A DNA stretch of 64,000 bases, taken from positions 62,001 to 126,000 of the forward strand of contig JAAZYR010000009.1 of NCBI GenBank assembly GCA_014239555.1, written 5' to 3'. Positions 1 to 64,000 of this stretch are shown piece by piece (the first letter of the stretch is position 1; each line of letters opens with the position of its first letter). The notes below the pieces were generated by a model that was given only the letters and a program-made list of their open reading frames with translations, was not told the origin of the DNA and ran no database searches. A program made the position numbers and the translations under genes. The DNA is from Acidimicrobiales bacterium. GTDB lineage: Bacteria > Actinomycetota > Acidimicrobiia > Acidimicrobiales > Poriferisodalaceae.

Positions 1-381
1 CTTGATGGCAGCATTGACGTGTCGAGGCTAAAAACCCATCGGTTTAGTCGACGTCAGGTAGAGCGGTGGTCTCTCGAGGCAGCCGTATCTGTCCTCCGGG
101 TTCTCGTTGATCCTGACCGCCTTTTCGGAATCGATCTACACCTCGCGGTGGTACTTGATGGTGAACGCACCGGTCTTCACTTCCGTAACCACATCGCTTG
201 CCCGACCGACGGTCACGATTCTGAGGCATCGCTTACAGGGCCCCGAGAGGTCTGGAACCAAATTCTCACTGGTTCGAGCAACGTTCGTAACGCTGTGGAT
301 TTGGGGGATTTATCGGTTCAGGGTGACGCGACGCAGGTACTGCAGGCCCTTGGGTCGATCGACCACCCGGGGTTCGGATGA
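1..381 (+). CDS. C-terminal end of alkylsulfatase-like protein (5' truncated)
   Basis: The reading frame is open from base 1, so the gene starts outside the window; 126 residues are visible. The segment resembles the SCP2-like C-terminal domain of metallo-beta-lactamase-fold alkylsulfatases (SdsA1/BDS1 type). It has a stretch like AAVSVLRVLVDP, a receiver-like beta sheet, and a closing GDLSVQGDATQVLQAL pattern. That domain forms the hydrophobic pocket for alkyl chains; the catalytic MBL domain would lie upstream and is not seen. The stop codon overlaps the next start (ATGA at 378-381), so it is translationally coupled to a second, unrelated class of sulfatase. A GTG at 19 is an internal codon or a fallback start. 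A stand-alone SCP2 sterol-carrier protein is the alternative. Confidence 0.6.
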   Translation, partial: LDGSIDVSRLKTHRFSRRQVERWSLEAAVSVLRVLVDPDRLFGIDLHLAVVLDGERTGLHFRNHIACPTDGHDSEASLTGPREVWNQILTGSSNVRNAVDLGDLSVQGDATQVLQALGSIDHPGFG

Positions 382-2693
382 CTGACGGTTTGCCAAAGCC
401 GTCAGAGCCGTTTACTGGCGATATTGCAAGATTGCTTGGTGATTCTAAGGCCCGCCGGCTAGGTCAGCATGAGGGCTCTTCGGATGGCCCGAATGTGTTG
501 CTCGTCATGTTGGACGATGTCGGATTCGGTTCGTTTTCTTCTTTTGGTGGGCCAGTTGAGGCGCCCTCGTTTCAAGGGGTTGCCGACCGTGGATTGCTGT
601 ACAACCAGTTTCACACCACTGCCTTATGTTCACCAACGAGAGCTGCCTTACTTACTGGACGTCAGCACCACACCGTGCATATGGGCGGTATCACGGAGAT
701 TGCCAACTCGTTCCCTGGCTACGACTCGGCCATACCAGTTGAAGCCGCAACTGTGGCGCAGATACTCCAGATGTCGGGCTATGCGACCTCGTGCTTCGGC
801 AAGTGGCATTTGACACCATCATGGGAACAGGGCCCCGCCGGTCCCTTCGACCGTTGGCCCACCGGAATGGGGTTCGACCGCTTCTACGGCATCATCGGTG
901 CCGAAGCATCGCAATGGGAACCTGCCGTCTACGACCAAACCACACCGATCTCACCCCATGTCGGAACATCGGATTACCACTTGACGGAGGACCTAGCGGA
1001 TCAAGCGGTCGCTTGGATCGAACGCCACCGAGTATCCGCACCCAATCGGCCGTGGTTCTGCTACTTCTCCACTCCGGCAGTGCACGCCCCGCATCACGCT
1101 CCTCGCGAATGGATCGAACAATTCCGGGGAAAATTCGACAACGGATGGGACGACCTCCGTAATGAGATCTATGGGGAGCAACTCCGCCTTGGGGTAATCC
1201 CTGCAGACACAACCCTCACGCCAAGACCTGAAGAGATCCCCTCGTGGGAAGAGTACCCAGAGCGTTACCGACCAGTGGCATCTCGATTAATGGAATGTTT
1301 CGCCGGTTTCCTCGCCCACACCGACCATCACATTGGGCGTGTGATCGACGCGGCAAGAAGTGAGGGACGTGAAACCCTTGTCATTTATCTGTCCGGCGAT
1401 AACGGTGCTTCCGCTGAGGGCACCATCCATGGAGCCTGGAGCGCCCCCTCGTTTCAGAACGGAGTGCATGAAGACCCCGAATGGCTTCTTGAACACATCG
1501 ATGATTTCGGTACCGCTAAGTGTGAGAATCATTTCAACGTGGGTTGGGCGTGGGCTTTGGATTCTCCGTTCCAATGGATGAAACAGGTCGCTTCGCACTT
1601 TGGTGGGACACGAAACGGACTCGCCATCGAATGGCCGGGCACGATCACCGATGAAGGTGGACTGCGATCTCAGTTTCACCACGTGGTCGATATCGCTCCA
1701 ACAATTCTCGAGGCCACGGGTATTTCTGTTCCCGAGACAGTGAATGGCATCAAGCAAATCCCGTTGCACGGGGTGCCCATGGGCTACTCCTTCGTGACAG
1801 ATGGATCGAGTCGCCGCACCACTCAGTACTTCGAGATCCTCGGCAACCGAGCGATTTACAACGAGGGATGGATCGCATCGTGCTTCCACGGTCGTGTGCC
1901 GTGGATCAGGATGGAGGGGTTCGAGTTCGACGGACCTCAAGAGCTGTGGGAGTTGTACGACGTAGAGAACGACTTCTCGCAGTCAGTCGACCTCGCGGAT
2001 CAGCATCCAGAGCTCCTAGCGGAACTCGTGAAGATGTTCGATATCGAAGCACGCAAATTTGGTGTGTATCCGTTACGCGATGCCGGATCTCCGCGGGGTA
2101 GAGAACTTGCAGTACCTCACATGCTTGATGGGCTCACCAAAATGACCTACACGACAGCCCACGTGAGATTGCCAGAAAGCGCCGTGGTTCGGCTAAAGAA
2201 CTGCTCTTGGAAAATCTCCGCCGAGGTCATCACCACCGGCAACGATGAAGGTGTTGTTGCTTGCCAGGGCGGCAACATGTCCGGGTGGTCAATGTGGCTA
2301 AATGAGGGAAGTCTGCGCTTCACCTACAACTGTTACGGTCACGATATAACCACGCTGATAGGTCCTACCCTGGACCCCGGAACCCACATAGTTGAGGCGT
2401 TGTTCGACTACGAAGGCGGTTTCGGTCAAGGCGGGGAGCTTGTCTTGGTAGTGGATGAACACGCCGTCGCGCACGCGCGTCTTGAGCGCACGGTTCCGGT
2501 CATTTTCTCGATGAGCGGCGAAACCTTCGACGTCGGTACCGACACAGGCTCGCCTGTAGGGCCCTACCCTTCTGACTTCAGATGTTCGGCGAACGTCGTC
2601 GAAGTGACGCTCGCCCGCCTTGATGAACCCGGAGACGCAGTGCGAGCAGCTGAACTCGAGGGACTTTTTCGCGCGGGGTGGAGCACTCAATAA
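378..2693 (+). CDS. Formylglycine-type arylsulfatase
   Basis: Hydrolyses sulfate esters. This is a type I sulfatase of 771 residues. The signature C84-S-P-T-R88 marks Cys84 for oxidation to formylglycine. Metal ligands D46-D47 lie in the LDDVGFG motif; G141-K142-W143-H144 and D341-N342 (LSGDNGAS) complete the active site. The N-terminal ~560 residues are the alkaline-phosphatase-like fold. The last ~170 look like a beta-rich, lectin-like C-terminal domain typical of the ~780-residue AtsA group. No signal peptide is obvious, suggesting a cytoplasmic enzyme or non-classical export. The ATGA overlap couples it to the alkylsulfatase-like gene. No formylglycine-generating enzyme is in the window. 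Substrate is unknown; sulfated polysaccharide or alkyl/aryl sulfates are both possible. Confidence 0.93.
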   Translation: MTDGLPKPSEPFTGDIARLLGDSKARRLGQHEGSSDGPNVLLVMLDDVGFGSFSSFGGPVEAPSFQGVADRGLLYNQFHTTALCSPTRAALLTGRQHHTVHMGGITEIANSFPGYDSAIPVEAATVAQILQMSGYATSCFGKWHLTPSWEQGPAGPFDRWPTGMGFDRFYGIIGAEASQWEPAVYDQTTPISPHVGTSDYHLTEDLADQAVAWIERHRVSAPNRPWFCYFSTPAVHAPHHAPREWIEQFRGKFDNGWDDLRNEIYGEQLRLGVIPADTTLTPRPEEIPSWEEYPERYRPVASRLMECFAGFLAHTDHHIGRVIDAARSEGRETLVIYLSGDNGASAEGTIHGAWSAPSFQNGVHEDPEWLLEHIDDFGTAKCENHFNVGWAWALDSPFQWMKQVASHFGGTRNGLAIEWPGTITDEGGLRSQFHHVVDIAPTILEATGISVPETVNGIKQIPLHGVPMGYSFVTDGSSRRTTQYFEILGNRAIYNEGWIASCFHGRVPWIRMEGFEFDGPQELWELYDVENDFSQSVDLADQHPELLAELVKMFDIEARKFGVYPLRDAGSPRGRELAVPHMLDGLTKMTYTTAHVRLPESAVVRLKNCSWKISAEVITTGNDEGVVACQGGNMSGWSMWLNEGSLRFTYNCYGHDITTLIGPTLDPGTHIVEALFDYEGGFGQGGELVLVVDEHAVAHARLERTVPVIFSMSGETFDVGTDTGSPVGPYPSDFRCSANVVEVTLARLDEPGDAVRAAELEGLFRAGWSTQ

Positions 2694-2772
2694 GACCGCC
2701 ACCCAACTACGGCCCTTTGTTCAAGCAGATACAGCCGCTGAGATAATTTCTTACGCCGTCGAACTCAGTGGG

Positions 2773-3132
2773 TCATGCAGGCTGATTAAGTTCGATCATG
2801 TTGCCTGATGGGTCGAAAAAGAAGGTTTGTCGCGCGGTAGTGCCCGGGAGATCTCGCGGGTCTTTCACCTCGACACCGTTTTCTCGTAGTTCCGCAACGG
2901 TTGCATCAATGTCCTCTACTCGAAAGGCCCAGTGCTGGCCTTTGGGGGGTTCCCATCCCTCCACTTCGATGAGATGAACCTCGCCGCCTCCGGGGGTTTG
3001 AAGCCATCGGCCATTAAAGGGAAAATCTGGGCGGTCGAGAGTTGTCAGACCCAGCACTTCGGTATAGAAGGGCGCTGTGCCTTCAACATCAGAACAATTA
3101 ATTGATACGTGGTGCACTGGTCCCAGTTCCAT
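2773..3132 (-). CDS. VOC-family (glyoxalase/bleomycin-resistance fold) protein
   Basis: A 119-residue single-domain vicinal-oxygen-chelate protein with the paired beta-alpha-beta-beta-beta pattern. The N-terminus carries H7/H8 before VSINCSDVEG. The middle has a GGGEVHLIEV strand, and the C-terminal FFFDPSGNMIELNQP supplies the usual Glu metal ligand. The family includes glyoxalases, dioxygenases and epimerases; nothing here fixes the substrate. It starts 9 nt downstream of the exonuclease gene on the same strand, so the two are probably co-transcribed. The downstream side (2694-2772) is a convergent gap with the sulfatase, and I see no strong terminator in it. Confidence 0.85.
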   Translation of the reverse strand: MELGPVHHVSINCSDVEGTAPFYTEVLGLTTLDRPDFPFNGRWLQTPGGGEVHLIEVEGWEPPKGQHWAFRVEDIDATVAELRENGVEVKDPRDLPGTTARQTFFFDPSGNMIELNQPA

Positions 3133-3141
3133 TGCTCCATC

Positions 3142-4032
3142 CTAGAGCGGCTCGGCTATCAGCTTCCACGTTCGTTGCAGTAGCGACTCCATACGGTTAG
3201 CAGTACAGAATTCTTCGAACGCCGCAGTCGGACCCACCCACGCGAGTTGATCAACACTGTTCGCCACCGGAGCGTCGGTGCGAACCGTAGCGATCTGTTT
3301 GAAAAGTAACGCTAGATCGCGTTGGTCCGCCAACGTCGAGGCCAACTTTTCGCTACCCCGAACGGTTACCTCCCAGAGCGCTACGTCGTCTGGGATCATC
3401 TCAATTGAACCGTAATGGTGCAGGACGGTCGCCGAAGATTTGGCGCCCCATCCGCTGAGTCCCGGGAACCCGTCAGCCGTGTCACCCACCAGAGCTAAAT
3501 AATCGGGAATGGAGTCCGGAGTTACCCCGTACTTTTGGATCACAGCGTCTTCGTCGAAAATCAGATCCTTGCGTCGATCCCATTGAAAAATTTTGGCCCC
3601 GACACATTGGGCTAGGTCTTTATCGGGAGTGCAAATCAGCACCTTCCCTACTCTGTCGTCTCGACTGGCCATGGCGGCGCCAGCCGCGAGAGCATCATCC
3701 GCTTCGAATTCAACCATTGGCCAAACTTCAATTCCGAGTGCTTGAAGGCCCTTTTCTAGGGGTTCGAATTGTTGCGCAATCTCTGAATCAACTTCGGAGC
3801 CGTCTTTATAAGCCGCCCAAAGGTCATTCCGAAAGGACGAGATGGTGTGGTCGGTTGCTACCGCCAGGTGCGTAGCGCCCGCCTCCAACAGACCGAGGAT
3901 GCTGCCAAGAACGCCGCGGACGGCAGCCACCTCCTGCCCGCTGTCAGTTCGGCGAGACGGCAGCGCGTAAAAGTGCCTGAATAACTCATAGGTTCCATCA
4001 ATTAAGTGCACTTCAATAGGCATTTGAGTCAT
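3142..4032 (-). CDS. 5'-3' exonuclease (Pol I N-terminal domain-like / flap nuclease)
   Basis: A 296-residue stand-alone 5' nuclease matching the N-terminal domain of DNA polymerase I. It removes RNA primers and 5' flaps. Acidic metal-binding residues are in place: D12 (LIDGTYELFR), E110/D112/D113 (FEADDALA), D137/D139 (TPDKDLA) and D184/D187 (VGDTADGFPG). The helix-hairpin-helix follows (GLSGWGAKS). Length fits free-standing actinobacterial 5'-3' exonucleases; no polymerase domain follows. ATG at 4032 is used; an internal ATG at 4023 is the alternative. It is divergent from the acyl-CoA ligase and probably leads an operon with the VOC gene. Confidence 0.93.
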   Translation of the reverse strand: MTQMPIEVHLIDGTYELFRHFYALPSRRTDSGQEVAAVRGVLGSILGLLEAGATHLAVATDHTISSFRNDLWAAYKDGSEVDSEIAQQFEPLEKGLQALGIEVWPMVEFEADDALAAGAAMASRDDRVGKVLICTPDKDLAQCVGAKIFQWDRRKDLIFDEDAVIQKYGVTPDSIPDYLALVGDTADGFPGLSGWGAKSSATVLHHYGSIEMIPDDVALWEVTVRGSEKLASTLADQRDLALLFKQIATVRTDAPVANSVDQLAWVGPTAAFEEFCTANRMESLLQRTWKLIAEPL

Positions 4033-4058
4033 CTCATTGGACTTCGTAGGACGTTACC

Positions 4059-4093
4059 GGTCTACTGTTGATCTCGACATCGAGCACTAGACC
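4059..4093. promoter_or_regulatory. Nested inverted repeat in the divergent exonuclease/acyl-CoA ligase region
   Basis: An outer 6-bp repeat (GGTCTA at 4059-4064, TAGACC at 4088-4093) encloses a perfect 5-bp repeat with 2-nt spacer (CTCGACATCGAG, 4073-4084). It lies immediately before the Shine-Dalgarno-like GAGGG of the ligase gene. It could be an operator (TetR-like dyads have this size) or a 5'-UTR hairpin. No regulator gene is adjacent. Confidence 0.4.
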
Positions 4094-4106
4094 GAGGGAA
4101 CACATC

Positions 4107-5642
4107 ATGAAGGTGCCTTTCACGATTTCCGATTTCTTATACCGAGCCGAGAACGTCTACGCCGACCGCATCGCTCTTGTAGATGAACCTGACACGCCTG
4201 GTGGCGGATTGGGCGAACTCACCTGGGGAGAATTTGGGGTCAAAGTACGCGAACAGGCCGCGAAGCTTGATGACTTAGGCATCGGAGTTGGCGAGCGCGT
4301 GGCCATGGTGTCGCAGAATAGCGGACGCCTGATGACGTCATTTTGGGGGGTTTCGGGGTACGGCCGAATATTTGTGCCAATTAACTTCCGGCTAAGCCAC
4401 GACGAGATTTCCTACATCGTTGAGCACTGTGGAGCGTCAATGCTTCTCGTCGATCCTTCCCTTGAGGACACCTGTAAAGACATCGATGTTGACCACTTTG
4501 TCGTGATGGGCACAGACAGCGATGATCAGATGTATCTGGCTGGGGGTGAGCCTCAGGTCTGGACCCCCGACGAGGACGCAACAGCGACAATTAACTACAC
4601 CTCGGGGACGACCGCCCGACCAAAAGGTGTGCAGCAAACTCACAGGGCGTTGTGGGTGAACGCAACGACCTTTGGTTGGCACGCTGGGGTGAGTGATAGG
4701 GATAATTATCTTCACACCCTTCCAATGTTCCATTGCAATGGTTGGGGTATGCCCTACGCCATTACGGGAATGGGAGGCAAACATGTGGTGCTGCGAGAGG
4801 TGCGAGGTGACGAAATTCTTCGTCGCGTCGAGGAACACAACATCACCTATCTCTGCGGTGCCCCGGCAGTAGTCGCGGCAGTGTTAGACGCTGCTCAAGA
4901 CTGGGAGGGCGAAATTCCCGGCAATGGGCGAGTGAGAATGGTCGTCGCTGGTGCGCCTCCTCCTACCCAAACGATCGCCCGAATGGAAGAGGAGTTGGGA
5001 TGGGAATTTATTCAGATTTACGGTCTCACCGAAACATCGCCTCTTTTGACAATGAACCGGTGCCGTTCGGAGTGGGATGACCTCGACGCCGAAGAGAAAG
5101 CCAGAAAGCTGAGCCGTGCGGGTGCACCAGCAATCGGAGTAAAGATCGACGTCGACAAGCAAGGCGAAATATTGGCCCGTTCAAACGTGGTGCTCGAGGG
5201 GTATTGGGGACAACCCCAAGCAACTGCCGAGGCCATCGTCGACGGCTGGTTCCACACAGGCGACGGCGGAATTATGGATGATGAACATCACGTCACAATT
5301 TCGGATCGAAAAAAAGACGTAATCATTTCTGGTGGCGAGAATGTCTCGTCTATCGAAGTCGAAGATGCGATCTTCAGCCATCCCGCAATAGCTGAAGTAG
5401 CTGTTATTGGGGTACCGCATGAAAAGTGGGGAGAAACGGTAACGGCGCTGGTGGTGTTGGGCGAAGGCCATTCCGTCACCGAACAAGAACTCATCGATTA
5501 CTGCCGGGAGAAGATGGCTCACTATAAGTGCCCGACTTCAGTGGAGATCAGAGAAGAGTTAGCCCGGACCGCTACTGGAAAGCTCCAAAAGTTTAAGCTT
5601 CGCGCCCCGTATTGGGAAGGAATGGAGAAGCAGATCAATTAG
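4107..5642 (+). CDS. Acyl-CoA synthetase (AMP-forming, FadD-like)
   Basis: Activates a carboxylic acid to its acyl-adenylate and then the CoA thioester. The 511-residue protein has the full ANL set. The A3 loop is YTSGTTARPKG (164-174), the A5 motif YGLTETSPL, the A7 motif GWFHTGDGG, and the hinge DRKKDVIISGGENVSS. The catalytic Lys is about 492 (TATGKLQK). The start chosen is ATG 4107, preceded by a GAGGG Shine-Dalgarno about 8 nt upstream. The frame is open to a TTG at 4068, but that extension would run through the inverted repeat. It resembles medium/long-chain acyl or dicarboxylate ligases; chain length cannot be read from sequence. The next gene is 65 nt downstream with its own promoter. 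Confidence 0.93.
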   Translation: MKVPFTISDFLYRAENVYADRIALVDEPDTPGGGLGELTWGEFGVKVREQAAKLDDLGIGVGERVAMVSQNSGRLMTSFWGVSGYGRIFVPINFRLSHDEISYIVEHCGASMLLVDPSLEDTCKDIDVDHFVVMGTDSDDQMYLAGGEPQVWTPDEDATATINYTSGTTARPKGVQQTHRALWVNATTFGWHAGVSDRDNYLHTLPMFHCNGWGMPYAITGMGGKHVVLREVRGDEILRRVEEHNITYLCGAPAVVAAVLDAAQDWEGEIPGNGRVRMVVAGAPPPTQTIARMEEELGWEFIQIYGLTETSPLLTMNRCRSEWDDLDAEEKARKLSRAGAPAIGVKIDVDKQGEILARSNVVLEGYWGQPQATAEAIVDGWFHTGDGGIMDDEHHVTISDRKKDVIISGGENVSSIEVEDAIFSHPAIAEVAVIGVPHEKWGETVTALVVLGEGHSVTEQELIDYCREKMAHYKCPTSVEIREELARTATGKLQKFKLRAPYWEGMEKQIN

Positions 5643-5666
5643 GCGGCGTCCCTCCATCGGATTTTA

Positions 5667-5707
5667 AGAGTAGTGACTCTGGGAGTAGTTACTCCTAGAC
5701 TGGAGGT
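5667..5707 (+). promoter_or_regulatory. MerR-type operator and leaderless promoter of the men operon
   Basis: A -35-like GTGACT (5673-5678) and a -10 TAGACT (5696-5701) are separated by 17 bp. The spacer contains a perfect 6-bp inverted repeat with 2-nt centre (GGAGTAGTTACTCC, 5682-5695). A second dyad (AGAGT-AGTG-ACTCT, 5667-5680) overlaps the -35, with centres 15 bp apart. A dyad inside the -35/-10 spacer is the canonical MerR-family arrangement. The start codon ATG (5708) lies 6 nt after the -10, so the transcript is probably leaderless. A GGAGG is present but only 1 nt from the ATG, too close to act as a normal ribosome binding site. Confidence 0.7.
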
Positions 5708-6355
5708 ATGCGGGTTGAGCAATTAGCTGGAGACGCCGATCTCAGCGTTGACACAATTCGCTATTACCAAAAAATTGGCGTGTTGCATCCGCCCGCTCGA
5801 CAAGGGCGAGTGGCGGTATATGACGAGTCTCACGCATCTCGGCTTGCGGAGATTCGCGAACTCTCCCAAGACGGATTCAGCTTGGCTCAAATCCAACGCC
5901 TAACTGAATCCGCCGCGCACCCACTTTTAAATTCGCTCAATAGCGTCACTGAATCGCTCACTCTTACTGAATTGGTAGAGACCTCGGGTGTCAACGTGGA
6001 AATCGTGCGCCTTGCGGTTGATGCAGGCCTAATTCGGCCGACTCGAACGGGTGGCGATACGTTCGGGATGGAGACACTCTCGATGCTCAAAGCAGGCGCC
6101 GGACTACTTGATGCTGGCGTACCTTTTGATCAGCTCATACAACTTGCCGTGCGTCACGCCGATCATGTCGAGAGCGTCGCCAAAGATGCAGTCGCGTTGT
6201 TCGCCGATCAACTTTCCGGTGAAGACGACTCATCGCAGGCGACGACTGTTGAAAACATCATCCCAGTCGTAACTGAATTGGTGGCTCAACATTTTCGACA
6301 GACCTTGATCGAACAAGTAGGCCGTTACCTTTTAGCGGACGATCTTCAGCCATGA
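5708..6355 (+). CDS. MerR-family transcriptional regulator with duplicated winged-helix domain
   Basis: A 215-residue DNA-binding regulator. Residues 1-70 are a standard MerR HTH (SVDTIRYYQKIGVL, then an arginine-bearing wing and the FSLAQIQRL helix). Residues about 85-150 look like a second, diverged copy: LTELVETSGVNVEIVRLAVDAGLIRPTR parallels the first HTH, followed by METLSML and VPFDQLIQLA. The rest is helical. No cysteine cluster is seen, so a metal sensor of the MerR/CueR type is unlikely. The stop overlaps the menF start (ATGA, 6352-6355), making it the first gene of the men operon. With the dyad in its own promoter this suggests autoregulation and control of menaquinone synthesis. 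The signal sensed is unknown. Confidence 0.85.
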   Translation: MRVEQLAGDADLSVDTIRYYQKIGVLHPPARQGRVAVYDESHASRLAEIRELSQDGFSLAQIQRLTESAAHPLLNSLNSVTESLTLTELVETSGVNVEIVRLAVDAGLIRPTRTGGDTFGMETLSMLKAGAGLLDAGVPFDQLIQLAVRHADHVESVAKDAVALFADQLSGEDDSSQATTVENIIPVVTELVAQHFRQTLIEQVGRYLLADDLQP

Positions 6356-7632
6356 GTACCTTGGCCGCAACCGAGACGTTGACCCTGGTGCAAAGGCGCC
6401 TAAGTGAATCTGTTGATCCCTTGGCGCTTTGGGCTGCCTCAGAACACTTTCAAAAAGCTTATTGGGCCGTTCCTGATGAAGATTTTGAATTCGCCGCTCT
6501 TGGCGTAGCGCGAACGTTTCGGGCCGAAGAACGCCGGGGACGATTTGCGTCCGTTCGCGAAGCTTTGGGCACACTAAATATCCGAATAGTTGGTGAGCCG
6601 GGTCCAGAATTTTCCTCAGGAGTCCTCGTAGGGGGCTTTGCGTTCAGCGATCGCGAAATCGAACGTCACCCGGATTGGGCTGTCTTCGGTGGAGGCGAAT
6701 TGGTGCTACCTGAAGTGTTCGTGGTGCGCTCTAAAGGCTCCACTTGGCTCACCCATGTCGAAGGCGCAGACCTACCATCTTTGACTTCTAGTTTCGATAA
6801 CAAACTTGGATGGGTGAAAAGTGTTGATCATCGGAAAGACGCTCGTTACCTAGACCTTGTTTCGCGCGCACTTTCACAAATTAACGATCACGAAATGGCC
6901 AAAGTAGTGACGGCTCGTTCGCTATGCGTTCCGGCCCAACTCAATCCTGCAGCCGTTTTAGAACGGCTGAAGCGCAGACATCCTTCGTGTGCGACCTTCG
7001 CTCTGGCGCACGGAACGCAAATATTTCTTGGTAGTAGTCCCGAACAACTCGTCAATTCTCATCACAACAGAATCGAAACCGCCGCTTTAGCAGGCTCGCG
7101 ACCTCGCCACGAACACCCAGGTGCTGATGCGCGATTGCGGGCCGAATTGCTATCTAGCCCTAAGGAACGCAATGAACACGACATCGTCGTGAGCGATATC
7201 ACTGAAGCACTCACCGCTGCTGGAGTCGCGTTAGATCCCCCAAGCCCCACAGGAGTCATGAAGCTGCGTCGCATTCAGCATCTACACACGCCAATCGGAG
7301 GCACAGTCCCGCACGGCACCCACATTCTCGATCTGGTAGCAGCGTTGCACCCGACGCCAGCTGTAGCTGGTTTACCAAGGCAACGCGCTCAAGATTGGAT
7401 TGATCAGAACGAATCCATGGATCGCGGCTGGTACGCGGCTCCGGTTGGTTGGATGACGCTCGAAGGTCATGGCGAGTTCCGAGTTGCGCTCAGATCAGCC
7501 CTACTCGACAACCAATCTCTCACCCTCTTCGCTGGAGGTGGGATCGTTGAAGGTGCCGAGCCCGAACATGAACTCGCTGAGACCGCTACGAAGTTCGAAG
7601 CTCTTTTAGGCGCTCTCGACTTAACCCCGTAA
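6352..7632 (+). CDS. menF: Isochorismate synthase
   Basis: Converts chorismate to isochorismate, the first committed step to menaquinone. The 426-residue protein belongs to the chorismate-binding family. Visible motifs are the KVVTARSL lysine region, IETAALAGSRPR (catalytic Glu), LHTPIGGTV, YAAPVGW, and a C-terminal GGGIVEGAEPEHELAET that binds Mg. Chorismate-binding enzymes of salicylate or anthranilate synthesis are similar, but the adjacent menD, menH and menC fix the role. It overlaps the MerR gene by 4 nt and ends 4 nt before menD. Confidence 0.94.
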   Translation: MSTLAATETLTLVQRRLSESVDPLALWAASEHFQKAYWAVPDEDFEFAALGVARTFRAEERRGRFASVREALGTLNIRIVGEPGPEFSSGVLVGGFAFSDREIERHPDWAVFGGGELVLPEVFVVRSKGSTWLTHVEGADLPSLTSSFDNKLGWVKSVDHRKDARYLDLVSRALSQINDHEMAKVVTARSLCVPAQLNPAAVLERLKRRHPSCATFALAHGTQIFLGSSPEQLVNSHHNRIETAALAGSRPRHEHPGADARLRAELLSSPKERNEHDIVVSDITEALTAAGVALDPPSPTGVMKLRRIQHLHTPIGGTVPHGTHILDLVAALHPTPAVAGLPRQRAQDWIDQNESMDRGWYAAPVGWMTLEGHGEFRVALRSALLDNQSLTLFAGGGIVEGAEPEHELAETATKFEALLGALDLTP

Positions 7633-7636
7633 TCCA

Positions 7637-9340
7637 ATGACTACCGACCCGGTGTATGAGGCCTGCGTAGCTTTCGCTTCAGAACTCGTAGCCCAGGGTG
7701 TTGAACACTCCGTTATCTCTCCCGGTTCCAGATCAACGCCATTGGCGCTCACATTGGCCAACACTCCCGGACTGCGAACCTGGATTCGACTTGATGAACG
7801 TTCCGCTGCGTTCTTCGCGTTAGGGCTTGCCAAGTCGTCCAACAAACCGGTAGCGCTTCTATGCACTTCAGGAACCGCCGCCGCAAATTACCTTCCGGCA
7901 ATTACTGAGGCTCACTGGTCAGAGACCCCAATGATTGTCTTAACCGCCAATCGCCCCCCGGAGTTACGGGGATGGGGGGCTGGTCAAACCATTGACCAAA
8001 CCAACATCTATGGCAGCAGCGTTCGATGGTTCACCGAATTACCGATCGCAGACCAGTCGTCAACAATTTGGTTCCAACGAGCCGCGGCACGCGCTGTTCA
8101 AACCTCGATGGGGCTACGCCCCGGACCAGTACATCTTGACTGGCCGTTTCGAGAACCGCTCGAACCCCAAGGTGGGACCGACGCACTTCCACCCATGGAA
8201 CCACTATCTCTCGAACCACCCAAGCTAAGTCTGGATTTCCATGTTGCAAAGCGTTTAGCGACCGGTTTCGAGAACAAACCCCGAGGAATTGTTGTTGCAG
8301 GGCCAATGCACACTGGAACCAGATGGCGGAATGCGGTCCAAGATTTTTGCAGAAAGACCGGGTACCCACTTCTCGCGGAGCCACTTTCCCAATTGCGAGT
8401 CCTGGCAGACGACGTTGCGGTGATCAACCATCATGACCATCTGCTTCGATCTACATGGGCCGACGACACCGTGCCACAAATAGTGGTTCGGTTGGGAGGC
8501 GCTCCAACTTGCAAACCCCTGCGTTTGTGGCTGGAGCGGCATCGGCCCCCAATGACCATGTTTGATCCGTCGCACAGTTGGACCGACCCCAGTTTCACGG
8601 TTACCGAGATGATTTCTGCTGGGCCCGAAGGACTTCAATCAATCTCCGAGCTCATTAGTCCTCAAACGTCTGACCCCAATTGGCGGCAACAATGGCTCGA
8701 GGCTGATGCAAATGCGGCGGCGGTTATCGATCTGATTCTTGATAACGAAACACTGTTACAGCCCGCTGTCGCTCGAGAATTAGGGCGGCGGTTGCCAAAA
8801 GATCACCTGCTTTACGTATCTAATTCAATGCCGGTTCGCGATGTAGACAGCTTTTTGGAATGTCGATCTCATCCTCTTGTGGCACACGGGAATCGTGGCG
8901 CAAGCGGAATCGATGGAATGATCTCCAGTGCTGCTGGGGCCGCAGCTTCGGGCCGCCCAACAACACTGCTGATCGGTGACTTAGCTTTTCAGCACGACCT
9001 CGGTGGTCTGGTCGCCGCGATCAACGATGACCTGACGCTGACCATCATCGTGGTCGAGAACCAAGGTGGGGGCATCTTCGACTACCTACCAATCTCTCAA
9101 GTCGTTGACGCCAGCCTGTTCCAGCAACTCTTTACGACACCACAAACTCTGAACATCACCGAAGTCGTCGAAGCTTTAGGGATCGAACACAAACAAATAA
9201 CTGATCTGCAAACTTTGGCCGCTCACTTGGAGCAGCACGACGGACTGCGAGTGATCACCATCCCCATCGATGCTGACCTTGATCTGGAGCAGCACCGGCG
9301 AATTACTGAAGCCATTCAGCAATCAGTTACTTCGATATGA
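7637..9340 (+). CDS. menD: 2-succinyl-5-enolpyruvyl-6-hydroxy-3-cyclohexene-1-carboxylate synthase
   Basis: Thiamine-diphosphate enzyme that joins decarboxylated 2-oxoglutarate to isochorismate. The 567 residues give the usual MenD length. The N-terminal Pyr domain has SPGSRSTPL and the IRLDERSAAFFALG segment carrying the conserved activating Glu. The GWGAGQTIDQ loop is typical of MenD. The C-terminal PP domain has GNRGASGIDG and the GDLAFQHDLGG...ENQGGGIF thiamine-Mg motif. Co-directional with menF (4-nt gap) and menH (4-nt ATGA overlap), indicating one transcript. Confidence 0.96.
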   Translation: MTTDPVYEACVAFASELVAQGVEHSVISPGSRSTPLALTLANTPGLRTWIRLDERSAAFFALGLAKSSNKPVALLCTSGTAAANYLPAITEAHWSETPMIVLTANRPPELRGWGAGQTIDQTNIYGSSVRWFTELPIADQSSTIWFQRAAARAVQTSMGLRPGPVHLDWPFREPLEPQGGTDALPPMEPLSLEPPKLSLDFHVAKRLATGFENKPRGIVVAGPMHTGTRWRNAVQDFCRKTGYPLLAEPLSQLRVLADDVAVINHHDHLLRSTWADDTVPQIVVRLGGAPTCKPLRLWLERHRPPMTMFDPSHSWTDPSFTVTEMISAGPEGLQSISELISPQTSDPNWRQQWLEADANAAAVIDLILDNETLLQPAVARELGRRLPKDHLLYVSNSMPVRDVDSFLECRSHPLVAHGNRGASGIDGMISSAAGAAASGRPTTLLIGDLAFQHDLGGLVAAINDDLTLTIIVVENQGGGIFDYLPISQVVDASLFQQLFTTPQTLNITEVVEALGIEHKQITDLQTLAAHLEQHDGLRVITIPIDADLDLEQHRRITEAIQQSVTSI

Positions 9341-10143
9341 ACCTCACTTGTGATGGGGTTCGCTTAGAAGTCAGCATCTTCGGTAGCGGGGATCCGCTTT
9401 TGATCCTGCATGGCTTCACAGGATCAGCTGCAGCAATGGAGCCGTTAGCGGAACGACTAACTGGCCACAGAATCATGCCGGACTTAATCGGGCATGGCCA
9501 AAGCGAATCACCATCATCTTTAGACCCGTATTCACTGACCAACATCTCGCGACAACTCACTGCGCTACTGACACAACTTGATACCTCTCCCGCTCACGTT
9601 GTTGGCTACTCGCTCGGTGGTCGCGTAGGACTCACACTCGCAATAAACCACCCTGAGATGGTTAGTTCCCTTGCTCTTATCGGCACAAGTCCCGGAATTG
9701 CTGATGCTGACGAACGGCTCCAGCGCCTGAAAAGTGATCGCGTCCTAGCTGATTCAATTTCTCAAAAAGGAATCAGGAGCTTCGTTGATAGTTGGGTGGG
9801 TTCGCCGATGTGGACCAGCCTTCAGAGCCAATTAACTCCCCAGCAGTGGGCCGAGTCTCTTCGGCAACGTCGTTCTAGTCACCCTTTAGGCCTAGCGAAC
9901 AGTCTTCGAGCGAGTGGCACGGGAGCAATGCCGCCCCTGCACGAAAAGCTCAAAGATCTCGAGGTGCCGACACTCCTCGTTTCGGGAGAACATGACCAGA
10001 AATTCCGGGAAATCGCGGAAGAAATGGTGATGAAATTACCGCGCGGAGTTCATCGCGTTATTAGCGAATCAGGTCATGCAACCCATCTTGAACAAACCGA
10101 CGCGACCGCTACGGAAATCTTGGAGCATTTCGGATGCACATAA
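9337..10143 (+). CDS. menH: Alpha/beta hydrolase, SHCHC synthase
   Basis: Eliminates pyruvate from the MenD product to give 2-succinyl-6-hydroxy-2,4-cyclohexadiene-1-carboxylate. The 268-residue alpha/beta-hydrolase has an oxyanion segment LHGFTGSAAAM, nucleophile motif GYSLGG, an acid at GEHDQKF and His in SGHATHLE. The family alone would be vague; position between menD and menC, with 4-nt and 10-nt overlaps, supports menH. Confidence 0.9.
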   Translation: MNLTCDGVRLEVSIFGSGDPLLILHGFTGSAAAMEPLAERLTGHRIMPDLIGHGQSESPSSLDPYSLTNISRQLTALLTQLDTSPAHVVGYSLGGRVGLTLAINHPEMVSSLALIGTSPGIADADERLQRLKSDRVLADSISQKGIRSFVDSWVGSPMWTSLQSQLTPQQWAESLRQRRSSHPLGLANSLRASGTGAMPPLHEKLKDLEVPTLLVSGEHDQKFREIAEEMVMKLPRGVHRVISESGHATHLEQTDATATEILEHFGCT

Positions 10144-11081
10144 CGCTGAAAAAACGGGTGCTCCACCTTCGTAGCCCTCTCGTGACAGCGCATGGCAGCA
10201 CAACTGAACGGCATGTCATTGAAATATCTGTTCAAGAGGGAAATTTCTGCGGTTACGGAGAGGCCTCTCCCCTGCCAGGATTCGGTCTTGAATCTTTCCA
10301 GGAAGCTGAGACTGCCCTCAATAACTGGGCTCAGAATCCTGAACAGTTGCCTACGTCCCCCTCAGCATTAAGTGGGGCAGCAACTGCTTTGGAGTATTTG
10401 ACGTTCGCGAAACGCGGAGATTCTTTGCCTCCCGCATCGATCGCGGTGCAAGCACTAGTGGGGGCATCTGAAACTTCCGACGTTGAAGCCCATGTTATTC
10501 AAGCCATCGATGCCGGTTATCCCGCAGTGAAACTCAAGGTCGCCGCAGCCGCCACCGGCGTCGACATCGAGAGAATCCGCGTCGCCGCGAACCTGACCAA
10601 CGAAAAGGTCCTTCTTCGGCTCGACGCCAATGGTGGTTGGTCGCCCAACGAAGCATCCCAGGTGCTGAGTGCAGTTGCCGACGAGGAAATCGACCTCGTC
10701 GAAGAACCTACCCAGGACCCGTCTAACTGGCGCGCAATAAGCACACAAACCGGCATCGAGATCGGGGCTGATGAACACCTCAGTGGCTCACTTCAAATAG
10801 ACCATATTTTGGAACTCGAAGCAGCTCACACGTTCGTTTTGAAACCCTCCGTTTTGGGAGGCCCCAGCTTCACTCGCGAACTCGCTTCTCGAGCTGCCGA
10901 ACACAACATTCGGGTTTTAATTTCATCATTTCTTGATGGACCGATTGCACTCAGAGCGGCGCGAGATCTGGCACTTGACCTCGCTCCGCACGAGATTCAT
11001 GGACTGGGCACAGCGGCGCTCTTCGTAGATGAACTACCTGAGGATGTACGACCAGTCAACGGGCGTATCTTTCGCCAGTAG
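10134..11081 (+). CDS. menC: o-Succinylbenzoate synthase
   Basis: Dehydrates SHCHC to o-succinylbenzoate. The 315-residue enolase-superfamily protein has a catalytic Lys in VKLKVAA. Metal ligands sit in LRLDANGGW, VEEPTQDP and GADEH, and a second catalytic Lys in FVLKPSVLGG. It overlaps menH by 10 nt and ends the plus-strand men run. menE follows in convergent orientation after 24 nt. MenA and MenB are not in the window. Confidence 0.93.
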   Translation: MHITLKKRVLHLRSPLVTAHGSTTERHVIEISVQEGNFCGYGEASPLPGFGLESFQEAETALNNWAQNPEQLPTSPSALSGAATALEYLTFAKRGDSLPPASIAVQALVGASETSDVEAHVIQAIDAGYPAVKLKVAAAATGVDIERIRVAANLTNEKVLLRLDANGGWSPNEASQVLSAVADEEIDLVEEPTQDPSNWRAISTQTGIEIGADEHLSGSLQIDHILELEAAHTFVLKPSVLGGPSFTRELASRAAEHNIRVLISSFLDGPIALRAARDLALDLAPHEIHGLGTAALFVDELPEDVRPVNGRIFRQ

Positions 11082-11105
11082 CAAAGATTGAACGACATTT
11101 CGATT

Positions 11106-12203
11106 TCACAAAAGGTGCCGTTGTAACTTCCCTAATGCGGTTCGAGGGAGCCGATCCCTCAGCTCGAGACGGCGAGGGGCACAGTATCCAGGGAGCGAAA
11201 TTTTCACATGTTCGCGGATCGCTTCCATAGTTGGAGGTTCCGCCGAAGGTACGACTACCGCTGTGACAACTTGGCCCCACTCCGCGTCGGGGCGTCCAAC
11301 GATGGCGCACTCCGCCACCCCCGGCGCATTTTCAAGTACTCGTTCAACCGCGACAGGCCAAACATTCTCGCCACCTGTGATAATCATGTCGCCTTTTCGT
11401 CCGTAAACAGTGAGCAAACCATCACTGTCCACGCTGCCTGCGTCACCTGTGGGGAACCAGCCATCGTTAGTTCTCGGATCGGTGCCATCTCTGTAACACC
11501 TGAGGAGCATGGGGCATCGAAGTTGTATTTCGCCTTGTTGTATTCGAAGCTCAACTTCGTCAAGCGGACGACCGTCATAGACGACCCCACTGCCAGTTTC
11601 TGTCATTCCATAGGTCGCAACCACATTCGAGGGACGGCTCGACGGCACAGCCGAACCACCAACCAAGACCTTTCTGAAGAGAGCCGTATCAATGCGACTC
11701 ATTGCTGTGGGTACGAGCGAGACGAGGGTCGCCCCGTTGCGGGCGGCTTCGATTACTCGATCAGCGTCAAATCCGTTGTGCACTTCAAGAGCTATCTCCG
11801 AATGGAGAGCTCGAACTATGACCGAAAACCCTCCTACATGGCTCGGCGGCAGACAAGCCAACCACTTGTCGACATTGGCGTCAGCGCCAAGATAGGAATT
11901 TGTCGCGTGGGCGTTAGCGGCCAAGGCCTCGTGGGTGAGTACGACACCCTTAGGCGAACCTGTACTTCCACTGGTTGCGACAACCAACGCGTCTCCTGCA
12001 TCAACAGGTCTCCCTGTTACAGAAGTAACGCCCGAAGAATCAACGATCGCCGATACGCCCATATGTTCAATCAAGTCCGATTGCGATCGTTTGGGGAGCC
12101 GTTGATCCACCGGAAACACAGCATCGCCTTCGTCCCATACGCGTTGAACAACATCAACGAAAGAGGGCCCTCCGGGCAGACAAAGAGCGACGAGGCGATT
12201 CAC
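11106..12203 (-). CDS. menE: o-Succinylbenzoate-CoA ligase
   Basis: Activates o-succinylbenzoate with ATP and CoA. At 365 residues it is short for an ANL enzyme, as many MenE are. Motifs are VATSGSTGSPKGV, YGMTETGSG, DGWFPTGDAG, GRKGDMIITGGENV and the terminal RTALGKLQR lysine. It faces menC convergently and is transcribed from its own leaderless promoter (TAGCGT at 12211-12216, 7 nt before the GTG at 12203). It is therefore outside the MerR-led operon. A long open frame on the opposite strand (11208-12350) is a shadow. Confidence 0.92.
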   Translation of the reverse strand: MNRLVALCLPGGPSFVDVVQRVWDEGDAVFPVDQRLPKRSQSDLIEHMGVSAIVDSSGVTSVTGRPVDAGDALVVATSGSTGSPKGVVLTHEALAANAHATNSYLGADANVDKWLACLPPSHVGGFSVIVRALHSEIALEVHNGFDADRVIEAARNGATLVSLVPTAMSRIDTALFRKVLVGGSAVPSSRPSNVVATYGMTETGSGVVYDGRPLDEVELRIQQGEIQLRCPMLLRCYRDGTDPRTNDGWFPTGDAGSVDSDGLLTVYGRKGDMIITGGENVWPVAVERVLENAPGVAECAIVGRPDAEWGQVVTAVVVPSAEPPTMEAIREHVKISLPGYCAPRRLELRDRLPRTALGKLQRHLL

Positions 12204-12210
12204 CTTAGCG

Positions 12211-12216
12211 ACGCTA
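12211..12216 (-). promoter_or_regulatory. -10 hexamer of leaderless menE promoter
   Basis: TAGCGT on the minus strand, 7 nt upstream of the menE GTG (12203). It lies in the 21-nt gap after the upstream TSUP gene, so menE can be expressed independently. Confidence 0.5.
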
Positions 12217-12224
12217 TCGCCGAC

Positions 12225-12962
12225 TTAGAAGACTCGAACGAGAAGGCTGACCGTGCATACCGAAATTACTATGTTCACCGCGGTTTCGAATCGTTCCGAG
12301 TTCAGTCGACGCCCAATCCGTATCCCAAAGGGCAAGGCCATTGTGACTAGTGATGCCGCTAACGCTGCACCCCATAGCCGTTGGCTGGACCACTGACCGG
12401 TGAACGACAACGTCACTAACTGAGTTAAACCTGTGAACAAAAAAATGGAAGTGTTGGAAACTACGAACCGTTCGCGAGACACACCAAGGCCCTGGAACCA
12501 CGCAGCAACAAGAGGGCCCGAAATTCCCGTTGCTCCTTGAGCCACACCACAAGTCAACGCAACGGGCGCTCTCCCCCATCGCTGCACCCTTGGGGACCAC
12601 CTTGGCGCAGCAGAAGAAAATCTCCATGCGAGGAAGGCTGCCAAGATCAGTGCTAGCACCAAAAGAAGTGCCCGCTCGTTGATGCGAGGAAGCGCCCACG
12701 CTCCGAGGACAGCACCCACTGCGCCAAGCCCAGCGAACAGAGGCAAATGTTCCGCAAACCGGAGTTCGTGTCGATGTTCTCGAACCAACATCGCGTTACT
12801 TACCGCAGTTGGTGCCGCCATTATCACCACCGCGTCTTCAACCCCAACAAAAAAAGCGATCACCGGCACCGCTGTGAGCGGTAGACCAAGACCAGTTACC
12901 CCTTTTACTAACGATCCAAGTATTACTGCGAGCGCTACTACCAAAAATTCCAGGCCGCTCAC
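12225..12962 (-). CDS. TSUP-family membrane transporter (TauE/SafE-like)
   Basis: A 245-residue integral membrane protein with about seven to eight hydrophobic segments and the family's two-fold repeat. It has glycine-rich GLGLPLTAVPVIAF near the start and a QGATGISGPLV repeat motif in the second half. TSUP proteins move sulfite, sulfonates or organic acids; the substrate here is unknown. Its GTG start overlaps the psuG stop (GTGA, 12959-12962), so it is translationally coupled to a pseudouridine-catabolic gene. That makes uptake or export of a nucleoside-derived acid an inference worth considering. Confidence 0.85.
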   Translation of the reverse strand: MSGLEFLVVALAVILGSLVKGVTGLGLPLTAVPVIAFFVGVEDAVVIMAAPTAVSNAMLVREHRHELRFAEHLPLFAGLGAVGAVLGAWALPRINERALLLVLALILAAFLAWRFSSAAPRWSPRVQRWGRAPVALTCGVAQGATGISGPLVAAWFQGLGVSRERFVVSNTSIFLFTGLTQLVTLSFTGQWSSQRLWGAALAASLVTMALPFGIRIGRRLNSERFETAVNIVISVCTVSLLVRVF

Positions 12963-13858
12963 AATTTCGCTATCTCTAATGCAACCTGTGCCGCGATGTC
13001 GGCGTTGTGTTCCGCCAACGCGAGGTTCGCCTCGACACTGTCACCACCAGTTACTTTCTCTACCTCAGCGAGCACCACGGGGGTTATCTGAGGTCCCGAA
13101 AGTCCCCGGCTCTTGACCAGATCGAGGCCTTTTTCAATGGCGTTTGCGATTCGTTGCTCGTCTAGCTCCGCGTTACTCGGGATCGGCACAGCGAGGAGTA
13201 CGCCTCCTTGTCCTAGTTCACGTCGTGCGACGTGAATGCGAGCAGCTGATGCCGCGTCGTCGACGCGATATGGAACTTCTAGCCCAGAGTTTTGTGTGTA
13301 GAAGGCCGGAAAGTCATTGGTCCGCCATCCAACCACTGGAACTGAAGAGGTTTCTAGGTACTCCAAAGTGCGCGGTAAATCTAAAAATGCTTTAGCGCCA
13401 GCGCTAACGGTTGTTACTCCGTATCGAGCGATGGCATCTAAGTCAGAGGAAATGTCCCCGGTAATTTCGCTGCCCCGATGGACTCCACCAATGCCGCCTG
13501 TCGCGAACACCTGGATGCCGACTTGGTCAACGATGGCGAGACTCGCCGAAACCGTGGTCGCGCCAACCGGTAGCCGCTGAGCACTTGCGGCGGCTAGACC
13601 TCGTGCAGCCACCTTGACCGTAGCGCCCAAGACACGTTCCTCCATTTCTTCGGGAACTCCGGCCCAGATCACACCATCGATAACGGCTGTGAGTGCTGGA
13701 ACGGCACCCGCGTTACGAACTGCAGCGTTGCATCTAGTCAACGCTTCCAAATTTGCCGGGGACGGTAACCCCAAGGTCGAGAAGATTGTTGATTCCAGCC
13801 CGACCACCGCTGTTTTCGCAGATAGCGCTGCCCGTACTTCGTCGCCTACAACGATCAC
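12959..13858 (-). CDS. psuG: Pseudouridine-5'-phosphate glycosidase
   Basis: Reversibly cleaves the C-C bond of pseudouridine 5'-phosphate to uracil and ribose 5-phosphate. The 299-residue protein matches the IndA/PsuG family. It has VVGLESTIFSTLGLP at the N-terminus, AVIDGVIWAGV, TVSAGAKAFLDLPRTLEYLET with the active-site Lys region, and VGWRTNDFPAFYT. GTG at 13858 is preceded by a strong Shine-Dalgarno (GGAGG, 5-nt spacer). The kinase psuK is absent here. The divergent neighbour is uracil phosphoribosyltransferase, which would capture the uracil released. Confidence 0.95.
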   Translation of the reverse strand: MIVVGDEVRAALSAKTAVVGLESTIFSTLGLPSPANLEALTRCNAAVRNAGAVPALTAVIDGVIWAGVPEEMEERVLGATVKVAARGLAAASAQRLPVGATTVSASLAIVDQVGIQVFATGGIGGVHRGSEITGDISSDLDAIARYGVTTVSAGAKAFLDLPRTLEYLETSSVPVVGWRTNDFPAFYTQNSGLEVPYRVDDAASAARIHVARRELGQGGVLLAVPIPSNAELDEQRIANAIEKGLDLVKSRGLSGPQITPVVLAEVEKVTGGDSVEANLALAEHNADIAAQVALEIAKL

Positions 13859-13917
13859 TCGTACCTCCTTGGTTGCTCCAGCATGTCAGTCATGCGGCAT
13901 AAGGTCGCGCCTGCTTC

Positions 13918-13923
13918 TACTGT
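13918..13923 (+). promoter_or_regulatory. -10 hexamer of leaderless upp promoter
   Basis: TACTGT, 6 nt upstream of the GTG at 13930. No Shine-Dalgarno is visible, so the first transcribed base probably belongs to that GTG. Confidence 0.45.
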
Positions 13924-13929
13924 GTGACC

Positions 13930-14553
13930 GTGTTTACTGTCGTTGATCACCCCGTTCTATCAGCGTGGACTGATCGCCTTAGATCAACTGCGACCGGAGT
14001 CGAAGAGTTCCGGCGGCTTCTTGGGCAGGTTGGCCAGCTAATGGTTGGTCCCGCTACGACCGAATTACCAACAACTCCGATAACTATCGAAACCCCTTTG
14101 GCTGAGACAGCTGGACGAGAATTAGAGGGAGGCACACCAGTGGTGGTCTCGGTACTTCGCGCGGGGAACGGTTTACTTGACGGAGTGTTGCGGATTCTGT
14201 CGGATGCAGATGTGGGGTTCATTGGTCTTGTCCGAGACCACGAAACCCTTGAGGCCAACGAATACCTCGTGAAACTCCCCGCCCTGGCAGGGCGTCATGT
14301 TCTAGTGCTGGACCCTATGTTGGCCACAGGACACAGCGCTGTGGCAGCACTCAACCGGGTAGCAGCACAAAATCCGGAAAGCATCACCTTGATGTGTGTC
14401 GTCGCGTCGCCCGAAGGTGCCGAACATGTCGCCACACACCATCCATTGGTTCGTATCGTGGCAGCAGCGCTTGATGAAGGGCTCAACGAACTCGGTTACA
14501 TAGTTCCCGGGCTGGGAGACGCCGGCGATCGCCTGTACGGAACGTTGTCATGA
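13930..14553 (+). CDS. upp: Uracil phosphoribosyltransferase
   Basis: Joins uracil and PRPP to give UMP. The 207-residue protein is type I phosphoribosyltransferase fold. The PRPP loop is LVLDPMLATGHSAVAAL, preceded by VLRAGNGLLDGVLR, and the uracil-binding GLNELGYIVPGLGDAGDRLYGT closes the protein. GTG 13930 is preferred because it sits 6 nt after a TANNNT box; GTG 13924 in the same frame is the alternative. It is divergent from psuG, and its stop overlaps mtnA (ATGA). The context is base and pentose salvage. Confidence 0.95.
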   Translation: MFTVVDHPVLSAWTDRLRSTATGVEEFRRLLGQVGQLMVGPATTELPTTPITIETPLAETAGRELEGGTPVVVSVLRAGNGLLDGVLRILSDADVGFIGLVRDHETLEANEYLVKLPALAGRHVLVLDPMLATGHSAVAALNRVAAQNPESITLMCVVASPEGAEHVATHHPLVRIVAAALDEGLNELGYIVPGLGDAGDRLYGTLS

Positions 14554-15605
14554 AAAGCCCAACACCTCCGATCGAATGGGCTGACGACCACATCCGAATT
14601 ATTGATCAGACGCTCTTGCCGGGAAAAGTAAAAATTATTGAAGTGCGAACAGCTGCCGCCGCGGTTGATGCCATTAATCGTCTCGCTATTCGTGGTGCGC
14701 CAGCACTAGGGGCGTTCGGAGCGTTGGCATTAATTGTGGGCTTAGACGAACAGGCACCTTCGACTTTTGGAGATGCAACCGGGCGACTTGAAGAGTTACG
14801 AACATTTATTGGTGATGCCCGCCCCACCGCCGTCAACCTTCGTTGGGCAGTAGATCGGGTCATAGATAACGCTGTGTCCTCAACTGAGACCCTTGACGAT
14901 TTACGGTCTGCTCTGCTTGTCGAAGCACACAAAGTGGCTGAGGAGGACGCTGCGGCTTGCACAGAAATCGGCCGATTGGGTCATGAACTATTGCGGACAG
15001 CGATCACTATCGGGACTCACTGCAACGCGGGGCGTCTAGCGACGGCGGGGACAGGTACTGCGCTGGCGCCCATGTATGCGAAGGCTGAAGCGGGTGAGCC
15101 ACTTCGAGTTCTGGCATCTGAAACCCGACCTCTTCTCCAAGGAGCGCGACTTACGGCATGGGAACTCGATGACGCAGGCATTGACGTGACTGTTTTACCG
15201 GATGCAGCGATGGCCTCAACGGTGCTCTCAGGTGAAGTGGATGCATACATCGTCGGAGCTGACCGCATTGCAGCGAACGGTGACACCGCAAACAAAATCG
15301 GGACAGTTGCCCATGCTTTAGCGGCCCGAGAAGCTGGGATCCCCTTCTACGTGGCTGCGCCTACGTCGACAATTGACCCCTCTCTGCCCAACGGTACCCA
15401 CATCGAAATAGAAGAACGCGACGGAAACGAAGTCCATGAAATCCAAGGACAACGAGTGACCCCTGAAGGCGTGAACGCAGCCAATCCCGCGTTCGATGTC
15501 ACACCTGAGAATCTGATTACAGCGATCATCACTGAAGTTGGCGTCTTGCGAGCGCCCTTTCGGACATCTATTGCTGACGCCCTTTTACGAGCTGGAGCCT
15601 CCTAA
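14550..15605 (+). CDS. mtnA: S-methyl-5-thioribose-1-phosphate isomerase
   Basis: Isomerises 5-methylthioribose 1-phosphate (or 5-deoxyribose 1-phosphate) to the ribulose form. The 351 residues are full-length for MtnA/aIF2B-like proteins. The catalytic pair is C158 (GTHCNAG) and D238 (VGADRI), at the positions expected from the B. subtilis enzyme. Other family blocks are AINRLAIRGAPALG and DTANKIGT. It overlaps upp by 4 nt and abuts the aldolase/dehydrogenase fusion. The rest of the classical methionine salvage route (mtnB, mtnC, mtnD) is absent, which favours an aldolase shunt. Confidence 0.95.
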   Translation: MKSPTPPIEWADDHIRIIDQTLLPGKVKIIEVRTAAAAVDAINRLAIRGAPALGAFGALALIVGLDEQAPSTFGDATGRLEELRTFIGDARPTAVNLRWAVDRVIDNAVSSTETLDDLRSALLVEAHKVAEEDAAACTEIGRLGHELLRTAITIGTHCNAGRLATAGTGTALAPMYAKAEAGEPLRVLASETRPLLQGARLTAWELDDAGIDVTVLPDAAMASTVLSGEVDAYIVGADRIAANGDTANKIGTVAHALAAREAGIPFYVAAPTSTIDPSLPNGTHIEIEERDGNEVHEIQGQRVTPEGVNAANPAFDVTPENLITAIITEVGVLRAPFRTSIADALLRAGAS

Positions 15606-17584
15606 TGGAAAATCGATGGGACACAAAAGACGCTTCAGAATTTCCTGGGGCACTCGGCGAATGCGTCTATGGGTCAAGACTTCTCGGGTCTGAAACTGCT
15701 CTCGTTCTTCACGGAGGAGGGAACACATCGGTCAAAGCTCAAGAAGTTGACGTTCATGGTGAAGAACTTGACGTCTTGTACGTGAAAGGCAGCGGCTGGG
15801 ATCTTGCAACAATCGAACCGCAAGGTTTTGCTCCTTTGCGCCTCGATTCAGTAAAGCGTTTAGCCACTCTGCCGTCATTGACTGATACCGAAATGGTGAA
15901 TCAGTTGAGGCTTAACCTGCTTGACGCTTCCGCACCGAATCCATCGGTCGAAGCAATCTTGCATGCCTCGTTACCGTTCGTGGCTGTACAACACACTCAC
16001 GCTGACGCCGCCTTAGCTCTCACCAACACAGCTAACGGCGAGGACCGAGTTCGCGAATTATGGGGCGACAAAGTTGTGGTGGTGCCTTACGTAATGCCTG
16101 GGTTCGATCTCGCAAAGGCCTGCGCTCGTGAATTCGATCAACAATCCAATTCCCAAACAATGGCCATGGTGCTCATGAACCACGGTGTGTTCACTTTCGG
16201 TGACACGACCGAAGTGGCTTACGCAAAGATGATTGAGGTAATCACCGAGGCGGAGGAGTACCTGAAATCTGTCGCGGAGGTCGACATCGCAGCTTCTGCC
16301 GCGTTGGCTAACAGTGTGGGGACAAAAGGAGCAACCATCGACCAGGCAATCCTTCGCAACGAGCTTTCCGCCGCGGCTGGTTCCCCCATGCTCTTAGCTC
16401 GCACTGCCAACGTCCGCTCCGCCTCCTTCGCAGCGAGGACAGATGTCAAAGACGTCGCGTGTCGTGGGCCCGCGACACCTGATCACATCATCCGAACCAA
16501 GCAGTTCCCATTAGTGGGCAGAGACGTCGCAAGCTTTGTAGAGGACTACCACAAATATTTTGAGCGCAATCGAGCGCGTTTCCCCGGCATTCAGGAACTA
16601 GATCCAGCTCCTCGCGTTGTCCTCGACCCAGAGTTGGGACTCCTCACTGCGGGCAAACGGCCATCTGATTGCACAATCGCGTCAGACATTTACCTGCATA
16701 CGATCGACGTCATCGAAGCCGCAGAAGGATTAGGGGGATTCGTTGCACTTCCCGAATCAGATCTTTTTGAAGTCGAATATTGGGAACTTGAGCAAGCAAA
16801 GTTGGGGAAGTCAGGTTCAAAGCCCCCAATGTCCGGCGAAGTTGCTTTAGTTACCGGCTCCTCGTCGGGCATTGGTCGCGCTTGTGCGCAAGCTCTTCTC
16901 AAGGAAGGCGCCACTGTCATTGGCATAGACATCAGTACCCCTCCGGCTGGCGGAGACAACGATCCGTCATTTTATGAATTGGCCGCAGATGTCACAGACG
17001 CCGACGCACTGCGCTCTGCTGTCGATGCTGGAGTTCAGCGGTTTGGCGGCATCGACATGGTGGTCGCTGCCGCCGGCGTTTTCGGTGCGTCAGACCACAT
17101 CGCTGATCTGGTTCAGGGCGACTGGGACGATACGTTGGCCGTGAACTTGAACGGGGTGACGAATTTGCTTCAGGCCACTCACCCATTTCTTCGCTTGGCG
17201 CCTAGCGGTGGTCGTGTGCTTTTAGTCGGATCAAAGAATGTGTCGGCGCCGGGGAAAGGCGCAGCCGCGTACAGCACCTCCAAAGCAGCGATGACTCAAC
17301 TTGGGCGGGTCGCTGCACTGGAGTGGGCCGACGATGGGATCGTTGTAAACACCATTCATCCTGATGGCGTGTTTGACACGGGTCTGTGGTCCAACGACCT
17401 CATTGAAGAAAGAGCAGCAAACTACGGATTGACAGCCGATGAGTACAGGGCGCGCAACCTTCTCGGCCGAGAAATCACTAGTCGCGATATTGGGGAGCTC
17501 GTGGCAACGATGTGCGGCCACTCGTTTAGCCGAATAACTGGCGCTCAGATTCCCATAGATGGTGGCAGTGACCGAGTGATCTGA
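15605..17584 (+). CDS. Class II aldolase / short-chain dehydrogenase fusion
   Basis: A 659-residue two-domain enzyme. The N-terminal ~400 residues are class II aldolase/adducin, with Zn ligands H130/H132 (QHTHADAAL) and H193 (MNHGVFTFGD) and E117 as candidate acid-base. The C-terminal SDR domain starts near 411, with TGSSSGIG (417-424), S543, Y556 and K560. The architecture matches the bifunctional rhamnulose-1-phosphate aldolase/dehydrogenase group. Coupling to mtnA (1-nt overlap) suggests the substrate is 5-methylthioribulose- or 5-deoxyribulose-1-phosphate, split to DHAP and an aldehyde that the SDR domain could oxidise or reduce. No rhamnose isomerase or kinase is nearby. Substrate is inferred from context only. 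Confidence 0.85.
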   Translation: MENRWDTKDASEFPGALGECVYGSRLLGSETALVLHGGGNTSVKAQEVDVHGEELDVLYVKGSGWDLATIEPQGFAPLRLDSVKRLATLPSLTDTEMVNQLRLNLLDASAPNPSVEAILHASLPFVAVQHTHADAALALTNTANGEDRVRELWGDKVVVVPYVMPGFDLAKACAREFDQQSNSQTMAMVLMNHGVFTFGDTTEVAYAKMIEVITEAEEYLKSVAEVDIAASAALANSVGTKGATIDQAILRNELSAAAGSPMLLARTANVRSASFAARTDVKDVACRGPATPDHIIRTKQFPLVGRDVASFVEDYHKYFERNRARFPGIQELDPAPRVVLDPELGLLTAGKRPSDCTIASDIYLHTIDVIEAAEGLGGFVALPESDLFEVEYWELEQAKLGKSGSKPPMSGEVALVTGSSSGIGRACAQALLKEGATVIGIDISTPPAGGDNDPSFYELAADVTDADALRSAVDAGVQRFGGIDMVVAAAGVFGASDHIADLVQGDWDDTLAVNLNGVTNLLQATHPFLRLAPSGGRVLLVGSKNVSAPGKGAAAYSTSKAAMTQLGRVAALEWADDGIVVNTIHPDGVFDTGLWSNDLIEERAANYGLTADEYRARNLLGREITSRDIGELVATMCGHSFSRITGAQIPIDGGSDRVI

Positions 17585-17595
17585 CCGACGATTTA

Positions 17596-19107
17596 CTAAT
17601 CGGTGATCCCTGCCATTAACAGACCAACTTTCTCACGAGTGGCGACGTTCGCGTCAAGGACATCAACGAGTTTGCCGTCGTAGAGAACTGCCACGCGGTC
17701 AGCAAGACTAAGGATTTCGTCGAGTTCGGCCGATACAAGCAGCACCGCGGCCCCTTTGTCGCGTTGTTCCACGATTCGACGGTGGATGAATTCGATAGCT
17801 CCAATATCAATGCCGCGAGTTGGTTGGGCAGCGACCAAGAGCTTGATGTGCGAACTGAATTCGCGACCGACGATCAACTTTTGTTTGTTTCCCCCGCTCA
17901 AGCTTGAGGCAGCCACGTTGACGCTAGGGGTTCGAACATCGAATTCTTCGACTACAGATTGGGCATGTTCGTATATGACTTCTCGGCGCATAATGCCTCG
18001 GCTCGAAAAGGGTGGGCGGTGATAGCGGTTGAGCACAGAATTTTCGGCAAGTGAATAGGCGGCGATTATGCCGTGCTTTTCGCGATCTTCAGGGATATGC
18101 CCAACGTCGTTTTCTGCGATCTGCCGGGTCGAATTATTCGTTAATGGTTTGCCCGCTATTGCCATGGCACCGGCCGCTACATGCCGCAGACCGGTGATTG
18201 CTTCCACCAATTCTCGTTGACCGTTTCCTTCGACCCCAGCCACACCCACTATTTCACCGGCTCGCACTTGGAGACTTACCCCATCAACGGCAAGTTGGCC
18301 TCGGTTGTCATTGACTTTCAAGTCATCAACTTGCAGCACGACATCCCCTGGCTGCGCGGTCGATTTTTCGACGCGAAGCACGACGCTACGTCCGACCATC
18401 ATTTCGGCGAGACCGCTTTCGGTGGCCTGTTCGGGTGTCGTGGTTCCCACCACACGACCTTCGCGCAAGACCACGATGTCGTCCGCAATTGCGAGAACCT
18501 CTCGCAGCTTGTGAGTAATGAAGACGATACCTACACCAGTTTCGGTCAAACCGCGAAGAACAGTTAACAGATGGTCTGCTTCTTGTGGGGTCAAAACTCC
18601 GGTTGGTTCGTCCAAAATCAGAACATCTGCGTTTCGATACAGCGCTTTTAGTATCTCAACCCTTTGTTGCATGCCAACGGGAAGGTCTTCAACTAACGCG
18701 TCTGGATCGACTTCCAGCCCGTATCTTTCGGAAAGTTCAACGACGCGAAGACGTGCTTCGTCAAGATCTACTAGACCTCGTTTCGTTGGCTCTGCCCCCA
18801 AGACAATGTTCTCGACAACACGCATGGGAGGCACCAATTGAAAGTGCTGATGCACCATCCCAATGCCCCGAGAAATGGCATCATCAGGTCCGTGGAGGTC
18901 GACGACTTCGTCTTTGATGATGATCTGACCGCCGTCGGGTCGATACATACCGAATAAGACGTTTACGAGCGTGCTCTTGCCGGCCCCATTTTCACCCAAC
19001 AGAGCTAAAATCCGGCCCGGTTTCAGTTCTACGGATATGTCGTCGTTGGCAAGAACCCCCGGGAATCTCTTTGTCACGTTTCGCGCCGCGAGGAGAAGGT
19101 CAGTCAC
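17596..19107 (-). CDS. Nucleoside/sugar ABC importer, ATP-binding protein
   Basis: A 503-residue protein with two ABC cassettes, as in RbsA and NupA/YufO. Cassette 1 has an intact Walker A (G38-T46) and a signature-like VGMQQRVEILKAL. Cassette 2 has a degenerate P-loop (GVEGNGQREL) and LSGGNKQKLIVGREF. That asymmetry is normal for this family. It is the last gene of the BMP-permease-permease-ATPase operon and starts 2 nt after the upstream permease. It faces the aldolase fusion convergently across 11 nt. Confidence 0.93.
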   Translation of the reverse strand: MTDLLLAARNVTKRFPGVLANDDISVELKPGRILALLGENGAGKSTLVNVLFGMYRPDGGQIIIKDEVVDLHGPDDAISRGIGMVHQHFQLVPPMRVVENIVLGAEPTKRGLVDLDEARLRVVELSERYGLEVDPDALVEDLPVGMQQRVEILKALYRNADVLILDEPTGVLTPQEADHLLTVLRGLTETGVGIVFITHKLREVLAIADDIVVLREGRVVGTTTPEQATESGLAEMMVGRSVVLRVEKSTAQPGDVVLQVDDLKVNDNRGQLAVDGVSLQVRAGEIVGVAGVEGNGQRELVEAITGLRHVAAGAMAIAGKPLTNNSTRQIAENDVGHIPEDREKHGIIAAYSLAENSVLNRYHRPPFSSRGIMRREVIYEHAQSVVEEFDVRTPSVNVAASSLSGGNKQKLIVGREFSSHIKLLVAAQPTRGIDIGAIEFIHRRIVEQRDKGAAVLLVSAELDEILSLADRVAVLYDGKLVDVLDANVATREKVGLLMAGITD

Positions 19108-19109
19108 GT

Positions 19110-20102
19110 TCAGCCCTTCTCGTAGGTTTGTCCAAGGGCAGCTGGGTCTCGCATGGATCCCATCAGACCGCTGAGCGCAACAACGATGATCGTTACGACG
19201 AATGGCAACATCCCAACAAATTGAGGTGGTATGTCAAAGACGCTGTTGAGTTGGAAGTGATTTTGCAGCGCTGTAGTAAAGCCAAAAAATAATGCCGCTG
19301 CGTATGCCCCAAAGGGATTACGCCGCCCAAAAATCATGACCGCCAGGGCCAAGAATCCTCGCCCTCCAGACATTGCGCGACTAAAGGTGCCGACGGCTTC
19401 TAGCGCTAAATATGAGCCCCCGAGGCCTGCGAATCCACCAGCGAGCGTGACGTTGAGGTACCGCAACCGCAACACGTCAATTCCGACGGTGTCTGCTGCG
19501 CCGGGGTGTTCGCCAATCGCACGGGTTCGCATTCCCCACACCGAACGGAATAGCGCAATGTGAACTATCACTAGTAAGGCCATCGTGAGGTAGGTGATTG
19601 GTGGTCGGCTAAAGAACACCGTTCCGACCAACGGAAGGTCGGCGAGTGCGCCAAGGTCAATGTTTGTGTATTTGCTGACGCCCAACGATCGGCTGCGGTC
19701 GTAGAAGAACGAGGTCAGACCTAGGGCTCCGATGTTCAGCACCGTTCCGGCGATGATTTGATCGACTTTGAGGCCCACCGCCATCGCAGCCAACATCCAA
19801 CCCATAGTGAGTCCAGTTGCTATACCCGCCATCGCGCCCATGAACAGTGAGCCCGTGATGGAGGTAACCGTGAACGCGAAGAACGCCGACATCAAAAACT
19901 GGCCTTCAATACCGATGTTGACAACGCCGGAACGTTCGCCGATCATCCCGCACATCGCACCTAATGCCAGCAGAGTCGCGGCTCGAACCGTTCCAGCTAG
20001 GACAGCCGTAGTTTGTGGGCCGTTGGCTGAGTAGAAAGTCCAGATCAGAACAATGAGCAGCGTGGCTGCGATCCATAGCAGTCGGCGTTGGTGGGTCTTC
20101 AT
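19110..20102 (-). CDS. Nucleoside ABC importer, permease subunit 2
   Basis: A 330-residue membrane protein of the BPD_transp_2 family (NupQ/YufQ-like). It has about eight to ten hydrophobic segments and the family block GEHPGAADTVGIDVLRLR that contacts the ATPase. It overlaps the upstream permease by 4 nt (ATGA-type junction at 20099-20102). It forms the heteromeric channel with that permease; the BMP lipoprotein delivers substrate. Confidence 0.92.
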   Translation of the reverse strand: MKTHQRRLLWIAATLLIVLIWTFYSANGPQTTAVLAGTVRAATLLALGAMCGMIGERSGVVNIGIEGQFLMSAFFAFTVTSITGSLFMGAMAGIATGLTMGWMLAAMAVGLKVDQIIAGTVLNIGALGLTSFFYDRSRSLGVSKYTNIDLGALADLPLVGTVFFSRPPITYLTMALLVIVHIALFRSVWGMRTRAIGEHPGAADTVGIDVLRLRYLNVTLAGGFAGLGGSYLALEAVGTFSRAMSGGRGFLALAVMIFGRRNPFGAYAAALFFGFTTALQNHFQLNSVFDIPPQFVGMLPFVVTIIVVALSGLMGSMRDPAALGQTYEKG

Positions 20103-21169
20103 GAGTTACCCCATCCCGCGCCCAGTCGGAGTTGTTCTGAGTCCCCTTGACGCATACGAAGGAGCCAACGCACAATCATCGGGGCGGCGACGAAAAAGAG
20201 GATGAGGGCCTGAATAACGTCAATAAGCTCAGGGGCTACGCCCGCTTTGAATTGCATTCTCGACGCACCGGCTTCCATCAATCCCACCAACAAAGCGGCA
20301 GGTATGACACCCAGTGGGTTGGCTCGAGCTAACAGCGCGATCGTGATGCCTTCAAATCCGAGGCCGACGTTCACCCCAGCCTCGAATCGGCCATCGACAC
20401 CGAGACTTTCTACGGCACCGCCTAGCGCTGCGAGCATCCCCGCTACTGCCATGGTGGAGGCCATGATCCAGCCCACTTTGATCCCTGCGTAGTGTGCAGC
20501 GTTTCTGTTTTGGCCGACGCTACGAACTTCAAATCCGTAGGTGGTTCTTTCAAGGATCATCCAGCATCCCGCAGCGGTAAGTACCGCCAAGAGAAACCCC
20601 ACCGGTATGGCACCAAACGTGGGGATAGTGGCCGAATCTTCAACCAATGGAGTTCGGGCCACAATGTTGTTGCCCGAATTGTCTTTCCACGGATTAGCGG
20701 AGAGCCAATCGGTGAGGTTTCCTCCAACGAAGTTGAGCATGATCGTGACAATCACCTCGTGAGCACCAGTAGTTGCCTTTAGTGCCCCTGCGATGCCACC
20801 CCATATGGCGCCGGCGAGTGCTCCAGCTATGAGCGCAGCGGGTAAATGAATGAACATTGGCAATCCGTCGACGCCGAAACCAACAGCAGCGGCGAACACT
20901 GCGCCTACTAGTAATTGACCTTGACCTCCGATGTTGAATAAGCCGGCTTTAAAGGCAAACGCAACAGCCAATCCACCGAAAATTAGAGGCGTGGCTTTTT
21001 GTAAGGTGCGTAGCAGTGCGTCTCCATCACCAAGTCCGCCTTGGAGGAGTGAGGAATACGCTGTGATAGGGGATGCGTTCTGAGAGACGATCAGGATGGC
21101 CCCGATCAAAAGACCAAGAATTACTGCTGCCAAAGGAACGGCAACGCTGCGGAGTATGGAACGGCTCAT
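20099..21169 (-). CDS. Nucleoside ABC importer, permease subunit 1
   Basis: A 356-residue membrane permease (NupP/YufP-like) with many hydrophobic segments. Typical blocks are FKAGLFNIGGQGQLLVGA and VRSVGQNRNAAHYAGIKVGW. The frame is open to an ATG at 21190, but that codon lies in the loop of the intercistronic hairpin (21180-21210). ATG 21169 gives the normal N-terminus (MSRSILRS) and is preferred. It lies second in the operon after the lipoprotein gene. Confidence 0.92.
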   Translation of the reverse strand: MSRSILRSVAVPLAAVILGLLIGAILIVSQNASPITAYSSLLQGGLGDGDALLRTLQKATPLIFGGLAVAFAFKAGLFNIGGQGQLLVGAVFAAAVGFGVDGLPMFIHLPAALIAGALAGAIWGGIAGALKATTGAHEVIVTIMLNFVGGNLTDWLSANPWKDNSGNNIVARTPLVEDSATIPTFGAIPVGFLLAVLTAAGCWMILERTTYGFEVRSVGQNRNAAHYAGIKVGWIMASTMAVAGMLAALGGAVESLGVDGRFEAGVNVGLGFEGITIALLARANPLGVIPAALLVGLMEAGASRMQFKAGVAPELIDVIQALILFFVAAPMIVRWLLRMRQGDSEQLRLGAGWGNS

Positions 21170-21179
21170 GACGCGACTC

Positions 21180-21210
21180 GGGGGCACCATCCACAGTGGA
21201 CAGTGCCCCC
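21180..21210 (-). promoter_or_regulatory. Intercistronic hairpin between binding-protein and permease genes
   Basis: A perfect 8-bp G+C-rich stem (GGGGGCAC at 21180-21187, GTGCCCCC at 21203-21210) encloses a 5-bp inner stem (TCCAC/GTGGA) with symmetric CA/CA bulges. It sits in the 60-nt gap after the lipoprotein stop. It has no T-tract, so it is better read as an mRNA-stabilising or partial-attenuation element, as known between binding-protein and permease genes of other ABC operons. Confidence 0.7.
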
Positions 21211-21229
21211 ATTCAAGTCGAAATTTCTA

Positions 21230-22246
21230 TCAAGGCATCGGATTTATGGAACCGTCTTCCAGTCCTGCCATGACTTCCTCAAGGGTCGCCCGCATTTCAC
21301 TGGTAACAACGCCGTCGAAATCATGGAACGGGGCTAAGCCAACTTCACCGAAGTAGTTTCCGCCTTCCATTGTCCCGGCATAGGCCTGGGCGATCAGTTC
21401 CGATACTCCCACATCGATGAGCTTCATTGCGCTGGTCACCAGGCAAGGATGTGCTTCGGGCACGGTGAACCATTGGTCTTGGTCAACGCCTACACACAGG
21501 GCTCCAGCTTCACCAGCTACCTCAATAAGTGCACCATTACCAGTGGCGCCACCTGCACCGAAGATGACGTCGGCACCTTGGTCAAGGGCTTGACGGCTCG
21601 TGGTAGCTCCCCATTCAGGGTCACCGAACGCTACGTCAAGACCACCTGGGTGATAGGTCGAAATAGTTTCCACTCCGGGGTTGGTGTAACGGGCACCGTT
21701 TTCCCAACCCTCTTTAAAGAACACAACTGGAGGGACTAAATCGGTGCCAAGAACTGCTCCCACGATGTTGGTTTCTGTCAACATTCCTGCGAGCGCTCCC
21801 GCCATAAAGCCGGCATTGGCTTCGGGGAACATCAACCCTGCGAGGTTGGGAAGGGCTTCGTTCTGCCACTGGTCAACGCCAATGAACATCACATCAGGGT
21901 TGGCTTTCGCTGCTTCGATGGTCGCTTCGCCCAAGCCGAAACCGACAGTAACGATGATTTTCGCCCCGTCGTCAAGGAAGAGTTGGATGTTGTTTCCGTA
22001 GTCCTTGGATTCTTCAGTCTCGATATATGTGGCAGTGGCGGAAGCAGGGATATCCGCGGCACCTTTCTCAGCGCCTTCCCATGCCGATTGGTTAAAACTT
22101 TTGTCATCGACTTTGCCGGTATCAGTGACCAGCCCAATTTTGTATCCGCCAGATACTCCACCTCCACCATCGCTACCGCACGCAGTAGCAGTAAAAAGTC
22201 CGAATACCGCCAATAAGGCGAAAAGATGTCGCCACTTCAAAGCCAT
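21230..22246 (-). CDS. BMP-family nucleoside-binding lipoprotein
   Basis: Substrate-binding subunit of the ABC importer, anchored outside the membrane. It has 338 residues with a signal peptide ending in a lipobox, TATAC with C23 as the lipidated cysteine, then a Gly/Ser linker. The mature part matches the Bmp/PnrA purine-nucleoside receptor family (YKIGLVTDTGKVDDKSFNQSA, the GFGLGEATIEAA and FIGVDQW blocks). ATG 22246 has an AAGGA Shine-Dalgarno 8 nt upstream. It is the first gene of the four-gene operon and would need the highest expression, consistent with the downstream hairpin. Confidence 0.94.
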   Translation of the reverse strand: MALKWRHLFALLAVFGLFTATACGSDGGGGVSGGYKIGLVTDTGKVDDKSFNQSAWEGAEKGAADIPASATATYIETEESKDYGNNIQLFLDDGAKIIVTVGFGLGEATIEAAKANPDVMFIGVDQWQNEALPNLAGLMFPEANAGFMAGALAGMLTETNIVGAVLGTDLVPPVVFFKEGWENGARYTNPGVETISTYHPGGLDVAFGDPEWGATTSRQALDQGADVIFGAGGATGNGALIEVAGEAGALCVGVDQDQWFTVPEAHPCLVTSAMKLIDVGVSELIAQAYAGTMEGGNYFGEVGLAPFHDFDGVVTSEMRATLEEVMAGLEDGSINPMP

Positions 22247-22352
22247 GTTTGCATCCTTAGGTCTTGAGGCATCGTCTCGTCCCGAAACAATTGCCGACCC
22301 TGACCCTAGTTGCGCACGGGTGCCTTCTGAGGACCAACGTGAAGTTTCGTGG

Positions 22353-22967
22353 TCATATCGCGTGTTGGCGAATCCAGGTGTGCATTGCTATACCTGAAGC
22401 AACTCCAGCGTTGATTGATCGAGTGGAGCCAAATTGAGTGATCGACAGCACTAATTTGGCGCTCTCTCGCACCTCAGAAGACAACCCGGGGCCTTCTTGC
22501 CCAAAGACCAACACGCACTTTCGTGGGAGTGGAGTTGTTTCGATTGGTTGTGCTCCGGGGAGGTTATCGACGCCTACGACCGAGATATCTCGGTTAGCCA
22601 TGGATCTAACGAAATCTTCCACCGTCGGATGGTGCTCTAAGTGTTGATATCGGTCGGTAACCATCGCTCCGCGACGGTTCCACTTTCGCTGACCAACAAT
22701 ATGAACGGCTGATGCCAAAAAGGCATTGGCGTTGCGAACGACGGTCCCGATGTTGAGGTCGTGTTGCCAGTTCTCAATCGCCACATGGAATGGGTGCCGT
22801 TTCGAATCAAGATCGGCGACGATAGCTTCACGTCGCCAATATCGGTAGGTGTCCAAAACGTTGCGCCGGTCACCGTCGCGTAAGAGTTCAGGGTCGTAGT
22901 GGTCACCTTCGGGCCATGGAAGAGGGTGCGGCCCAAGCCCAACTTCTGCGTCGAGGTAATCGGCCAT
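22353..22967 (-). CDS. SpoU/TrmH-family RNA 2'-O-methyltransferase
   Basis: A SPOUT (knotted) S-adenosylmethionine methyltransferase of 204 residues. The three SpoU motifs are present: N72-x-GTVVRNANAF (motif 1), VFGQEGPGLS (motif 2) and RSINAGVASGIAMH (motif 3, with Ile in place of the usual Val). It lacks the N-terminal RNA-binding domain of RlmB/TsnR. Its target, tRNA or rRNA ribose, cannot be assigned. It starts 21 nt after the epimerase gene on the same strand. Confidence 0.88.
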   Translation of the reverse strand: MADYLDAEVGLGPHPLPWPEGDHYDPELLRDGDRRNVLDTYRYWRREAIVADLDSKRHPFHVAIENWQHDLNIGTVVRNANAFLASAVHIVGQRKWNRRGAMVTDRYQHLEHHPTVEDFVRSMANRDISVVGVDNLPGAQPIETTPLPRKCVLVFGQEGPGLSSEVRESAKLVLSITQFGSTRSINAGVASGIAMHTWIRQHAI

Positions 22968-22988
22968 TTCTCTCTGTTCCCTTGGGTT

Positions 22989-23390
22989 CTATTCTTCAAC
23001 CAGTTCGATCAAGGTCCCGAAACTGCCTTTGGGGTGGATAAAAGCCACCGTCGTACCGCGTGACCCAGGACGGGGCGCCTGGTCGATCGGGGTCGCCCCT
23101 GCGGCAATCATTGCGTCCATGGCAGCTCGACAATCATCAACTCGATACCCGATGTGGTGCAGGCCTTCACCTCTTTTTTCGAGGTGTTTCGCGATGGGAG
23201 AATCTGGACGGGTTGCGGCCGTGAGTTGGATATAGCTGTCTGCAACTTTTAGGAGTGCTTCTTCCACACCATCACTGTCGACCGTCTCGCGATGGTGCAC
23301 TGCGGCCCCGAACGCTTGCTGGTAGTAGGCGATGGCCGCGTCAAGATCATGAACAGCTATTGCCACGTGATCAATTTCGGTAAGGATCAT
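22989..23390 (-). CDS. mce: Methylmalonyl/ethylmalonyl-CoA epimerase
   Basis: Epimerises (2R/2S)-methylmalonyl-CoA and, in the ethylmalonyl-CoA pathway, ethylmalonyl-CoA. It is a 133-residue VOC protein with the metal ligand pattern of the family: H8 (EIDHVAIAV), GEGLHHIGYRV in the middle, and TLIELVEE at the end. ATG 23390 is chosen because GGGAG lies 6 nt upstream; a TTG two codons earlier is in frame. It directly follows ccr (2-nt gap), which strongly supports the pathway assignment. Confidence 0.92.
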   Translation of the reverse strand: MILTEIDHVAIAVHDLDAAIAYYQQAFGAAVHHRETVDSDGVEEALLKVADSYIQLTAATRPDSPIAKHLEKRGEGLHHIGYRVDDCRAAMDAMIAAGATPIDQAPRPGSRGTTVAFIHPKGSFGTLIELVEE

Positions 23391-23392
23391 GG

Positions 23393-24757
23393 TCAACTCC
23401 CAGCCACCTTCTCAAGTGACTCAGTATGACGTTGGAACAATGTGATTTTGTTCTCACCAACAGCTTCGCGCTTTTCGGGATTGCTTATTCCGAGGCCGGA
23501 CTCGGGGGCTAAACACAGCACTCCGAGCTTGCCTTCGTGCCGGTTGTGATGCACCTGGTACGCCGCTTCGCCAACGTCGACTAGCGGGAACGTCTTCGAA
23601 AGAGTGGGTTGGATTCGTCCCTGATCAATAAGCCGGTTCATTTCCCACGCTTCCGCGTAGTTGGCGAAGTGGCTGGAAACAATTTGTTTGAGCCGCATCC
23701 AGAGGTGGCGGTTGTCGTATTCGATCATGTAACCGGTAGTTGCGGCACACGTGACGATTTTGCCACCACGTTTAGTGACGAACACCGAAGCACCCATTGT
23801 TGACCGGCCGGGGTGTTCGAACACGATGTTTGGGTCGTCTCCGATGAAGCCACGCACCTGCTTACCTAGACGACGCCATTCTCTTTCATCTTGAGTGTGC
23901 TCATCTGTCCAAAATTGATAGTTCTCTTCGCTGCGGTCAATCACATGCTCAACGCCGAGTTCATGCAGTAAGTCAACCTTTTCTGGTGAGCTGACCACCC
24001 CTATGGGCGTGCCACCACCGTTTTGAACGAGTTGACAGGCGTAGCCACCAAGCCCACCTGACGCACCCCAAATCAGAACGTTGTCGCCCTGTTTCATTCT
24101 GGCCGCGTTGTCGCCGACAAGCATGCGGTAGGACGTTGACCCACAAAGAGCATTGACGGCTGATTCTTCCCATGTCAGATGAGCTGGTTTGGGCATCAGC
24201 TGGTTCGCTTTCACGATTGAAAGATCAGCGAGCCCACCGAAATTACTCTCGAATCCCCATATTCTTTGGTTTGAGGCCAGCATCGAATCTTCATGAGCGG
24301 CTGGGTCCTGATCGTCGACGTAGTTGCAGTGGACTGCGACCCGGTCGCCTGGGTTCCAGTTACGTACGGCGGATCCAACTTTCAGCACGACTCCCGAAGC
24401 GTCAGACCCTATGACGTGATAATCGAGTGCATGGCGGGCTCCCCAACTACTTTCGCGACCAAGGCGGTCAAGAAATCCGAACGTTGGTAGTGGTTCGAAG
24501 ATTGAGGTCCACACCGTGTTGAAGTTGATCGAACTTGCCATCACTGCGAGATAGACCTCGTCGGGCGCAAGTTCAGGAGTAGCCACATCAGCCACGCGTA
24601 TCGACTCTCGCGGATCTTTTTCAAAGGATTCACGGTCCTCGAACATGTTTTGTTCGTCGCGCTGCACAAACGCAGCCCTATAGCTCTCCGGAATTGGAAG
24701 AGCAGCGATATCTTCGCCGGACGCGTCTGCCTGTATGGCCTCAAGGATGTGCTGCAT
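23393..24757 (-). CDS. ccr: Crotonyl-CoA carboxylase/reductase
   Basis: Reductive carboxylation of crotonyl-CoA to ethylmalonyl-CoA with NADPH and CO2, the key step of the ethylmalonyl-CoA pathway. The 454-residue medium-chain dehydrogenase-fold protein has INFNTVWTSIFEP, GSDASGVVLKVG, IWGFESNFGG, VLIWGASGGLGGYACQL (NADPH-binding) and VFEHPGRSTMGASVFV. ATG 24757 is supported by a -10 box TAACTT 7 nt upstream. The frame stays open through the divergent thiolase start, but that extension is not real. It forms an operon with mce and faces the thiolase gene. Confidence 0.95.
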   Translation of the reverse strand: MQHILEAIQADASGEDIAALPIPESYRAAFVQRDEQNMFEDRESFEKDPRESIRVADVATPELAPDEVYLAVMASSINFNTVWTSIFEPLPTFGFLDRLGRESSWGARHALDYHVIGSDASGVVLKVGSAVRNWNPGDRVAVHCNYVDDQDPAAHEDSMLASNQRIWGFESNFGGLADLSIVKANQLMPKPAHLTWEESAVNALCGSTSYRMLVGDNAARMKQGDNVLIWGASGGLGGYACQLVQNGGGTPIGVVSSPEKVDLLHELGVEHVIDRSEENYQFWTDEHTQDEREWRRLGKQVRGFIGDDPNIVFEHPGRSTMGASVFVTKRGGKIVTCAATTGYMIEYDNRHLWMRLKQIVSSHFANYAEAWEMNRLIDQGRIQPTLSKTFPLVDVGEAAYQVHHNRHEGKLGVLCLAPESGLGISNPEKREAVGENKITLFQRHTESLEKVAGS

Positions 24758-24764
24758 AGAAGAC

Positions 24765-24770
24765 AAGTTA
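24765..24770 (-). promoter_or_regulatory. -10 hexamer of leaderless ccr promoter
   Basis: TAACTT on the minus strand, 7 nt before ATG 24757. The divergent region (24758-24893) also carries a TACACT that could be the -10 of the thiolase gene. Confidence 0.45.
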
Positions 24771-24893
24771 CTCTCCGGTAACGTAGGTTTGGTTAATCGT
24801 AGCGAGAGTTGGTCAATTCGCCCAAGCACTGACCGGCCACGAAATCTACACTCACAGACGTAGAAGACGAAAAACGCAGACGAAAAGGAACAC

Positions 24894-26075
24894 ATGCCCG
24901 GCTCGGTAATTGTTTCAGGAGCACGCACACCCATTGGTCGTTTCAACGGAGGCTTGTCGAGTTTGACGGGTGCCCAGTTGGGTGCGCACGCCATCTCAGC
25001 AGCATTGGAGCGAGCCGGTTTGACCGGCGGTCAAGTCGATCATGTCGTCATGGGGCAGGTTCTTCAAGCAGGTCAAGGCCAAATCACGGCGCGCCAAGCT
25101 GCGGTGGCCGCCGGCATACCCATGGATGTTCCCGCTCTCACGATTAACAAAGTTTGTTTGTCTGGCCTCAACGCCGTATACCTAGCCGATCAGATGATTG
25201 CCGCCGGTGACGCCGACGTGGTTGTCGCTGGCGGGATGGAGTCAATGACCAACGCTCCTTACCTCATGGCTGAAGGCCGCGGCGGTTTCAAAATGGGCCA
25301 CGGCGAAGTCCGTGACGCAATGATCCACGACGGGTTGTGGTGCGCGTTTGATGATGGCCACATGGGTGACGGCACCGAACGAGACGCAGCGGCGGCTTCG
25401 ATTCATCGGTCAGCAATGGATGAGTTCTCCGCTCAGTCACACGACAGAGCTGCGGCAGCGCAAAAAGCGGGCCGTCTAGAAGTTGAAATATCTCCTGTCC
25501 CGATACCTCAGCGGGGTGGAGACCCACTTTTAGTTGACATCGACGAAGGGGTACGTCCCGGGACATCCGCCGCGAACCTCGGGAATCTTCGGCCCGCGTT
25601 CGCAACCGATGGTGCAGTGACAGCGGGCAATGCATCGCAAATCTCCGACGGCGGTTGTGCATTAATACTGATGTCAGCGGAAAAGGCCCGAGAACTTGAG
25701 CTTGATGTGTTAGCGCAGATAGTGAGCTACGGCATGGTGTCAGGCCCTGGCACTTCGCTTCTAACACAGCCTTCTCGAGCTATTCGTCACGCACTTTCTA
25801 AAACTGAATTCGCTATCGAAGATCTGTCGCTGTTTGAGCTCAATGAAGCATTCGCGGCAGTGGGCCTAGCAGCCACAGAGGACCTTGGGGTGAGCGATGA
25901 AATCGTCAACGTCAACGGCGGTGCCGTTGCCCTTGGCCATCCGATTGGTATGTCAGGAAGCCGGTTAGCTCTCACCTTGATGAATGAACTCCACAGGCGC
26001 GGCGGTGGGTTGGGCGCTGCTGCGTTGTGCGGCGGCGGAGGTCAAGGCGACGCTTTGGTGATTGAAGTCGCTTAA
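24894..26075 (+). CDS. Acetyl-CoA acetyltransferase (thiolase)
   Basis: Condenses two acetyl-CoA to acetoacetyl-CoA or runs in reverse. The 393-residue thiolase has all catalytic residues: nucleophile C88 (NKVCLSG), H349 (GHPIGMSG) and C379 (CGGGGQG). The start has a good Shine-Dalgarno (AAAGGA, about 5 nt upstream). It is divergent from ccr-mce; PhaA-type thiolase feeding crotonyl-CoA formation is the natural role. No acetoacetyl-CoA reductase or crotonase lies adjacent. Confidence 0.95.
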   Translation: MPGSVIVSGARTPIGRFNGGLSSLTGAQLGAHAISAALERAGLTGGQVDHVVMGQVLQAGQGQITARQAAVAAGIPMDVPALTINKVCLSGLNAVYLADQMIAAGDADVVVAGGMESMTNAPYLMAEGRGGFKMGHGEVRDAMIHDGLWCAFDDGHMGDGTERDAAAASIHRSAMDEFSAQSHDRAAAAQKAGRLEVEISPVPIPQRGGDPLLVDIDEGVRPGTSAANLGNLRPAFATDGAVTAGNASQISDGGCALILMSAEKARELELDVLAQIVSYGMVSGPGTSLLTQPSRAIRHALSKTEFAIEDLSLFELNEAFAAVGLAATEDLGVSDEIVNVNGGAVALGHPIGMSGSRLALTLMNELHRRGGGLGAAALCGGGGQGDALVIEVA

Positions 26076-26098
26076 ATCGCGAATAAGTTAAGCGATTT
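26074..26098. terminator. Hairpin at the thiolase 3' end
   Basis: A 7-bp stem (AAATCGC at 26074-26080, GCGATTT at 26092-26098) begins in the thiolase stop codon; the loop is 11 nt. The A/T ends of the stem give a short T run on either strand, so it could terminate the thiolase transcript. Confidence 0.45.
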
Positions 26099-26130
26099 GT
26101 CATCAAACTGAAATGTTTGTAACATAACTG

Positions 26131-26150
26131 CAAAGAGTCCCAACTCTTTG
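26131..26150. terminator. Short perfect hairpin in the thiolase/recR convergent gap
   Basis: An 8-bp stem with a 4-nt loop (CAAAGAGT, CCCA, ACTCTTTG). It sits between two convergent genes and ends one base into the long hairpin that follows. Bidirectional terminator is the simplest reading. Confidence 0.4.
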
Positions 26151-26232
26151 GATGTCGGAGTTGGCAGCTAATCGACTCATGCATGGTGTGCCCGCGACAC
26201 ACCAGGTCGAGTGGCTCTCAGCTCCGACATCC
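26150..26232. repeat. Long imperfect inverted repeat / structured RNA candidate
   Basis: The 83 nt fold into one long hairpin. An 11-bp perfect outer stem (26150-26160 with 26222-26232) continues through 4 pairs, a C/C mismatch, 5 pairs, one mismatch, 6 pairs, a 7-nt bulge (CATGCAT), and a 6-bp GGTGTG/CACACC tip with a 7-nt loop. That is about 32 pairs, a few of them G-T. It lies in the 179-nt convergent gap between thiolase and recR. It has no T-tract. It may be a non-coding RNA, an unusual terminator or a small palindromic mobile repeat. Confidence 0.6.
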
Positions 26233-26254
26233 GCCCTCCCACCGGCGTTGCCAA

Positions 26255-26851
26255 TCAAGTCTGAAGCTCGCGCCGTCCTTCTAAAGCTCGACCCAAGGTC
26301 AGCTCGTCGGCGTACTCAAGGTCACCACCTACCGGCAGACCGCTTGCGATACGTGTCACTTTGAGGCCCAGAGGCTGCATTTGCCTAGCCAAATACATTG
26401 CGGTTGCTTCACCCTCAATGTTGGGGTTGGTACACAAAATCAATTCATCAATATTTTCTTCTGGAATGCGGATGAGTAGCTCACGTATCCGAAGCTGTTC
26501 GGGTCCAATACCTTCCATCGGATTTAACGCTCCCTGCAAGACGTGATAGGCACCGCGAAATCCCGCTTTTTCAAGAGCGATAACGTCTTTAGGCTCTTCT
26601 ACGACACACAACGCACCGGTCTGTCTCTGAGGATCGGCACACGTAATGCAAAGTTCATTTTCTGAGATATTGCAGCACCGGTTGCAAAAACCGATCCGTT
26701 CTTTAACTTCAACTATTGCCGTCGCTAATCGCTGAGCCTCTGTCTTAGGCAACTTCAGGAGATGGAACGCTATTCGTTGCGCGGATTTGGGACCGATTCC
26801 AGGCAATCTGCCGAGTTCATCAATGACGTCTTGGACTGGGCCGTCATACAA
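26255..26851 (-). CDS. recR: Recombination mediator RecR
   Basis: Works with RecO/RecF in loading RecA at gaps. The 198 residues are the usual length. It has an N-terminal helix-hairpin-helix ([11 protein letters not shown]), a four-cysteine zinc finger ([16 protein letters not shown]), and a TOPRIM domain starting [14 protein letters not shown]. Its start lies 6 nt after ybaB in the conserved order dnaX-ybaB-recR known from many bacteria. Confidence 0.97.
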
Positions 26852-26857
26852 CTTTCC

Positions 26858-27178
26858 CTAACCTCCTTGATCTGATTGCGTTAGTGCGTCTAGCCGAGCA
26901 ATGACCGCAGCCTGCGCATTGCCACATTCTTTCAGCGCATCGCGAAACGCGGCGGTTACTAAATCTTCAAGCATGGTGACTTCATCGCTGCTGACAACGT
27001 CGACATCAATAGCGACGCCTACCACTGTTCCGTCAGCCAGCATCGAGACTTTGACCGCTCCGCCACCCGCTGAGCCTTCAACCGAAGTCAAGGAAATTTC
27101 TTGACGTTGTTCCAAGATCTGATTTTGTAGTTCCTGTGCCTGGGAGAGGGTCGGCCCGGCAGCCCAATTCTCAGTCAT
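26858..27178 (-). CDS. YbaB/EbfC-family nucleoid-associated protein
   Basis: A 106-residue DNA-binding protein that forms dimers with an alpha-beta-alpha fold. It has an N-terminal coiled region (LSQAQELQNQILEQRQEI), a central sheet with GGGAVKVSMLADGTVVGVAID, and a C-terminal helix EDLVTAAFRDALKECGN. Position between dnaX and recR is the conserved context for this family. It starts 13 nt after dnaX. Confidence 0.95.
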   Translation of the reverse strand: MTENWAAGPTLSQAQELQNQILEQRQEISLTSVEGSAGGGAVKVSMLADGTVVGVAIDVDVVSSDEVTMLEDLVTAAFRDALKECGNAQAAVIARLDALTQSDQGG

Positions 27179-27191
27179 CGGTTAATCACTC

Positions 27192-28934
27192 TCACATGGT
27201 GCCATCATCATCGGATGCAACCGCGCCAGGAAAAGCTTCCAGGACCCGCTCAACGCTTGATGGGCCGCTGTCGTTTGTTGTTGTGAAGTCTGCCGGGTCA
27301 ACTACTTCCTCAGGTGGTTCCATAGGTTTTTCTACGTCGGCGACTTGGGAGCCGGACGAAACAACGAGCTCTACTTGGACGTTGGCGCCAGTCAGATTGC
27401 TGAGAGATTCCTCCACATCGTTTTTGAGTTGTTCGCATCGCTCCCGGTGAGTTTCATTCGGTAACTCGAACTTCACGATGCTCTCTTGGACCTCGACCAA
27501 TTTTGCGGCTTGGAACCGAGCACGAGCACGTGCACTCAGGCCAGGAAGAGCCCGCTGCTGCCACAATTCCGATATTTCAGTTGCCGACAGCTGCATGGAT
27601 TTAAGAGCTGGTTCTTGTTGAGCCTGTGCAGTTTCATCATTGGGAGGCTCGCCCGAAGTGTCCTTCTCAGTATTTGGCGGCGACGGCGGTGGAGGCAGTG
27701 GGGCATCAGTTCCTACCGCGGCGCTCTCTAAAGGGGCAACCTCCGGTGTCGCAGCCAATGCTGCTCGAGCGGCCGCCGCAGGTTTCGGTGCTCGCTGACT
27801 AGGAGAGGGAGCCGACTTCGAAGGTTCCGGTTGAGCGGGCTGACTAGGAGAGGGAGCCGACTCCGAAGGTTCCGAGGGAGGACGCTCTTCAGAAGATTCA
27901 GCAAAGAGTCGCACGATGGCCAAATCAAGGACTAACCGAGGATCCGGAGCCTGGCGCATACCAGTAAGAGCGTCCCCTAAAAGTTCCAACGCTCGGACGT
28001 TGGTCGCCCGGCCCATTTGGGCGGCTTTCTCCGCCAGTTGGGGTAACTCCCCCAACGTTGCTTCACCTGGGTTAACGCCCGCGCCTGCCAAGAAAATATC
28101 TCGTAATTTTCGGGCGGTGCGTTGCGCTAAATCCCTCGGGTCTACGCCAGCGGCAACAGTTTCAGCGATAGCTGCCATCGAGGCAGTCAGATCATGCCCA
28201 GCGATACCGTCAACTAATGCGTCGACTGAAACTCGAGTGTCAGGAATACCCCCAGCAGTCACTACTTGGTCTAATGCTGAAAGAGCATCGCGTACTGAAC
28301 CTGCACCCCGTTCAACCACATATTCAACGACGGCGGGGTCAAGCTCCATGCTGGCCCGTTCTCCGATGTCTTGGACATGTCTCATCAAGATTTCAGCCGG
28401 TATCAGGTTCAACTCAACGTGTTGAGTTCGACTTCTAATGGTCGGCAACACCTTCTGCGGATCGGTTGTTGCAAGAACAAAGATCACATGGTCGGGTGGT
28501 TCCTCCAACGTTTTGAGGAGCGCGTTCGAAGCTGCGGTCGTCAGCATGTGAACCTCGTCAAGGAGATACACCTTGCGTTTTCCTGGGCTTCCTAGGGCGG
28601 CGTTCGCAGTAATTTCGCGGATGTTGGCAACATTGTTGTTCGAGGCGGCATCGAGCTCGACAAGATCCATCGAATTCCCTAACTCGAACGCTCCGCAGCT
28701 TTCACATTGCCCGCATGGTTCTCCATCGCCAGGAGGCTCGATGCAGTTCAAAGCCTTCGCCAAAATTCTTGCCGTAGATGTCTTGCCGGTGCCACGTGGG
28801 CCGCTAAGGAGATACGCGTGGCCTACGCGCTCTTCTGCCACCGCGTTGCGAAGAGCCGCAACCAAATGATCTTGACCGATTACTTCTGCGAAAGTTTGCG
28901 GGCGGAACCGCCGGTATAGGGACTGATAGGCCAT
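27192..28934 (-). CDS. dnaX: DNA polymerase III subunit gamma/tau
   Basis: Clamp-loader ATPase. The 580-residue protein has Walker A (SGPRGTGKTSTARIL), a zinc site with four Cys (CIEPPGDGEPCGQCESC), Walker B/DEVH (LLDEVHML), and sensor-1 region (LATTDPQKVLPTIRSR). Residues about 365-440 are a Pro/Ser/Ala-rich linker containing a 15-residue tandem duplication. The C-terminal part is the tau-like polymerase-binding region. I see no slippery A-run typical of programmed -1 frameshifting. First gene of the dnaX-ybaB-recR operon; the SRP RNA gene is divergent. Confidence 0.96.
   Translation of the reverse strand: MAYQSLYRRFRPQTFAEVIGQDHLVAALRNAVAEERVGHAYLLSGPRGTGKTSTARILAKALNCIEPPGDGEPCGQCESCGAFELGNSMDLVELDAASNNNVANIREITANAALGSPGKRKVYLLDEVHMLTTAASNALLKTLEEPPDHVIFVLATTDPQKVLPTIRSRTQHVELNLIPAEILMRHVQDIGERASMELDPAVVEYVVERGAGSVRDALSALDQVVTAGGIPDTRVSVDALVDGIAGHDLTASMAAIAETVAAGVDPRDLAQRTARKLRDIFLAGAGVNPGEATLGELPQLAEKAAQMGRATNVRALELLGDALTGMRQAPDPRLVLDLAIVRLFAESSEERPPSEPSESAPSPSQPAQPEPSKSAPSPSQRAPKPAAAARAALAATPEVAPLESAAVGTDAPLPPPPSPPNTEKDTSGEPPNDETAQAQQEPALKSMQLSATEISELWQQRALPGLSARARARFQAAKLVEVQESIVKFELPNETHRERCEQLKNDVEESLSNLTGANVQVELVVSSGSQVADVEKPMEPPEEVVDPADFTTTNDSGPSSVERVLEAFPGAVASDDDGTM
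27795..27874. repeat. Tandem duplication inside the dnaX linker
   Basis: A 35-nt unit occurs twice with one mismatch (27795-27829 and 27840-27874), period 45 nt. It encodes two copies of a 15-residue segment, EPS(E/K)SAPSPSQ plus variable tail, in the disordered linker. Recent slippage or unequal exchange is the likely cause. Confidence 0.85.
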
Positions 28935-28989
28935 CGAAGGCTGATGCTACTGGTGTGCTGCGACGCTTAGCGGCAAGTAGCCTGAGAGC

Positions 28990-29125
28990 GCATCATCGTT
29001 CCACGTGGCGGCCGGGTCCTGTGCAACAGTGGCCTGTGAATCGAGTCAGGGCCGGAAGGCAGCAGCTCTCAGCGGATTCCTCTGTGTGCCGCAGATCGCC
29101 TGGCCGCCTCGTGGGGCGATGATCA
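28990..29125 (+). ncRNA. ffs: Signal recognition particle RNA (4.5S-type)
   Basis: The universal SRP domain IV core is present at about 29044-29067 (GTCAGG-gCC-GGAA-GGc-AGCAGC), with the GGAA tetraloop and the symmetric and asymmetric Ffh-binding loops. Flanking arms pair well. CCACG(t)GGCGGCC near 29001-29013 pairs with GGCCGCC(t)CGTGG near 29102-29114, and ATCATCG (28992-28998) pairs with CGATGAT (29117-29123). Ends are set by that outer stem and are approximate. Linkage to dnaX and tadA is the known bacterial arrangement. Confidence 0.92.
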
Positions 29126-29126
29126 A

Positions 29127-29214
29127 GGAGAGTTGCCAGAGCGGACGAATGGGCTCGCTTGGAAAGCGTGTGAGGTCTAACCGGCCTCCGTGGGTTCGAA
29201 TCCCACACTCTCCG
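29127..29214 (+). tRNA. tRNA-Ser (GGA anticodon)
   Basis: An 88-nt class II tRNA. The acceptor GGAGAGT pairs with ACTCTCC (29207-29213), followed by discriminator G. The anticodon loop TTGGAAA gives GGA, reading UCC/UCU. There is a long variable arm and a standard GGTTCGAATCC T-loop. CCA is genomically encoded at 29215-29217, and its A is the first base of the tadA start codon. The anticodon stem has one T-T mismatch. It follows SRP RNA by a few nt, so both may come from one primary transcript. Confidence 0.95.
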
Positions 29215-29216
29215 CC

Positions 29217-29663
29217 ATGAACGACGACCAAGCCATGTACCTAGCCCTTGAGGAAGCAAGGGCCGCCATAGAGCATGAGGATGTTCCCGTAGGCGCGCTG
29301 ATAATCGTCGAAGGCGAAGTGGTGTCCTCGCGCCACAACGAACGTCAACTAACTGGTGACCCGACTGCCCACGCAGAAATTTTGGCTTTACGAGACGCAG
29401 CGACCCGTTTGGGTACTTGGCATCTAGATGCGGCAACTTTGGTTACGACATTAGAACCGTGCCCCATGTGCGCGGGCGCCGCACTCAACGCCCGCGTCAA
29501 GCACGTCGTTTTCGGGGCACACGACCCAAAAGCTGGCGCTGTCGAGACGCTCTATAACCTGCTCGCAGATCCAAGGTTGAATCACGAAGCTCAAATTACG
29601 AGCGGAGTCTTAGCTGACGAATGCGGGGAAATTCTCACAAGTTTTTTTGCTGAACGACGGTGA
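29217..29663 (+). CDS. tadA: tRNA-specific adenosine deaminase
   Basis: Deaminates A34 to inosine in tRNA-Arg(ACG). The 148-residue cytidine-deaminase-fold protein has the zinc motif HAEILAL (His and proton-shuttle Glu) and PCPMCAG (two Cys). Later FGAHDPKAGA is typical of TadA. The first plausible start, ATG 29217, overlaps the tRNA CCA end; ATG 29235 is the alternative. Neither has a Shine-Dalgarno, so translation after tRNA 3' processing would be nearly leaderless. Confidence 0.94.
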   Translation: MNDDQAMYLALEEARAAIEHEDVPVGALIIVEGEVVSSRHNERQLTGDPTAHAEILALRDAATRLGTWHLDAATLVTTLEPCPMCAGAALNARVKHVVFGAHDPKAGAVETLYNLLADPRLNHEAQITSGVLADECGEILTSFFAERR

Positions 29664-29697
29664 CGTCAACCAATGGATCAATACGTCAAATCATTGG

Positions 29698-29787
29698 TGG
29701 CGGAAGGTGTGGGATTCGAACCCACGGTGACCCGGAGGCCACAACGGCTTTCGAGGCCGCCCCATTCGTCCGCTCTGGCAACCTTCC
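29698..29787 (-). tRNA. tRNA-Ser (CGA anticodon)
   Basis: On the minus strand the acceptor GGAAGGT (29787-29781) pairs with ACCTTCC (29708-29702). Discriminator G is at 29701 and encoded CCA at 29700-29698. The anticodon loop CTCGAAA gives CGA, reading UCG. It has a long variable arm, as expected for serine. Its D arm and T arm are the same as those of tRNA-Ser(GGA), so the two genes form a distant inverted repeat around tadA. The 188 nt upstream (29788-29975) hold a 7-bp hairpin (29811-29817/29824-29830) but no gene. Confidence 0.95.
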
Positions 29788-29999
29788 GCCTTTGATCCTA
29801 CCCAGCGACTCGCGTTCCAACATGAACGCGAATTCATCTCTCGGTAGACCATCGGCTTACACGCGACGCTCCAGGAATAGTCTCGCCTCATGAGGAGACA
29901 TCTGACCCTTGAGTTGTTACGCATCACGTCAGACCCAACACCCCAATATTGTGTTCCTCAACTCAGCCACATCGAATGGAACAATTTGCAAAGGGCTAC

Positions 30000-31259
30000 G
30001 TGACCACCACACACACTTGGTCAGTAGGAGACCTCTGCGACGCGGTGCGGGATACGCTCAATGCCGTTTTCCCCGACGAGTTGTGGATTGAGGGCGAAAT
30101 TGTCGGTCTCAAAGACCATTCTTCCGGGCACGTCTACTTTGATCTCATCGAACCTGACACCACGGGAAGTCGCGTAGATAAAATGTCAGTCACCTTATGG
30201 AGGGGGCGCCGTCCGGCAGTTGAATCTGTTTTAAGTCGAGCCGAATCCGGCCCGCTTGTTGACGGCATCAAAGTTCGGATCAAAGGCGAACTAAGTTTTT
30301 ATGCGCCTCAAGGCCGAGTGCAGTTGCAAATGACCGCAATTGACCCCCATCACACTCTGGGACAATTGGCAGTAGATAAAGACAAGGTTCTCCGGACACT
30401 TTCTCTTTCGGGGTTACTCGAAGCCAATGGTGCAGTCCCTCTGCCCACAGTTCCTCTTCATATCGGTTTGATCACTTCTGACGGGAGCGCCGCTTACAAC
30501 GATTTCGTTAATGAAATCGCGTTAAGTACTTACCCGTTCAAGATTTCGCTCGTTCATTCGTCGGTGCAGGGCGCAGATGCCGAAGCTGACCTGATCAACG
30601 CTGTCACCACAATGTCAAAACGTCCCGTCGACGTGATTGCAGTTGTTCGCGGCGGAGGGGCGCGCACCGACCTGATGGCATTCGATCTCGAAAGTGTCGC
30701 TCGAGCCGTCGCTGGGTCAACCGTGCCCATCTTTTCTGGAATCGGCCACGAGATCGACCGATCTGTTGTCGACGAAGTGGCACACACAGCATTCAAAACA
30801 CCCACTGCTTGCGCCGCCGCTTTAGTTCAACGCGTCGCAGCCTTTGACCAACGTTTGTCTGATGGTTCCAAAAAACTTGTTGCGGTTGCCATGGCTCGCC
30901 ATGACCGGGCCACGGCACTGGTTTCTTCGGCGGCGAGAACCATTAACGATCGAACGCGGCGAACATTGGATGTCAACGAGGAACGGCTGGGGGCGACAAG
31001 CGTTCGTCTAAAAGGATTGGCTCAAATAGTCATTAACCGGGAGAGTCAACGCATTGATCGCATTAGTGATCTGGTTCAGGCGCTTCACCCTGATCGAGTT
31101 CTTGCCCGAGGCTTTTCCATTACCCGAAATGAAAATGGCGAAATTGTTCAGGGCCCGGTTCCTCTCGGAAGTGCAATATCGAGTGAAACCGCTTCTTCGC
31201 TCATAGTGAGCACAGTTACCGAATCACATCTTCGCCAGATCGAGGAGACCAATGACTGA
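30000..31259 (+). CDS. xseA: Exodeoxyribonuclease VII large subunit
   Basis: Bidirectional single-strand exonuclease subunit, 419 residues from the chosen start. It has an N-terminal OB-fold (LWIEGEIVGLKDHSSGHVYFDL), then the catalytic domain with TSDGSAAYNDF, VVRGGGARTDLMAFD and GIGHEIDRSVVDEVA, followed by coiled helices. GTG 30000 is preferred: AAAGGG lies just upstream and the protein then begins MTTTHTWSVGDL as usual. ATG 29976 and TTG 29949 are in-frame alternatives. It overlaps xseB by 8 nt. Confidence 0.95.
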   Translation: MTTTHTWSVGDLCDAVRDTLNAVFPDELWIEGEIVGLKDHSSGHVYFDLIEPDTTGSRVDKMSVTLWRGRRPAVESVLSRAESGPLVDGIKVRIKGELSFYAPQGRVQLQMTAIDPHHTLGQLAVDKDKVLRTLSLSGLLEANGAVPLPTVPLHIGLITSDGSAAYNDFVNEIALSTYPFKISLVHSSVQGADAEADLINAVTTMSKRPVDVIAVVRGGGARTDLMAFDLESVARAVAGSTVPIFSGIGHEIDRSVVDEVAHTAFKTPTACAAALVQRVAAFDQRLSDGSKKLVAVAMARHDRATALVSSAARTINDRTRRTLDVNEERLGATSVRLKGLAQIVINRESQRIDRISDLVQALHPDRVLARGFSITRNENGEIVQGPVPLGSAISSETASSLIVSTVTESHLRQIEETND

Positions 31260-31455
31260 GGAAAACCTGACATTTCAATCAGCTATGGAAGAACTTGAAT
31301 TGATTCTCCAGAAGCTCGACAGCAGTGAAGTCAACATCGACTCGTTGACCGTTGACTTGCAACGCGCTTCGGAGCTGATCGAGTGGTGCCGCAGCCGGTT
31401 GGAATCAACAAAGGTTGACGTTGAACGAATAGTCGCCGACTTGGAGGAGCGATGA
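31252..31455 (+). CDS. xseB: Exodeoxyribonuclease VII small subunit
   Basis: A 67-residue helical hairpin protein that wraps around XseA. The typical pattern is seen: LTFQSAMEELELILQKLDSSEVNIDSLTVDLQRASELIEWCRSRL, here cited as two helices rather than one motif. The start (ATG 31252) overlaps the xseA end by 8 nt, indicating coupling and stoichiometric expression. Confidence 0.94.
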   Translation: MTEENLTFQSAMEELELILQKLDSSEVNIDSLTVDLQRASELIEWCRSRLESTKVDVERIVADLEER

Positions 31456-31498
31456 CGGGCTTTTTCGACTGGAGCTTTCGCCCCTTCCCGAAAAGGGT

Positions 31499-31536
31499 GT
31501 GAACCGGGGGAGTCGGTGGGTACTCCCCCGGTTCAC
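31499..31536 (+). terminator. Strong 15-bp perfect hairpin downstream of xseB
   Basis: A perfect 15-bp stem (31499-31513 with 31522-31536) with an 8-nt loop (CGGTGGGT). It is preceded by a small CCCTT/AAGGG stem and followed by a 7-bp CGGATCG/CGATCCG stem. No T-tract follows, so this would be a T-less terminator or a processing/stability element. The remaining gap to 31723 holds nothing else I can support. Confidence 0.65.
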
Positions 31537-31723
31537 GGAACGCCCGCGGATCGGTGGGCGATCCGGGACGCAAATCGCGCAGACCACAAAACCTGCTTCG
31601 CTGAGTTGAACGTAGGACCGATTGTTTTGATCCAGTTCGGGGACAACGACGTCCCACATGTTGATCAGGCTAATGGCGGGCTACGGTTCGACCACTTGTC
31701 TGAAAAGAAAATTGAGGCCTGTT

Positions 31724-33625
31724 TTGAAAAATGATCGCCCCTACGGCAGTTGGCCGTCACAGCTCAGTTCTCACGAGTTGGCAAGCGGTGCGATTCGTCG
31801 ATCGGAGCCCCGTGTTTTCGACAAAGACGTTCTCTGGTTAGAGAGTCGGCCCGCAGAGTTGGGTCGGACTGCCCTCGTAAAGTTCAACGGGACCGAAGCT
31901 CAGACGTTGGGCCCATCCGACCTGAACATACGCACCCTTGTTCACGAGTACGGCGGCGGTGGGTGGCTACCTACCGTTCACGGAATCTTGATTTCTCGGT
32001 TCGAAGATCAACGCTTGTGGCTGCTGCAAGATGACCTCCGGCCAATAACTGCTGAACCTAATTCTCCCAAATCGCAACGATTCTCCGACGGAACCGTTGT
32101 CGCGGACAGCGACGACACCATTTGGGTCATTGAGCAACACCACCCACAAGGCCCGCAACCTAAAAATTTCTTGGCGACAGTCAGCGTTGATGGTGCAGTC
32201 ACCGAAATCGTTTCAGGAGCAGATTTCTACTCTTCCCCAACGACCTCACCTGATGGTCGCACGTTGGCGTATTTGTCTTGGGATCACCCTTCCATGCCTT
32301 GGGATCATGTGCGATTACACGTCGCACGTCGCGGCGAGAAAGGGTGGGTGGATCATCAGGTGGTCCTGGACGGCCCAGCGTTACAGCAACCCCGGTTCTC
32401 ACCCGAAGGGCTACTTCACGTCATTAGTGACGCTACGGGGTGGTGGAACATACACGAAGTTGAGGTAGACGCTCAACGATCACGACCCGTCGTCGACGTT
32501 GATCTTGAGTTCGGCGTTCCCTCTTGGGTCTTTGGCCAAAGAACATACGCCTGGAGCGCTGAAAATATCTGGTGCACGTGGGCAGACCGAGGTGTCGGTC
32601 ACATAGGCCAAATTGTTGACGGGGAATTGCGTGAACTTGACACGGGGTTCACCGAATTCAACGGCCTTGACATCTTGGCTGACGGTCGTGCCGTCACCAT
32701 CGCTGCTAGTTGGGAAAAGAGCGCCGCTGTGTACGCCTTAGACAGCACAGGCTCAGCAGAGCAGCTCAGCGTTTCAGACGCTGTTCCCCTCTCATCGGAA
32801 GATATTTCGGTTCCTCAACCGATTGTCGTCAGTGATCCACACGGACAACCAACCCACGCTTTTCACTTTCCACCCACTAACTCCAGTTGTTTCTCATCTT
32901 CTGGTTTGCCACCTTTGGTTGTGCTGAGCCACGGAGGCCCAACAGCGGGAGCGCGCTCATCGTTCGATGCTGGTATTCAGTATTGGACGAGCCGCGGAAT
33001 CGCTGTAGTTGACGTGAATTACCGAGGCAGTACCGGCTTTGGAACGACATACCGCAACAAGCTCAAAGGGCAGTGGGGCATAGCAGATACCCAAGACTGC
33101 ATAGGAGCCGCCAAACACCTTGCCGAATGCGGAGCCGTCGATCCTTCACGTCTCGCTATAAAAGGCGGTTCGGCAGGCGGTTTCACGACGTTATGTGCAC
33201 TGACAAGTAGCGACATTTTTGCTGCAGGTATATCTCGTTATGGGGTCGCTGATTTGGCGTCCCTAGCACGAGAAACTCACAAATTTGAAGCCCGATACCT
33301 GGACTCTTTAGTCGGAGCGTGGCCAGATGAGGAGGACATTTACACGGAACGTTCACCCATCCATCACACTGAGCGACTTTCGACTCCCATGATTGTGTTA
33401 CAGGGTTCCGAAGATCCGGTAGTGCCACCGTCTCAGGCTGATCAGCTTGTTACTGCTCTGGCCGGAGCCGGCATTCCGCACGCCTATGTACTTTTCGACG
33501 GCGAGAGCCATGGATTTCGCAAAGCCGAGACCATAGCCAACGCTCTTGAGGCCGAGCTTTCATTCCTGGGGCAGGTTTTGAACTTTGAACCGGCCGATCT
33601 CATTGCGCGCGTCGAATTGCAGTGA
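31724..33625 (+). CDS. S9-family (prolyl oligopeptidase-like) serine peptidase
   Basis: A 633-residue dipeptidyl/acylaminoacyl peptidase-like enzyme. The N-terminal ~370 residues are a beta-propeller. The C-terminal alpha/beta hydrolase domain has GGSAGGFTT (nucleophile Ser), an acid in QGSEDPVVPP and His in GESHGF. No signal peptide, so probably cytosolic peptide turnover. The chosen start is TTG 31724 with GAGG 6 nt upstream, giving MKNDRPYGSWPS, the usual N-terminus. An ATG at 31658 would add residues that do not look like the family. It ends 2 nt from the convergent CapA-like gene. Confidence 0.92.
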   Translation: MKNDRPYGSWPSQLSSHELASGAIRRSEPRVFDKDVLWLESRPAELGRTALVKFNGTEAQTLGPSDLNIRTLVHEYGGGGWLPTVHGILISRFEDQRLWLLQDDLRPITAEPNSPKSQRFSDGTVVADSDDTIWVIEQHHPQGPQPKNFLATVSVDGAVTEIVSGADFYSSPTTSPDGRTLAYLSWDHPSMPWDHVRLHVARRGEKGWVDHQVVLDGPALQQPRFSPEGLLHVISDATGWWNIHEVEVDAQRSRPVVDVDLEFGVPSWVFGQRTYAWSAENIWCTWADRGVGHIGQIVDGELRELDTGFTEFNGLDILADGRAVTIAASWEKSAAVYALDSTGSAEQLSVSDAVPLSSEDISVPQPIVVSDPHGQPTHAFHFPPTNSSCFSSSGLPPLVVLSHGGPTAGARSSFDAGIQYWTSRGIAVVDVNYRGSTGFGTTYRNKLKGQWGIADTQDCIGAAKHLAECGAVDPSRLAIKGGSAGGFTTLCALTSSDIFAAGISRYGVADLASLARETHKFEARYLDSLVGAWPDEEDIYTERSPIHHTERLSTPMIVLQGSEDPVVPPSQADQLVTALAGAGIPHAYVLFDGESHGFRKAETIANALEAELSFLGQVLNFEPADLIARVELQ

Positions 33626-33627
33626 GT

Positions 33628-34860
33628 TCAATCCGTGCTTGCCGTTGGCACTGTCGTAACACCTTCAGAGCCGGTGGAAGGCTCAGTGGTCGGCGTTGGC
33701 TCTGGAGCGTATTGTTCGCATCGACCTTCGACAATGTCAGTGATTCGATCGTAACGGTCACCACTGGCTATCGGGGAAGCCCCGCCGATGTAATTCAGCA
33801 CATGGGGGTGAAATCGGTACCCCTCTATGCGCGAACCGTCAAACACAACTTCCAGTACTCCGGTGTCGCCAGTGATGCCGTAACGAGGATGCCAAGCAAA
33901 ATTTCCCAGCGAATACGCGATGACACTGCGATCAAAGGTTTCAATCGGTTGCAGTACGTGGGGATGGTGCCCGAGAATCAAATCAGCGCCAGCTTCAATT
34001 AGTTGTTGTGCGAGAGTGCGTTGCTCTTCATTAGGGCAAGGTTCGCGCTCAACCCCCCAATGCAAGCTCACCACCACTACGTCATTCCCTGCAGCGGCTG
34101 CTCGAACAGCGGCCAATACTCGCGGGGTCGCCCACTTGGCGTCAGCAACGCCCGGGCGGTCCGCACCTGATGCGAAGCCACCTGGCACGACAGCGGTCGC
34201 AGACACGAACGCGACCCGAACCTCATTATCGAGAGTGAGAATTCTGGGGGCGTAGGCCTCCGCGTTGTTCAATCCTGCTCCCGGTCGAAGAATGCCTACT
34301 TCGTCCAGCACAGAAATGGTGTCTTCCAACCCTTCGCGCCCAAAATCGAAGACGTGATTATTAGCCAAGGAGACCACATCGATTCCGGCGCCCGCCAGAG
34401 TTAATGCCGCCGATCCCGGTGCGCGAAAGACAAATTCCTTCTCATAGGGTTCCCCTCGTTCGGTTATTGCCATTTCAAGGTTCACGATGGCGACATCTGC
34501 CGATGCGAGATTGGGTTGAACCTTGGTGAAGGGATCGATGCCTTCGGGTTCGGTCCGATCTAACAGCACATCTCCACCTGCTAGAAGGGTCCATATTCGT
34601 TGGGGGGCAACGGTGGTAGCGGTCGTCGTTGCTTGTTCAGTAGTAGAGGGACTCGTTTCGTCTTCTTGTTGAGTCGGCGCGTCCACTGTGGTGGAGGTGC
34701 TGTCCGAAGTTGAAGAGGCCTGGGCCCCATATTGGGTGTTATCCGTTGCAACGGTTTCGCGTACAACGAAGATTGCTTTCTCAGGTTCAGGGTCAGCGCA
34801 TCCAAATGGAACTAGCAGGCCTAGTCCCACGAATACGGAGAGAACACAGCGTCGTAACAC
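33628..34860 (-). CDS. CapA/PgsA-family lipoprotein (poly-gamma-glutamate capsule-like metallophosphatase)
   Basis: A 410-residue surface lipoprotein. GTG 34860 gives a short signal peptide ending GLLVPFGC with C21 lipidated, then a Thr/Ser/Gln-rich linker of about 60 residues. The CapA domain has LLAGGDVLLDR, VNLEMAI, LANNHVFDFG, VVSLHWG and GHHPHVLQP, the calcineurin-like metal-binding set. The exact substrate of this family is unsettled, with roles in capsule or cell-envelope polymer handling. The frame is open further upstream but overlaps SURF1. A -10 TAGACT (34869-34874) lies 8 nt before the GTG. Confidence 0.88.
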   Translation of the reverse strand: MLRRCVLSVFVGLGLLVPFGCADPEPEKAIFVVRETVATDNTQYGAQASSTSDSTSTTVDAPTQQEDETSPSTTEQATTTATTVAPQRIWTLLAGGDVLLDRTEPEGIDPFTKVQPNLASADVAIVNLEMAITERGEPYEKEFVFRAPGSAALTLAGAGIDVVSLANNHVFDFGREGLEDTISVLDEVGILRPGAGLNNAEAYAPRILTLDNEVRVAFVSATAVVPGGFASGADRPGVADAKWATPRVLAAVRAAAAGNDVVVVSLHWGVEREPCPNEEQRTLAQQLIEAGADLILGHHPHVLQPIETFDRSVIAYSLGNFAWHPRYGITGDTGVLEVVFDGSRIEGYRFHPHVLNYIGGASPIASGDRYDRITDIVEGRCEQYAPEPTPTTEPSTGSEGVTTVPTASTD

Positions 34861-34868
34861 CGAGGACG

Positions 34869-34890
34869 AGTCTAAGGCCGCGGCTAGCGT
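34869..34890. promoter_or_regulatory. Compact divergent promoter pair, CapA-like gene and SURF1
   Basis: Within the 37 bp between the two starts there are two -10 boxes back to back. TAGACT on the minus strand (34869-34874) lies 8 nt before GTG 34860. TAGCGT on the plus strand (34885-34890) lies 7 nt before ATG 34898. The -35 regions would fall inside the opposite gene. Confidence 0.5.
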
Positions 34891-34897
34891 GCTCGCG

Positions 34898-35641
34898 ATG
34901 TACGGCTTTGCACGCCAACCAAAATGGATAGCGGCACATCTCCTCACGTTGTTGCTGCTGACCACGTTTATTTGGGCAGGGTTTTGGCAATTCGGTCGCC
35001 ACCAAGAGCGCGGGCAACGAAATGAAGCCGTATTAAGTCGAGCAGCCGCGCCGATGCTCAGCGCACAAGATCTGTTCGGACCATCCACAGACATTGAGTT
35101 CCGTGAAGCGAACCTGGAAGGAACATGGTCCACCAACGACGCTGTGCTCATACGCAACCGCAGCCACCAACAAGCAGCGGGATGTCACCTAGCTGCGCCC
35201 CTCGTAACAAGCGAACTTGAAGGTGTGCTCGTTGTCATCGGCTGGATGCGCGCCGCCGAGTGTCAGACAGAGATTCAAGCCGCTCCGGCTGGTGCCGTGT
35301 CACTTACCGGTCGGATTCGGTTGACTCAGACGCGAGGTGCTATCGGCGCGCGCGATCGTTCAACTGGGGTGCTTCGTACCCTCGCTCGAACCGACGTCGC
35401 CCGAGTTGACCAACAGGTAAATTTGGCGCTCGCCCCTGTCTACGTCGAGTTAATCCAAAGTAGTCCCCAGATCGAACAAGCGCTCCCTGTTGACCGGCCA
35501 CCCACTGACCTTGGGCCACATTTGGGTTACAGCGTGCAGTGGTTCCTATTTTTTGGGGTCGGAGCAATCGGGTACCCACTGGTATTGCGACGTCAAGCAC
35601 GTCGCGGTGAAGCCGAAACCCTTGAAGAGATAGCCGATTAG
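34898..35641 (+). CDS. SURF1-family cytochrome oxidase assembly protein
   Basis: A 247-residue membrane protein needed for heme a insertion in cytochrome c oxidase. It has one N-terminal membrane segment (LLTLLLLTTFIWAGFWQFGR) and a second near the C-terminus (WFLFFGVGAIGYPLVLRRQ). The extracytoplasmic part between has the family blocks NRSHQQAAGCHLAAPL and VVIGWMR. ATG 34898 has a -10 box 7 nt upstream. Its stop TAG (35639-35641) overlaps the convergent MalY-like stop. Confidence 0.9.
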   Translation: MYGFARQPKWIAAHLLTLLLLTTFIWAGFWQFGRHQERGQRNEAVLSRAAAPMLSAQDLFGPSTDIEFREANLEGTWSTNDAVLIRNRSHQQAAGCHLAAPLVTSELEGVLVVIGWMRAAECQTEIQAAPAGAVSLTGRIRLTQTRGAIGARDRSTGVLRTLARTDVARVDQQVNLALAPVYVELIQSSPQIEQALPVDRPPTDLGPHLGYSVQWFLFFGVGAIGYPLVLRRQARRGEAETLEEIAD

Positions 35642-36786
35642 AGCACCGACGCCATGCGCTCAACGATCATCGTGAGCATTTCGGGTGAGGTCGCAAAGTT
35701 CAGCCGAACGTGACCCGCTCCCTCCGACCCAAAATCCAACCCAGAGTTCAAAGCGACTTTGCCTCGCGACAAGAAGACCTCCGCCGGATCCTCACCTAGA
35801 CCAAGTTCGCGACAATCCAACCAAGAAAGATACGTGGCCTGTGGAAGTCGGTACCTGACACCAGGAAGCTGTTCAGCTAACAAGTCAAAAAGAAGATGTC
35901 GATTGTGATCTAGCCCTGCGACGAGTTCCGATATCCACTCGTCGCCGTGCTCCCACCCAGCGACGGTTGCTACCTGACCCAGGCCGTTAATGCCTCCAAG
36001 CATCCGAGTTGATATTTCCTTGAGTCGCGGCCCGTAACGCTCTGAGGAGGTATGAACAAACGCCATCCGCAAGCCCGCCATATTGAAAGTTTTAGTGGCG
36101 GCAGTAATGGTGACGGTTCGTTCCGAAGCCAATTCACTAATCGATGCCGCTGGGATGTGCCGGAACGGTGCGAACACCAAATCGCAGTGAATTTCATCTG
36201 AAATCACGAGCAGGTCATGACGTTCGGCAATGTCAACAATCCTTGCGAGATCTTCTCCCGTCATCACCAACCCGCACGGGTTATGGGGGTGACATAAAAG
36301 CAGTGCCGAGACATCAGGATCAGCCGCGATGCTTTCGAGATGATCGAAATCAAGCGCCCAGCCCTCTTCGGTTTCTATCAGGGGATTGGATACCCACCGT
36401 CGGCCTGATGCTTCAACGGTTGAATAAAATGGGGGATACACAGGAGTTTGGACGACGATCCCTGATCCGTCAGGGGTAAGAGTGCGTAACACCCACTCCA
36501 ACCCTTGAATGACATCGTGAACTCGCAGCACCTCAGATGTTTGAATTTCCCAGTTGAATGCTTTTTGCATCCGATTTTTAAAGGCTTCTAAAACCGGTAT
36601 CGGTTCGTCATAAAATCCGTAGCCCAAGCCCCCAGATTCGATTCGTGACACAACGGCTTCAGTGATGAACGAGGGGACTTCCACGTCCATGTCTGCAACC
36701 CATGCAGACAACACGTCACTGCCGTGCCGTTCCCATTTAATCCCTGGCCGGTTGCGGACACGCTCAAGATCAAGATCGAAGATCAT
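35638..36786 (-). CDS. PLP-dependent aminotransferase, MalY/PatB (cystathionine beta-lyase) type
   Basis: A fold-type I PLP enzyme of 382 residues. It begins FDLDLERVRNRPGIKW and has WVADMDVEVP, typical of PatB/MalY. Then come HPHNPCGLVM, ISDEIHCDLVF, and the Schiff-base Lys in TAATKTFNMAGL. The C-terminal VRLNFATSPEML carries the carboxylate-binding Arg. Members cleave cystathionine and other cysteine conjugates, and some act as aminotransferases. Leaderless promoter TAGCCT is 6 nt before the ATG. Convergent with SURF1 (4-nt overlap). Confidence 0.91.
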   Translation of the reverse strand: MIFDLDLERVRNRPGIKWERHGSDVLSAWVADMDVEVPSFITEAVVSRIESGGLGYGFYDEPIPVLEAFKNRMQKAFNWEIQTSEVLRVHDVIQGLEWVLRTLTPDGSGIVVQTPVYPPFYSTVEASGRRWVSNPLIETEEGWALDFDHLESIAADPDVSALLLCHPHNPCGLVMTGEDLARIVDIAERHDLLVISDEIHCDLVFAPFRHIPAASISELASERTVTITAATKTFNMAGLRMAFVHTSSERYGPRLKEISTRMLGGINGLGQVATVAGWEHGDEWISELVAGLDHNRHLLFDLLAEQLPGVRYRLPQATYLSWLDCRELGLGEDPAEVFLSRGKVALNSGLDFGSEGAGHVRLNFATSPEMLTMIVERMASVL

Positions 36787-36792
36787 GTGCGG

Positions 36793-36798
36793 AGGCTA
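36793..36798 (-). promoter_or_regulatory. -10 hexamer of leaderless malY/patB-like promoter
   Basis: TAGCCT on the minus strand, 6 nt before ATG 36786. Confidence 0.5.
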
Positions 36799-36809
36799 GA
36801 TGTTGGCCG

Positions 36810-37547
36810 TCAGTAAAGACCAATCATTCGACCGGCAAGTGCGATTACGGCTGAAATCAGCACCGGTCGAATAACTCGATCGCCGCCGCGAACTGCTATC
36901 CGAGCGCCTGCCCAACCCCCAACCGCAAATCCGACGGCTAACACCGCAGCGAAACCCCAATCGACTTGACCTCGAGCAATAAACACAGGAACCGCTATGG
37001 CCGTAAGGACCAGAATCACGACCACTTTGACCGCGTTAGCGTTGACCAAGTCAAGGCCTGATCTCGATAACGCGATCACTATGAGGAGTCCAACCCCAGC
37101 TTGGAACGCACCGCCGTATAACCCAATCCCAAAAAACACAGCGGCGGTGAGAGCTGGATGCCAGCTGATGTGTTTGCCGGTTGAGCGAGGGGTGCGCAAG
37201 CTGAGGAACACCAAAGGGATCATTAGAACCCCAAAAATTCTTTCGAAGGCAGCGTCAGTGACACTGGACACAAGGAGCGATCCGATAAGGGACCCTGCAA
37301 TCACCGGAACAAGGACTGGAAGAGCGCGCTTCAAACCGGAAATGCCTTCTTTGCGATAACCGGCAACTGAAGAGGCGTTTTGTACCAGAACTCCCACGCG
37401 GTTTGTGCCGTTAGCAACCAATCCGGGTAATCCCACAAACACATTGAGTAACGCAACCGTTAGTAACGACCCACCGCCTGCCATCGCGTTGACTATCCCT
37501 GCGATGACGCCAGCTCCGGCAACAAGAAGTGCGTCGATCAGCTCCAT
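36810..37547 (-). CDS. TSUP-family membrane transporter (second copy)
   Basis: A 245-residue protein with about eight hydrophobic segments. It shows the family repeat [18 protein letters not shown] near the N-terminus and [21 protein letters not shown] in the second half. Likely exports or imports small sulfur or carbon acids. It is not closely similar to the other TSUP protein at 12225-12962. ATG 37547 gives [11 protein letters not shown]; ATGs at 37556 and 37559 are equally possible. Divergent from aroC; ends 23 nt before the start of the MalY-like gene on the same strand, so they may be co-transcribed. Confidence 0.87.
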
Positions 37548-37626
37548 CCCCGCCATCATTGCCGGTGAACGCACCAGAAATCAGTCGGATTAGACAATCT
37601 CTTCGTGAGACCGCCGTCGCGACCTC

Positions 37627-37632
37627 TACTCT
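37627..37632 (+). promoter_or_regulatory. -10 hexamer of leaderless aroC promoter
   Basis: TACTCT, 7 nt before ATG 37640; no Shine-Dalgarno is visible. Confidence 0.5.
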
Positions 37633-37639
37633 CGGTGTT

Positions 37640-38728
37640 ATGGCCGGCAGCACCTTTGGAGAGCAATTCCGTATTACGACGTTCGGTGAATCACACGGAG
37701 GCGGAGTCGGAGTTGTTGTCGACGGCTGCCCACCAAGGCTCGAACTCGAGGTGGCCGACATTCAGATCGAACTTGACCGCAGACGCCCTGGGCAAAGTCG
37801 CCTAGTGACACAGCGAAAAGAAGATGACAGCGTCGAAATCTTTAGCGGAATTTTTGAAGGGAAAACCTTAGGATCTTCCATCGGCATGCTCGTGCGAAAC
37901 GAGGATGCCAGACCAGGCGCGTACGAGGAAATGCGCGACTTGTACCGGCCAAGCCACGCGGATTGGACAACTGAAGCCAAGTACGGCATCAGAAATTGGC
38001 AAGGTGGCGGACGAGCTTCGGCGCGCGAAACCATTGGACGTGTGGCAGGCGGCGCGGTCGCTCGCAAGGTAATTGAGCACGTAGCGGGCATAGAGGTCCT
38101 CGGCTGGGTCAGCTCTGTGCGCAGCATCGACGCCGACGTCGATATGCATCTCGTGTCTCGCGATCAAGTCGAAGGTGACCCCACTCGCTGTCCCGACGTC
38201 GCTGCAGCGCAATTAATGACCGCGGCAATCGAAGCTGCGAGAAAAGACGGTGATTCCTTAGGTGGGATCGTTACTTGCGTGGCCCGAAATATGGCCGCGG
38301 GACTTGGTGAGCCAGTATTCGACAAGCTCGATGCTGAACTCGCTCGGGCCTTAATCTCTCTCCCCGCAGCAAAGGGCGTCGAGATCGGGAGCGGGTTCGC
38401 GGGAACCTTAATGACGGGCAGAGAACACAACGACCCATTCGTTCCAGGCGCCGATGGTCGCCCAACAACTACCAGCAACCACAGTGGCGGCATCCAGGGT
38501 GGGATCAGCAACGGCGAAGACCTTGTGGTGCGAGTTGCATTCAAACCAACCGCGACAATTAGTTCGGCTCAACAAACCGTGAATCGAAACAATGAAGCCA
38601 AAACCTTGGAAGCCAAGGGCAGGCACGACCCCTGCGTTCTCCCTCGAGCAGTTCCCATGGTGGAAGCGATGGTGTGTTTGGTCCTAGCAGACCATCTGTT
38701 ACGTCAGCAGTCCACAGACGTCGTCTAA
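37640..38728 (+). CDS. aroC: Chorismate synthase
   Basis: Converts 5-enolpyruvylshikimate-3-phosphate to chorismate with reduced FMN. The 362-residue protein has the three signatures: [32 protein letters not shown], and [18 protein letters not shown], plus [14 protein letters not shown] 37640 is chosen; the frame extends to 37529 but that overlaps the divergent TSUP start. Its product feeds MenF elsewhere in the window, although the genes are not clustered. Confidence 0.96.
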
Positions 38729-38741
38729 CCAGAACTACCAG

Positions 38742-39593
38742 TCATTCATCGCGTTGGTCTCGCAGGAATTTTTGGAATTCCGCGGCCAGATCGTCGCCAG
38801 AAGGAAGATCCGTCGGTAGCGCACGATCTACTTCTTCTTCTAGTTGGCGAACATATCCGATGATTTCAGAATCTTGTTCAACCGCGTCACTCACTCGTTG
38901 TTCCCATTCAAGAACGCTGTGGTCAAGGTCGCGGTAGCCGGTTGGCACGCCAGTGACCTTTTCGAACTCTGCCAGTAACGCTCTCGTTCCCTTGGGGTTC
39001 GGTGGCCCAGCAACGTAGTGAGGCACCCCGACCCGAAGCGAAATAACAGGTAGTTCTGCATTGTCAAGAGCATCGTGCAAGGTACCGATGATGCCGGTGG
39101 GGCCTTGGTAACTGGGCCTGTCCAATCCCAGTCTGTGGGCCAAGTCGGCGTTTGCTGCACTGCCTTTTACGGCGGATGGGCGAGAGTGCGGCACTCCTGC
39201 GACCATCGCTCCAAGCGTGACCACCATTTCACACCCCGTGTCACGCGCGATCTCTACAACCGAATCGCAAAAAGTTCTCCAGCGCATTCGGGGTTCCATA
39301 CCTGACAGCAGCACTAGGTCGTGAGGAAAATCATTTTCGATCACGTGCGCATCAAGCGACGGCCATCTGATTCGTCGTTCTCCATCGTCAGCGATTTCTA
39401 CATGTGGGCGATTTTCTTGAAAGTCGAAAAACTCTTCAGGGTCGATTTGGGCGACCCGTCGAGCCTCGTACTGATCGACGATCCATTGGATTGCACCTGT
39501 CGCGCACTCCCCTGCGTCGAACCAACCTTCGAATGCCACGACTAACAGTGGGTTTTGCAGGCTGGGCGCCTCGCCCCAAGTGACTTCGCTCAT
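38742..39593 (-). CDS. PAC2-family protein
   Basis: A 283-residue protein of the PAC2 family (Pfam, named for proteasome assembly chaperone 2), widespread in Actinomycetota. Typical blocks are LLVVAFEGWFDAGECATGA near the start, the GAMVAGVPHSRP motif, and SLRVGVPHYV. The C-terminal ~70 residues are charged and helical. Function in bacteria is not established; ligase-like or chaperone roles have been proposed. It converges with aroC across 13 nt. Confidence 0.88.
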   Translation of the reverse strand: MSEVTWGEAPSLQNPLLVVAFEGWFDAGECATGAIQWIVDQYEARRVAQIDPEEFFDFQENRPHVEIADDGERRIRWPSLDAHVIENDFPHDLVLLSGMEPRMRWRTFCDSVVEIARDTGCEMVVTLGAMVAGVPHSRPSAVKGSAANADLAHRLGLDRPSYQGPTGIIGTLHDALDNAELPVISLRVGVPHYVAGPPNPKGTRALLAEFEKVTGVPTGYRDLDHSVLEWEQRVSDAVEQDSEIIGYVRQLEEEVDRALPTDLPSGDDLAAEFQKFLRDQRDE

Positions 39594-39692
39594 GACTCCA
39601 CTATTGCCTACCGGGCCACCTAATGAGAGGTCATGTTCCGGTCGAAACAGGTTTTTGTTTCAGGGAGTGATGAAGAGTCAGAAACAAGGGGC

Positions 39693-41759
39693 TCAGAACG
39701 AGAAGAAAGCTTGAGGTTCAAGGGTGCGAAGGTTGCTGGCAAGAAGCCCAACTGAAGAAAGGGTGTAGATCTGGTCGCGAATTACGACAGATCGTTGGAT
39801 CGTTGCGCGCCAGTCCATTTCGGGCCAGCAGTGCTGGGTCGATATTTCGCTGCCATCTTCGGTTTCTTCAATCCATTTTTGGCAATGAACTTTGGGTGGT
39901 GTTTTTAGGTGGGTAAGTCGCCCGCGTTCGGTGAGGGATCGGTCGCTTAGTTCAAGGGCGACTGCACCAAAAAAAGGTTCAGATTCAGGCGTTTCAACCC
40001 GATGGGTTGTGACCGGTAACACGAAAAGATTTTCTGGAGGCCAATGAAGAAAAGCTCGCGCGTTGTATTCAATTTCGGTGTGGCCCCCGGGGAGATGCCA
40101 CTGATCGATTCGAATTGGGTCAGACAGATCACTGATATCAAATAGCGACACCTGGGTACCCAAGGTTCGGCCATCGTCGCGAGCGTCTTGGCCGATCCCA
40201 AGCAGCAACGTGTCAGTGACTGGGTGAAGGTACGCGGAGTATCCCAAAATCTTGAGTTCCCCCAAGACTTTTGGCAATCGGGGATTTGAAAGATCGATCG
40301 TGTAAAGCGGGTCGGTTTGACGAAAGGTCACGACGGTCGCTAAATCCCCTAGGAATCGCACGGCGTAGATGCGCTCACCGTGGCCTAGGTCGCCCACGAA
40401 ACCGATCTGGTTCATTTCGCCGTTAGCTTCGGCGAGTACCGTCACGTAACTCTCACTGTTTGTCGCCCCTCCGGGTGACCACCAGCCGTGGTCGGTGGTC
40501 GCGACACGGAGGTAGCCGTTGTGTTCCGACATCGAATATTGGTTGAGGATGGTGCCGCGTACCTGACCTGAGGTTCTGTAGAGGGTCCTGGTGGGGTTAC
40601 TGATATCGAACTTGTGGATTCGCGTGGTTACTGACGGTCGTGCGTCAGAAGTTTGATCTTCGTTGGCGTCCAATTCAGCCCGATCGAACCACTCGGTGGT
40701 ACCGACATAAAGGTTGTCTTGAGAGGAATAGACAGTTTGTCCGTCGGCGAGCACTGACGTGCTGGCAAGTTCTTCTCCGAGCTGTTTCCCTGCAAGGTCA
40801 ACTGTGATGACGTTCAACATTCTCAGGCCGCTGTTCGACGCTGGGTGGTAAATCCGTTCGCACGGTGTCAAGGTGCCTTCTCGGATGAGGCCCCCGCGAG
40901 CATTTTCCAGAGCGAACCATGGAATCCAATTGTCGATCGTTGATTGTTCTATGAGTTGACGGTTCTCTTCTTCGGCTCGGCGTTCAGCGCGTAAACCTGA
41001 CCCACTCGGATAGGACCATTCAAGGCCTGTTGGGTGACTTTGTAGGACAATACGCACGACATCGTCAACCATGCGGCTGCTGAGATATTCGCCGTCCAGA
41101 TGAAGTCGACGTTTAATTCGTGGTGTCGAACCACTGATATCGACCTCTACGAGAGTGCTAATGGCGCTGTACCTGCCATGTCTTGACGTGAGGGTCTGTG
41201 GTGCAAGTTTCATTTCGCCGTGGCTTTGTCCGAACACGAGGATTCGATCCCCAACCAGGAACATTTCTCGGGGCCAAAAGTTTTTGAAACGCAGTTTTCC
41301 TAGTGACCGAGGCTGCTCACCTGCAACATCAACGACGCGGAGTTCTTCGTTGGCTAACGCGACGATGCGCCTCCCATCGGTTTTCAAAATGTCGGGTTCA
41401 TCGACACCCACCTCTTGAACGTTGGTGGTGCTGTAGTCCACGCCTGGCGTTAACCCACCTTTGGCTGAGTCGGCAACTGCTGGGGATCCATCGCGCAGCA
41501 TTTCTGAGGTTTCCATAATTGCAATTGCAATCCCATAACCTCCATCAAGTCCCCATGGTCCAACCATTTCGAGGGCATTGGTTTTTATGTGTCGAAGGAA
41601 TGGTTCGCAAGACTCAAACGGCGTAAGGGCAGCCGTCAACTGAACCTGCGATGGGGTCAACGGGACAGTTCGGTCCGAGTCGCTGGTGTCGTCGCGGTTG
41701 TCGGCGCTACAGGCACCCAAGATCGCGATCGACAACATGGCCACTATGAGTCGTCGCAC
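39693..41759 (-). CDS. Secreted lipoprotein with C-terminal beta-propeller domain
   Basis: A 688-residue lipoprotein. The signal peptide ends AILGAC with C17 lipidated. The mature chain starts with a short acidic linker, then is almost entirely beta-rich. Repeated blocks such as VDEPDILKTDGRRIVALANEELRVVD and ILGYSAYLHPVTDTLLLGIG mark the family of secreted beta-propeller proteins (Beta_propel). No catalytic motif is seen; a binding or adhesive role at the envelope is likely. GTG 41759 has a strong Shine-Dalgarno (GGAGG, 5-nt spacer). The unknown gene at 41807 lies 47 nt upstream and may be co-transcribed. Confidence 0.85.
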   Translation of the reverse strand: MRRLIVAMLSIAILGACSADNRDDTSDSDRTVPLTPSQVQLTAALTPFESCEPFLRHIKTNALEMVGPWGLDGGYGIAIAIMETSEMLRDGSPAVADSAKGGLTPGVDYSTTNVQEVGVDEPDILKTDGRRIVALANEELRVVDVAGEQPRSLGKLRFKNFWPREMFLVGDRILVFGQSHGEMKLAPQTLTSRHGRYSAISTLVEVDISGSTPRIKRRLHLDGEYLSSRMVDDVVRIVLQSHPTGLEWSYPSGSGLRAERRAEEENRQLIEQSTIDNWIPWFALENARGGLIREGTLTPCERIYHPASNSGLRMLNVITVDLAGKQLGEELASTSVLADGQTVYSSQDNLYVGTTEWFDRAELDANEDQTSDARPSVTTRIHKFDISNPTRTLYRTSGQVRGTILNQYSMSEHNGYLRVATTDHGWWSPGGATNSESYVTVLAEANGEMNQIGFVGDLGHGERIYAVRFLGDLATVVTFRQTDPLYTIDLSNPRLPKVLGELKILGYSAYLHPVTDTLLLGIGQDARDDGRTLGTQVSLFDISDLSDPIRIDQWHLPGGHTEIEYNARAFLHWPPENLFVLPVTTHRVETPESEPFFGAVALELSDRSLTERGRLTHLKTPPKVHCQKWIEETEDGSEISTQHCWPEMDWRATIQRSVVIRDQIYTLSSVGLLASNLRTLEPQAFFSF

Positions 41760-41806
41760 ATGAACCTCCGATGTGGTGTCGATTGTTGAGAGGACGACGG
41801 GGACAC

Positions 41807-42307
41807 CTATTCAGTTCCCTTTTGTAAGTTACGGAACAGTGACAAGTGGCATGGGTCGGTAGCGGTCGCTGGCTCCCACGACCAGTCAACCCATCGATCA
41901 TCGAGGTCGAACCCCGCTTTTCTTGCCGACTCGTCAAGAGTTTCTAGGGCGACGGGATCTACCGGTACAGCGGTGACACTCCCGTCAATAAATTCGATGC
42001 GGCGACATTCCGAGCCGTCGGAAGTGACAATGACGGCTCGATCCGTCTCTACGGCGATTGCGTGGACGCCGCGGCTTAAAGGTAAACAGCCTTCGACCAC
42101 AACTTCTCCGTCGTTGGTGACATGCGACCATGGAAAAGAGTCACCGATCGCGTCGTCGAGCCATAGGACTAACGATGCCGGTCCGTCAGTGATTTCAATT
42201 CCTGCTTCGTAAAGCGCGTGAACGAGGTTGGGGCGGCGCGTGTGAAGCATCACTTCGTGGTGACCTCGGTCGACACACCATTGGGCGATATCTGAAACAT
42301 CAGACAT
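41807..42307 (-). CDS. Protein of unknown function upstream of beta-propeller lipoprotein
   Basis: I do not recognise this 166-residue protein. It is soluble and acidic (many Asp/Glu), with no signal peptide or membrane segment. A histidine/arginine-rich N-terminal stretch (CVDRGHHEVMLHTRRPN) is followed by beta-rich sequence and a Trp-rich end (DRWVDWSWEP). ATG 42307 has a TAGCTT box 7 nt upstream and is preferred over the start at 42367. It is the likely first gene of a two-gene unit with the beta-propeller protein. It is divergent from the DUF35 gene across a hairpin-containing region. Confidence 0.65.
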   Translation of the reverse strand: MSDVSDIAQWCVDRGHHEVMLHTRRPNLVHALYEAGIEITDGPASLVLWLDDAIGDSFPWSHVTNDGEVVVEGCLPLSRGVHAIAVETDRAVIVTSDGSECRRIEFIDGSVTAVPVDPVALETLDESARKAGFDLDDRWVDWSWEPATATDPCHLSLFRNLQKGTE

Positions 42308-42314
42308 ATCCGTC

Positions 42315-42320
42315 AAGCTA
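42315..42320 (-). promoter_or_regulatory. -10 hexamer of leaderless promoter, unknown gene 41807-42307
   Basis: TAGCTT on the minus strand, 7 nt before ATG 42307. Confidence 0.45.
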
Positions 42321-42332
42321 GCGAGATGTTTG

Positions 42333-42453
42333 CGTCTCCCGGCCGACATCATGCCCGCGTGCGTCATGTGCCCAGGGAGACGTTGCTATCGAATGGTGAA
42401 GCGTGGACGATCGCATTCACATACTTCGCAGCGTCGGTCACGGCTGCGCTGCG
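42333..42453. promoter_or_regulatory. Two hairpins in the divergent region before the DUF35 gene
   Basis: An 8-bp stem (CGTCTCCC at 42333-42340, GGGAGACG at 42375-42382) encloses a smaller ACAT/ATGT stem. A second 7-bp stem is CGCAGCG (42427-42433) with CGCTGCG (42447-42453). Both lie in the 184 nt between divergent starts. They may be operators or 5'-UTR structures. Confidence 0.35.
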
Positions 42454-42491
42454 GGTCCTTCTATGACTACGGTTCTGTATTTGAAGGCTGT

Positions 42492-42887
42492 ATGACTACC
42501 CAGGCGCGACATCCCCATTTATTGAAGCTGACCGATCCTCCGATCATGTTGGGGCACCGGTGCACCCAATGTCGTCGTGTGGCGTTCCCACCGGATCCAT
42601 ATGGGTGCGAAAAGTGTGGTGCCCCACACACCGACCTTGAGGAGTTCGTTCTTGAGGCGAAGGGAACGGTGCGAGCAGTCGCGACTGTGCATCGGCACCA
42701 TCATGCGTCCCCGCCTACTCCATTCACCGTCGCTGTCATTGATCTCGTTGGGGGGCCTGTCATTAAGGCGATTGTGGCTGGCGGTGAGGTTCGCGTTGGA
42801 GTTGTAGTCGAAGGAGTCTTAGTTGAAGACGTCGAAGACCCTGAGGGCACCGTAATGGTCGACTTACAGTTTCGAGTAGTCACGTGA
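42492..42887 (+). CDS. DUF35 OB-fold/zinc-ribbon acyl-CoA-binding protein
   Basis: A 131-residue partner protein of thiolase-like enzymes. The N-terminal rubredoxin-like zinc ribbon has CTQC and CEKC. The C-terminal OB-fold begins about residue 55 (GTVRAVATVHRHHH) and ends with a VMVDLQFRVV strand. DUF35 proteins dock on thiolase-fold proteins and help bind the acyl-CoA. ATG 42492 has GAAGG 4 nt upstream. The stop overlaps the next start (GTGA, 42884-42887), so the two subunits are made together. Confidence 0.9.
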   Translation: MTTQARHPHLLKLTDPPIMLGHRCTQCRRVAFPPDPYGCEKCGAPHTDLEEFVLEAKGTVRAVATVHRHHHASPPTPFTVAVIDLVGGPVIKAIVAGGEVRVGVVVEGVLVEDVEDPEGTVMVDLQFRVVT

Positions 42888-44035
42888 CCGGCGGCAATGT
42901 CCTCGCCGATAGGCCCGTGTACGTGGTTGGGATCGGGCTGCATCCCTATCAACGGCGCAGTGACACTACCTATGTGGCGCTGGGTGTGACAGCGGCGCGG
43001 TCGGCTTTACGCGACGCGGATATTGCTTGGACCGATGTGGAAGCGGCCTATACCGGCACCGCTCTGCTTGGTATGGGGTCAAGCAGAGTGATGCTCAGTC
43101 GCCTAGGGGCGACTGGGATTCCTATGACACAAGTGGAGAACGCTTCGGCTTCGGGATCTTCGGCAGTTGCCCAGGCGTGCCTGGAGGTCGCGGCAGGTCG
43201 TTCCGACGTGGTGCTTGCCTTGGGGGTCGATAAACCTCGCGGGGGTTTAGGCGCTGCTCCTGGCCAGGCGGGAATCGACAATCTTGAGGGTGGGGCCGTT
43301 GTGCCGTTTACCCATTTCGCGTTGCTTGCTTCGGAGTACATGCATTTACACGGGGTGACTGCGGAACAAGTTGCGAGGGTAGCTCTGAAGAACCATCGGA
43401 ATGGGGCGAGTAACCAGTATGCGCAACGACAAAAAGTTCGGACATTGGAAGAGATTCTCACCGAACCAATATCGGGGGCGATGACACGTTTGCAGTGCTG
43501 CCCAGTCGGGGAGGGCGCTGCGGCAGTGGTGATCGCTTCAGAAGAGGGTATTCGGCGCCACAATTTGGATCACTCTCGAGCAATTCGAGTTGTCGCCTCC
43601 GTCACGAGAACCGAAGGGTTGTATGACGAGGGGGTGGGTATTGACGCTGCGCTCACTGCCCAAACCGGTGCAGCGGCTTTTAACGAAGCTGGCATCGAAC
43701 CGTCTGACATCGATGTGCTCGAAGTTCACGACGCGTTTGCTATCGAGGAGTTGTTGTATGCCGAGGCGTTGGGTCTGTGCGCGCCTGGCGAAGCCGCTGC
43801 TTTGGTCGAGTCGGGTGAATTCGATATAGGTGGGCGTTGCGCATTGAGTCCATCAGGAGGCCTCCTTGCGATGGGTCATCCGATTGGTCCCACAGGCACG
43901 GGGCAGATCGCTGAAGTGGTGCGCCAGTTACGCGACGAAGCGGGCTCTCGCCAACAACCCAACGCCCGTACCGGGCTGGCTCATATGGTCGGTATTGGAG
44001 CAGTTTGCGTCGTTCATGTATTACGCAAGGACTAG
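42884..44035 (+). CDS. Thiolase-like protein lacking the nucleophilic Cys (SCP-x/Ltp2 type)
   Basis: A 383-residue thiolase-superfamily protein coupled to DUF35. At the nucleophile position it has S88 (NASASG) instead of Cys, three residues before G91. The GHPIGPTGTG histidine motif and EVHDAFAIEE remain. Loss of the Cys is known in thiolase-fold retro-aldolases such as Ltp2, which with a DUF35 partner cleaves the steroid side chain after hydration. A retro-aldolase or a non-catalytic subunit is therefore more likely than a true thiolase. GTG 42884 is the start. Nearby acyl-CoA genes support a role in degrading a branched or cyclic acid. Confidence 0.85.
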   Translation: MTGGNVLADRPVYVVGIGLHPYQRRSDTTYVALGVTAARSALRDADIAWTDVEAAYTGTALLGMGSSRVMLSRLGATGIPMTQVENASASGSSAVAQACLEVAAGRSDVVLALGVDKPRGGLGAAPGQAGIDNLEGGAVVPFTHFALLASEYMHLHGVTAEQVARVALKNHRNGASNQYAQRQKVRTLEEILTEPISGAMTRLQCCPVGEGAAAVVIASEEGIRRHNLDHSRAIRVVASVTRTEGLYDEGVGIDAALTAQTGAAAFNEAGIEPSDIDVLEVHDAFAIEELLYAEALGLCAPGEAAALVESGEFDIGGRCALSPSGGLLAMGHPIGPTGTGQIAEVVRQLRDEAGSRQQPNARTGLAHMVGIGAVCVVHVLRKD

Positions 44036-44088
44036 CCAACAACAATTGGCCTAACGAGCGAAGATCGTCGCGTTCGGCCGGCAGATGA

Positions 44089-45576
44089 TCAGTTATTGCG
44101 GGGGAACCCTAAATCAATCTGGCTAGATGATGGATCAGGCCAGCGTGCAGTTACCGCTTTAGCACGGGTATAGAAACGCACGCCTTCTGGGCCATACATG
44201 TGGGTGTCACCAAAAAGAGATGACTTCCACCCTCCAAAGGAGTGATATGCCACGGGAACGGGGATGGGGACATTAATGCCGACCATCCCTACTTGAACCT
44301 CGTGTTGGAACTGGCGTGCTGCTCCCCCGTCGCGGGTGAAGATTGCTGTGCCATTTCCAAACGGATTCGAGTTAATGAGATCGATCGCTTCCCTGAAGGT
44401 TTCTACTCGGACAACAACCAGCACTGGGCCAAAGATTTCGTCGCTGTAGCACTCCATTTCAGGGGTCACCCGATCTAAAAGGGTAGGGCCATAGAAGAAC
44501 CCGCTCTTTGGAACGTCGGCTTGGCTGCCGTCGACTACGGCAACTGCTCCGGCTTCTTGCGCACGTTCTACGTACCCGGCTACTCGCGCGCAATGTTCGC
44601 CAGTGATCAGTGGGCCCATTTCGGCGTCGGGTTCGTCGCCTGCACCCACTTTGATGTCGGGGATTCGCGTTGAGATTGCTTCGACAAGTTCATCAGCAAC
44701 GGATCCAACTGCTATCAGGGCGCTGATCGCCATGCACCGCTCACCAGCTGAACCGTAGGCAGCGCTCACTGCAGCGTCCGCTGCCATGTCGATGTCGGCG
44801 TCAGGCAATACCAGCATGTGGTTTTTCGCGCCCCCCAGAGCTTGCACCCTCTTACCCATTGCGGTGCCCCGGTTATAGACATAGCTGGCTATAGGTGTTG
44901 AACCCACGAAGCTGATCGCCGCGACATCTTCGTGGTCGATGAGCGCGTCAACGGCGACTTTGTCACCGTTGACTACCGAAAACACACCCGGTGGTAGGCC
45001 AGCTTCGATGAACCATTCGGCGATCAGCATTGATGCTGACGGATCTCGTTCAGACGGCTTGCAGATAAACGTGTTTCCGCACGCAATTGCCGTTGCGAAC
45101 ATCCAGGAGGGAACCATGGCGGGGAAATTGAATGGGGTGATGCCCGCTACTACTCCCAGGGGTTGACGCAAGCTATAAACCTCTATCCCTGCCGATACTT
45201 GTTCGTTGATCTCACCCTTGAGGTGATGAGCGATGCCGCAAGCAAATTCAACGTTTTCGAGTCCGCGTGCCACTTCGCCGGCGGCATCTGAGATCACTTT
45301 GCCGTGTTCGCTGCTGATGATTCGAGCGAGTTCGTCAACGCGACCAGCGAGCAGTTCACGAAACCGGAACATGATCTGGGTGCGTTGCGTCAGAGAACTC
45401 TCAGACCATTCGACTGCGGCTGCGGACGCTGAAATGACAGCTTGATCAACCTCAGCTACAGAAGCCAAATCAACTTGAGCTTGCACCTCGCCAGTTGCGG
45501 GGTTGTACACGTCGCTTGAGCGTCCGCTAGTTCCCGCTCGCAATTCGCCATCAATGAAATGTTGGATACGTCGCAC
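44089..45576 (-). CDS. mmsA: Methylmalonate-semialdehyde dehydrogenase (CoA-acylating)
   Basis: Oxidises (methyl)malonate semialdehyde to propionyl- or acetyl-CoA with release of CO2, using NAD and CoA. The 495-residue ALDH-fold protein has the MmsA-specific GVVAGITPFNFPAMVPSWM, FICKPSERDP and catalytic Cys in GSAGERCMA. It acts in valine, thymine and inositol breakdown. Leaderless promoter TAGAGT lies 6 nt before GTG 45576. Convergent with the thiolase-like gene; the 53-nt gap has no clear terminator. Confidence 0.94.
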   Translation of the reverse strand: MRRIQHFIDGELRAGTSGRSSDVYNPATGEVQAQVDLASVAEVDQAVISASAAAVEWSESSLTQRTQIMFRFRELLAGRVDELARIISSEHGKVISDAAGEVARGLENVEFACGIAHHLKGEINEQVSAGIEVYSLRQPLGVVAGITPFNFPAMVPSWMFATAIACGNTFICKPSERDPSASMLIAEWFIEAGLPPGVFSVVNGDKVAVDALIDHEDVAAISFVGSTPIASYVYNRGTAMGKRVQALGGAKNHMLVLPDADIDMAADAAVSAAYGSAGERCMAISALIAVGSVADELVEAISTRIPDIKVGAGDEPDAEMGPLITGEHCARVAGYVERAQEAGAVAVVDGSQADVPKSGFFYGPTLLDRVTPEMECYSDEIFGPVLVVVRVETFREAIDLINSNPFGNGTAIFTRDGGAARQFQHEVQVGMVGINVPIPVPVAYHSFGGWKSSLFGDTHMYGPEGVRFYTRAKAVTARWPDPSSSQIDLGFPRNN

Positions 45577-45582
45577 CGCGTC

Positions 45583-45588
45583 ACTCTA
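45583..45588 (-). promoter_or_regulatory. -10 hexamer of leaderless mmsA promoter
   Basis: TAGAGT on the minus strand, 6 nt before GTG 45576; the same strand carries the acyl-CoA dehydrogenase gene just upstream. Confidence 0.5.
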
Positions 45589-45626
45589 ACGCCCATCAGC
45601 TATGGCCTCTGGAGAGACCGTTAGGT

Positions 45627-46802
45627 TTAGTTTTCGTCGTACAGACCGTACTTACCGAGTCGGTCGAGACTGACTTCAACGCTCCAAGGCAACATGGTCG
45701 CCCCGCAACGAGCGTCGCGGTAGTGCTGTTCGAGTTTGTTAGGTCGAAGCATTGATCTGCCCCCACAAACACGAATCGCTAGCGAAGCCATTTCCGGGGC
45801 GCCTTCCATGACAGCCACCGTGGCTGTCCAAGCGCGCCGCAAAGCAATGGGCGTTGGATCAACTGATGCTTCACCCAGCACTCGGTAGATCAGTGATTGG
45901 GCCTTGTCGTAGATCATTTGCATTTCAGCCCATCCTGACTGTTTTACGTGATTGTCACGGCGAGATTCGACACCGAGTTCACCTCGCAGATATTGACGGG
46001 TCAGGTCCAATATCGCTCGCATTAACCCCAGGTAACTGAAGCTCAACGTCATGTAGAAGTACGGGAACCGCTGGGCCATGGCGTCGAACACCCCAGGGGG
46101 AAGCACTTCGTTGTCTTCGGGGACGAATGCTTTGGTAAGTAAGAGGTCGCGGGAGTCGGTGCCCCGCATACCGAGGGGATCCCAATCACCGACAATTTCT
46201 ACGCCTTCACTGTTCGCGGGCACTCCCAGAAGTCGGGTCCGGTGGTCACCTTCAACCAGCGCGACCACGTTATGGATGTCAGCGATGCCGCTAAGCGAGG
46301 CAAAGATCTTTTTTCCGGTTACCTCATAACCCCCGTCTACAACAGCGGCAGAGGTGCCAATTGGGCCACCACTGCCAGGGGTTCGACCTTCGGAAAACGG
46401 TTGGCTATGGATGACATGGTCGCGACACATTCCGGTCCACAATTGGGGCCGTGTCCGGTCAAGGTGAGCTTGTTGTTCATCATTGACACCCAGTTCGTCG
46501 GCTATCCATCCAGCGAGAAGGGCCGTGGCGGTGTGCATGTTGAAGGTAAGGGCGGTCGTCGCACAATGACGTCCTAATTCTTCACTTACGAGGGCGTACG
46601 TCACGAAGTCGCCACCCAAACCACCAAATTCGAGGGGAGCGCAAAGTCCAAGGAAGCCTTCGTTTGCGAGGTCGTGCCAGTTGTCGGTTGGGAAGGATGC
46701 TTCCCGATCGTGGGTCGCCGCTCGTTCGCTGAATTGGGGTCCGACCGCGGCGATCCGCTCAACCAACTCCATGCGTTCCGGTGTTTGGATTGGGTCAACC
46801 AC
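45627..46802 (-). CDS. Acyl-CoA dehydrogenase
   Basis: FAD enzyme introducing a 2,3-double bond in an acyl-CoA. The 391-residue protein has the family layout: N-terminal helices with FLGLCAPLEFGGLGGDFVTY, a central beta domain (GKKIFASLSGIADIHNVVAL), and a helical C-terminal domain ending RCGGRSML...RDARCG. The last block varies from typical ACADs, so a hydroxylase-type (HpaB/DszC-like) member is possible. GTG 46802 has GAGGA 6 nt upstream. Runs in the same direction as the PhyH gene (9-nt gap) and mmsA. Confidence 0.87.
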   Translation of the reverse strand: MVDPIQTPERMELVERIAAVGPQFSERAATHDREASFPTDNWHDLANEGFLGLCAPLEFGGLGGDFVTYALVSEELGRHCATTALTFNMHTATALLAGWIADELGVNDEQQAHLDRTRPQLWTGMCRDHVIHSQPFSEGRTPGSGGPIGTSAAVVDGGYEVTGKKIFASLSGIADIHNVVALVEGDHRTRLLGVPANSEGVEIVGDWDPLGMRGTDSRDLLLTKAFVPEDNEVLPPGVFDAMAQRFPYFYMTLSFSYLGLMRAILDLTRQYLRGELGVESRRDNHVKQSGWAEMQMIYDKAQSLIYRVLGEASVDPTPIALRRAWTATVAVMEGAPEMASLAIRVCGGRSMLRPNKLEQHYRDARCGATMLPWSVEVSLDRLGKYGLYDEN

Positions 46803-46811
46803 GTCGATTCC

Positions 46812-47702
46812 TCAATCGTTGGAAGGCGGCCAGAGTAGGGGGAACCAGTCGTGGCGCATAACTTCGCCCGATTGGAGCCCCAAACCATCCAGGGGTGGTG
46901 AGGTCTCACCTTGGCGTTCAAGGTAGCGGACATCGTCACCTAACCAGCGCGTCGAGAATGCTCGTCGACGGTTGGCTATTGGTTCGGCGGTGGTGCCGTG
47001 GAGGGTTCGGAAATCAAAACAAACAGCATCACCGGGCTCCAAGGCTTCAACGAAGATATCGGCGCCATGAGGGTCGATTTCGGGAATCGGAAGAAGCGTC
47101 GGATCGTCTTGGGTGTACTCATCGCCAGAGCCGAAGTTGCGGGGTCGATAAGTTTTGCCGTTTTGGTGGGATCCCTTCACGAACCTGACGCCTGTTTGGG
47201 TCGGAGTTTTATCAAGGGCAACATACATCGACACAGTTTGAGTCCCGTCTAGGCAGTAATAGGGAAGGTCGTGATGCCATGGAGTTGCTTTCTCTGTGCC
47301 TTGTTCTTTTGAGAAGGCGTGGTCATGAAAAAACTGGGCTGTGTCGCTTGCCATTAACTGCGCTGCCATTGACGCCGCGTCAGATGTGAGAACAAACAGC
47401 AGATATTCGGGAATCAATTGCCAGTTGCAGTAACTGTCGAAGAACCGTCCCGATTCGGTACCTCGGATGCTTTCGCACGGGAACGCGTACTTATCAGGGT
47501 GGTTCAGATTGCGTTCGAGGCCGGTTCGTAAAGCTTCAACCCACGATGGGAACGCTTGGCGCACCACAACTACGCCATCTCGTTGGAATGCTTCGATGGT
47601 GGCTGCAGTTAATTCAGCAAATGGGCGGCGTGTTGAAGCGGCAAGAATCCGAACGTCATCTATCACTCGCCACTGCGCTGCAGATTCGTTGCCTACTGTC
47701 AT
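46812..47702 (-). CDS. Phytanoyl-CoA dioxygenase (PhyH)-family oxygenase
   Basis: Fe(II)/2-oxoglutarate-dependent hydroxylase of 296 residues. The double-stranded beta-helix core has TPWHHDLPYY (His and Asp of the facial triad), VRFVKGSHQNG, and the distal LHGTTAEP with the third His, followed by an Arg-rich strand for 2-oxoglutarate (RRRAFSTRW). Family members hydroxylate phytanoyl-CoA, ectoine and other small molecules. ATG 47702 is preferred; TTG/GTG codons upstream (47732, 47729) are in frame. Forms an operon with the acyl-CoA dehydrogenase, suggesting alpha-hydroxylation of branched substrates. Confidence 0.88.
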   Translation of the reverse strand: MTVGNESAAQWRVIDDVRILAASTRRPFAELTAATIEAFQRDGVVVVRQAFPSWVEALRTGLERNLNHPDKYAFPCESIRGTESGRFFDSYCNWQLIPEYLLFVLTSDAASMAAQLMASDTAQFFHDHAFSKEQGTEKATPWHHDLPYYCLDGTQTVSMYVALDKTPTQTGVRFVKGSHQNGKTYRPRNFGSGDEYTQDDPTLLPIPEIDPHGADIFVEALEPGDAVCFDFRTLHGTTAEPIANRRRAFSTRWLGDDVRYLERQGETSPPLDGLGLQSGEVMRHDWFPLLWPPSND

Positions 47703-47750
47703 CTTCACATTCTCGTCGGTTTGAACCACCAATCATGGCAGTCTCTAATC

Positions 47751-48644
47751 GTGCTGCACCGTCTCAACAACAGAAATGGCTCCTTCTTTGTTCTTTTGGC
47801 GGGCACGCTGTTCAGTTTCAGCCCGTTGCTGTTTCGTTGGACTTCAGACGAAAGCTCCGAATGGTTGTTTCTTTTTTGGCGATCGGTCGGGATTCTCGTC
47901 GCTTCGTTGATCGCGTTAGCTGGGGGGTCTAGTTCGCGTCCCGTCAATATTCTGCGGGCCGGTTTCACTAAGAACTTTCTCAGCGGGGCTCTGCTGGCGT
48001 GTATGTCTACTGCTTTCATTGTGTCGATCGCTCGGATTGATGCAGCCACCACACTTTTCTTGCAGAGTTTGGCGCCGTTCTCAGCAGCCCTGCTGGGATG
48101 GCTGTTATTGCGTGAACGGGTCGACAGGCACACGTGGGCAGCTATGGGGATAGCGGTCACCGGAGTGGTGATAATGGGCAGTAGTTGGGATGCGAGCAAT
48201 GCTCTGGGACTTTGTGCTGCGGCATGTATTCCGTTGATGCTTGGCGTGTATACGGTGTTGTTGCGGGACTCAAAAGGACGTGATTTGCGCGTTCAGGTGG
48301 TTTTCACCGGATTGATCGGAATGCTGATTGGGTCGGTCGCCGCGTGTGCGACCGGCGAGCTCGGTCTGCCGGTACGGGACGCTGTTCTGGCACTAGCAAG
48401 TGGCGGGATTTTGTTAGGTGTTGGTATACCGATTTTCAATGCAGCTGGGCGTTATGTCCCCGCGGCTCGCACAAGTTTGCTGCTACTCAGCGAGATTGTT
48501 TTAGCGCCCTTTTGGGTATGGCTGATTGTCGATGAAACCCCAGGATTCAATACCTTGATCGGTGGTTTGGTAATCCTCGCTGCACTGATTTGGGTCGCAA
48601 GTCACCCTCACAACCTCAGCGCCACAAAGAGCAACCACTCGTAG
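47751..48644 (+). CDS. EamA-family (DMT) transporter
   Basis: A 297-residue membrane protein with two EamA repeats and about ten hydrophobic segments. Repeat 1 ends in FLQSLAPFSAALLGWLLLRERV; repeat 2 shows LLLLSEIVLAPFWVWLIVDETPG, the usual end-of-repeat pattern. Such proteins export amino acids or other metabolites. GTG 47751 is a guess; the frame opens at 47721, overlapping the divergent PhyH gene. Confidence 0.87.
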   Translation: MLHRLNNRNGSFFVLLAGTLFSFSPLLFRWTSDESSEWLFLFWRSVGILVASLIALAGGSSSRPVNILRAGFTKNFLSGALLACMSTAFIVSIARIDAATTLFLQSLAPFSAALLGWLLLRERVDRHTWAAMGIAVTGVVIMGSSWDASNALGLCAAACIPLMLGVYTVLLRDSKGRDLRVQVVFTGLIGMLIGSVAACATGELGLPVRDAVLALASGGILLGVGIPIFNAAGRYVPAARTSLLLLSEIVLAPFWVWLIVDETPGFNTLIGGLVILAALIWVASHPHNLSATKSNHS

Positions 48645-48697
48645 GTGTACCGCGACCTTTGGTCGGACGTGCCCAGTTACCAAATCTTGTCGAAGCT

Positions 48698-51600
48698 TCA
48701 GTCTGGGAGACCGAATCCTCCCCCACCGGGGGTTTCGATTTCGAAACAGTCGTCAATGCCGACGTCGACTCGAGTGCTGCCGGGCAACTTCACATTGGTT
48801 CCGTCTGCCCGGAAAAGCCGGTTAACGCCCACAAGGCCGTCTTCCCCACCGTTGACTCCAAAGGGAGCGACCTTTCGTCGCGATGACAAAACGTTGACTG
48901 TCATCGGTTCCAGAAATCGGAGCCGTCGAATTACTCCGTCTCCTCCGTTATGGGCGCCTTCGCCACCAGAGTTTGCGCGCACCAGAAAATGTTCAACCCT
49001 CACAGGGTGCCGCCACTCAAGAATTTCAGGGTCAGTTAATCGAGTGTTCGTCATGTGGGTGTGGACTGCACTTGCACCGTCAGCATTTCGGGTTGCTCCC
49101 GCACCACCACAAATAGTTTCGTAGTACTGGTGTTCGTCGTTGCCCCAAATGAAATTGTTCATTGTTCCTTGGGACCCTGCGATCACACCCAAAGCTCCAA
49201 ACAGTGTGTCCACCAGAAGTTGGCTGGTTTCCACGTTGCCGGCGATGACCGCGGCGGGAGGGTGGGGGCTAATCATTGAAGGATCAGGGATTCGTATGTC
49301 CAGGGGAACTAAACATCCAGCGTTAAGAGGAATGGCGTCGTCAACCATGCAACGAAACACGTAGAGCACAGCCGATCGGCACACCGCTTTGGGGGCATTG
49401 AAGTTGCCAGGGTGCTGCCCACTGGTTCCCGCGAAGTCAATAACGGCTGACCGCTCCTCCAGATTGACTCGGATGCTCACCGATATTTGACTCCCGTCGT
49501 CCATCTTTCCAACAAAATCACAATCAGTTAGTGCGGCAATCACTCGCCGTACTGACTCTTCCGCGTTCTGCATTACGTGATTCATGTAGGCGTGAACAAC
49601 ATTGAGTCCGTAATGGTCAATGACTTTGTGGAGTTCAGTAGTTCCTCGTTCACAAGCTGCTACTTGGGCTTTGAGGTCGGCCACATTTTGGGTGGGGTTT
49701 CTTGCCGGCCACGGTCCCGACGTCAACAGGTCTCTCATTTCTTGTTCTAAGAAACGGCCGTTTTTGACAAGTAGCACGTTGTCTAAGACAAGGCCTTCTT
49801 GGTCAATGGTTGTCGAATCGGCGGGGGCCGAACCTGGAACGATTCCACCTATGTCGGAGTGGTGACCGCGGGCAGCCACATAAAAGATTCGGTTGCCTGT
49901 GGTGTCGTCAAAGACAGGTTTCACCACTGTGATGTCGGGTAGATGGGTTCCGCCGTTGTATGGAGCATTGAGGACATATGCGTCCCCGGGTTCCATATCT
50001 GGGTTGTTGGAGATAACTGATTTGATCGCTTCGCTCATCGATCCGAGGTGGATCGGGAGGTGGGGGGCGTTGGCGATGAGTTCTCCCGAAGGGTCGAACA
50101 CTGCGCAACTGAAGTCGAGTCGTTCTTTAATGTTTACCGATACCGCAGTGTTTTCGAGAACAACACCCATTTGTTCAGCGATGTTCATAAAAAGGTTGTT
50201 GAAGATCTCTAATTGGACCGGGTTGACGTCGGTGCCAACTGCCGAACGCAATGTTTGCGCTGCGACGCGTTCGATTACCAGGTTCCCGTTGTCGACAATT
50301 CGGCCTTGCCAATCTGGTTCGATGACCGTGGTTGCGTTTGGTTCGACCAGAACTGCGGGACCATTGATGGGTGTGCCCGGGGTGAGATGCTTTCTTTCCA
50401 GGAACGGAGTGTCAGCTTGAACTCCGGCCATGGTCGTCGGAAAGACCCCTAAGAGAGGGTCGCGAACATCTGACATCGGTTCGGCAACTGAAACTTGATC
50501 GGCAAGTCCAACAGATTCAAGTTGCATTGATTCGATGATGACCGGGGTGTCAGGGGAGACAAACCCGAAACGTGTTTGGTGATGTGTTTCGAAAGCTGCC
50601 GCTACTTCGTTAAAAGTTCCCGCTGGCACGAGTAGCGCCGTATCGGACCCTTGGTAGCGAAGCGATAAACGGCGAATGAGTTGTTGAGCGTCAGAGTTAA
50701 CGCCTTCAGCGACGAGGTGGTCGCCGCCCGCGCGTTCCAGTTCTTTCCAACGACCGTCGAGGCGTTGAAGTGTTTGGCTGTTGAGCGGTTCTTCGACAGC
50801 TTCATCTCGTAAGTGACGGATGTCGGCGAGACCAATACCCAATGCTGAGAGAACACCAGCTTGTGGGTGGACGAATATGTTTTTGATATTTAAGCGGTCG
50901 GCCACCATGCAGGCATGTTGTCCTCCTGCACCGCCGAAACACACCAGGGTGTAGTCGCTTACATCGTGGCCGCGTTCGATACTGATCTTTTTGATGGCGT
51001 TTGCCATATTGTCCGCGGCGATGTCGAGAAAGCCTTGCGCGACAGTTGTTTCGGTTTGATGAGTTGCCGTTGCATCAGCGATTTCGCGTGCCAGCGATGT
51101 GAACGCTGCGAGCGTGGTTCGCTCATCGAGGGACTCAGTGCCTTCCGATCCGAACACCGCAGGAAAGAACTCTGGTCGCAGTTTGCCAAGGACGACGTTG
51201 CAGTCAGTGATGGCGAGTGGGCCACCGTTGCCGTAACAGGTGGGTCCGGGATCAGCACCAGCGGAGTCGGGGCCTACGCGCAAGCGACTGCCGTCGAAGT
51301 GGAGAACTGATCCTCCTCCGGCCGCCACGGTGTGGATGTCCATCATCGGTGATCTGACACGCACCCCCGCCACCTCAGTTTCGTAGGCGCGTTCGAATTC
51401 TCCGGCGTAGTGGCTGACATCGGTGGAGGTGCCTCCCATGTCGAATCCGATGAGTTTGTCGAAGCCAGCGTTTTGAGCGGTACGCACCATTCCCACGACA
51501 CCTCCGGCGGGGCCTGACAAGAGGGCGTCCTTGCCATGAAAGGTGTAGGCGTCAGTAAGTCCACCGTTTGATTGCATGAACATCAGACGTGGACTTAAGT

Positions 51601-52300
51601 CATCTTCGCGGAGGTGTTGATCTACTTGAGCAACGTAACGTCTCAAGATGGGTGATAGGTAAGCGTCAACGACTGTGGTGTCGCCTCGGGGGACAATTTT
51701 CATCAACGCGCTGACTTCGTGGCTGACTGAAACCTGATCGAATCCCAACTCGCGGGCAATGGCCGCGACGCGGGCCTCGTGAGCTGTGTGACGGTACCCA
51801 TGGAGAAGAACGACGGCTACTGAGTTAATCCCCCGCTCTTGGGCTCGTAGAAGACCGGCACGAGTTGTTTTTTCATCCAATGGGACGAGGATGTCACCGT
51901 CCGCGCTTACCCGTTCGTTGATTTCTAGGACATCGGCATAGAGCATTTCTGGGGCGACGATGTCGAGCGCGAAAAGATCGGGTCGGGTCTGATATCCGAT
52001 TCGCAGCACGTCACCGAATCCTTCGGTGGCGACGAGGAGGGTCGGTTCGCCTTGCCGTTCAAGAAGGGCGTTGGTGGCGACAGTGGTGCCCATCTTTACT
52101 GACTCGATTTTGTTCAGAGGTAATGGTTCCTGCGAAGAAAGTTCGAGAAGGTCTCGAATACCTTGAACCGCGGCATCTGAGTAACGGCGCGGGTTGTCAG
52201 AGAGAAGTTTGTGGGTGGCTACCGTCCCATCGGGTAACCGGCCGACAATGTCGGTAAAGGTGCCGCCTCTGTCGATCCAAAAGTTCCAGCCGTGGTTCAT
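48698..52300 (-). CDS. Fused 5-oxoprolinase / N-methylhydantoinase (HyuA-HyuB)
   Basis: ATP-dependent hydrolase of five-membered cyclic amides such as 5-oxoproline or hydantoins. The 1200-residue length equals the eukaryotic-type fused oxoprolinase. Residues 1-~690 are HyuA: the ASKHA phosphate loop WIDRGGTFTDIVG (8-20), LLSGPAGGVVGM, and FDMGGTSTDVSHY. The remainder is HyuB, with NPVQLEIFNNLF at its start, the EGAHNGGDGVIRRLRF region, and a Gly-rich end (ETPGGGGFGLPD). In many bacteria the halves are separate genes. It lies divergent from an alpha/beta hydrolase-LLM pair. Confidence 0.94.
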   Translation of the reverse strand: MNHGWNFWIDRGGTFTDIVGRLPDGTVATHKLLSDNPRRYSDAAVQGIRDLLELSSQEPLPLNKIESVKMGTTVATNALLERQGEPTLLVATEGFGDVLRIGYQTRPDLFALDIVAPEMLYADVLEINERVSADGDILVPLDEKTTRAGLLRAQERGINSVAVVLLHGYRHTAHEARVAAIARELGFDQVSVSHEVSALMKIVPRGDTTVVDAYLSPILRRYVAQVDQHLREDDLSPRLMFMQSNGGLTDAYTFHGKDALLSGPAGGVVGMVRTAQNAGFDKLIGFDMGGTSTDVSHYAGEFERAYETEVAGVRVRSPMMDIHTVAAGGGSVLHFDGSRLRVGPDSAGADPGPTCYGNGGPLAITDCNVVLGKLRPEFFPAVFGSEGTESLDERTTLAAFTSLAREIADATATHQTETTVAQGFLDIAADNMANAIKKISIERGHDVSDYTLVCFGGAGGQHACMVADRLNIKNIFVHPQAGVLSALGIGLADIRHLRDEAVEEPLNSQTLQRLDGRWKELERAGGDHLVAEGVNSDAQQLIRRLSLRYQGSDTALLVPAGTFNEVAAAFETHHQTRFGFVSPDTPVIIESMQLESVGLADQVSVAEPMSDVRDPLLGVFPTTMAGVQADTPFLERKHLTPGTPINGPAVLVEPNATTVIEPDWQGRIVDNGNLVIERVAAQTLRSAVGTDVNPVQLEIFNNLFMNIAEQMGVVLENTAVSVNIKERLDFSCAVFDPSGELIANAPHLPIHLGSMSEAIKSVISNNPDMEPGDAYVLNAPYNGGTHLPDITVVKPVFDDTTGNRIFYVAARGHHSDIGGIVPGSAPADSTTIDQEGLVLDNVLLVKNGRFLEQEMRDLLTSGPWPARNPTQNVADLKAQVAACERGTTELHKVIDHYGLNVVHAYMNHVMQNAEESVRRVIAALTDCDFVGKMDDGSQISVSIRVNLEERSAVIDFAGTSGQHPGNFNAPKAVCRSAVLYVFRCMVDDAIPLNAGCLVPLDIRIPDPSMISPHPPAAVIAGNVETSQLLVDTLFGALGVIAGSQGTMNNFIWGNDEHQYYETICGGAGATRNADGASAVHTHMTNTRLTDPEILEWRHPVRVEHFLVRANSGGEGAHNGGDGVIRRLRFLEPMTVNVLSSRRKVAPFGVNGGEDGLVGVNRLFRADGTNVKLPGSTRVDVGIDDCFEIETPGGGGFGLPD

Positions 52301-52363
52301 AAAAGTGGAGTGTCCTTAATTATCGCGCCCGGTGGACACGTTCAGATGATTGACCGGTGAGGC

Positions 52364-52394
52364 TTGACACACAAACCACGGCTCCCGGTACAAC
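52364..52394 (+). promoter_or_regulatory. Promoter-like sequence before the hydrolase/LLM operon
   Basis: TTGACA (52364-52369) and TACAAC (52389-52394) with a 19-bp spacer, in the 153-bp divergent region after the oxoprolinase start. The spacing is longer than ideal. Confidence 0.3.
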
Positions 52395-52453
52395 ACTAGG
52401 CTGGCTCGTAGGGGAACGGCGCTGCGAGGGTGCCTTCGTGAGTGTTGGGTGAT

Positions 52454-53221
52454 ATGTCCGAAATATTTAGTGTCGATTTGCCGTCGCAGTCTGCGCGGGT
52501 ACAGCACGGGGGTGAGGGTCCACCTCTTCTCCTTCTCCATTCCGAAGCCAACACTTCAGCTTGGTCAGAATTTCATGAGTGTCTTGCTGCGGACTTTGAG
52601 GTATTCGCGCCGATTCACCCCGGCTTTGGGGGTGAGGAGACGCCGGATTGGCTCGTCGATATGAGTGATCTGGCATTCCACTACAAAGATTTGTTGGGAT
52701 CTTTGGAACTCGATCGCCCATTGGTGGTGGGCACCAGCCTTGGAGCTTGGATTGCGAGCGATTTGGCGATTCATTTTTCGTCACTAATCAAGGGCATGGT
52801 CTTGTTCGGACCGATCGGGCTGAGATCCGCTGAACCTCTTCCCGATTTGTTCATCATGCAGCTGCCGGAAGTACTTTCATATTTGGCTAACAGTCTTGAT
52901 GGCGGCCAGGTGGACCCCATGACCGGCGACGCGGAACTTGCTACTGCGGTGTGGACTGATCTGGCAACGCAAGCCCGATTGATGTGGAAAAGAAATTATG
53001 ACCCTCGGCTTCGGGGACGCGCTCATCATGCGGATTGCCCGATCATGGTGGCGGCGGGCGATCACGACCGCTTGACCCCATTGAGTTACACCGAGGCGTA
53101 CGCCGAATTATTTGATGCGTCGTTAACGACGATTGCTGGCGCAGGCCACCTTGTTCCCATTGATGATCCCGTTGCTGCTGCAGCATTGGTGAATTCGTTT
53201 TATTTAACTTTGGAGAAGTGA
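52454..53221 (+). CDS. Alpha/beta-fold hydrolase
   Basis: A 255-residue alpha/beta hydrolase. It has LLLLHSEANTSAW as the oxyanion region, nucleophile motif VGTSLGAWIA, acid at AAGDHDRLTP, and His in GAGHLVPIDDP. It resembles esterases and C-C hydrolases; substrate unknown. ATG 52454 is chosen over the GTG at 52442. It is followed after 1 nt by the luciferase-like monooxygenase gene, so the two likely act on one pathway. Confidence 0.88.
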   Translation: MSEIFSVDLPSQSARVQHGGEGPPLLLLHSEANTSAWSEFHECLAADFEVFAPIHPGFGGEETPDWLVDMSDLAFHYKDLLGSLELDRPLVVGTSLGAWIASDLAIHFSSLIKGMVLFGPIGLRSAEPLPDLFIMQLPEVLSYLANSLDGGQVDPMTGDAELATAVWTDLATQARLMWKRNYDPRLRGRAHHADCPIMVAAGDHDRLTPLSYTEAYAELFDASLTTIAGAGHLVPIDDPVAAAALVNSFYLTLEK

Positions 53222-53222
53222 A

Positions 53223-54368
53223 ATGGAGTTATACGCGTTCCATTTGATGCCGTACCCGAACATCGATCCAGAAGTTCGCGAAAAGTATTCGTCTGCTTGG
53301 GTTGTGTATCCCAACAGTGAATATGACCCTGAGTTGGGGCAACACCTCTATTCGGAATATCTAGACCAACTCGCGTTCGCTGATCAGATCGGGTTCGACG
53401 CTGTGGTGGTGAATGAACACCACCAAAATGCTTACGGTCTTATGCCGTCACCGAACATCATGGCGTCGGCACTGATCAGCCGAACCCAAAACGCGAAAAT
53501 AGCAATTTTGGGAAATGGAATTGCTCTTCGGGACAACCCGTTACGAGTCGCTGAAGAAGTCGCGATGCTTGACGTCATGTCGGGCGGGCGGGTGCTGTCT
53601 GGCTTTGTGAGAGGAATCGGTGCCGAGTACCACTCGATGGGTTTGGACCCCACACGCAGTCGGAGCAGATTTTTTGAGGCACACGATCTCATTATTAAAG
53701 CGTGGACGGAACCCGGACCATTTGAGTGGGACGGCGACAACTTCCAGTTTCGTTACGTCAACGTGTGGCCTCGACCTCTGCAACAACCACACCCCCCTAT
53801 TTTTGTTCCGTCGCAGGGGTCATCTGAAACTTTGCAGTGGGCCGCGCAACATCGATACCCATTGGCTTGCACCTTTGTGCCTATGGAACGTCTCAAGCAG
53901 TTTTATGACAGGTACCGCCAGTACGCGAGTGAAGATTTCGGTTACGAGGCGGGTCCTGAGCAGTTCGGGTTTACCTCACTTGTTTATGTTCATCCTGATG
54001 GCGAAGAGGCAGCGGCGGCGGAGATGGAGCCCCACATCAAATATTTCAAAGAACGTGCTTTCACCCTGCCTCTTCCTACTTTCTTCCCCCCGGGGTATAC
54101 CGCTGCAGAGTCATATAAGACCCGCATTGAGATAGCCAGGGAACTCGCCAACAGCGGCGGTCCAACCCTCACCGCAGGCGAGCCGTTAATTGGCACACCC
54201 GAGCAGGTAGGTGAACGCCTCGAGAGGAACCTTGCGGCTTGTGGCGCGGGCACTTTGATGGCTCAGTTCCAGGTCGGGGATATGCCTCATGGCAAAGTGA
54301 TGCGTTCAATGGAGCTTTTTGCAAATGAGGTCATGCCCTATTTGTCTCGGGACAAGGTCATTTCGTAA
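53223..54368 (+). CDS. LLM-class flavin-dependent oxidoreductase (monooxygenase-like)
   Basis: A 381-residue bacterial luciferase-like TIM barrel. Typical blocks are YLDQLAFADQIGFDAVVVNEHH near the N-terminus, AEEVAMLDVMSGGRVLSGFVRGIGAEYHSMG, and PHPPIFVPSQGSSETLQWAA. Family members use FMNH2 or F420; the EHHQN motif is more common in FMN alkanal-type enzymes. The start has GGAG 8 nt upstream, within the hydrolase stop region. Ends 6 nt before the convergent DMT transporter gene. Confidence 0.9.
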   Translation: MELYAFHLMPYPNIDPEVREKYSSAWVVYPNSEYDPELGQHLYSEYLDQLAFADQIGFDAVVVNEHHQNAYGLMPSPNIMASALISRTQNAKIAILGNGIALRDNPLRVAEEVAMLDVMSGGRVLSGFVRGIGAEYHSMGLDPTRSRSRFFEAHDLIIKAWTEPGPFEWDGDNFQFRYVNVWPRPLQQPHPPIFVPSQGSSETLQWAAQHRYPLACTFVPMERLKQFYDRYRQYASEDFGYEAGPEQFGFTSLVYVHPDGEEAAAAEMEPHIKYFKERAFTLPLPTFFPPGYTAAESYKTRIEIARELANSGGPTLTAGEPLIGTPEQVGERLERNLAACGAGTLMAQFQVGDMPHGKVMRSMELFANEVMPYLSRDKVIS

Positions 54369-54374
54369 GGACGA

Positions 54375-55202
54375 TCATCCTCTAGCGATCAAACCAATCC
54401 CGAGCAAAACGACCCCGATACCCAATATTTGCCACCACCGCAGAGAGTCATTATCGAAGGTCGCTGCGAGCAACGCTGTTGGTATTGGGAACACTGAGGC
54501 TGCCACTGCGACAGCGGTAACCGAACCTCGTTGAAAGCCAGCGGTGTAACAAAGGACACCTACAGCACCTAGCCCTCCTGCCGCGGCCGAAAATCGCAAC
54601 GCGTAGCCACGCACGAACTTTGGCAGCCCTCTGATCGTGCAAAACGTTATGAGGATTATGAGCGCTGTGGTTCGTTGGCCCACCACGGGCCAGAGCCCTC
54701 CAGCGGCACTGGTTTGGGCCATGAAAACCATCCCTATGCCGAACGCAAGTCCCGAAGAGAACCCCAAAACGATGCCCTGTTTCACTCGGTCGCCAAGAGC
54801 AGGGTCGAACGTTGTGACTACTAACCCCAAAAGAGCCACTACCACCCCAATGGTTACACCGACGCTCAGCGCTGTTCCGGTGATGACTTCCCAGAACATG
54901 GGCACGGCACCGAGCATCACCGCGACGATCGGTGACACCACTGCAACTGACGAAATCGCGAGGCCTCGGTATAGAAGCGCGAGGGCACATCCGCTTGCTA
55001 GACCCGACAGGCAGCCCAGCAGGTAATCAGCCCCGAGGAGTCTGCCGGGCCCGAGCCCGGCGACCAGGACAGCGACAACGGTTGCGAAGATCAAACCGGT
55101 CGCTGCGGTGGTTGCGGCATGATTTCGCCGCGCGACATATCGAGCCAAGAAATCAGATATTCCAATAGCGAGAGATCCCAATAACCCAAGGACGATCGGC
55201 AT
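54375..55202 (-). CDS. DMT-superfamily (EamA-like) transporter
   Basis: A 275-residue protein with about ten hydrophobic segments in two repeats. It starts MPIVLGLLGSLAIGISDFLAR; the second repeat ends WWQILGIGVVLLGIGLIA. ATG 55202 has AAGG 6 nt upstream; the frame runs to 55334 but that overlaps the divergent methyltransferase. Likely exporter; substrate unknown. Confidence 0.87.
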   Translation of the reverse strand: MPIVLGLLGSLAIGISDFLARYVARRNHAATTAATGLIFATVVAVLVAGLGPGRLLGADYLLGCLSGLASGCALALLYRGLAISSVAVVSPIVAVMLGAVPMFWEVITGTALSVGVTIGVVVALLGLVVTTFDPALGDRVKQGIVLGFSSGLAFGIGMVFMAQTSAAGGLWPVVGQRTTALIILITFCTIRGLPKFVRGYALRFSAAAGGLGAVGVLCYTAGFQRGSVTAVAVAASVFPIPTALLAATFDNDSLRWWQILGIGVVLLGIGLIARG

Positions 55203-55250
55203 AGCGACCTTCCGTTGGTGCACCGAAACCGACACGCTACTGCTGTTGGC

Positions 55251-55256
55251 TACCCT
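55251..55256 (+). promoter_or_regulatory. -10 hexamer of leaderless FkbM-gene promoter
   Basis: TACCCT, 7 nt before GTG 55264. Choice of this start rests largely on the box. Confidence 0.35.
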
Positions 55257-55263
55257 CACGGCA

Positions 55264-56076
55264 GTGGAAAATGATCTGCAGATAGGCACCATCCGAGTGT
55301 CAGGCATCGAAGTTGAGGTTGCGGGCGAGGCCAATGACCTCTATTTCCGGCAATGCCTTGAACAAGGTGAAATTTTTGAGCCATCGGTTCGAGTTGCCGA
55401 TCTAGTGCTTCGCGACGACCCGGTCATTCTCGACATCGGAGCTTCGATCGGAGGTGTCACCGCGGCGCTTGCGAAAAGGTTCCCTTCGGGCCGTCTGATC
55501 GCTTTTGAAGCTGCCCCGTCGGTACATCCATCGTTACGGGAAACAGTTCGCCGGGCGAGTGGCGCCCCAGTCACTGTCGTTGAGCGGGGGGTCGGGGCTG
55601 AGTCGGGGACGATGCGGTTTCACGAAGACGGAAATGGAAGCGGTTGGGGGTTCTTATCTGAGGAACTTGGAGGCGTCTCGGTTCCGGTGGTGACAGTTGA
55701 TGAAACAGTGGCTGACTTGCTCCTTGATCGTGTTGATTTCATAAAAATTGATGTCGAAGGAGGAGAACTAGGAGTTCTTCAAGGCGCCGAAACCACACTG
55801 TTACGTCACCAGCCGTTGTTGCTGTTTGAAGTAAACGTGTTTTGTCTCTGGCGTTATGGGCGCACTTTGCCTCAGGACCTTTTCGCGTGGGTGCGACAAC
55901 GGTATGCACACACAGCTGCTATCGACAATGAGGGAACGGTCACTCATATTGAAGGAGATGCAACTGTGAATCATGTCTTGCATCTGTTGGGTAACGGCAG
56001 CGGTGTGATCGATGTCATCGCGAGTAACGAACCGATCGGCGTGACCACCAACAATTTAAGAAGTGACGGTTTGTAA
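55264..56076 (+). CDS. FkbM-family methyltransferase
   Basis: SAM-dependent O-methyltransferase of 270 residues. SAM motif I is VILDIGASIGGVTAALA; then LIAFEAAPSV and the FkbM signature DFIKIDVEGGELGVLQGA. Such enzymes modify sugars, lipids or natural products. GTG 55264 is preferred over TTG 55246 because a -10 box fits. Its end is 1 nt from the convergent epimerase stop. Confidence 0.9.
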   Translation: MENDLQIGTIRVSGIEVEVAGEANDLYFRQCLEQGEIFEPSVRVADLVLRDDPVILDIGASIGGVTAALAKRFPSGRLIAFEAAPSVHPSLRETVRRASGAPVTVVERGVGAESGTMRFHEDGNGSGWGFLSEELGGVSVPVVTVDETVADLLLDRVDFIKIDVEGGELGVLQGAETTLLRHQPLLLFEVNVFCLWRYGRTLPQDLFAWVRQRYAHTAAIDNEGTVTHIEGDATVNHVLHLLGNGSGVIDVIASNEPIGVTTNNLRSDGL

Positions 56077-56077
56077 G

Positions 56078-57001
56078 TCAGTTCTGGGTTGCGAAAATAT
56101 CGATCGATTCACGAATGGCGTCAACGAGCGGAGTGGTTGACCATTCCTTGATCCATTCGATCCACGTGTCGGCCGCGCCTTCATCAACAAGGTCAAGGCC
56201 ATCGTCACCACAAAAGAGTTCAATGCCGGTGATATCGGTAACGAGATCGAGGAAGCTTCGTACTTGCATTGTGTCGGCAGGGAGATTGAACGCTGGAGCT
56301 GCTTGAGTTGGTTGCCGGCTGGCTTCGATAAACGCTCGAGCGATATCTGGTGCGTATTGAAACCCCAACGAGCCGCCGTATTCGACCGTGAAACTCTCAC
56401 CGCGTGCCGCTCGTTCTACTGCGACGGTGGGTTGGGAGGTCATGCCCTGGTCTCGGCCGGGGCCGTGGACCGTGTGTGGTCGCAACGCGATTGAGGAAAG
56501 CTCGTGGTCCCACCAGTAAATGCGAGCAAGGTCTTCGCAGGCGGTCTTGTAGACGCCGTACAAGGTGCGCGGTAGGCGAGGCGCATCGGCGGGCACCGTT
56601 GGGTTGGGGTAATCGTTGTTAGCTCCGTACACCGCGATGCTGCTGGCCTGCACCAGATGTGGGACGTCGTGGGCTAGTGCCGCTTCGAAAACATTTACGG
56701 TTCCTTTCACATTGACTTCAGCTCCGCGAGAAGGATCTGCTCGACAAAACGGCACCTGCAGGGCAGCCAGGTGAATAATCCGATCACAGCGACCAACTAC
56801 TTCCTCAACGGCTCGCGGGTCAGTGATGTCTCCTTGGCACCATTCGATATCAGGTAGCTGCCCCGAGTTAATGAGCCGGTGACGGTGTTCGTCAGCGCCC
56901 AGGTCAAAAGAGATCACGTCGCAGTCGTCCGCTAAGAGAAGTTTGACGGTCCAGGCGCCGATGCACCCGTTGGCTCCGGTTACTAGATATCGCTCACCCA
57001 T
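56078..57001 (-). CDS. NAD-dependent epimerase/dehydratase
   Basis: An extended short-chain dehydrogenase of 307 residues. It has the NAD motif VTGANGCIGAW near the start, HLAALQVPFCRADPSR, and active-site Y-x-x-x-K in LYGVYKTACED. It acts on nucleotide sugars or similar. ATG 57001 is preferred, giving MGERYLVTG; it overlaps the upstream MFS gene stop by 8 nt (ATGGGTGA), so the two are coupled. Confidence 0.9.
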   Translation of the reverse strand: MGERYLVTGANGCIGAWTVKLLLADDCDVISFDLGADEHRHRLINSGQLPDIEWCQGDITDPRAVEEVVGRCDRIIHLAALQVPFCRADPSRGAEVNVKGTVNVFEAALAHDVPHLVQASSIAVYGANNDYPNPTVPADAPRLPRTLYGVYKTACEDLARIYWWDHELSSIALRPHTVHGPGRDQGMTSQPTVAVERAARGESFTVEYGGSLGFQYAPDIARAFIEASRQPTQAAPAFNLPADTMQVRSFLDLVTDITGIELFCGDDGLDLVDEGAADTWIEWIKEWSTTPLVDAIRESIDIFATQN

Positions 57002-58250
57002 CGCGTGAACATAGCCCTTCAGAATTAGGTGCCGGGTTTTCGTCACCCAATGGGCACCTAGTTGTCCCTACCCGCCGGTCATTGATCACAGCAAAACCGA
57101 TCGTTACCAACAGCACAACTCCCAACACAAAAATCACGGTGCCGTAGCTTTCTAATCGGTTCCGCCCAAAAGCAACGAGTGGCGCACCTAATGCCAGACA
57201 AATTTGCCACGACAAGTTCACCACTGGGTATGCAGCAGTAAAGGGCACTGTCGGAAATGTGGCTTGGGTCAATAGCGGCGGCATGGTGATCAGCACCCCA
57301 ACTCCCAGGCCATACAAACAACTCGTGAAGGTAAGCCACAATGTGTTGTGCGGTAGGACACTCAGCAGTAGCAAGGCTGTTGCTTGAATCAATAGGTAAA
57401 AAATTCCGACTCGGGCAGGTCGAATTCTCGGTCCAATAATGACGGGGCCCATTCGCCCTAGAAGAGCTGCGAGTGTTGCCACGCCGACAATCCGCGCGGC
57501 CGTCGGTTCTGAAAGAGATTCTGCAAGCAAGGTCATTTGGTGCATCAGAAACCCCCCTTGGACCAAGATTCCTAACCCCAAGGTGGCGGTCAGTATCCAA
57601 AAATCGGGGTGACGACGTAAATGCCACGCGATCACATCCGTTGGCCCCTCAACCAAGGCATTGCGCACTTGAGGAGGGTCGCGCAATACGAAGAGCGCAA
57701 GAGTTCCTACGATCACAATCTCAACTACAGCGAGAATTGTGAGCGCAGTGGTAAATCCCAGTTGAGATTCCAATTCGCTCATTAACGGAACCAAAATGAT
57801 GCCCCCAAAGGAACATCCCACGAACGCTAAAGCGAGTTGGCGTTGGCCATTCGGGTACCACGCGAGGGTCACAGTGCTGATGGTGTTGACACTGATACAG
57901 GACCAACCCGCAGATAGTAGGAGGTACACGGGGACGGCAACCCAAGCACGGTGTACGTGACTCAACGCTACGACCGCTACCCCAACGCTGATCGCCCCGA
58001 ATGCCACAACCGGTTGAGGGCCGCGCCGGGCGAGCGTCTTACTCACCACAAAGGCCGCGGGGAGCGCTGTCAGATAGAAGAGGAAAATCAGGTTGGATGA
58101 TGCACTCAATGACCAGCCGCGTTGCGACTGAAATTTGAGCATGTAAAACCCCAACCCGTAAAAACAGAGGCCCCACGCGAAGGTGGCGACAACAATGAGG
58201 GCAGCAACAACGGCAGGTCCTCGGTCTCGTTGGGGATGTGTGCCGGTCAC
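56994..58250 (-). CDS. MFS transporter
   Basis: A 418-residue major-facilitator protein with about twelve hydrophobic segments. It begins GPAVVAALIVVATFAWGLCFYG and resembles monocarboxylate or oxalate/formate-type porters (RGWSLSASSNLIFLFYL segment). Leaderless promoter TAGGAT lies 7 nt before GTG 58250. Coupled with the NAD-dependent epimerase downstream. Confidence 0.9.
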   Translation of the reverse strand: MTGTHPQRDRGPAVVAALIVVATFAWGLCFYGLGFYMLKFQSQRGWSLSASSNLIFLFYLTALPAAFVVSKTLARRGPQPVVAFGAISVGVAVVALSHVHRAWVAVPVYLLLSAGWSCISVNTISTVTLAWYPNGQRQLALAFVGCSFGGIILVPLMSELESQLGFTTALTILAVVEIVIVGTLALFVLRDPPQVRNALVEGPTDVIAWHLRRHPDFWILTATLGLGILVQGGFLMHQMTLLAESLSEPTAARIVGVATLAALLGRMGPVIIGPRIRPARVGIFYLLIQATALLLLSVLPHNTLWLTFTSCLYGLGVGVLITMPPLLTQATFPTVPFTAAYPVVNLSWQICLALGAPLVAFGRNRLESYGTVIFVLGVVLLVTIGFAVINDRRVGTTRCPLGDENPAPNSEGLCSRDG

Positions 58251-58257
58251 GGCAGGG

Positions 58258-58263
58258 ATCCTA
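58258..58263 (-). promoter_or_regulatory. -10 hexamer of leaderless MFS promoter
   Basis: TAGGAT on the minus strand, 7 nt before GTG 58250. Confidence 0.5.
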
Positions 58264-58343
58264 GGGCCGCCGTTGTCTTCTACAGACAGGCAGGTGATGT
58301 CCTCGTTTTACCTACTAGCTTTGCGCTAGCAGGAGGCGACACC

Positions 58344-58769
58344 ATGGCAGTAGATTTTCTGGCACTCAATGAAAAGGCGATAGCGGAATTCCGCGCGAAC
58401 GACGGAGAGTGCGGTCCCCCATTTGAGGGCACACCGATCGTGCTTGTGACAATGGTTGGCGCAAAATCGGGTCGCGAATTGTGTTCGCCACTCGCTTATT
58501 CAACCGACGACGATGATCTAGTGGTCATCGCTTCGATGGGTGGTGCACCCAACAACCCGAACTGGTACCACAACTTCGTTGCGAACCCCGATGTTCTCCT
58601 CGAGGTCGGTACCGACCAGTACGAAGCGACCGCGGTTCTCACTGAAGGTGAGGAGCGAGATCGCCTGTACGCGGCACAAGCCGCCCAACTGCCGATCTTC
58701 AACAAGTACGCAGAGAACGCCGCGCCGAGGGTTATTCCAGTGTTTCGTCTAGTACGAGCGTCCGACTGA
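58344..58769 (+). CDS. Deazaflavin (F420)-dependent nitroreductase-family protein
   Basis: A 141-residue Ddn-type split-beta-barrel protein. It has PIVLVTMVGAKSGRELCSPL, VVIASMGGAPNNPNWYHNFVANPDV and a C-terminal IPVFRLVRA, the usual F420-binding family pattern. ATG 58344 has a textbook AGGAGG 7 nt upstream; the frame opens at 58122 but that part overlaps the MFS gene. Followed after 15 nt by an LLM oxidoreductase, so both probably use F420. Confidence 0.92.
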   Translation: MAVDFLALNEKAIAEFRANDGECGPPFEGTPIVLVTMVGAKSGRELCSPLAYSTDDDDLVVIASMGGAPNNPNWYHNFVANPDVLLEVGTDQYEATAVLTEGEERDRLYAAQAAQLPIFNKYAENAAPRVIPVFRLVRASD

Positions 58770-58784
58770 TCGGGCTGGTAGCCC

Positions 58785-59843
58785 ATGAAATTTGGAGTCA
58801 GTCTTGGTCGCATCGACGACGTTGACCTAGCGGTGCAGGCCGAAGGTTTCGGCTATGACTTTTGTTGGGTGTGGGACAGCCCTCTTCTTCGGTCGAATCT
58901 GTGGGTCATCATGGCTCTGGTGGCCGAACGTACCGAACGGATTCGTGTCGGTTCAGGGGTAGCAATTCCCGGATTGCGCGTTGCACCCACGACTGCCAAT
59001 GCAATAGCGACCATCAATCGTCTCGCCCCGGGACGCACGTTTCTTGGGGTTGGGACGGGGAACACCGCGATGAGAAGCATGGGGCAGTTACCAATGCGCG
59101 TAGCTGATTACGAAGAACATTTACGCGTCATCAGAGCGTTACTGAAGGGCGAAACTGTCGACTACACAGCCAACGGCCGCACCCATCCGATCAGTTTCCA
59201 AAGCCGTGAACTCAACTACGTAGACATCGAACATCCAATTCCGATTCATGTCGGCGGCTTCGGCCCCAAATCTCAGGCGCTTGCCGGCCAGTTGGGCGAC
59301 GGTTTAATTACCGGCATTCCCCGTGGGGGCAGCATCCCCGAAGCCTTAGCCAACGTGCAGCGAGGAGCCGATCAAGCCAACCGGAACCTGGATGGGTTCG
59401 AAACCACAGCGTTGGTGAACATGCTGCTCCTCAACCCTGAGGAGACATTGAGTTCGCCGCGCGTTCTTGAAGAAGTTGGCTCATCGGTGATGGTCAACGT
59501 CCATTACCTCTACGACCGGTTCTTAGAAGCGGGCGCCGAGCCGTCGCGTTTCGTGGAGTCAATCTGGGATGAGTACGTGGCGTTTCGACAAGAACGCGAC
59601 GCCAACCGGTCAGTCTCCGATGTTCATTCCTCCCACTACGGTCATCTTGATCCTGAAGAGGCCCGTTTTGTTACTCCCGAACTGATCCGCGAATGCGCCA
59701 TTGTCGGTCAACCTGGTGACGTCGTAGAGCAACTCACAGACCTTGAGAAACAAGGGCTGGACAGCATCAACTTCATTCCGCCGACCGATCAGCAATACGA
59801 GATTTACGCCCGGTTCGCGTCGGAAGTAATTGCGAGAATGTGA
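58785..59843 (+). CDS. LLM-class F420-dependent oxidoreductase
   Basis: A 352-residue luciferase-like TIM-barrel protein. Motifs are WVWDSPLLRSNLW near the N-terminus, RIRVGSGVAIPGLRVAPTTANAIATI, and a Gly-rich FLGVGTGNTAMRSMG, close to actinobacterial F420-dependent enzymes. A small GGGCT/AGCCC hairpin precedes the ATG. Co-directional with the Ddn-like gene (15 nt) and, 89 nt downstream, the CoA-transferase. Catalysis could be F420H2-linked reduction or oxidation of a CoA or lactone substrate. Confidence 0.9.
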   Translation: MKFGVSLGRIDDVDLAVQAEGFGYDFCWVWDSPLLRSNLWVIMALVAERTERIRVGSGVAIPGLRVAPTTANAIATINRLAPGRTFLGVGTGNTAMRSMGQLPMRVADYEEHLRVIRALLKGETVDYTANGRTHPISFQSRELNYVDIEHPIPIHVGGFGPKSQALAGQLGDGLITGIPRGGSIPEALANVQRGADQANRNLDGFETTALVNMLLLNPEETLSSPRVLEEVGSSVMVNVHYLYDRFLEAGAEPSRFVESIWDEYVAFRQERDANRSVSDVHSSHYGHLDPEEARFVTPELIRECAIVGQPGDVVEQLTDLEKQGLDSINFIPPTDQQYEIYARFASEVIARM

Positions 59844-59932
59844 ACCATCACATCTTTTGGTCTGCACCTATGTAACTCGCTGTCAGAAACATTTCGTTAG
59901 CTCTTCACACCGCGTTCGGAGCATGCAAATCT

Positions 59933-62365
59933 ATGACCATGTTGGGGGACTACCGAGTCATCGAGTTGGCAGACGAACGAGGCCAGCTCGCGGGACACGT
60001 TTTGGCGTCCTTGGGGGCCGAAGTCATCACCATCGAACCTCCAGGCGGTTCCAGTTCCCGCACGATCGGGCCATTCGCCGGCGACGTTGTGTCAGATGAC
60101 ACTTCGTTGTGGCATTGGTCGTACAACCGGGGAAAGCAATCTGTCGTTCTAGATCTGGAAACCGTTGAGGGCCGCGAGGAGCTGCTTCGTCTTACTGATG
60201 GTGCCGACATCGTCATCGAAGCGTTCGGACCAAATGTTCTACACGGGTTAGGGCTCGGTTATGAGGTGATGAATGAGAGAAACCCTGCTCTCATTCATCT
60301 ATCGATATCGGCGTTCGGAGACGACGGACCTAAGGCATTCTGGGAGGCGACGGATCTGACCATCATGGCTTCGGGGGGTCAGATGAGCCTGGCCGGAGAT
60401 TTAGATCGCGCTCCCCTTCGCATTCCGCTCCCCCAGGCGTACCTGCACGTATCTTCAGAAGCAGTGGGCGCTGCCTTGATTGCTCTCTATGAACGTCAGC
60501 ATAATTCGGGGTTAGGTCAGCACATAAATCTCTCCGCTCAGGCATCCACCCTGCAAGCAAGCCAAACCAACATGGTCGCGTCAGCTATTAACGCTCCCCC
60601 AGCAATCCGTTCTGCTGGTGGAGTCACCATTTCCGACATCTACGTTCAGCTGATGTGGCCATGCGCAGATGGACACGTTTCCGTCACTGTTTTGTTCGGT
60701 CCCGCCCTCGGGCCGTTCACGAGAAACCTCATGGAATGGGTGTTCGAGGAAGGCTTCTGCGACGAGGCCACCCGTGACAAGGATTGGCTGAACTATGCGG
60801 AACTCATTTTTTCGGGTCAGGAACCTGTCACAGAATACGACCGAGTAAAAACAGTCATCGGCGAGTTCTGCGCCACCAAAACCAAAGCAGAACTCTTCGA
60901 AGAGGCGTTCGTTCGCCGGCTACTTATCGCACCCGTAACAACCACTGAAGATGTCCTAAACAACCCCCACCTGACCGAGCGAGACATATGGGAAGACATC
61001 CAAATTGGTGATCAGGTCGTGCGTTTTCCTGGGCGGATGGCGATCTTTTCTGAAACTCCCCAAGTTCCCCTCCCCCAACCACCAACCATCGGGGAACACA
61101 CCACCCAAGTGTTGGCTCAACCACACAGAAAACCCAACGTGGCAATCGCCCCCATACCTAACCGGCAAGGTAAAGCCCTTGAAGGACTCAAGATCTTGGA
61201 TTTCATGTGGGTGATGGCGGGACCCGCAGGGAGTCGAGTCCTCGCCGACTACGGAGCAAACATCGTCCGTATCGATTCCGAAGCACGAATGGACACAGCC
61301 CGAACGTTGCAGCCTTTCCGAAACGACGAGGGTCTACCGGACAACTCGGCCCTGTACAGCAACATGAATGCAGGTAAGCGAGGATTGTCGCTCGACCTCA
61401 CTAAACCTGAAGCCATCGAGGTAGTGCACGATCTCGTTCGATGGGCCGATGTGGTGTTGGAATCATTCTCACCCAAAGGCATGGCAGGTTTTGGACTGGA
61501 CTACGAGTCGTTAAGAAAAATCAAACCGGATGTGGTGATGGCATCGAGTTGCATCATGGGCCAAACCGGTCCGTACACCCAATTAGCGGGTTACGGAACA
61601 ATGGCCTCCGCGATTTCGGGGTTCTTTGAGCCGACCGGATGGCCTGATCGTTCACCGAGTGGCCCATTTGGCGCCTACACCGACTACATTTCCCCGCGCT
61701 TTCTTGTGAGTTGTGTGATGGCTGCCGTCGAACATCATCGGAGCACAGGTCAGGGGCAATACATCGACTTCAGTCAAGGTGAAGCGTCCATGCAACAGCT
61801 AACCCCGCTTCTATTGGACTGGACTGTGAACCGTCGTTTGTGGGATCGAATGGGCAACCGCGATCATGTGCACGCTCCTCATGCGGTGTTTCGGTCCAAG
61901 GGTGACGATGAGTGGGTGGCGGTCGTGGTGACTAACGATCACCAGTGGCAGGCGTTATGTGAACTCATTGGTGCACCTGAACTCACCGAACTTGACGTTG
62001 ACGCTCGTCGCGCCCGTCAAGATGAACTCGAAGCCAGGATCGAGGTATGGACGGCAGAACGTTCGTGCACCGAGGCAATGACGACATGTCAGAGTGCTGG
62101 CATTCCGGCCCATCGAGTTCAAAACACCGGCCACTGCCTTGATGACCCCCAGTTGGCTCACCGAAACCACTTCATCGAAGTTGGCCACGCAACTCAGGGA
62201 ACAACGACGGTGGAAAACACCCGATTCGGTTTGTCGCGTACCCCAGCAAACGTCGTGTACGGGGGCCCAGTTTGGGGCGAACACAACTGGGAAATATTGA
62301 CTGAAGAACTTGGCTATGACCCCGAGCGGATCGCTGAGCTGGCGATTGCTGAGGTGCTGGGTTAG
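59933..62365 (+). CDS. Double-domain CaiB/BaiF (class III) CoA-transferase
   Basis: An 810-residue fusion of two class III CoA-transferase domains (about 1-390 and 415-810). Each repeats the family blocks: NRGKQSVVLDLETVEG and MNAGKRGLSLDLTKPE, VIEAFGPN and VLESFSPKG. In domain 2, D584 (YTDYI) is at the catalytic Asp position. Ungapped alignment of domain 1 puts L171 there, so domain 1 appears inactive. Single-domain enzymes of ~400 residues work as interlocked dimers; here one chain could mimic the dimer. Its stop overlaps the convergent membrane-protein stop by 4 nt. ATG 59939 is an alternative start. Confidence 0.92.
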   Translation: MTMLGDYRVIELADERGQLAGHVLASLGAEVITIEPPGGSSSRTIGPFAGDVVSDDTSLWHWSYNRGKQSVVLDLETVEGREELLRLTDGADIVIEAFGPNVLHGLGLGYEVMNERNPALIHLSISAFGDDGPKAFWEATDLTIMASGGQMSLAGDLDRAPLRIPLPQAYLHVSSEAVGAALIALYERQHNSGLGQHINLSAQASTLQASQTNMVASAINAPPAIRSAGGVTISDIYVQLMWPCADGHVSVTVLFGPALGPFTRNLMEWVFEEGFCDEATRDKDWLNYAELIFSGQEPVTEYDRVKTVIGEFCATKTKAELFEEAFVRRLLIAPVTTTEDVLNNPHLTERDIWEDIQIGDQVVRFPGRMAIFSETPQVPLPQPPTIGEHTTQVLAQPHRKPNVAIAPIPNRQGKALEGLKILDFMWVMAGPAGSRVLADYGANIVRIDSEARMDTARTLQPFRNDEGLPDNSALYSNMNAGKRGLSLDLTKPEAIEVVHDLVRWADVVLESFSPKGMAGFGLDYESLRKIKPDVVMASSCIMGQTGPYTQLAGYGTMASAISGFFEPTGWPDRSPSGPFGAYTDYISPRFLVSCVMAAVEHHRSTGQGQYIDFSQGEASMQQLTPLLLDWTVNRRLWDRMGNRDHVHAPHAVFRSKGDDEWVAVVVTNDHQWQALCELIGAPELTELDVDARRARQDELEARIEVWTAERSCTEAMTTCQSAGIPAHRVQNTGHCLDDPQLAHRNHFIEVGHATQGTTTVENTRFGLSRTPANVVYGGPVWGEHNWEILTEELGYDPERIAELAIAEVLG

Positions 62366-63192
62366 CGGTACGGCTTTTCGTTGAACGACGAGGTCAGTTG
62401 TTGTTCCCCGAAGCCTTCTGGTGCGCTTCCTGTGGTGACGAACAGGTAAAGCGCGGTTTGGAAGATGCCGTTCAAGGCGGCTGCCACAACCATTGCGAAC
62501 ATCACTGCAAGCACGCCGATGATGAGTAATGGCCAGAAACCGCTCGAAGCACCGACGGCGATAAGGATGATGCCGGGGGCTGCCATGAGCACGGTGAGCA
62601 AACCGAACCCGACTTGGGCTGTGAGGTTTTCGCCCCATGAGGTGCGTAACAGTTGACCGGAACGTTTCAGACCAGCTATCGGTCCGAGGTCGTCAAACAT
62701 GATGACCGGAAGGATGAGGAACGTGATGACGCCCCATGCCATGTTGAACATGCCACGTGCGATCCGTCCAAGTTGTCCGCCTTGACGTTCAATGATCGAC
62801 ATCACAATTCCGACAGTGGTTGCCAACAGGGCCCAAGGCAGGAGTCGATGTAGCCGGCTCGCAGCTCCAGATATTGATGAACCAATAGTGGGGTCACCGC
62901 CGGTGAAGCGTTCATGAGCACCAGAAACCAACGCTCCCTTAAAGAAAGTGTTGATGACGTTCATGCCGAGAAGACCCAAAACCGCTAGGGCGATCATGCC
63001 TCCTCCGCCACTATCGGAGGTGTCTGAGAAGTCGGCTCCGAGTCCCGAAGCAACAATCCACAACACCAAACCGAAAGCAACTGCAGCGACCGCGTTAAGA
63101 ACGGGAAGTACTAGTAGCTCTCGGTCGAGCCTGATTACGGTCATCGAGGATTTCGCTAATCCCCAGGTACGTCGAAACACAGCACTCCTCAC
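62362..63192 (-). CDS. Integral membrane protein (DUF6159-like)
   Basis: A 276-residue protein with about six hydrophobic segments. It has an N-terminal RTWGLAKSSMTVIRLDREL and a loop with SWGENLTAQVGF. This matches a family of uncharacterised actinobacterial and other membrane proteins usually labelled DUF6159. Function unknown. GTG 63192 is used. An 8-bp inverted repeat (63179-63186/63205-63212) spans the start region on this strand. Confidence 0.75.
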   Translation of the reverse strand: MRSAVFRRTWGLAKSSMTVIRLDRELLVLPVLNAVAAVAFGLVLWIVASGLGADFSDTSDSGGGGMIALAVLGLLGMNVINTFFKGALVSGAHERFTGGDPTIGSSISGAASRLHRLLPWALLATTVGIVMSIIERQGGQLGRIARGMFNMAWGVITFLILPVIMFDDLGPIAGLKRSGQLLRTSWGENLTAQVGFGLLTVLMAAPGIILIAVGASSGFWPLLIIGVLAVMFAMVVAAALNGIFQTALYLFVTTGSAPEGFGEQQLTSSFNEKPYR

Positions 63193-63303
63193 ACAAACCA
63201 GTTAAGTGCTGTCAAGGCTACGCCGTTTCCCTATCTCTCAGCACTAACGCGCAACGAGAGCCAGCGACCCGCCGCACCAAAAATTCAGTCATTGCCGAAA
63301 GGC

Positions 63304-63370
63304 ATTATTTATTAGTTTGATAATATATATATTATTAATTTATATATTATTGATAATAAATAGTATTATT
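63304..63370. promoter_or_regulatory. A+T island with palindrome and direct repeats upstream of NrtR-like gene
   Basis: Of 67 bases only 4 are G or C. It contains a perfect 16-bp palindrome (63320-63335) and a direct repeat TTGATAAT at 63317-63324 and 63350-63357, 33 bp apart (about three helical turns). A TATTAT (63364-63369) lies 8 nt before GTG 63378. It is probably a promoter/operator region; the rest of the gap (63193-63303) shows nothing else. Confidence 0.6.
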
Positions 63371-63377
63371 TCGACCA

Positions 63378-64000
63378 GTGGATGCAGAAGCTCTTTTAGA
63401 GGAAGACCCCGTCACCAGCGGCGGCGAGCCGTTAGAGCTCACTTGCAATGTCGCAATATTCACCATCGTAGAGGCACAACTCTCGCTCTTATTGACTGAA
63501 AGGAACCAAGGGCCGTTCCGTTTTCAATGGGAACTCCCAGGCTCCATCCCACAGCCCGACGAAGACCTCCAGGTCACTGCCGCGCGAGCCTACGCTGCAC
63601 TATCCCCCGATGTCTCAACCTCTGAGTTAGAGCAACTCGGCGCCTACGGACTCCCCGGAAGAGACCCACGTCACCGAGCTATTGCTGTGGTGTATTGGGG
63701 AATTGTCACCAACATCGACCTTGATACATTCCAAGACATAGAACCGTCGAACAAACGACTCGTGTCAGTCAGCGAGTTCGCATCAGATGATTTTCGTTTC
63801 GCATTCGATCACGGCGACATCGCATCGGACGCACTGCGCGCACTGCGACGTTCACTCACACAGACCTCCAAAGCCACCGAGCTATGTCCCCCCGAATTCA
63901 CCATCAGCGAACTTCAACGCGTATACGAGATTGTGTTCGAGACAACTGTTTCTGCAGGGAACTTTCATCGCAAAGTCCACAACACCCCAGGTTTTGTCCA
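63378..64000 (+). CDS. NrtR-like Nudix-fold transcriptional regulator (3' truncated by window)
   Basis: 207 residues are visible; the gene continues past the window. The N-terminal half is a Nudix fold, but the Nudix box is degenerate. After G55, D61 replaces the first Glu and the REXXEE core reads ARAYAA (69-74), so the residues needed for Mg binding are lost. The C-terminal part is a winged helix (FTISELQRVYEIVF, then NFHRKVHN), as in NrtR regulators of NAD metabolism. GTG 63378 is the only start after the last in-frame stop. No Shine-Dalgarno; probably leaderless. Confidence 0.8.
   Translation, partial: MDAEALLEEDPVTSGGEPLELTCNVAIFTIVEAQLSLLLTERNQGPFRFQWELPGSIPQPDEDLQVTAARAYAALSPDVSTSELEQLGAYGLPGRDPRHRAIAVVYWGIVTNIDLDTFQDIEPSNKRLVSVSEFASDDFRFAFDHGDIASDALRALRRSLTQTSKATELCPPEFTISELQRVYEIVFETTVSAGNFHRKVHNTPGFV

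Follow-up and report, generated by a model that had tools for sequence, protein, structure and literature searches.

The window, a 64,000-nucleotide stretch of an Acidimicrobiales bacterium, comes from a source genome of 2.7 Mb whose nearest named relatives are Acidimicrobiia. It carries at 42492-44035 on the forward strand a DUF35/thiolase-fold gene pair, the ORFs of which overlap by 4 bases. The locus and its surroundings contain the following features.

42492..42887, + strand: DUF35-type partner, 131 aa, with a zinc ribbon (CxxC-x11-CxxC) and an OB fold
42884..44035, + strand: Ser-type thiolase-fold subunit, 383 aa, GTG start, recognized by ORF, Pfam matches and fold model
42884..42887, + strand: overlap of the DUF35 stop with the thiolase start (GTGA), read in the sequence
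43145..43147, + strand: codon of Ser88 (TCG), at the thiolase nucleophile position by alignment
43727..43741, + strand: HDAFA motif, His282 to Ala286, in which Ala284 replaces the second Cys of the SCP2-thiolase HDCF motif
43745..43747, + strand: codon of Glu288, co-conserved with Ser88
43877..43879, + strand: codon of His332 in GHPIGPTG, aligned with Ltp2 Tyr344
43982..43984, + strand: codon of His367 in AHMVG
44089-45576, strand opposite to the pair: MMSDH, by Pfam/NCBIfam matches
45627-46802, strand opposite to the pair: acyl-CoA dehydrogenase, by domain match
46812-47732, strand opposite to the pair: PhyH, by domain match
59933-62365, + strand: CoA-transferase family III protein, 810 aa, ~16 kb from the pair

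An earlier note on this DNA had described a DUF35/thiolase pair with Ser88 in place of the catalytic Cys and with the His and HDAFA motifs retained, and the sequence bears out each of these points. The thiolase-fold protein scored 122.5 bits against Thiolase_C_1 (Pfam cut-off, 28) and 53.9 bits against Thiolase_N, and its AF2 model reached a pLDDT of 88 and a pTM of 0.91, with residues 328-333, His332 among them, at a pLDDT below 50. By fold and Pfam score the protein falls in the thiolase superfamily, and it carries Ser88 where the Cys type has its nucleophilic cysteine. The DUF35 protein was matched by phmmer to 6esq_E (1.3e-7) and ChsH2 (6ok1_B, 5.6e-5); it scored under the Pfam cut-offs of OB_ChsH2_C (24.5 versus 27.1) and zf-ChsH2 (19.4 versus 23.2), and it scored 26.2 bits in a genome-wide search. 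Its zinc site is of the C4 kind, like that of ChsH2, and all four Cys were kept in 79 of 79 aligned DUF35 proteins (78 from related loci and the window's own). A DUF35 ORF was found at 78 of 80 related loci; the exceptions are L048 and L051, whose thiolase matches start at base 168 and base 245 of the contig stretch, so that an upstream gene may be missing through truncation. The 4-base overlap recurred in 22 of the 66 loci measured when the possible thiolase start closest to the end of DUF35 was used. The best explanation of the gene pair is a single enzyme complex, composed of a thiolase-fold catalytic subunit and a DUF35 partner.

In alignments, the position of Ser88 corresponds to that of the catalytic nucleophile, a Cys, in SCP2-thiolase, BbsB and archaeal acetoacetyl-CoA thiolase. 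To examine how far the serine is conserved, relatives were sampled from genome contigs (80 loci out of 171 confirmed, 57-97% identity), and all 80, from six named phyla, had Ser at position 88, as did five plasmid relatives of 48-60% identity. The codon was readable in 84 of these 85 loci, with TCN in 82 and AGC in two. A switch between TCN and AGC needs two changes, so Ser has probably been held by selection and the Cys not simply lost. The serine characterizes the whole family and is neither chance nor a local defect. In a 31-sequence alignment E85, N86, S88, H282, D283, H332 and H367 were invariant, and His367 was kept in 95 of 96 Ser-type sequences of a larger set. Some relatives are annotated as lipid-transfer proteins, and a non-catalytic lipid/CoA carrier or structural subunit was considered, but it is highly improbable given that the residues at the catalytic positions are invariant across wide divergence.

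Two cysteines were considered as nucleophiles. Cys375 (GAVC) was rejected as a hidden catalytic Cys, since it is Gly, Ala or Ser in the plasmid relatives L119, L121, L122 and L123. The invariant Cys205 is an unlikely nucleophile, being Ala or Ser in four sequences of the sister group described below and present in most Cys thiolases. A phage origin was also checked, and the window pair had no match in the phage collection. In open-licence papers we found no prior description of a serine-type DUF35-linked thiolase class, of such an enzyme or of its operon.

We compared position 88 across 156 aligned sequences, a set that excludes L155, L160 and L154 (the same genes as L112, the window gene and L114, respectively), L008 (a partial match), and L005 and L089-L108 (which repeat the window gene or are copies from its lineage, many of them duplicates of contig loci), and found Ser in 96, Cys in 52 and Gly in eight. 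Glu288 was present in all 96 Ser sequences and in none of the 52 Cys or eight Gly sequences; at this position the Cys sequences had Ala (27), Asn (15), Gly (4), Thr (3), Met (2) or Arg (1). All but one of the 96 also had Pro336 and Tyr292, and both residues are missing in L161. This very divergent Ser-type protein (genome G168) kept Ser88, Glu288, His282 and His332. The Gly sequences were Ltp2, Sal, 4u4e and five paralogs from the window's genome, and all eight had Tyr at position 282 (Y[DE]xF).

In the tree, the Ser sequences formed one group (SH-aLRT 94). It comprises the family of the window gene together with its sister group (among them L112, L114, L115 and L133), in which Ser88 and Glu288 are likewise kept; a DUF35-like ORF, read by eye, lies near the sister-group gene in L186 and L188. 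A separate group was made up of the Gly/Y[DE]xF proteins (SH-aLRT 100); the Ser proteins were placed within the Cys-thiolase part. One tree had BbsB as sister to the Ser proteins (84), and the other did not. When the Ser family was forced together with the Gly group, the AU test gave p = 0.121, and with the sister group included p = 0.358; neither arrangement was rejected. Judged from these alignments and trees, the residues separate the Ser from the Gly types clearly, and branching alone does not. The covariation of Ser88 and Glu288 has one origin on the tree and so represents few independent events. The pair is best placed in a putative Ser88/Glu288 class, of single origin, within the DUF35-linked thiolase superfamily.

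The earlier note had likened the protein to Ltp2-type aldolases. Like Ltp2-ChsH2 and Sal-Shy (6ok1, 9myr), in which ChsH2 and Shy are the DUF35 subunits, the window enzyme lacks a nucleophilic Cys and has a DUF35 partner. Known DUF35-dependent aldolases (PMC12329534) carry Gly where thiolases have their nucleophile and use a Tyr of YDHF/YDCY in catalysis; in Sal, Gly replaces the nucleophilic Cys. The catalytic residues of Ltp2 are Tyr294 and Tyr344, and those of Sal are Tyr302 and Cys304. In our alignment, Ltp2 had Gly at position 88, Ltp2 Tyr294 and Tyr344 fell on His282 and His332 of the window protein, and Sal Tyr302 and Cys304 fell on His282 and Ala284. Thus, where the aldolases have Gly88, the catalytic Tyr of YDxF and either Ltp2 Tyr344 or Sal Cys304, the window protein has Ser88, His282 and either His332 or Ala284, and membership in the Ltp2/Sal group was rejected on these residues. 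Profile scores against the window protein were 286 bits for SCP2-thiolase, 274 for BbsB, 238 for archaeal acetoacetyl-CoA thiolase, 106 for Ltp2, 92 for Sal and 84 for TbSLP. Comparison of the structure model, which the earlier note had proposed for Ltp2, gave a Z score of 42.3 for Ltp2 and 41.4 for Sal, under those for SCP2-thiolase (51.9) and BbsB (51.7). The DUF35 partner, taken before as a sign of an aldolase, is not diagnostic, since DUF35 is also found with Cys thiolases: the source genome has seven DUF35 matches for eight Thiolase_C_1 matches, Cys type included, and a DUF35 partner also occurs in benzoylsuccinyl-CoA thiolase, archaeal acetoacetyl-CoA thiolase and PhlACB. The likeness to Ltp2-type aldolases is therefore not sustained.

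The source genome (G000) also encodes five paralogs of the Gly88 type with Y[DE]xF, namely L001, L002, L003, L004 and L007 on contigs C66, C7, C1, C4 and C4, each with DUF35 matches on the same contig; L004 is nearest to Ltp2 (239 bits) and L001 nearest to 4u4e. These five, and not the window gene, are the better aldolase candidates in this genome. PDB entry 4u4e, a Sphaerobacter "putative thiolase", has Gly at the nucleophile position and YDSF and groups with the aldolase-like proteins, and on these features its thiolase label looks doubtful. The mycobacterial thiolase-like protein TLP1, which lacks the Cys, is reported to have Gly and YSCF (PMC3406046), so that by those residues TLP1 is of the Gly kind.

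The nearest solved relatives of the window protein are SCP2-thiolase and benzoylsuccinyl-CoA thiolase. SCP2-thiolase type 1 (6hrv/6hsj), the top fold and profile match, differs in its nucleophilic Cys, the Cys of HDCF and Asn at position 288, and it is not known to have a DUF35 partner. Benzoylsuccinyl-CoA thiolase, BbsAB (7pxp/7pyt), shares the thiolase fold with DUF35, an HDAF motif without the second Cys and the His at the AHMVG position. The bbs genes include a hydratase, an SDR and CoA-transferases, and bbs-like neighbours of these three kinds were found at loci of the family. BbsB differs in keeping the nucleophilic Cys and in having Ala at both 288 and 336; it is 32% identical to the window protein, and scores against the NCBIfam equivalogs lay far under the cut-offs for BbsB (220.6 versus 750) and BbsA (24.1 versus 250).

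The acyltransferase PhlACB (5m3k) also combines thiolase-fold and DUF35 subunits, and its engineered C88S variant (9skm) carries the residue that is natural here, but the natural enzyme uses Cys88 and C88S is inactive. The engineered Cys88-to-Ser change is reported to abolish activity in PhlC of PpATase (PMC6392133) and of CsATase (PMC12955522). Since these mutants are dead, Ser would be a poor stand-in for Cys unless the site is retuned. The priming ketosynthase DpsC, which is not known to have a DUF35, combines a thiolase fold with a natural Ser nucleophile and so resembles the window protein, in which Ser88 is a candidate nucleophile. DpsC is reported to use a Ser118-His297-Asp302 triad and to self-acylate (PMC12664062), and it differs in working on acyl carrier protein in polyketide priming and in its partner residue, Asp302. 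With DpsC as precedent, and with PhlACB showing that thiolase-fold/DUF35 acyltransferases exist, Ser88 could take an acyl group from acyl-CoA for another acceptor, in a DpsC- or PhlC-type acyltransferase or condensing enzyme. We consider this improbable, since the neighbours of the family are degradative (ligase, enoyl-CoA hydratase, SDR, tripartite tricarboxylate transporter binding proteins and TetR/IclR regulators) and no biosynthetic cluster was seen among the annotated loci.

We investigated the genes around the pair. The PhyH, acyl-CoA dehydrogenase, MmsA and CoA-transferase genes, which the earlier note took to suggest side-chain or branched-acid breakdown, are real, but that hint is weakened: the first three lie convergently on the opposite strand, and the CoA-transferase gene is ~16 kb away, encoding a protein with two matched stretches that is probably a fused tandem CaiB-type protein. 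MMSDH, acyl-CoA dehydrogenase and PhyH recurred in 15, 15 and 13 of the 80 loci, respectively, and only within L009-L033, the window's close relatives; being limited to these, they tell little about the function of the pair, and their case as pathway partners is weakened. The - strand at 48698-52300 encodes a 1200-aa protein that unites hydantoinase A and hydantoinase B (oxoprolinase-type) domains in a single chain and distantly matches subunits of caprolactamase and acetophenone carboxylase.

In other lineages the pair lies near genes for an AMP-forming CoA ligase, an enoyl-CoA hydratase, an SDR dehydrogenase, TetR, a nitronate-monooxygenase-like protein and CaiB-type proteins, the TetR and nitronate-monooxygenase names at contig loci being taken from sequence reading and from annotated plasmids. 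Neighbours were counted by tblastn because ORF calling was crude in high-GC loci. At least two of the ligase, hydratase and SDR (at least 45% identity) were present in 20 of the 37 full-length loci outside L009-L033, a count favoured by drawing the queries from one of the 37 (L083) and composed of non-independent loci, several of the 37 being close Bradyrhizobium relatives. The set was found in none of the 20 controls, which were 13-kb loci around thiolase-like genes (eight read as Cys type, the residue of the other 12 unread), and in none of the 18 full-length loci within L009-L033. On a Roseomonas mucosa plasmid the locus comprises transporter binding proteins, an OB-fold protein, thiolase, enoyl-CoA hydratase, SDR, nitronate monooxygenase and an AMP-binding protein. 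A plasmid of Comamonas sp. C11 has IclR, a hypothetical protein, thiolase, enoyl-CoA hydratase, SDR and flavin reductase, with a binding protein and an AMP-binding protein on the other side of the circular record's start. By contrast, TetR, a zinc-ribbon protein and thiolase are all that the locus on the Sulfitobacter pontiacus plasmid (L120) contains. A genome of the window's order, G122, has the full set (L189; SDR 60%, hydratase 52%, ligase 46%). Within the lineage of the window gene the pair has no operon partners next to it, and the operon SDR had no close match in the window's genome, the best of 55 SDR-like matches being 37%. In L063, L066 and L069, genes resembling those for allantoate amidohydrolase and ArgE/DapE are found near the Ser-type pair. 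A possible connection with the catabolism of vanilloyl-acetate (VceA/VceB) found no support.

The acyl-CoA chemistry implied by the earlier note is supported by these results. Its proposed 3-hydroxyacyl-CoA substrate is disfavoured: the beta-oxidation set with an SDR dehydrogenase favours a 3-oxoacyl-CoA, and in other lineages the substrate is probably a bulky or aryl/alicyclic 3-oxoacyl-CoA. Of the candidate retro-aldolase reading, the loss of the nucleophilic Cys, the DUF35 partner and the retained His motifs are supported. As a non-covalent retro-aldolase on 3-hydroxyacyl-CoA, the enzyme would have an Ltp2/Sal-like function with other residues, His282, His332 and Glu288 serving as acid/base and Ser88 as hydrogen bond donor. 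Consistent with this, both catalytic Cys of SCP2-thiolase are replaced (Ser88 and Ala284), an MMSDH-type aldehyde dehydrogenase gene adjoins the window pair and an SSADH-type one occurs in five loci, and the AU tests did not reject a grouping with the aldolase-like proteins. However, Tyr is present at neither aldolase position, Ser88 is not Gly, the sequence and fold scores to Ltp2/Sal are lower, the operons contain the SDR dehydrogenase, and the MMSDH gene is convergent and limited to the window's close relatives. We therefore regard a retro-aldolase as unlikely, though less so than an acyltransferase.

Retro-Claisen cleavage of 3-oxoacyl-CoA using Ser88 is the reading we prefer, and we would call it just short of an even proposition. 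The fold and the His residues fit this reaction, and a new carboxylate (Glu288) goes invariably with Ser88. In the proposed route an acid would pass through the CoA ligase, enoyl-CoA hydratase and SDR dehydrogenase, with the Ser88 enzyme acting as the last step. Ser88, predicted to lie at the N-terminus of the nucleophile helix, would attack the 3-keto carbon with help from His332/His282, and Glu288 may tune a His or replace the lost acid/base Cys. An acyl-CoA enolate would be released, and the O-acyl-serine would then be resolved by CoA or water. Transfer of an acyl group from an oxyester to a CoA thioester is energetically uphill, which weighs against this reading. CoA thiolysis is generally the rule in the thiolase superfamily. 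If water always resolved the acyl-Ser, the enzyme would be a serine-hydrolase-like beta-ketoacyl-CoA hydrolase that carries out the retro-Claisen reaction to yield a free acid and acyl-CoA. Ser with the co-conserved Glu and His residues may recall a hydrolase triad, which would be putative here, but CoA thiolysis retains the thioester energy; we rate such a hydrolase as a little less probable than even the acyltransferase.

Taken more broadly, the retro-Claisen reading would make the pair part of a third catalytic class of the DUF35-linked superfamily beside the Cys thiolases and the Gly/Tyr aldolases. In it Ser88, His282/His332 and Glu288 would cleave acyl-CoA C-C bonds via O-acyl-serine, and the enzymes would serve in catabolic islands of a beta-oxidation-like kind, found in several phyla and on plasmids. 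We advance this tentatively, as somewhat short of an even chance. Textbook thiolase chemistry depends on cysteine, and a natural family this widespread, with Ser fixed and a Glu conserved alongside it, would reveal how the thiolase fold can be retuned; the Ser88/Glu288 class offers a handful of residues for mutation. The labels "thiolase family protein" and "DUF35 partner" hide three active-site types, and in this genome the search for a steroid-type aldolase shifts to five other genes.
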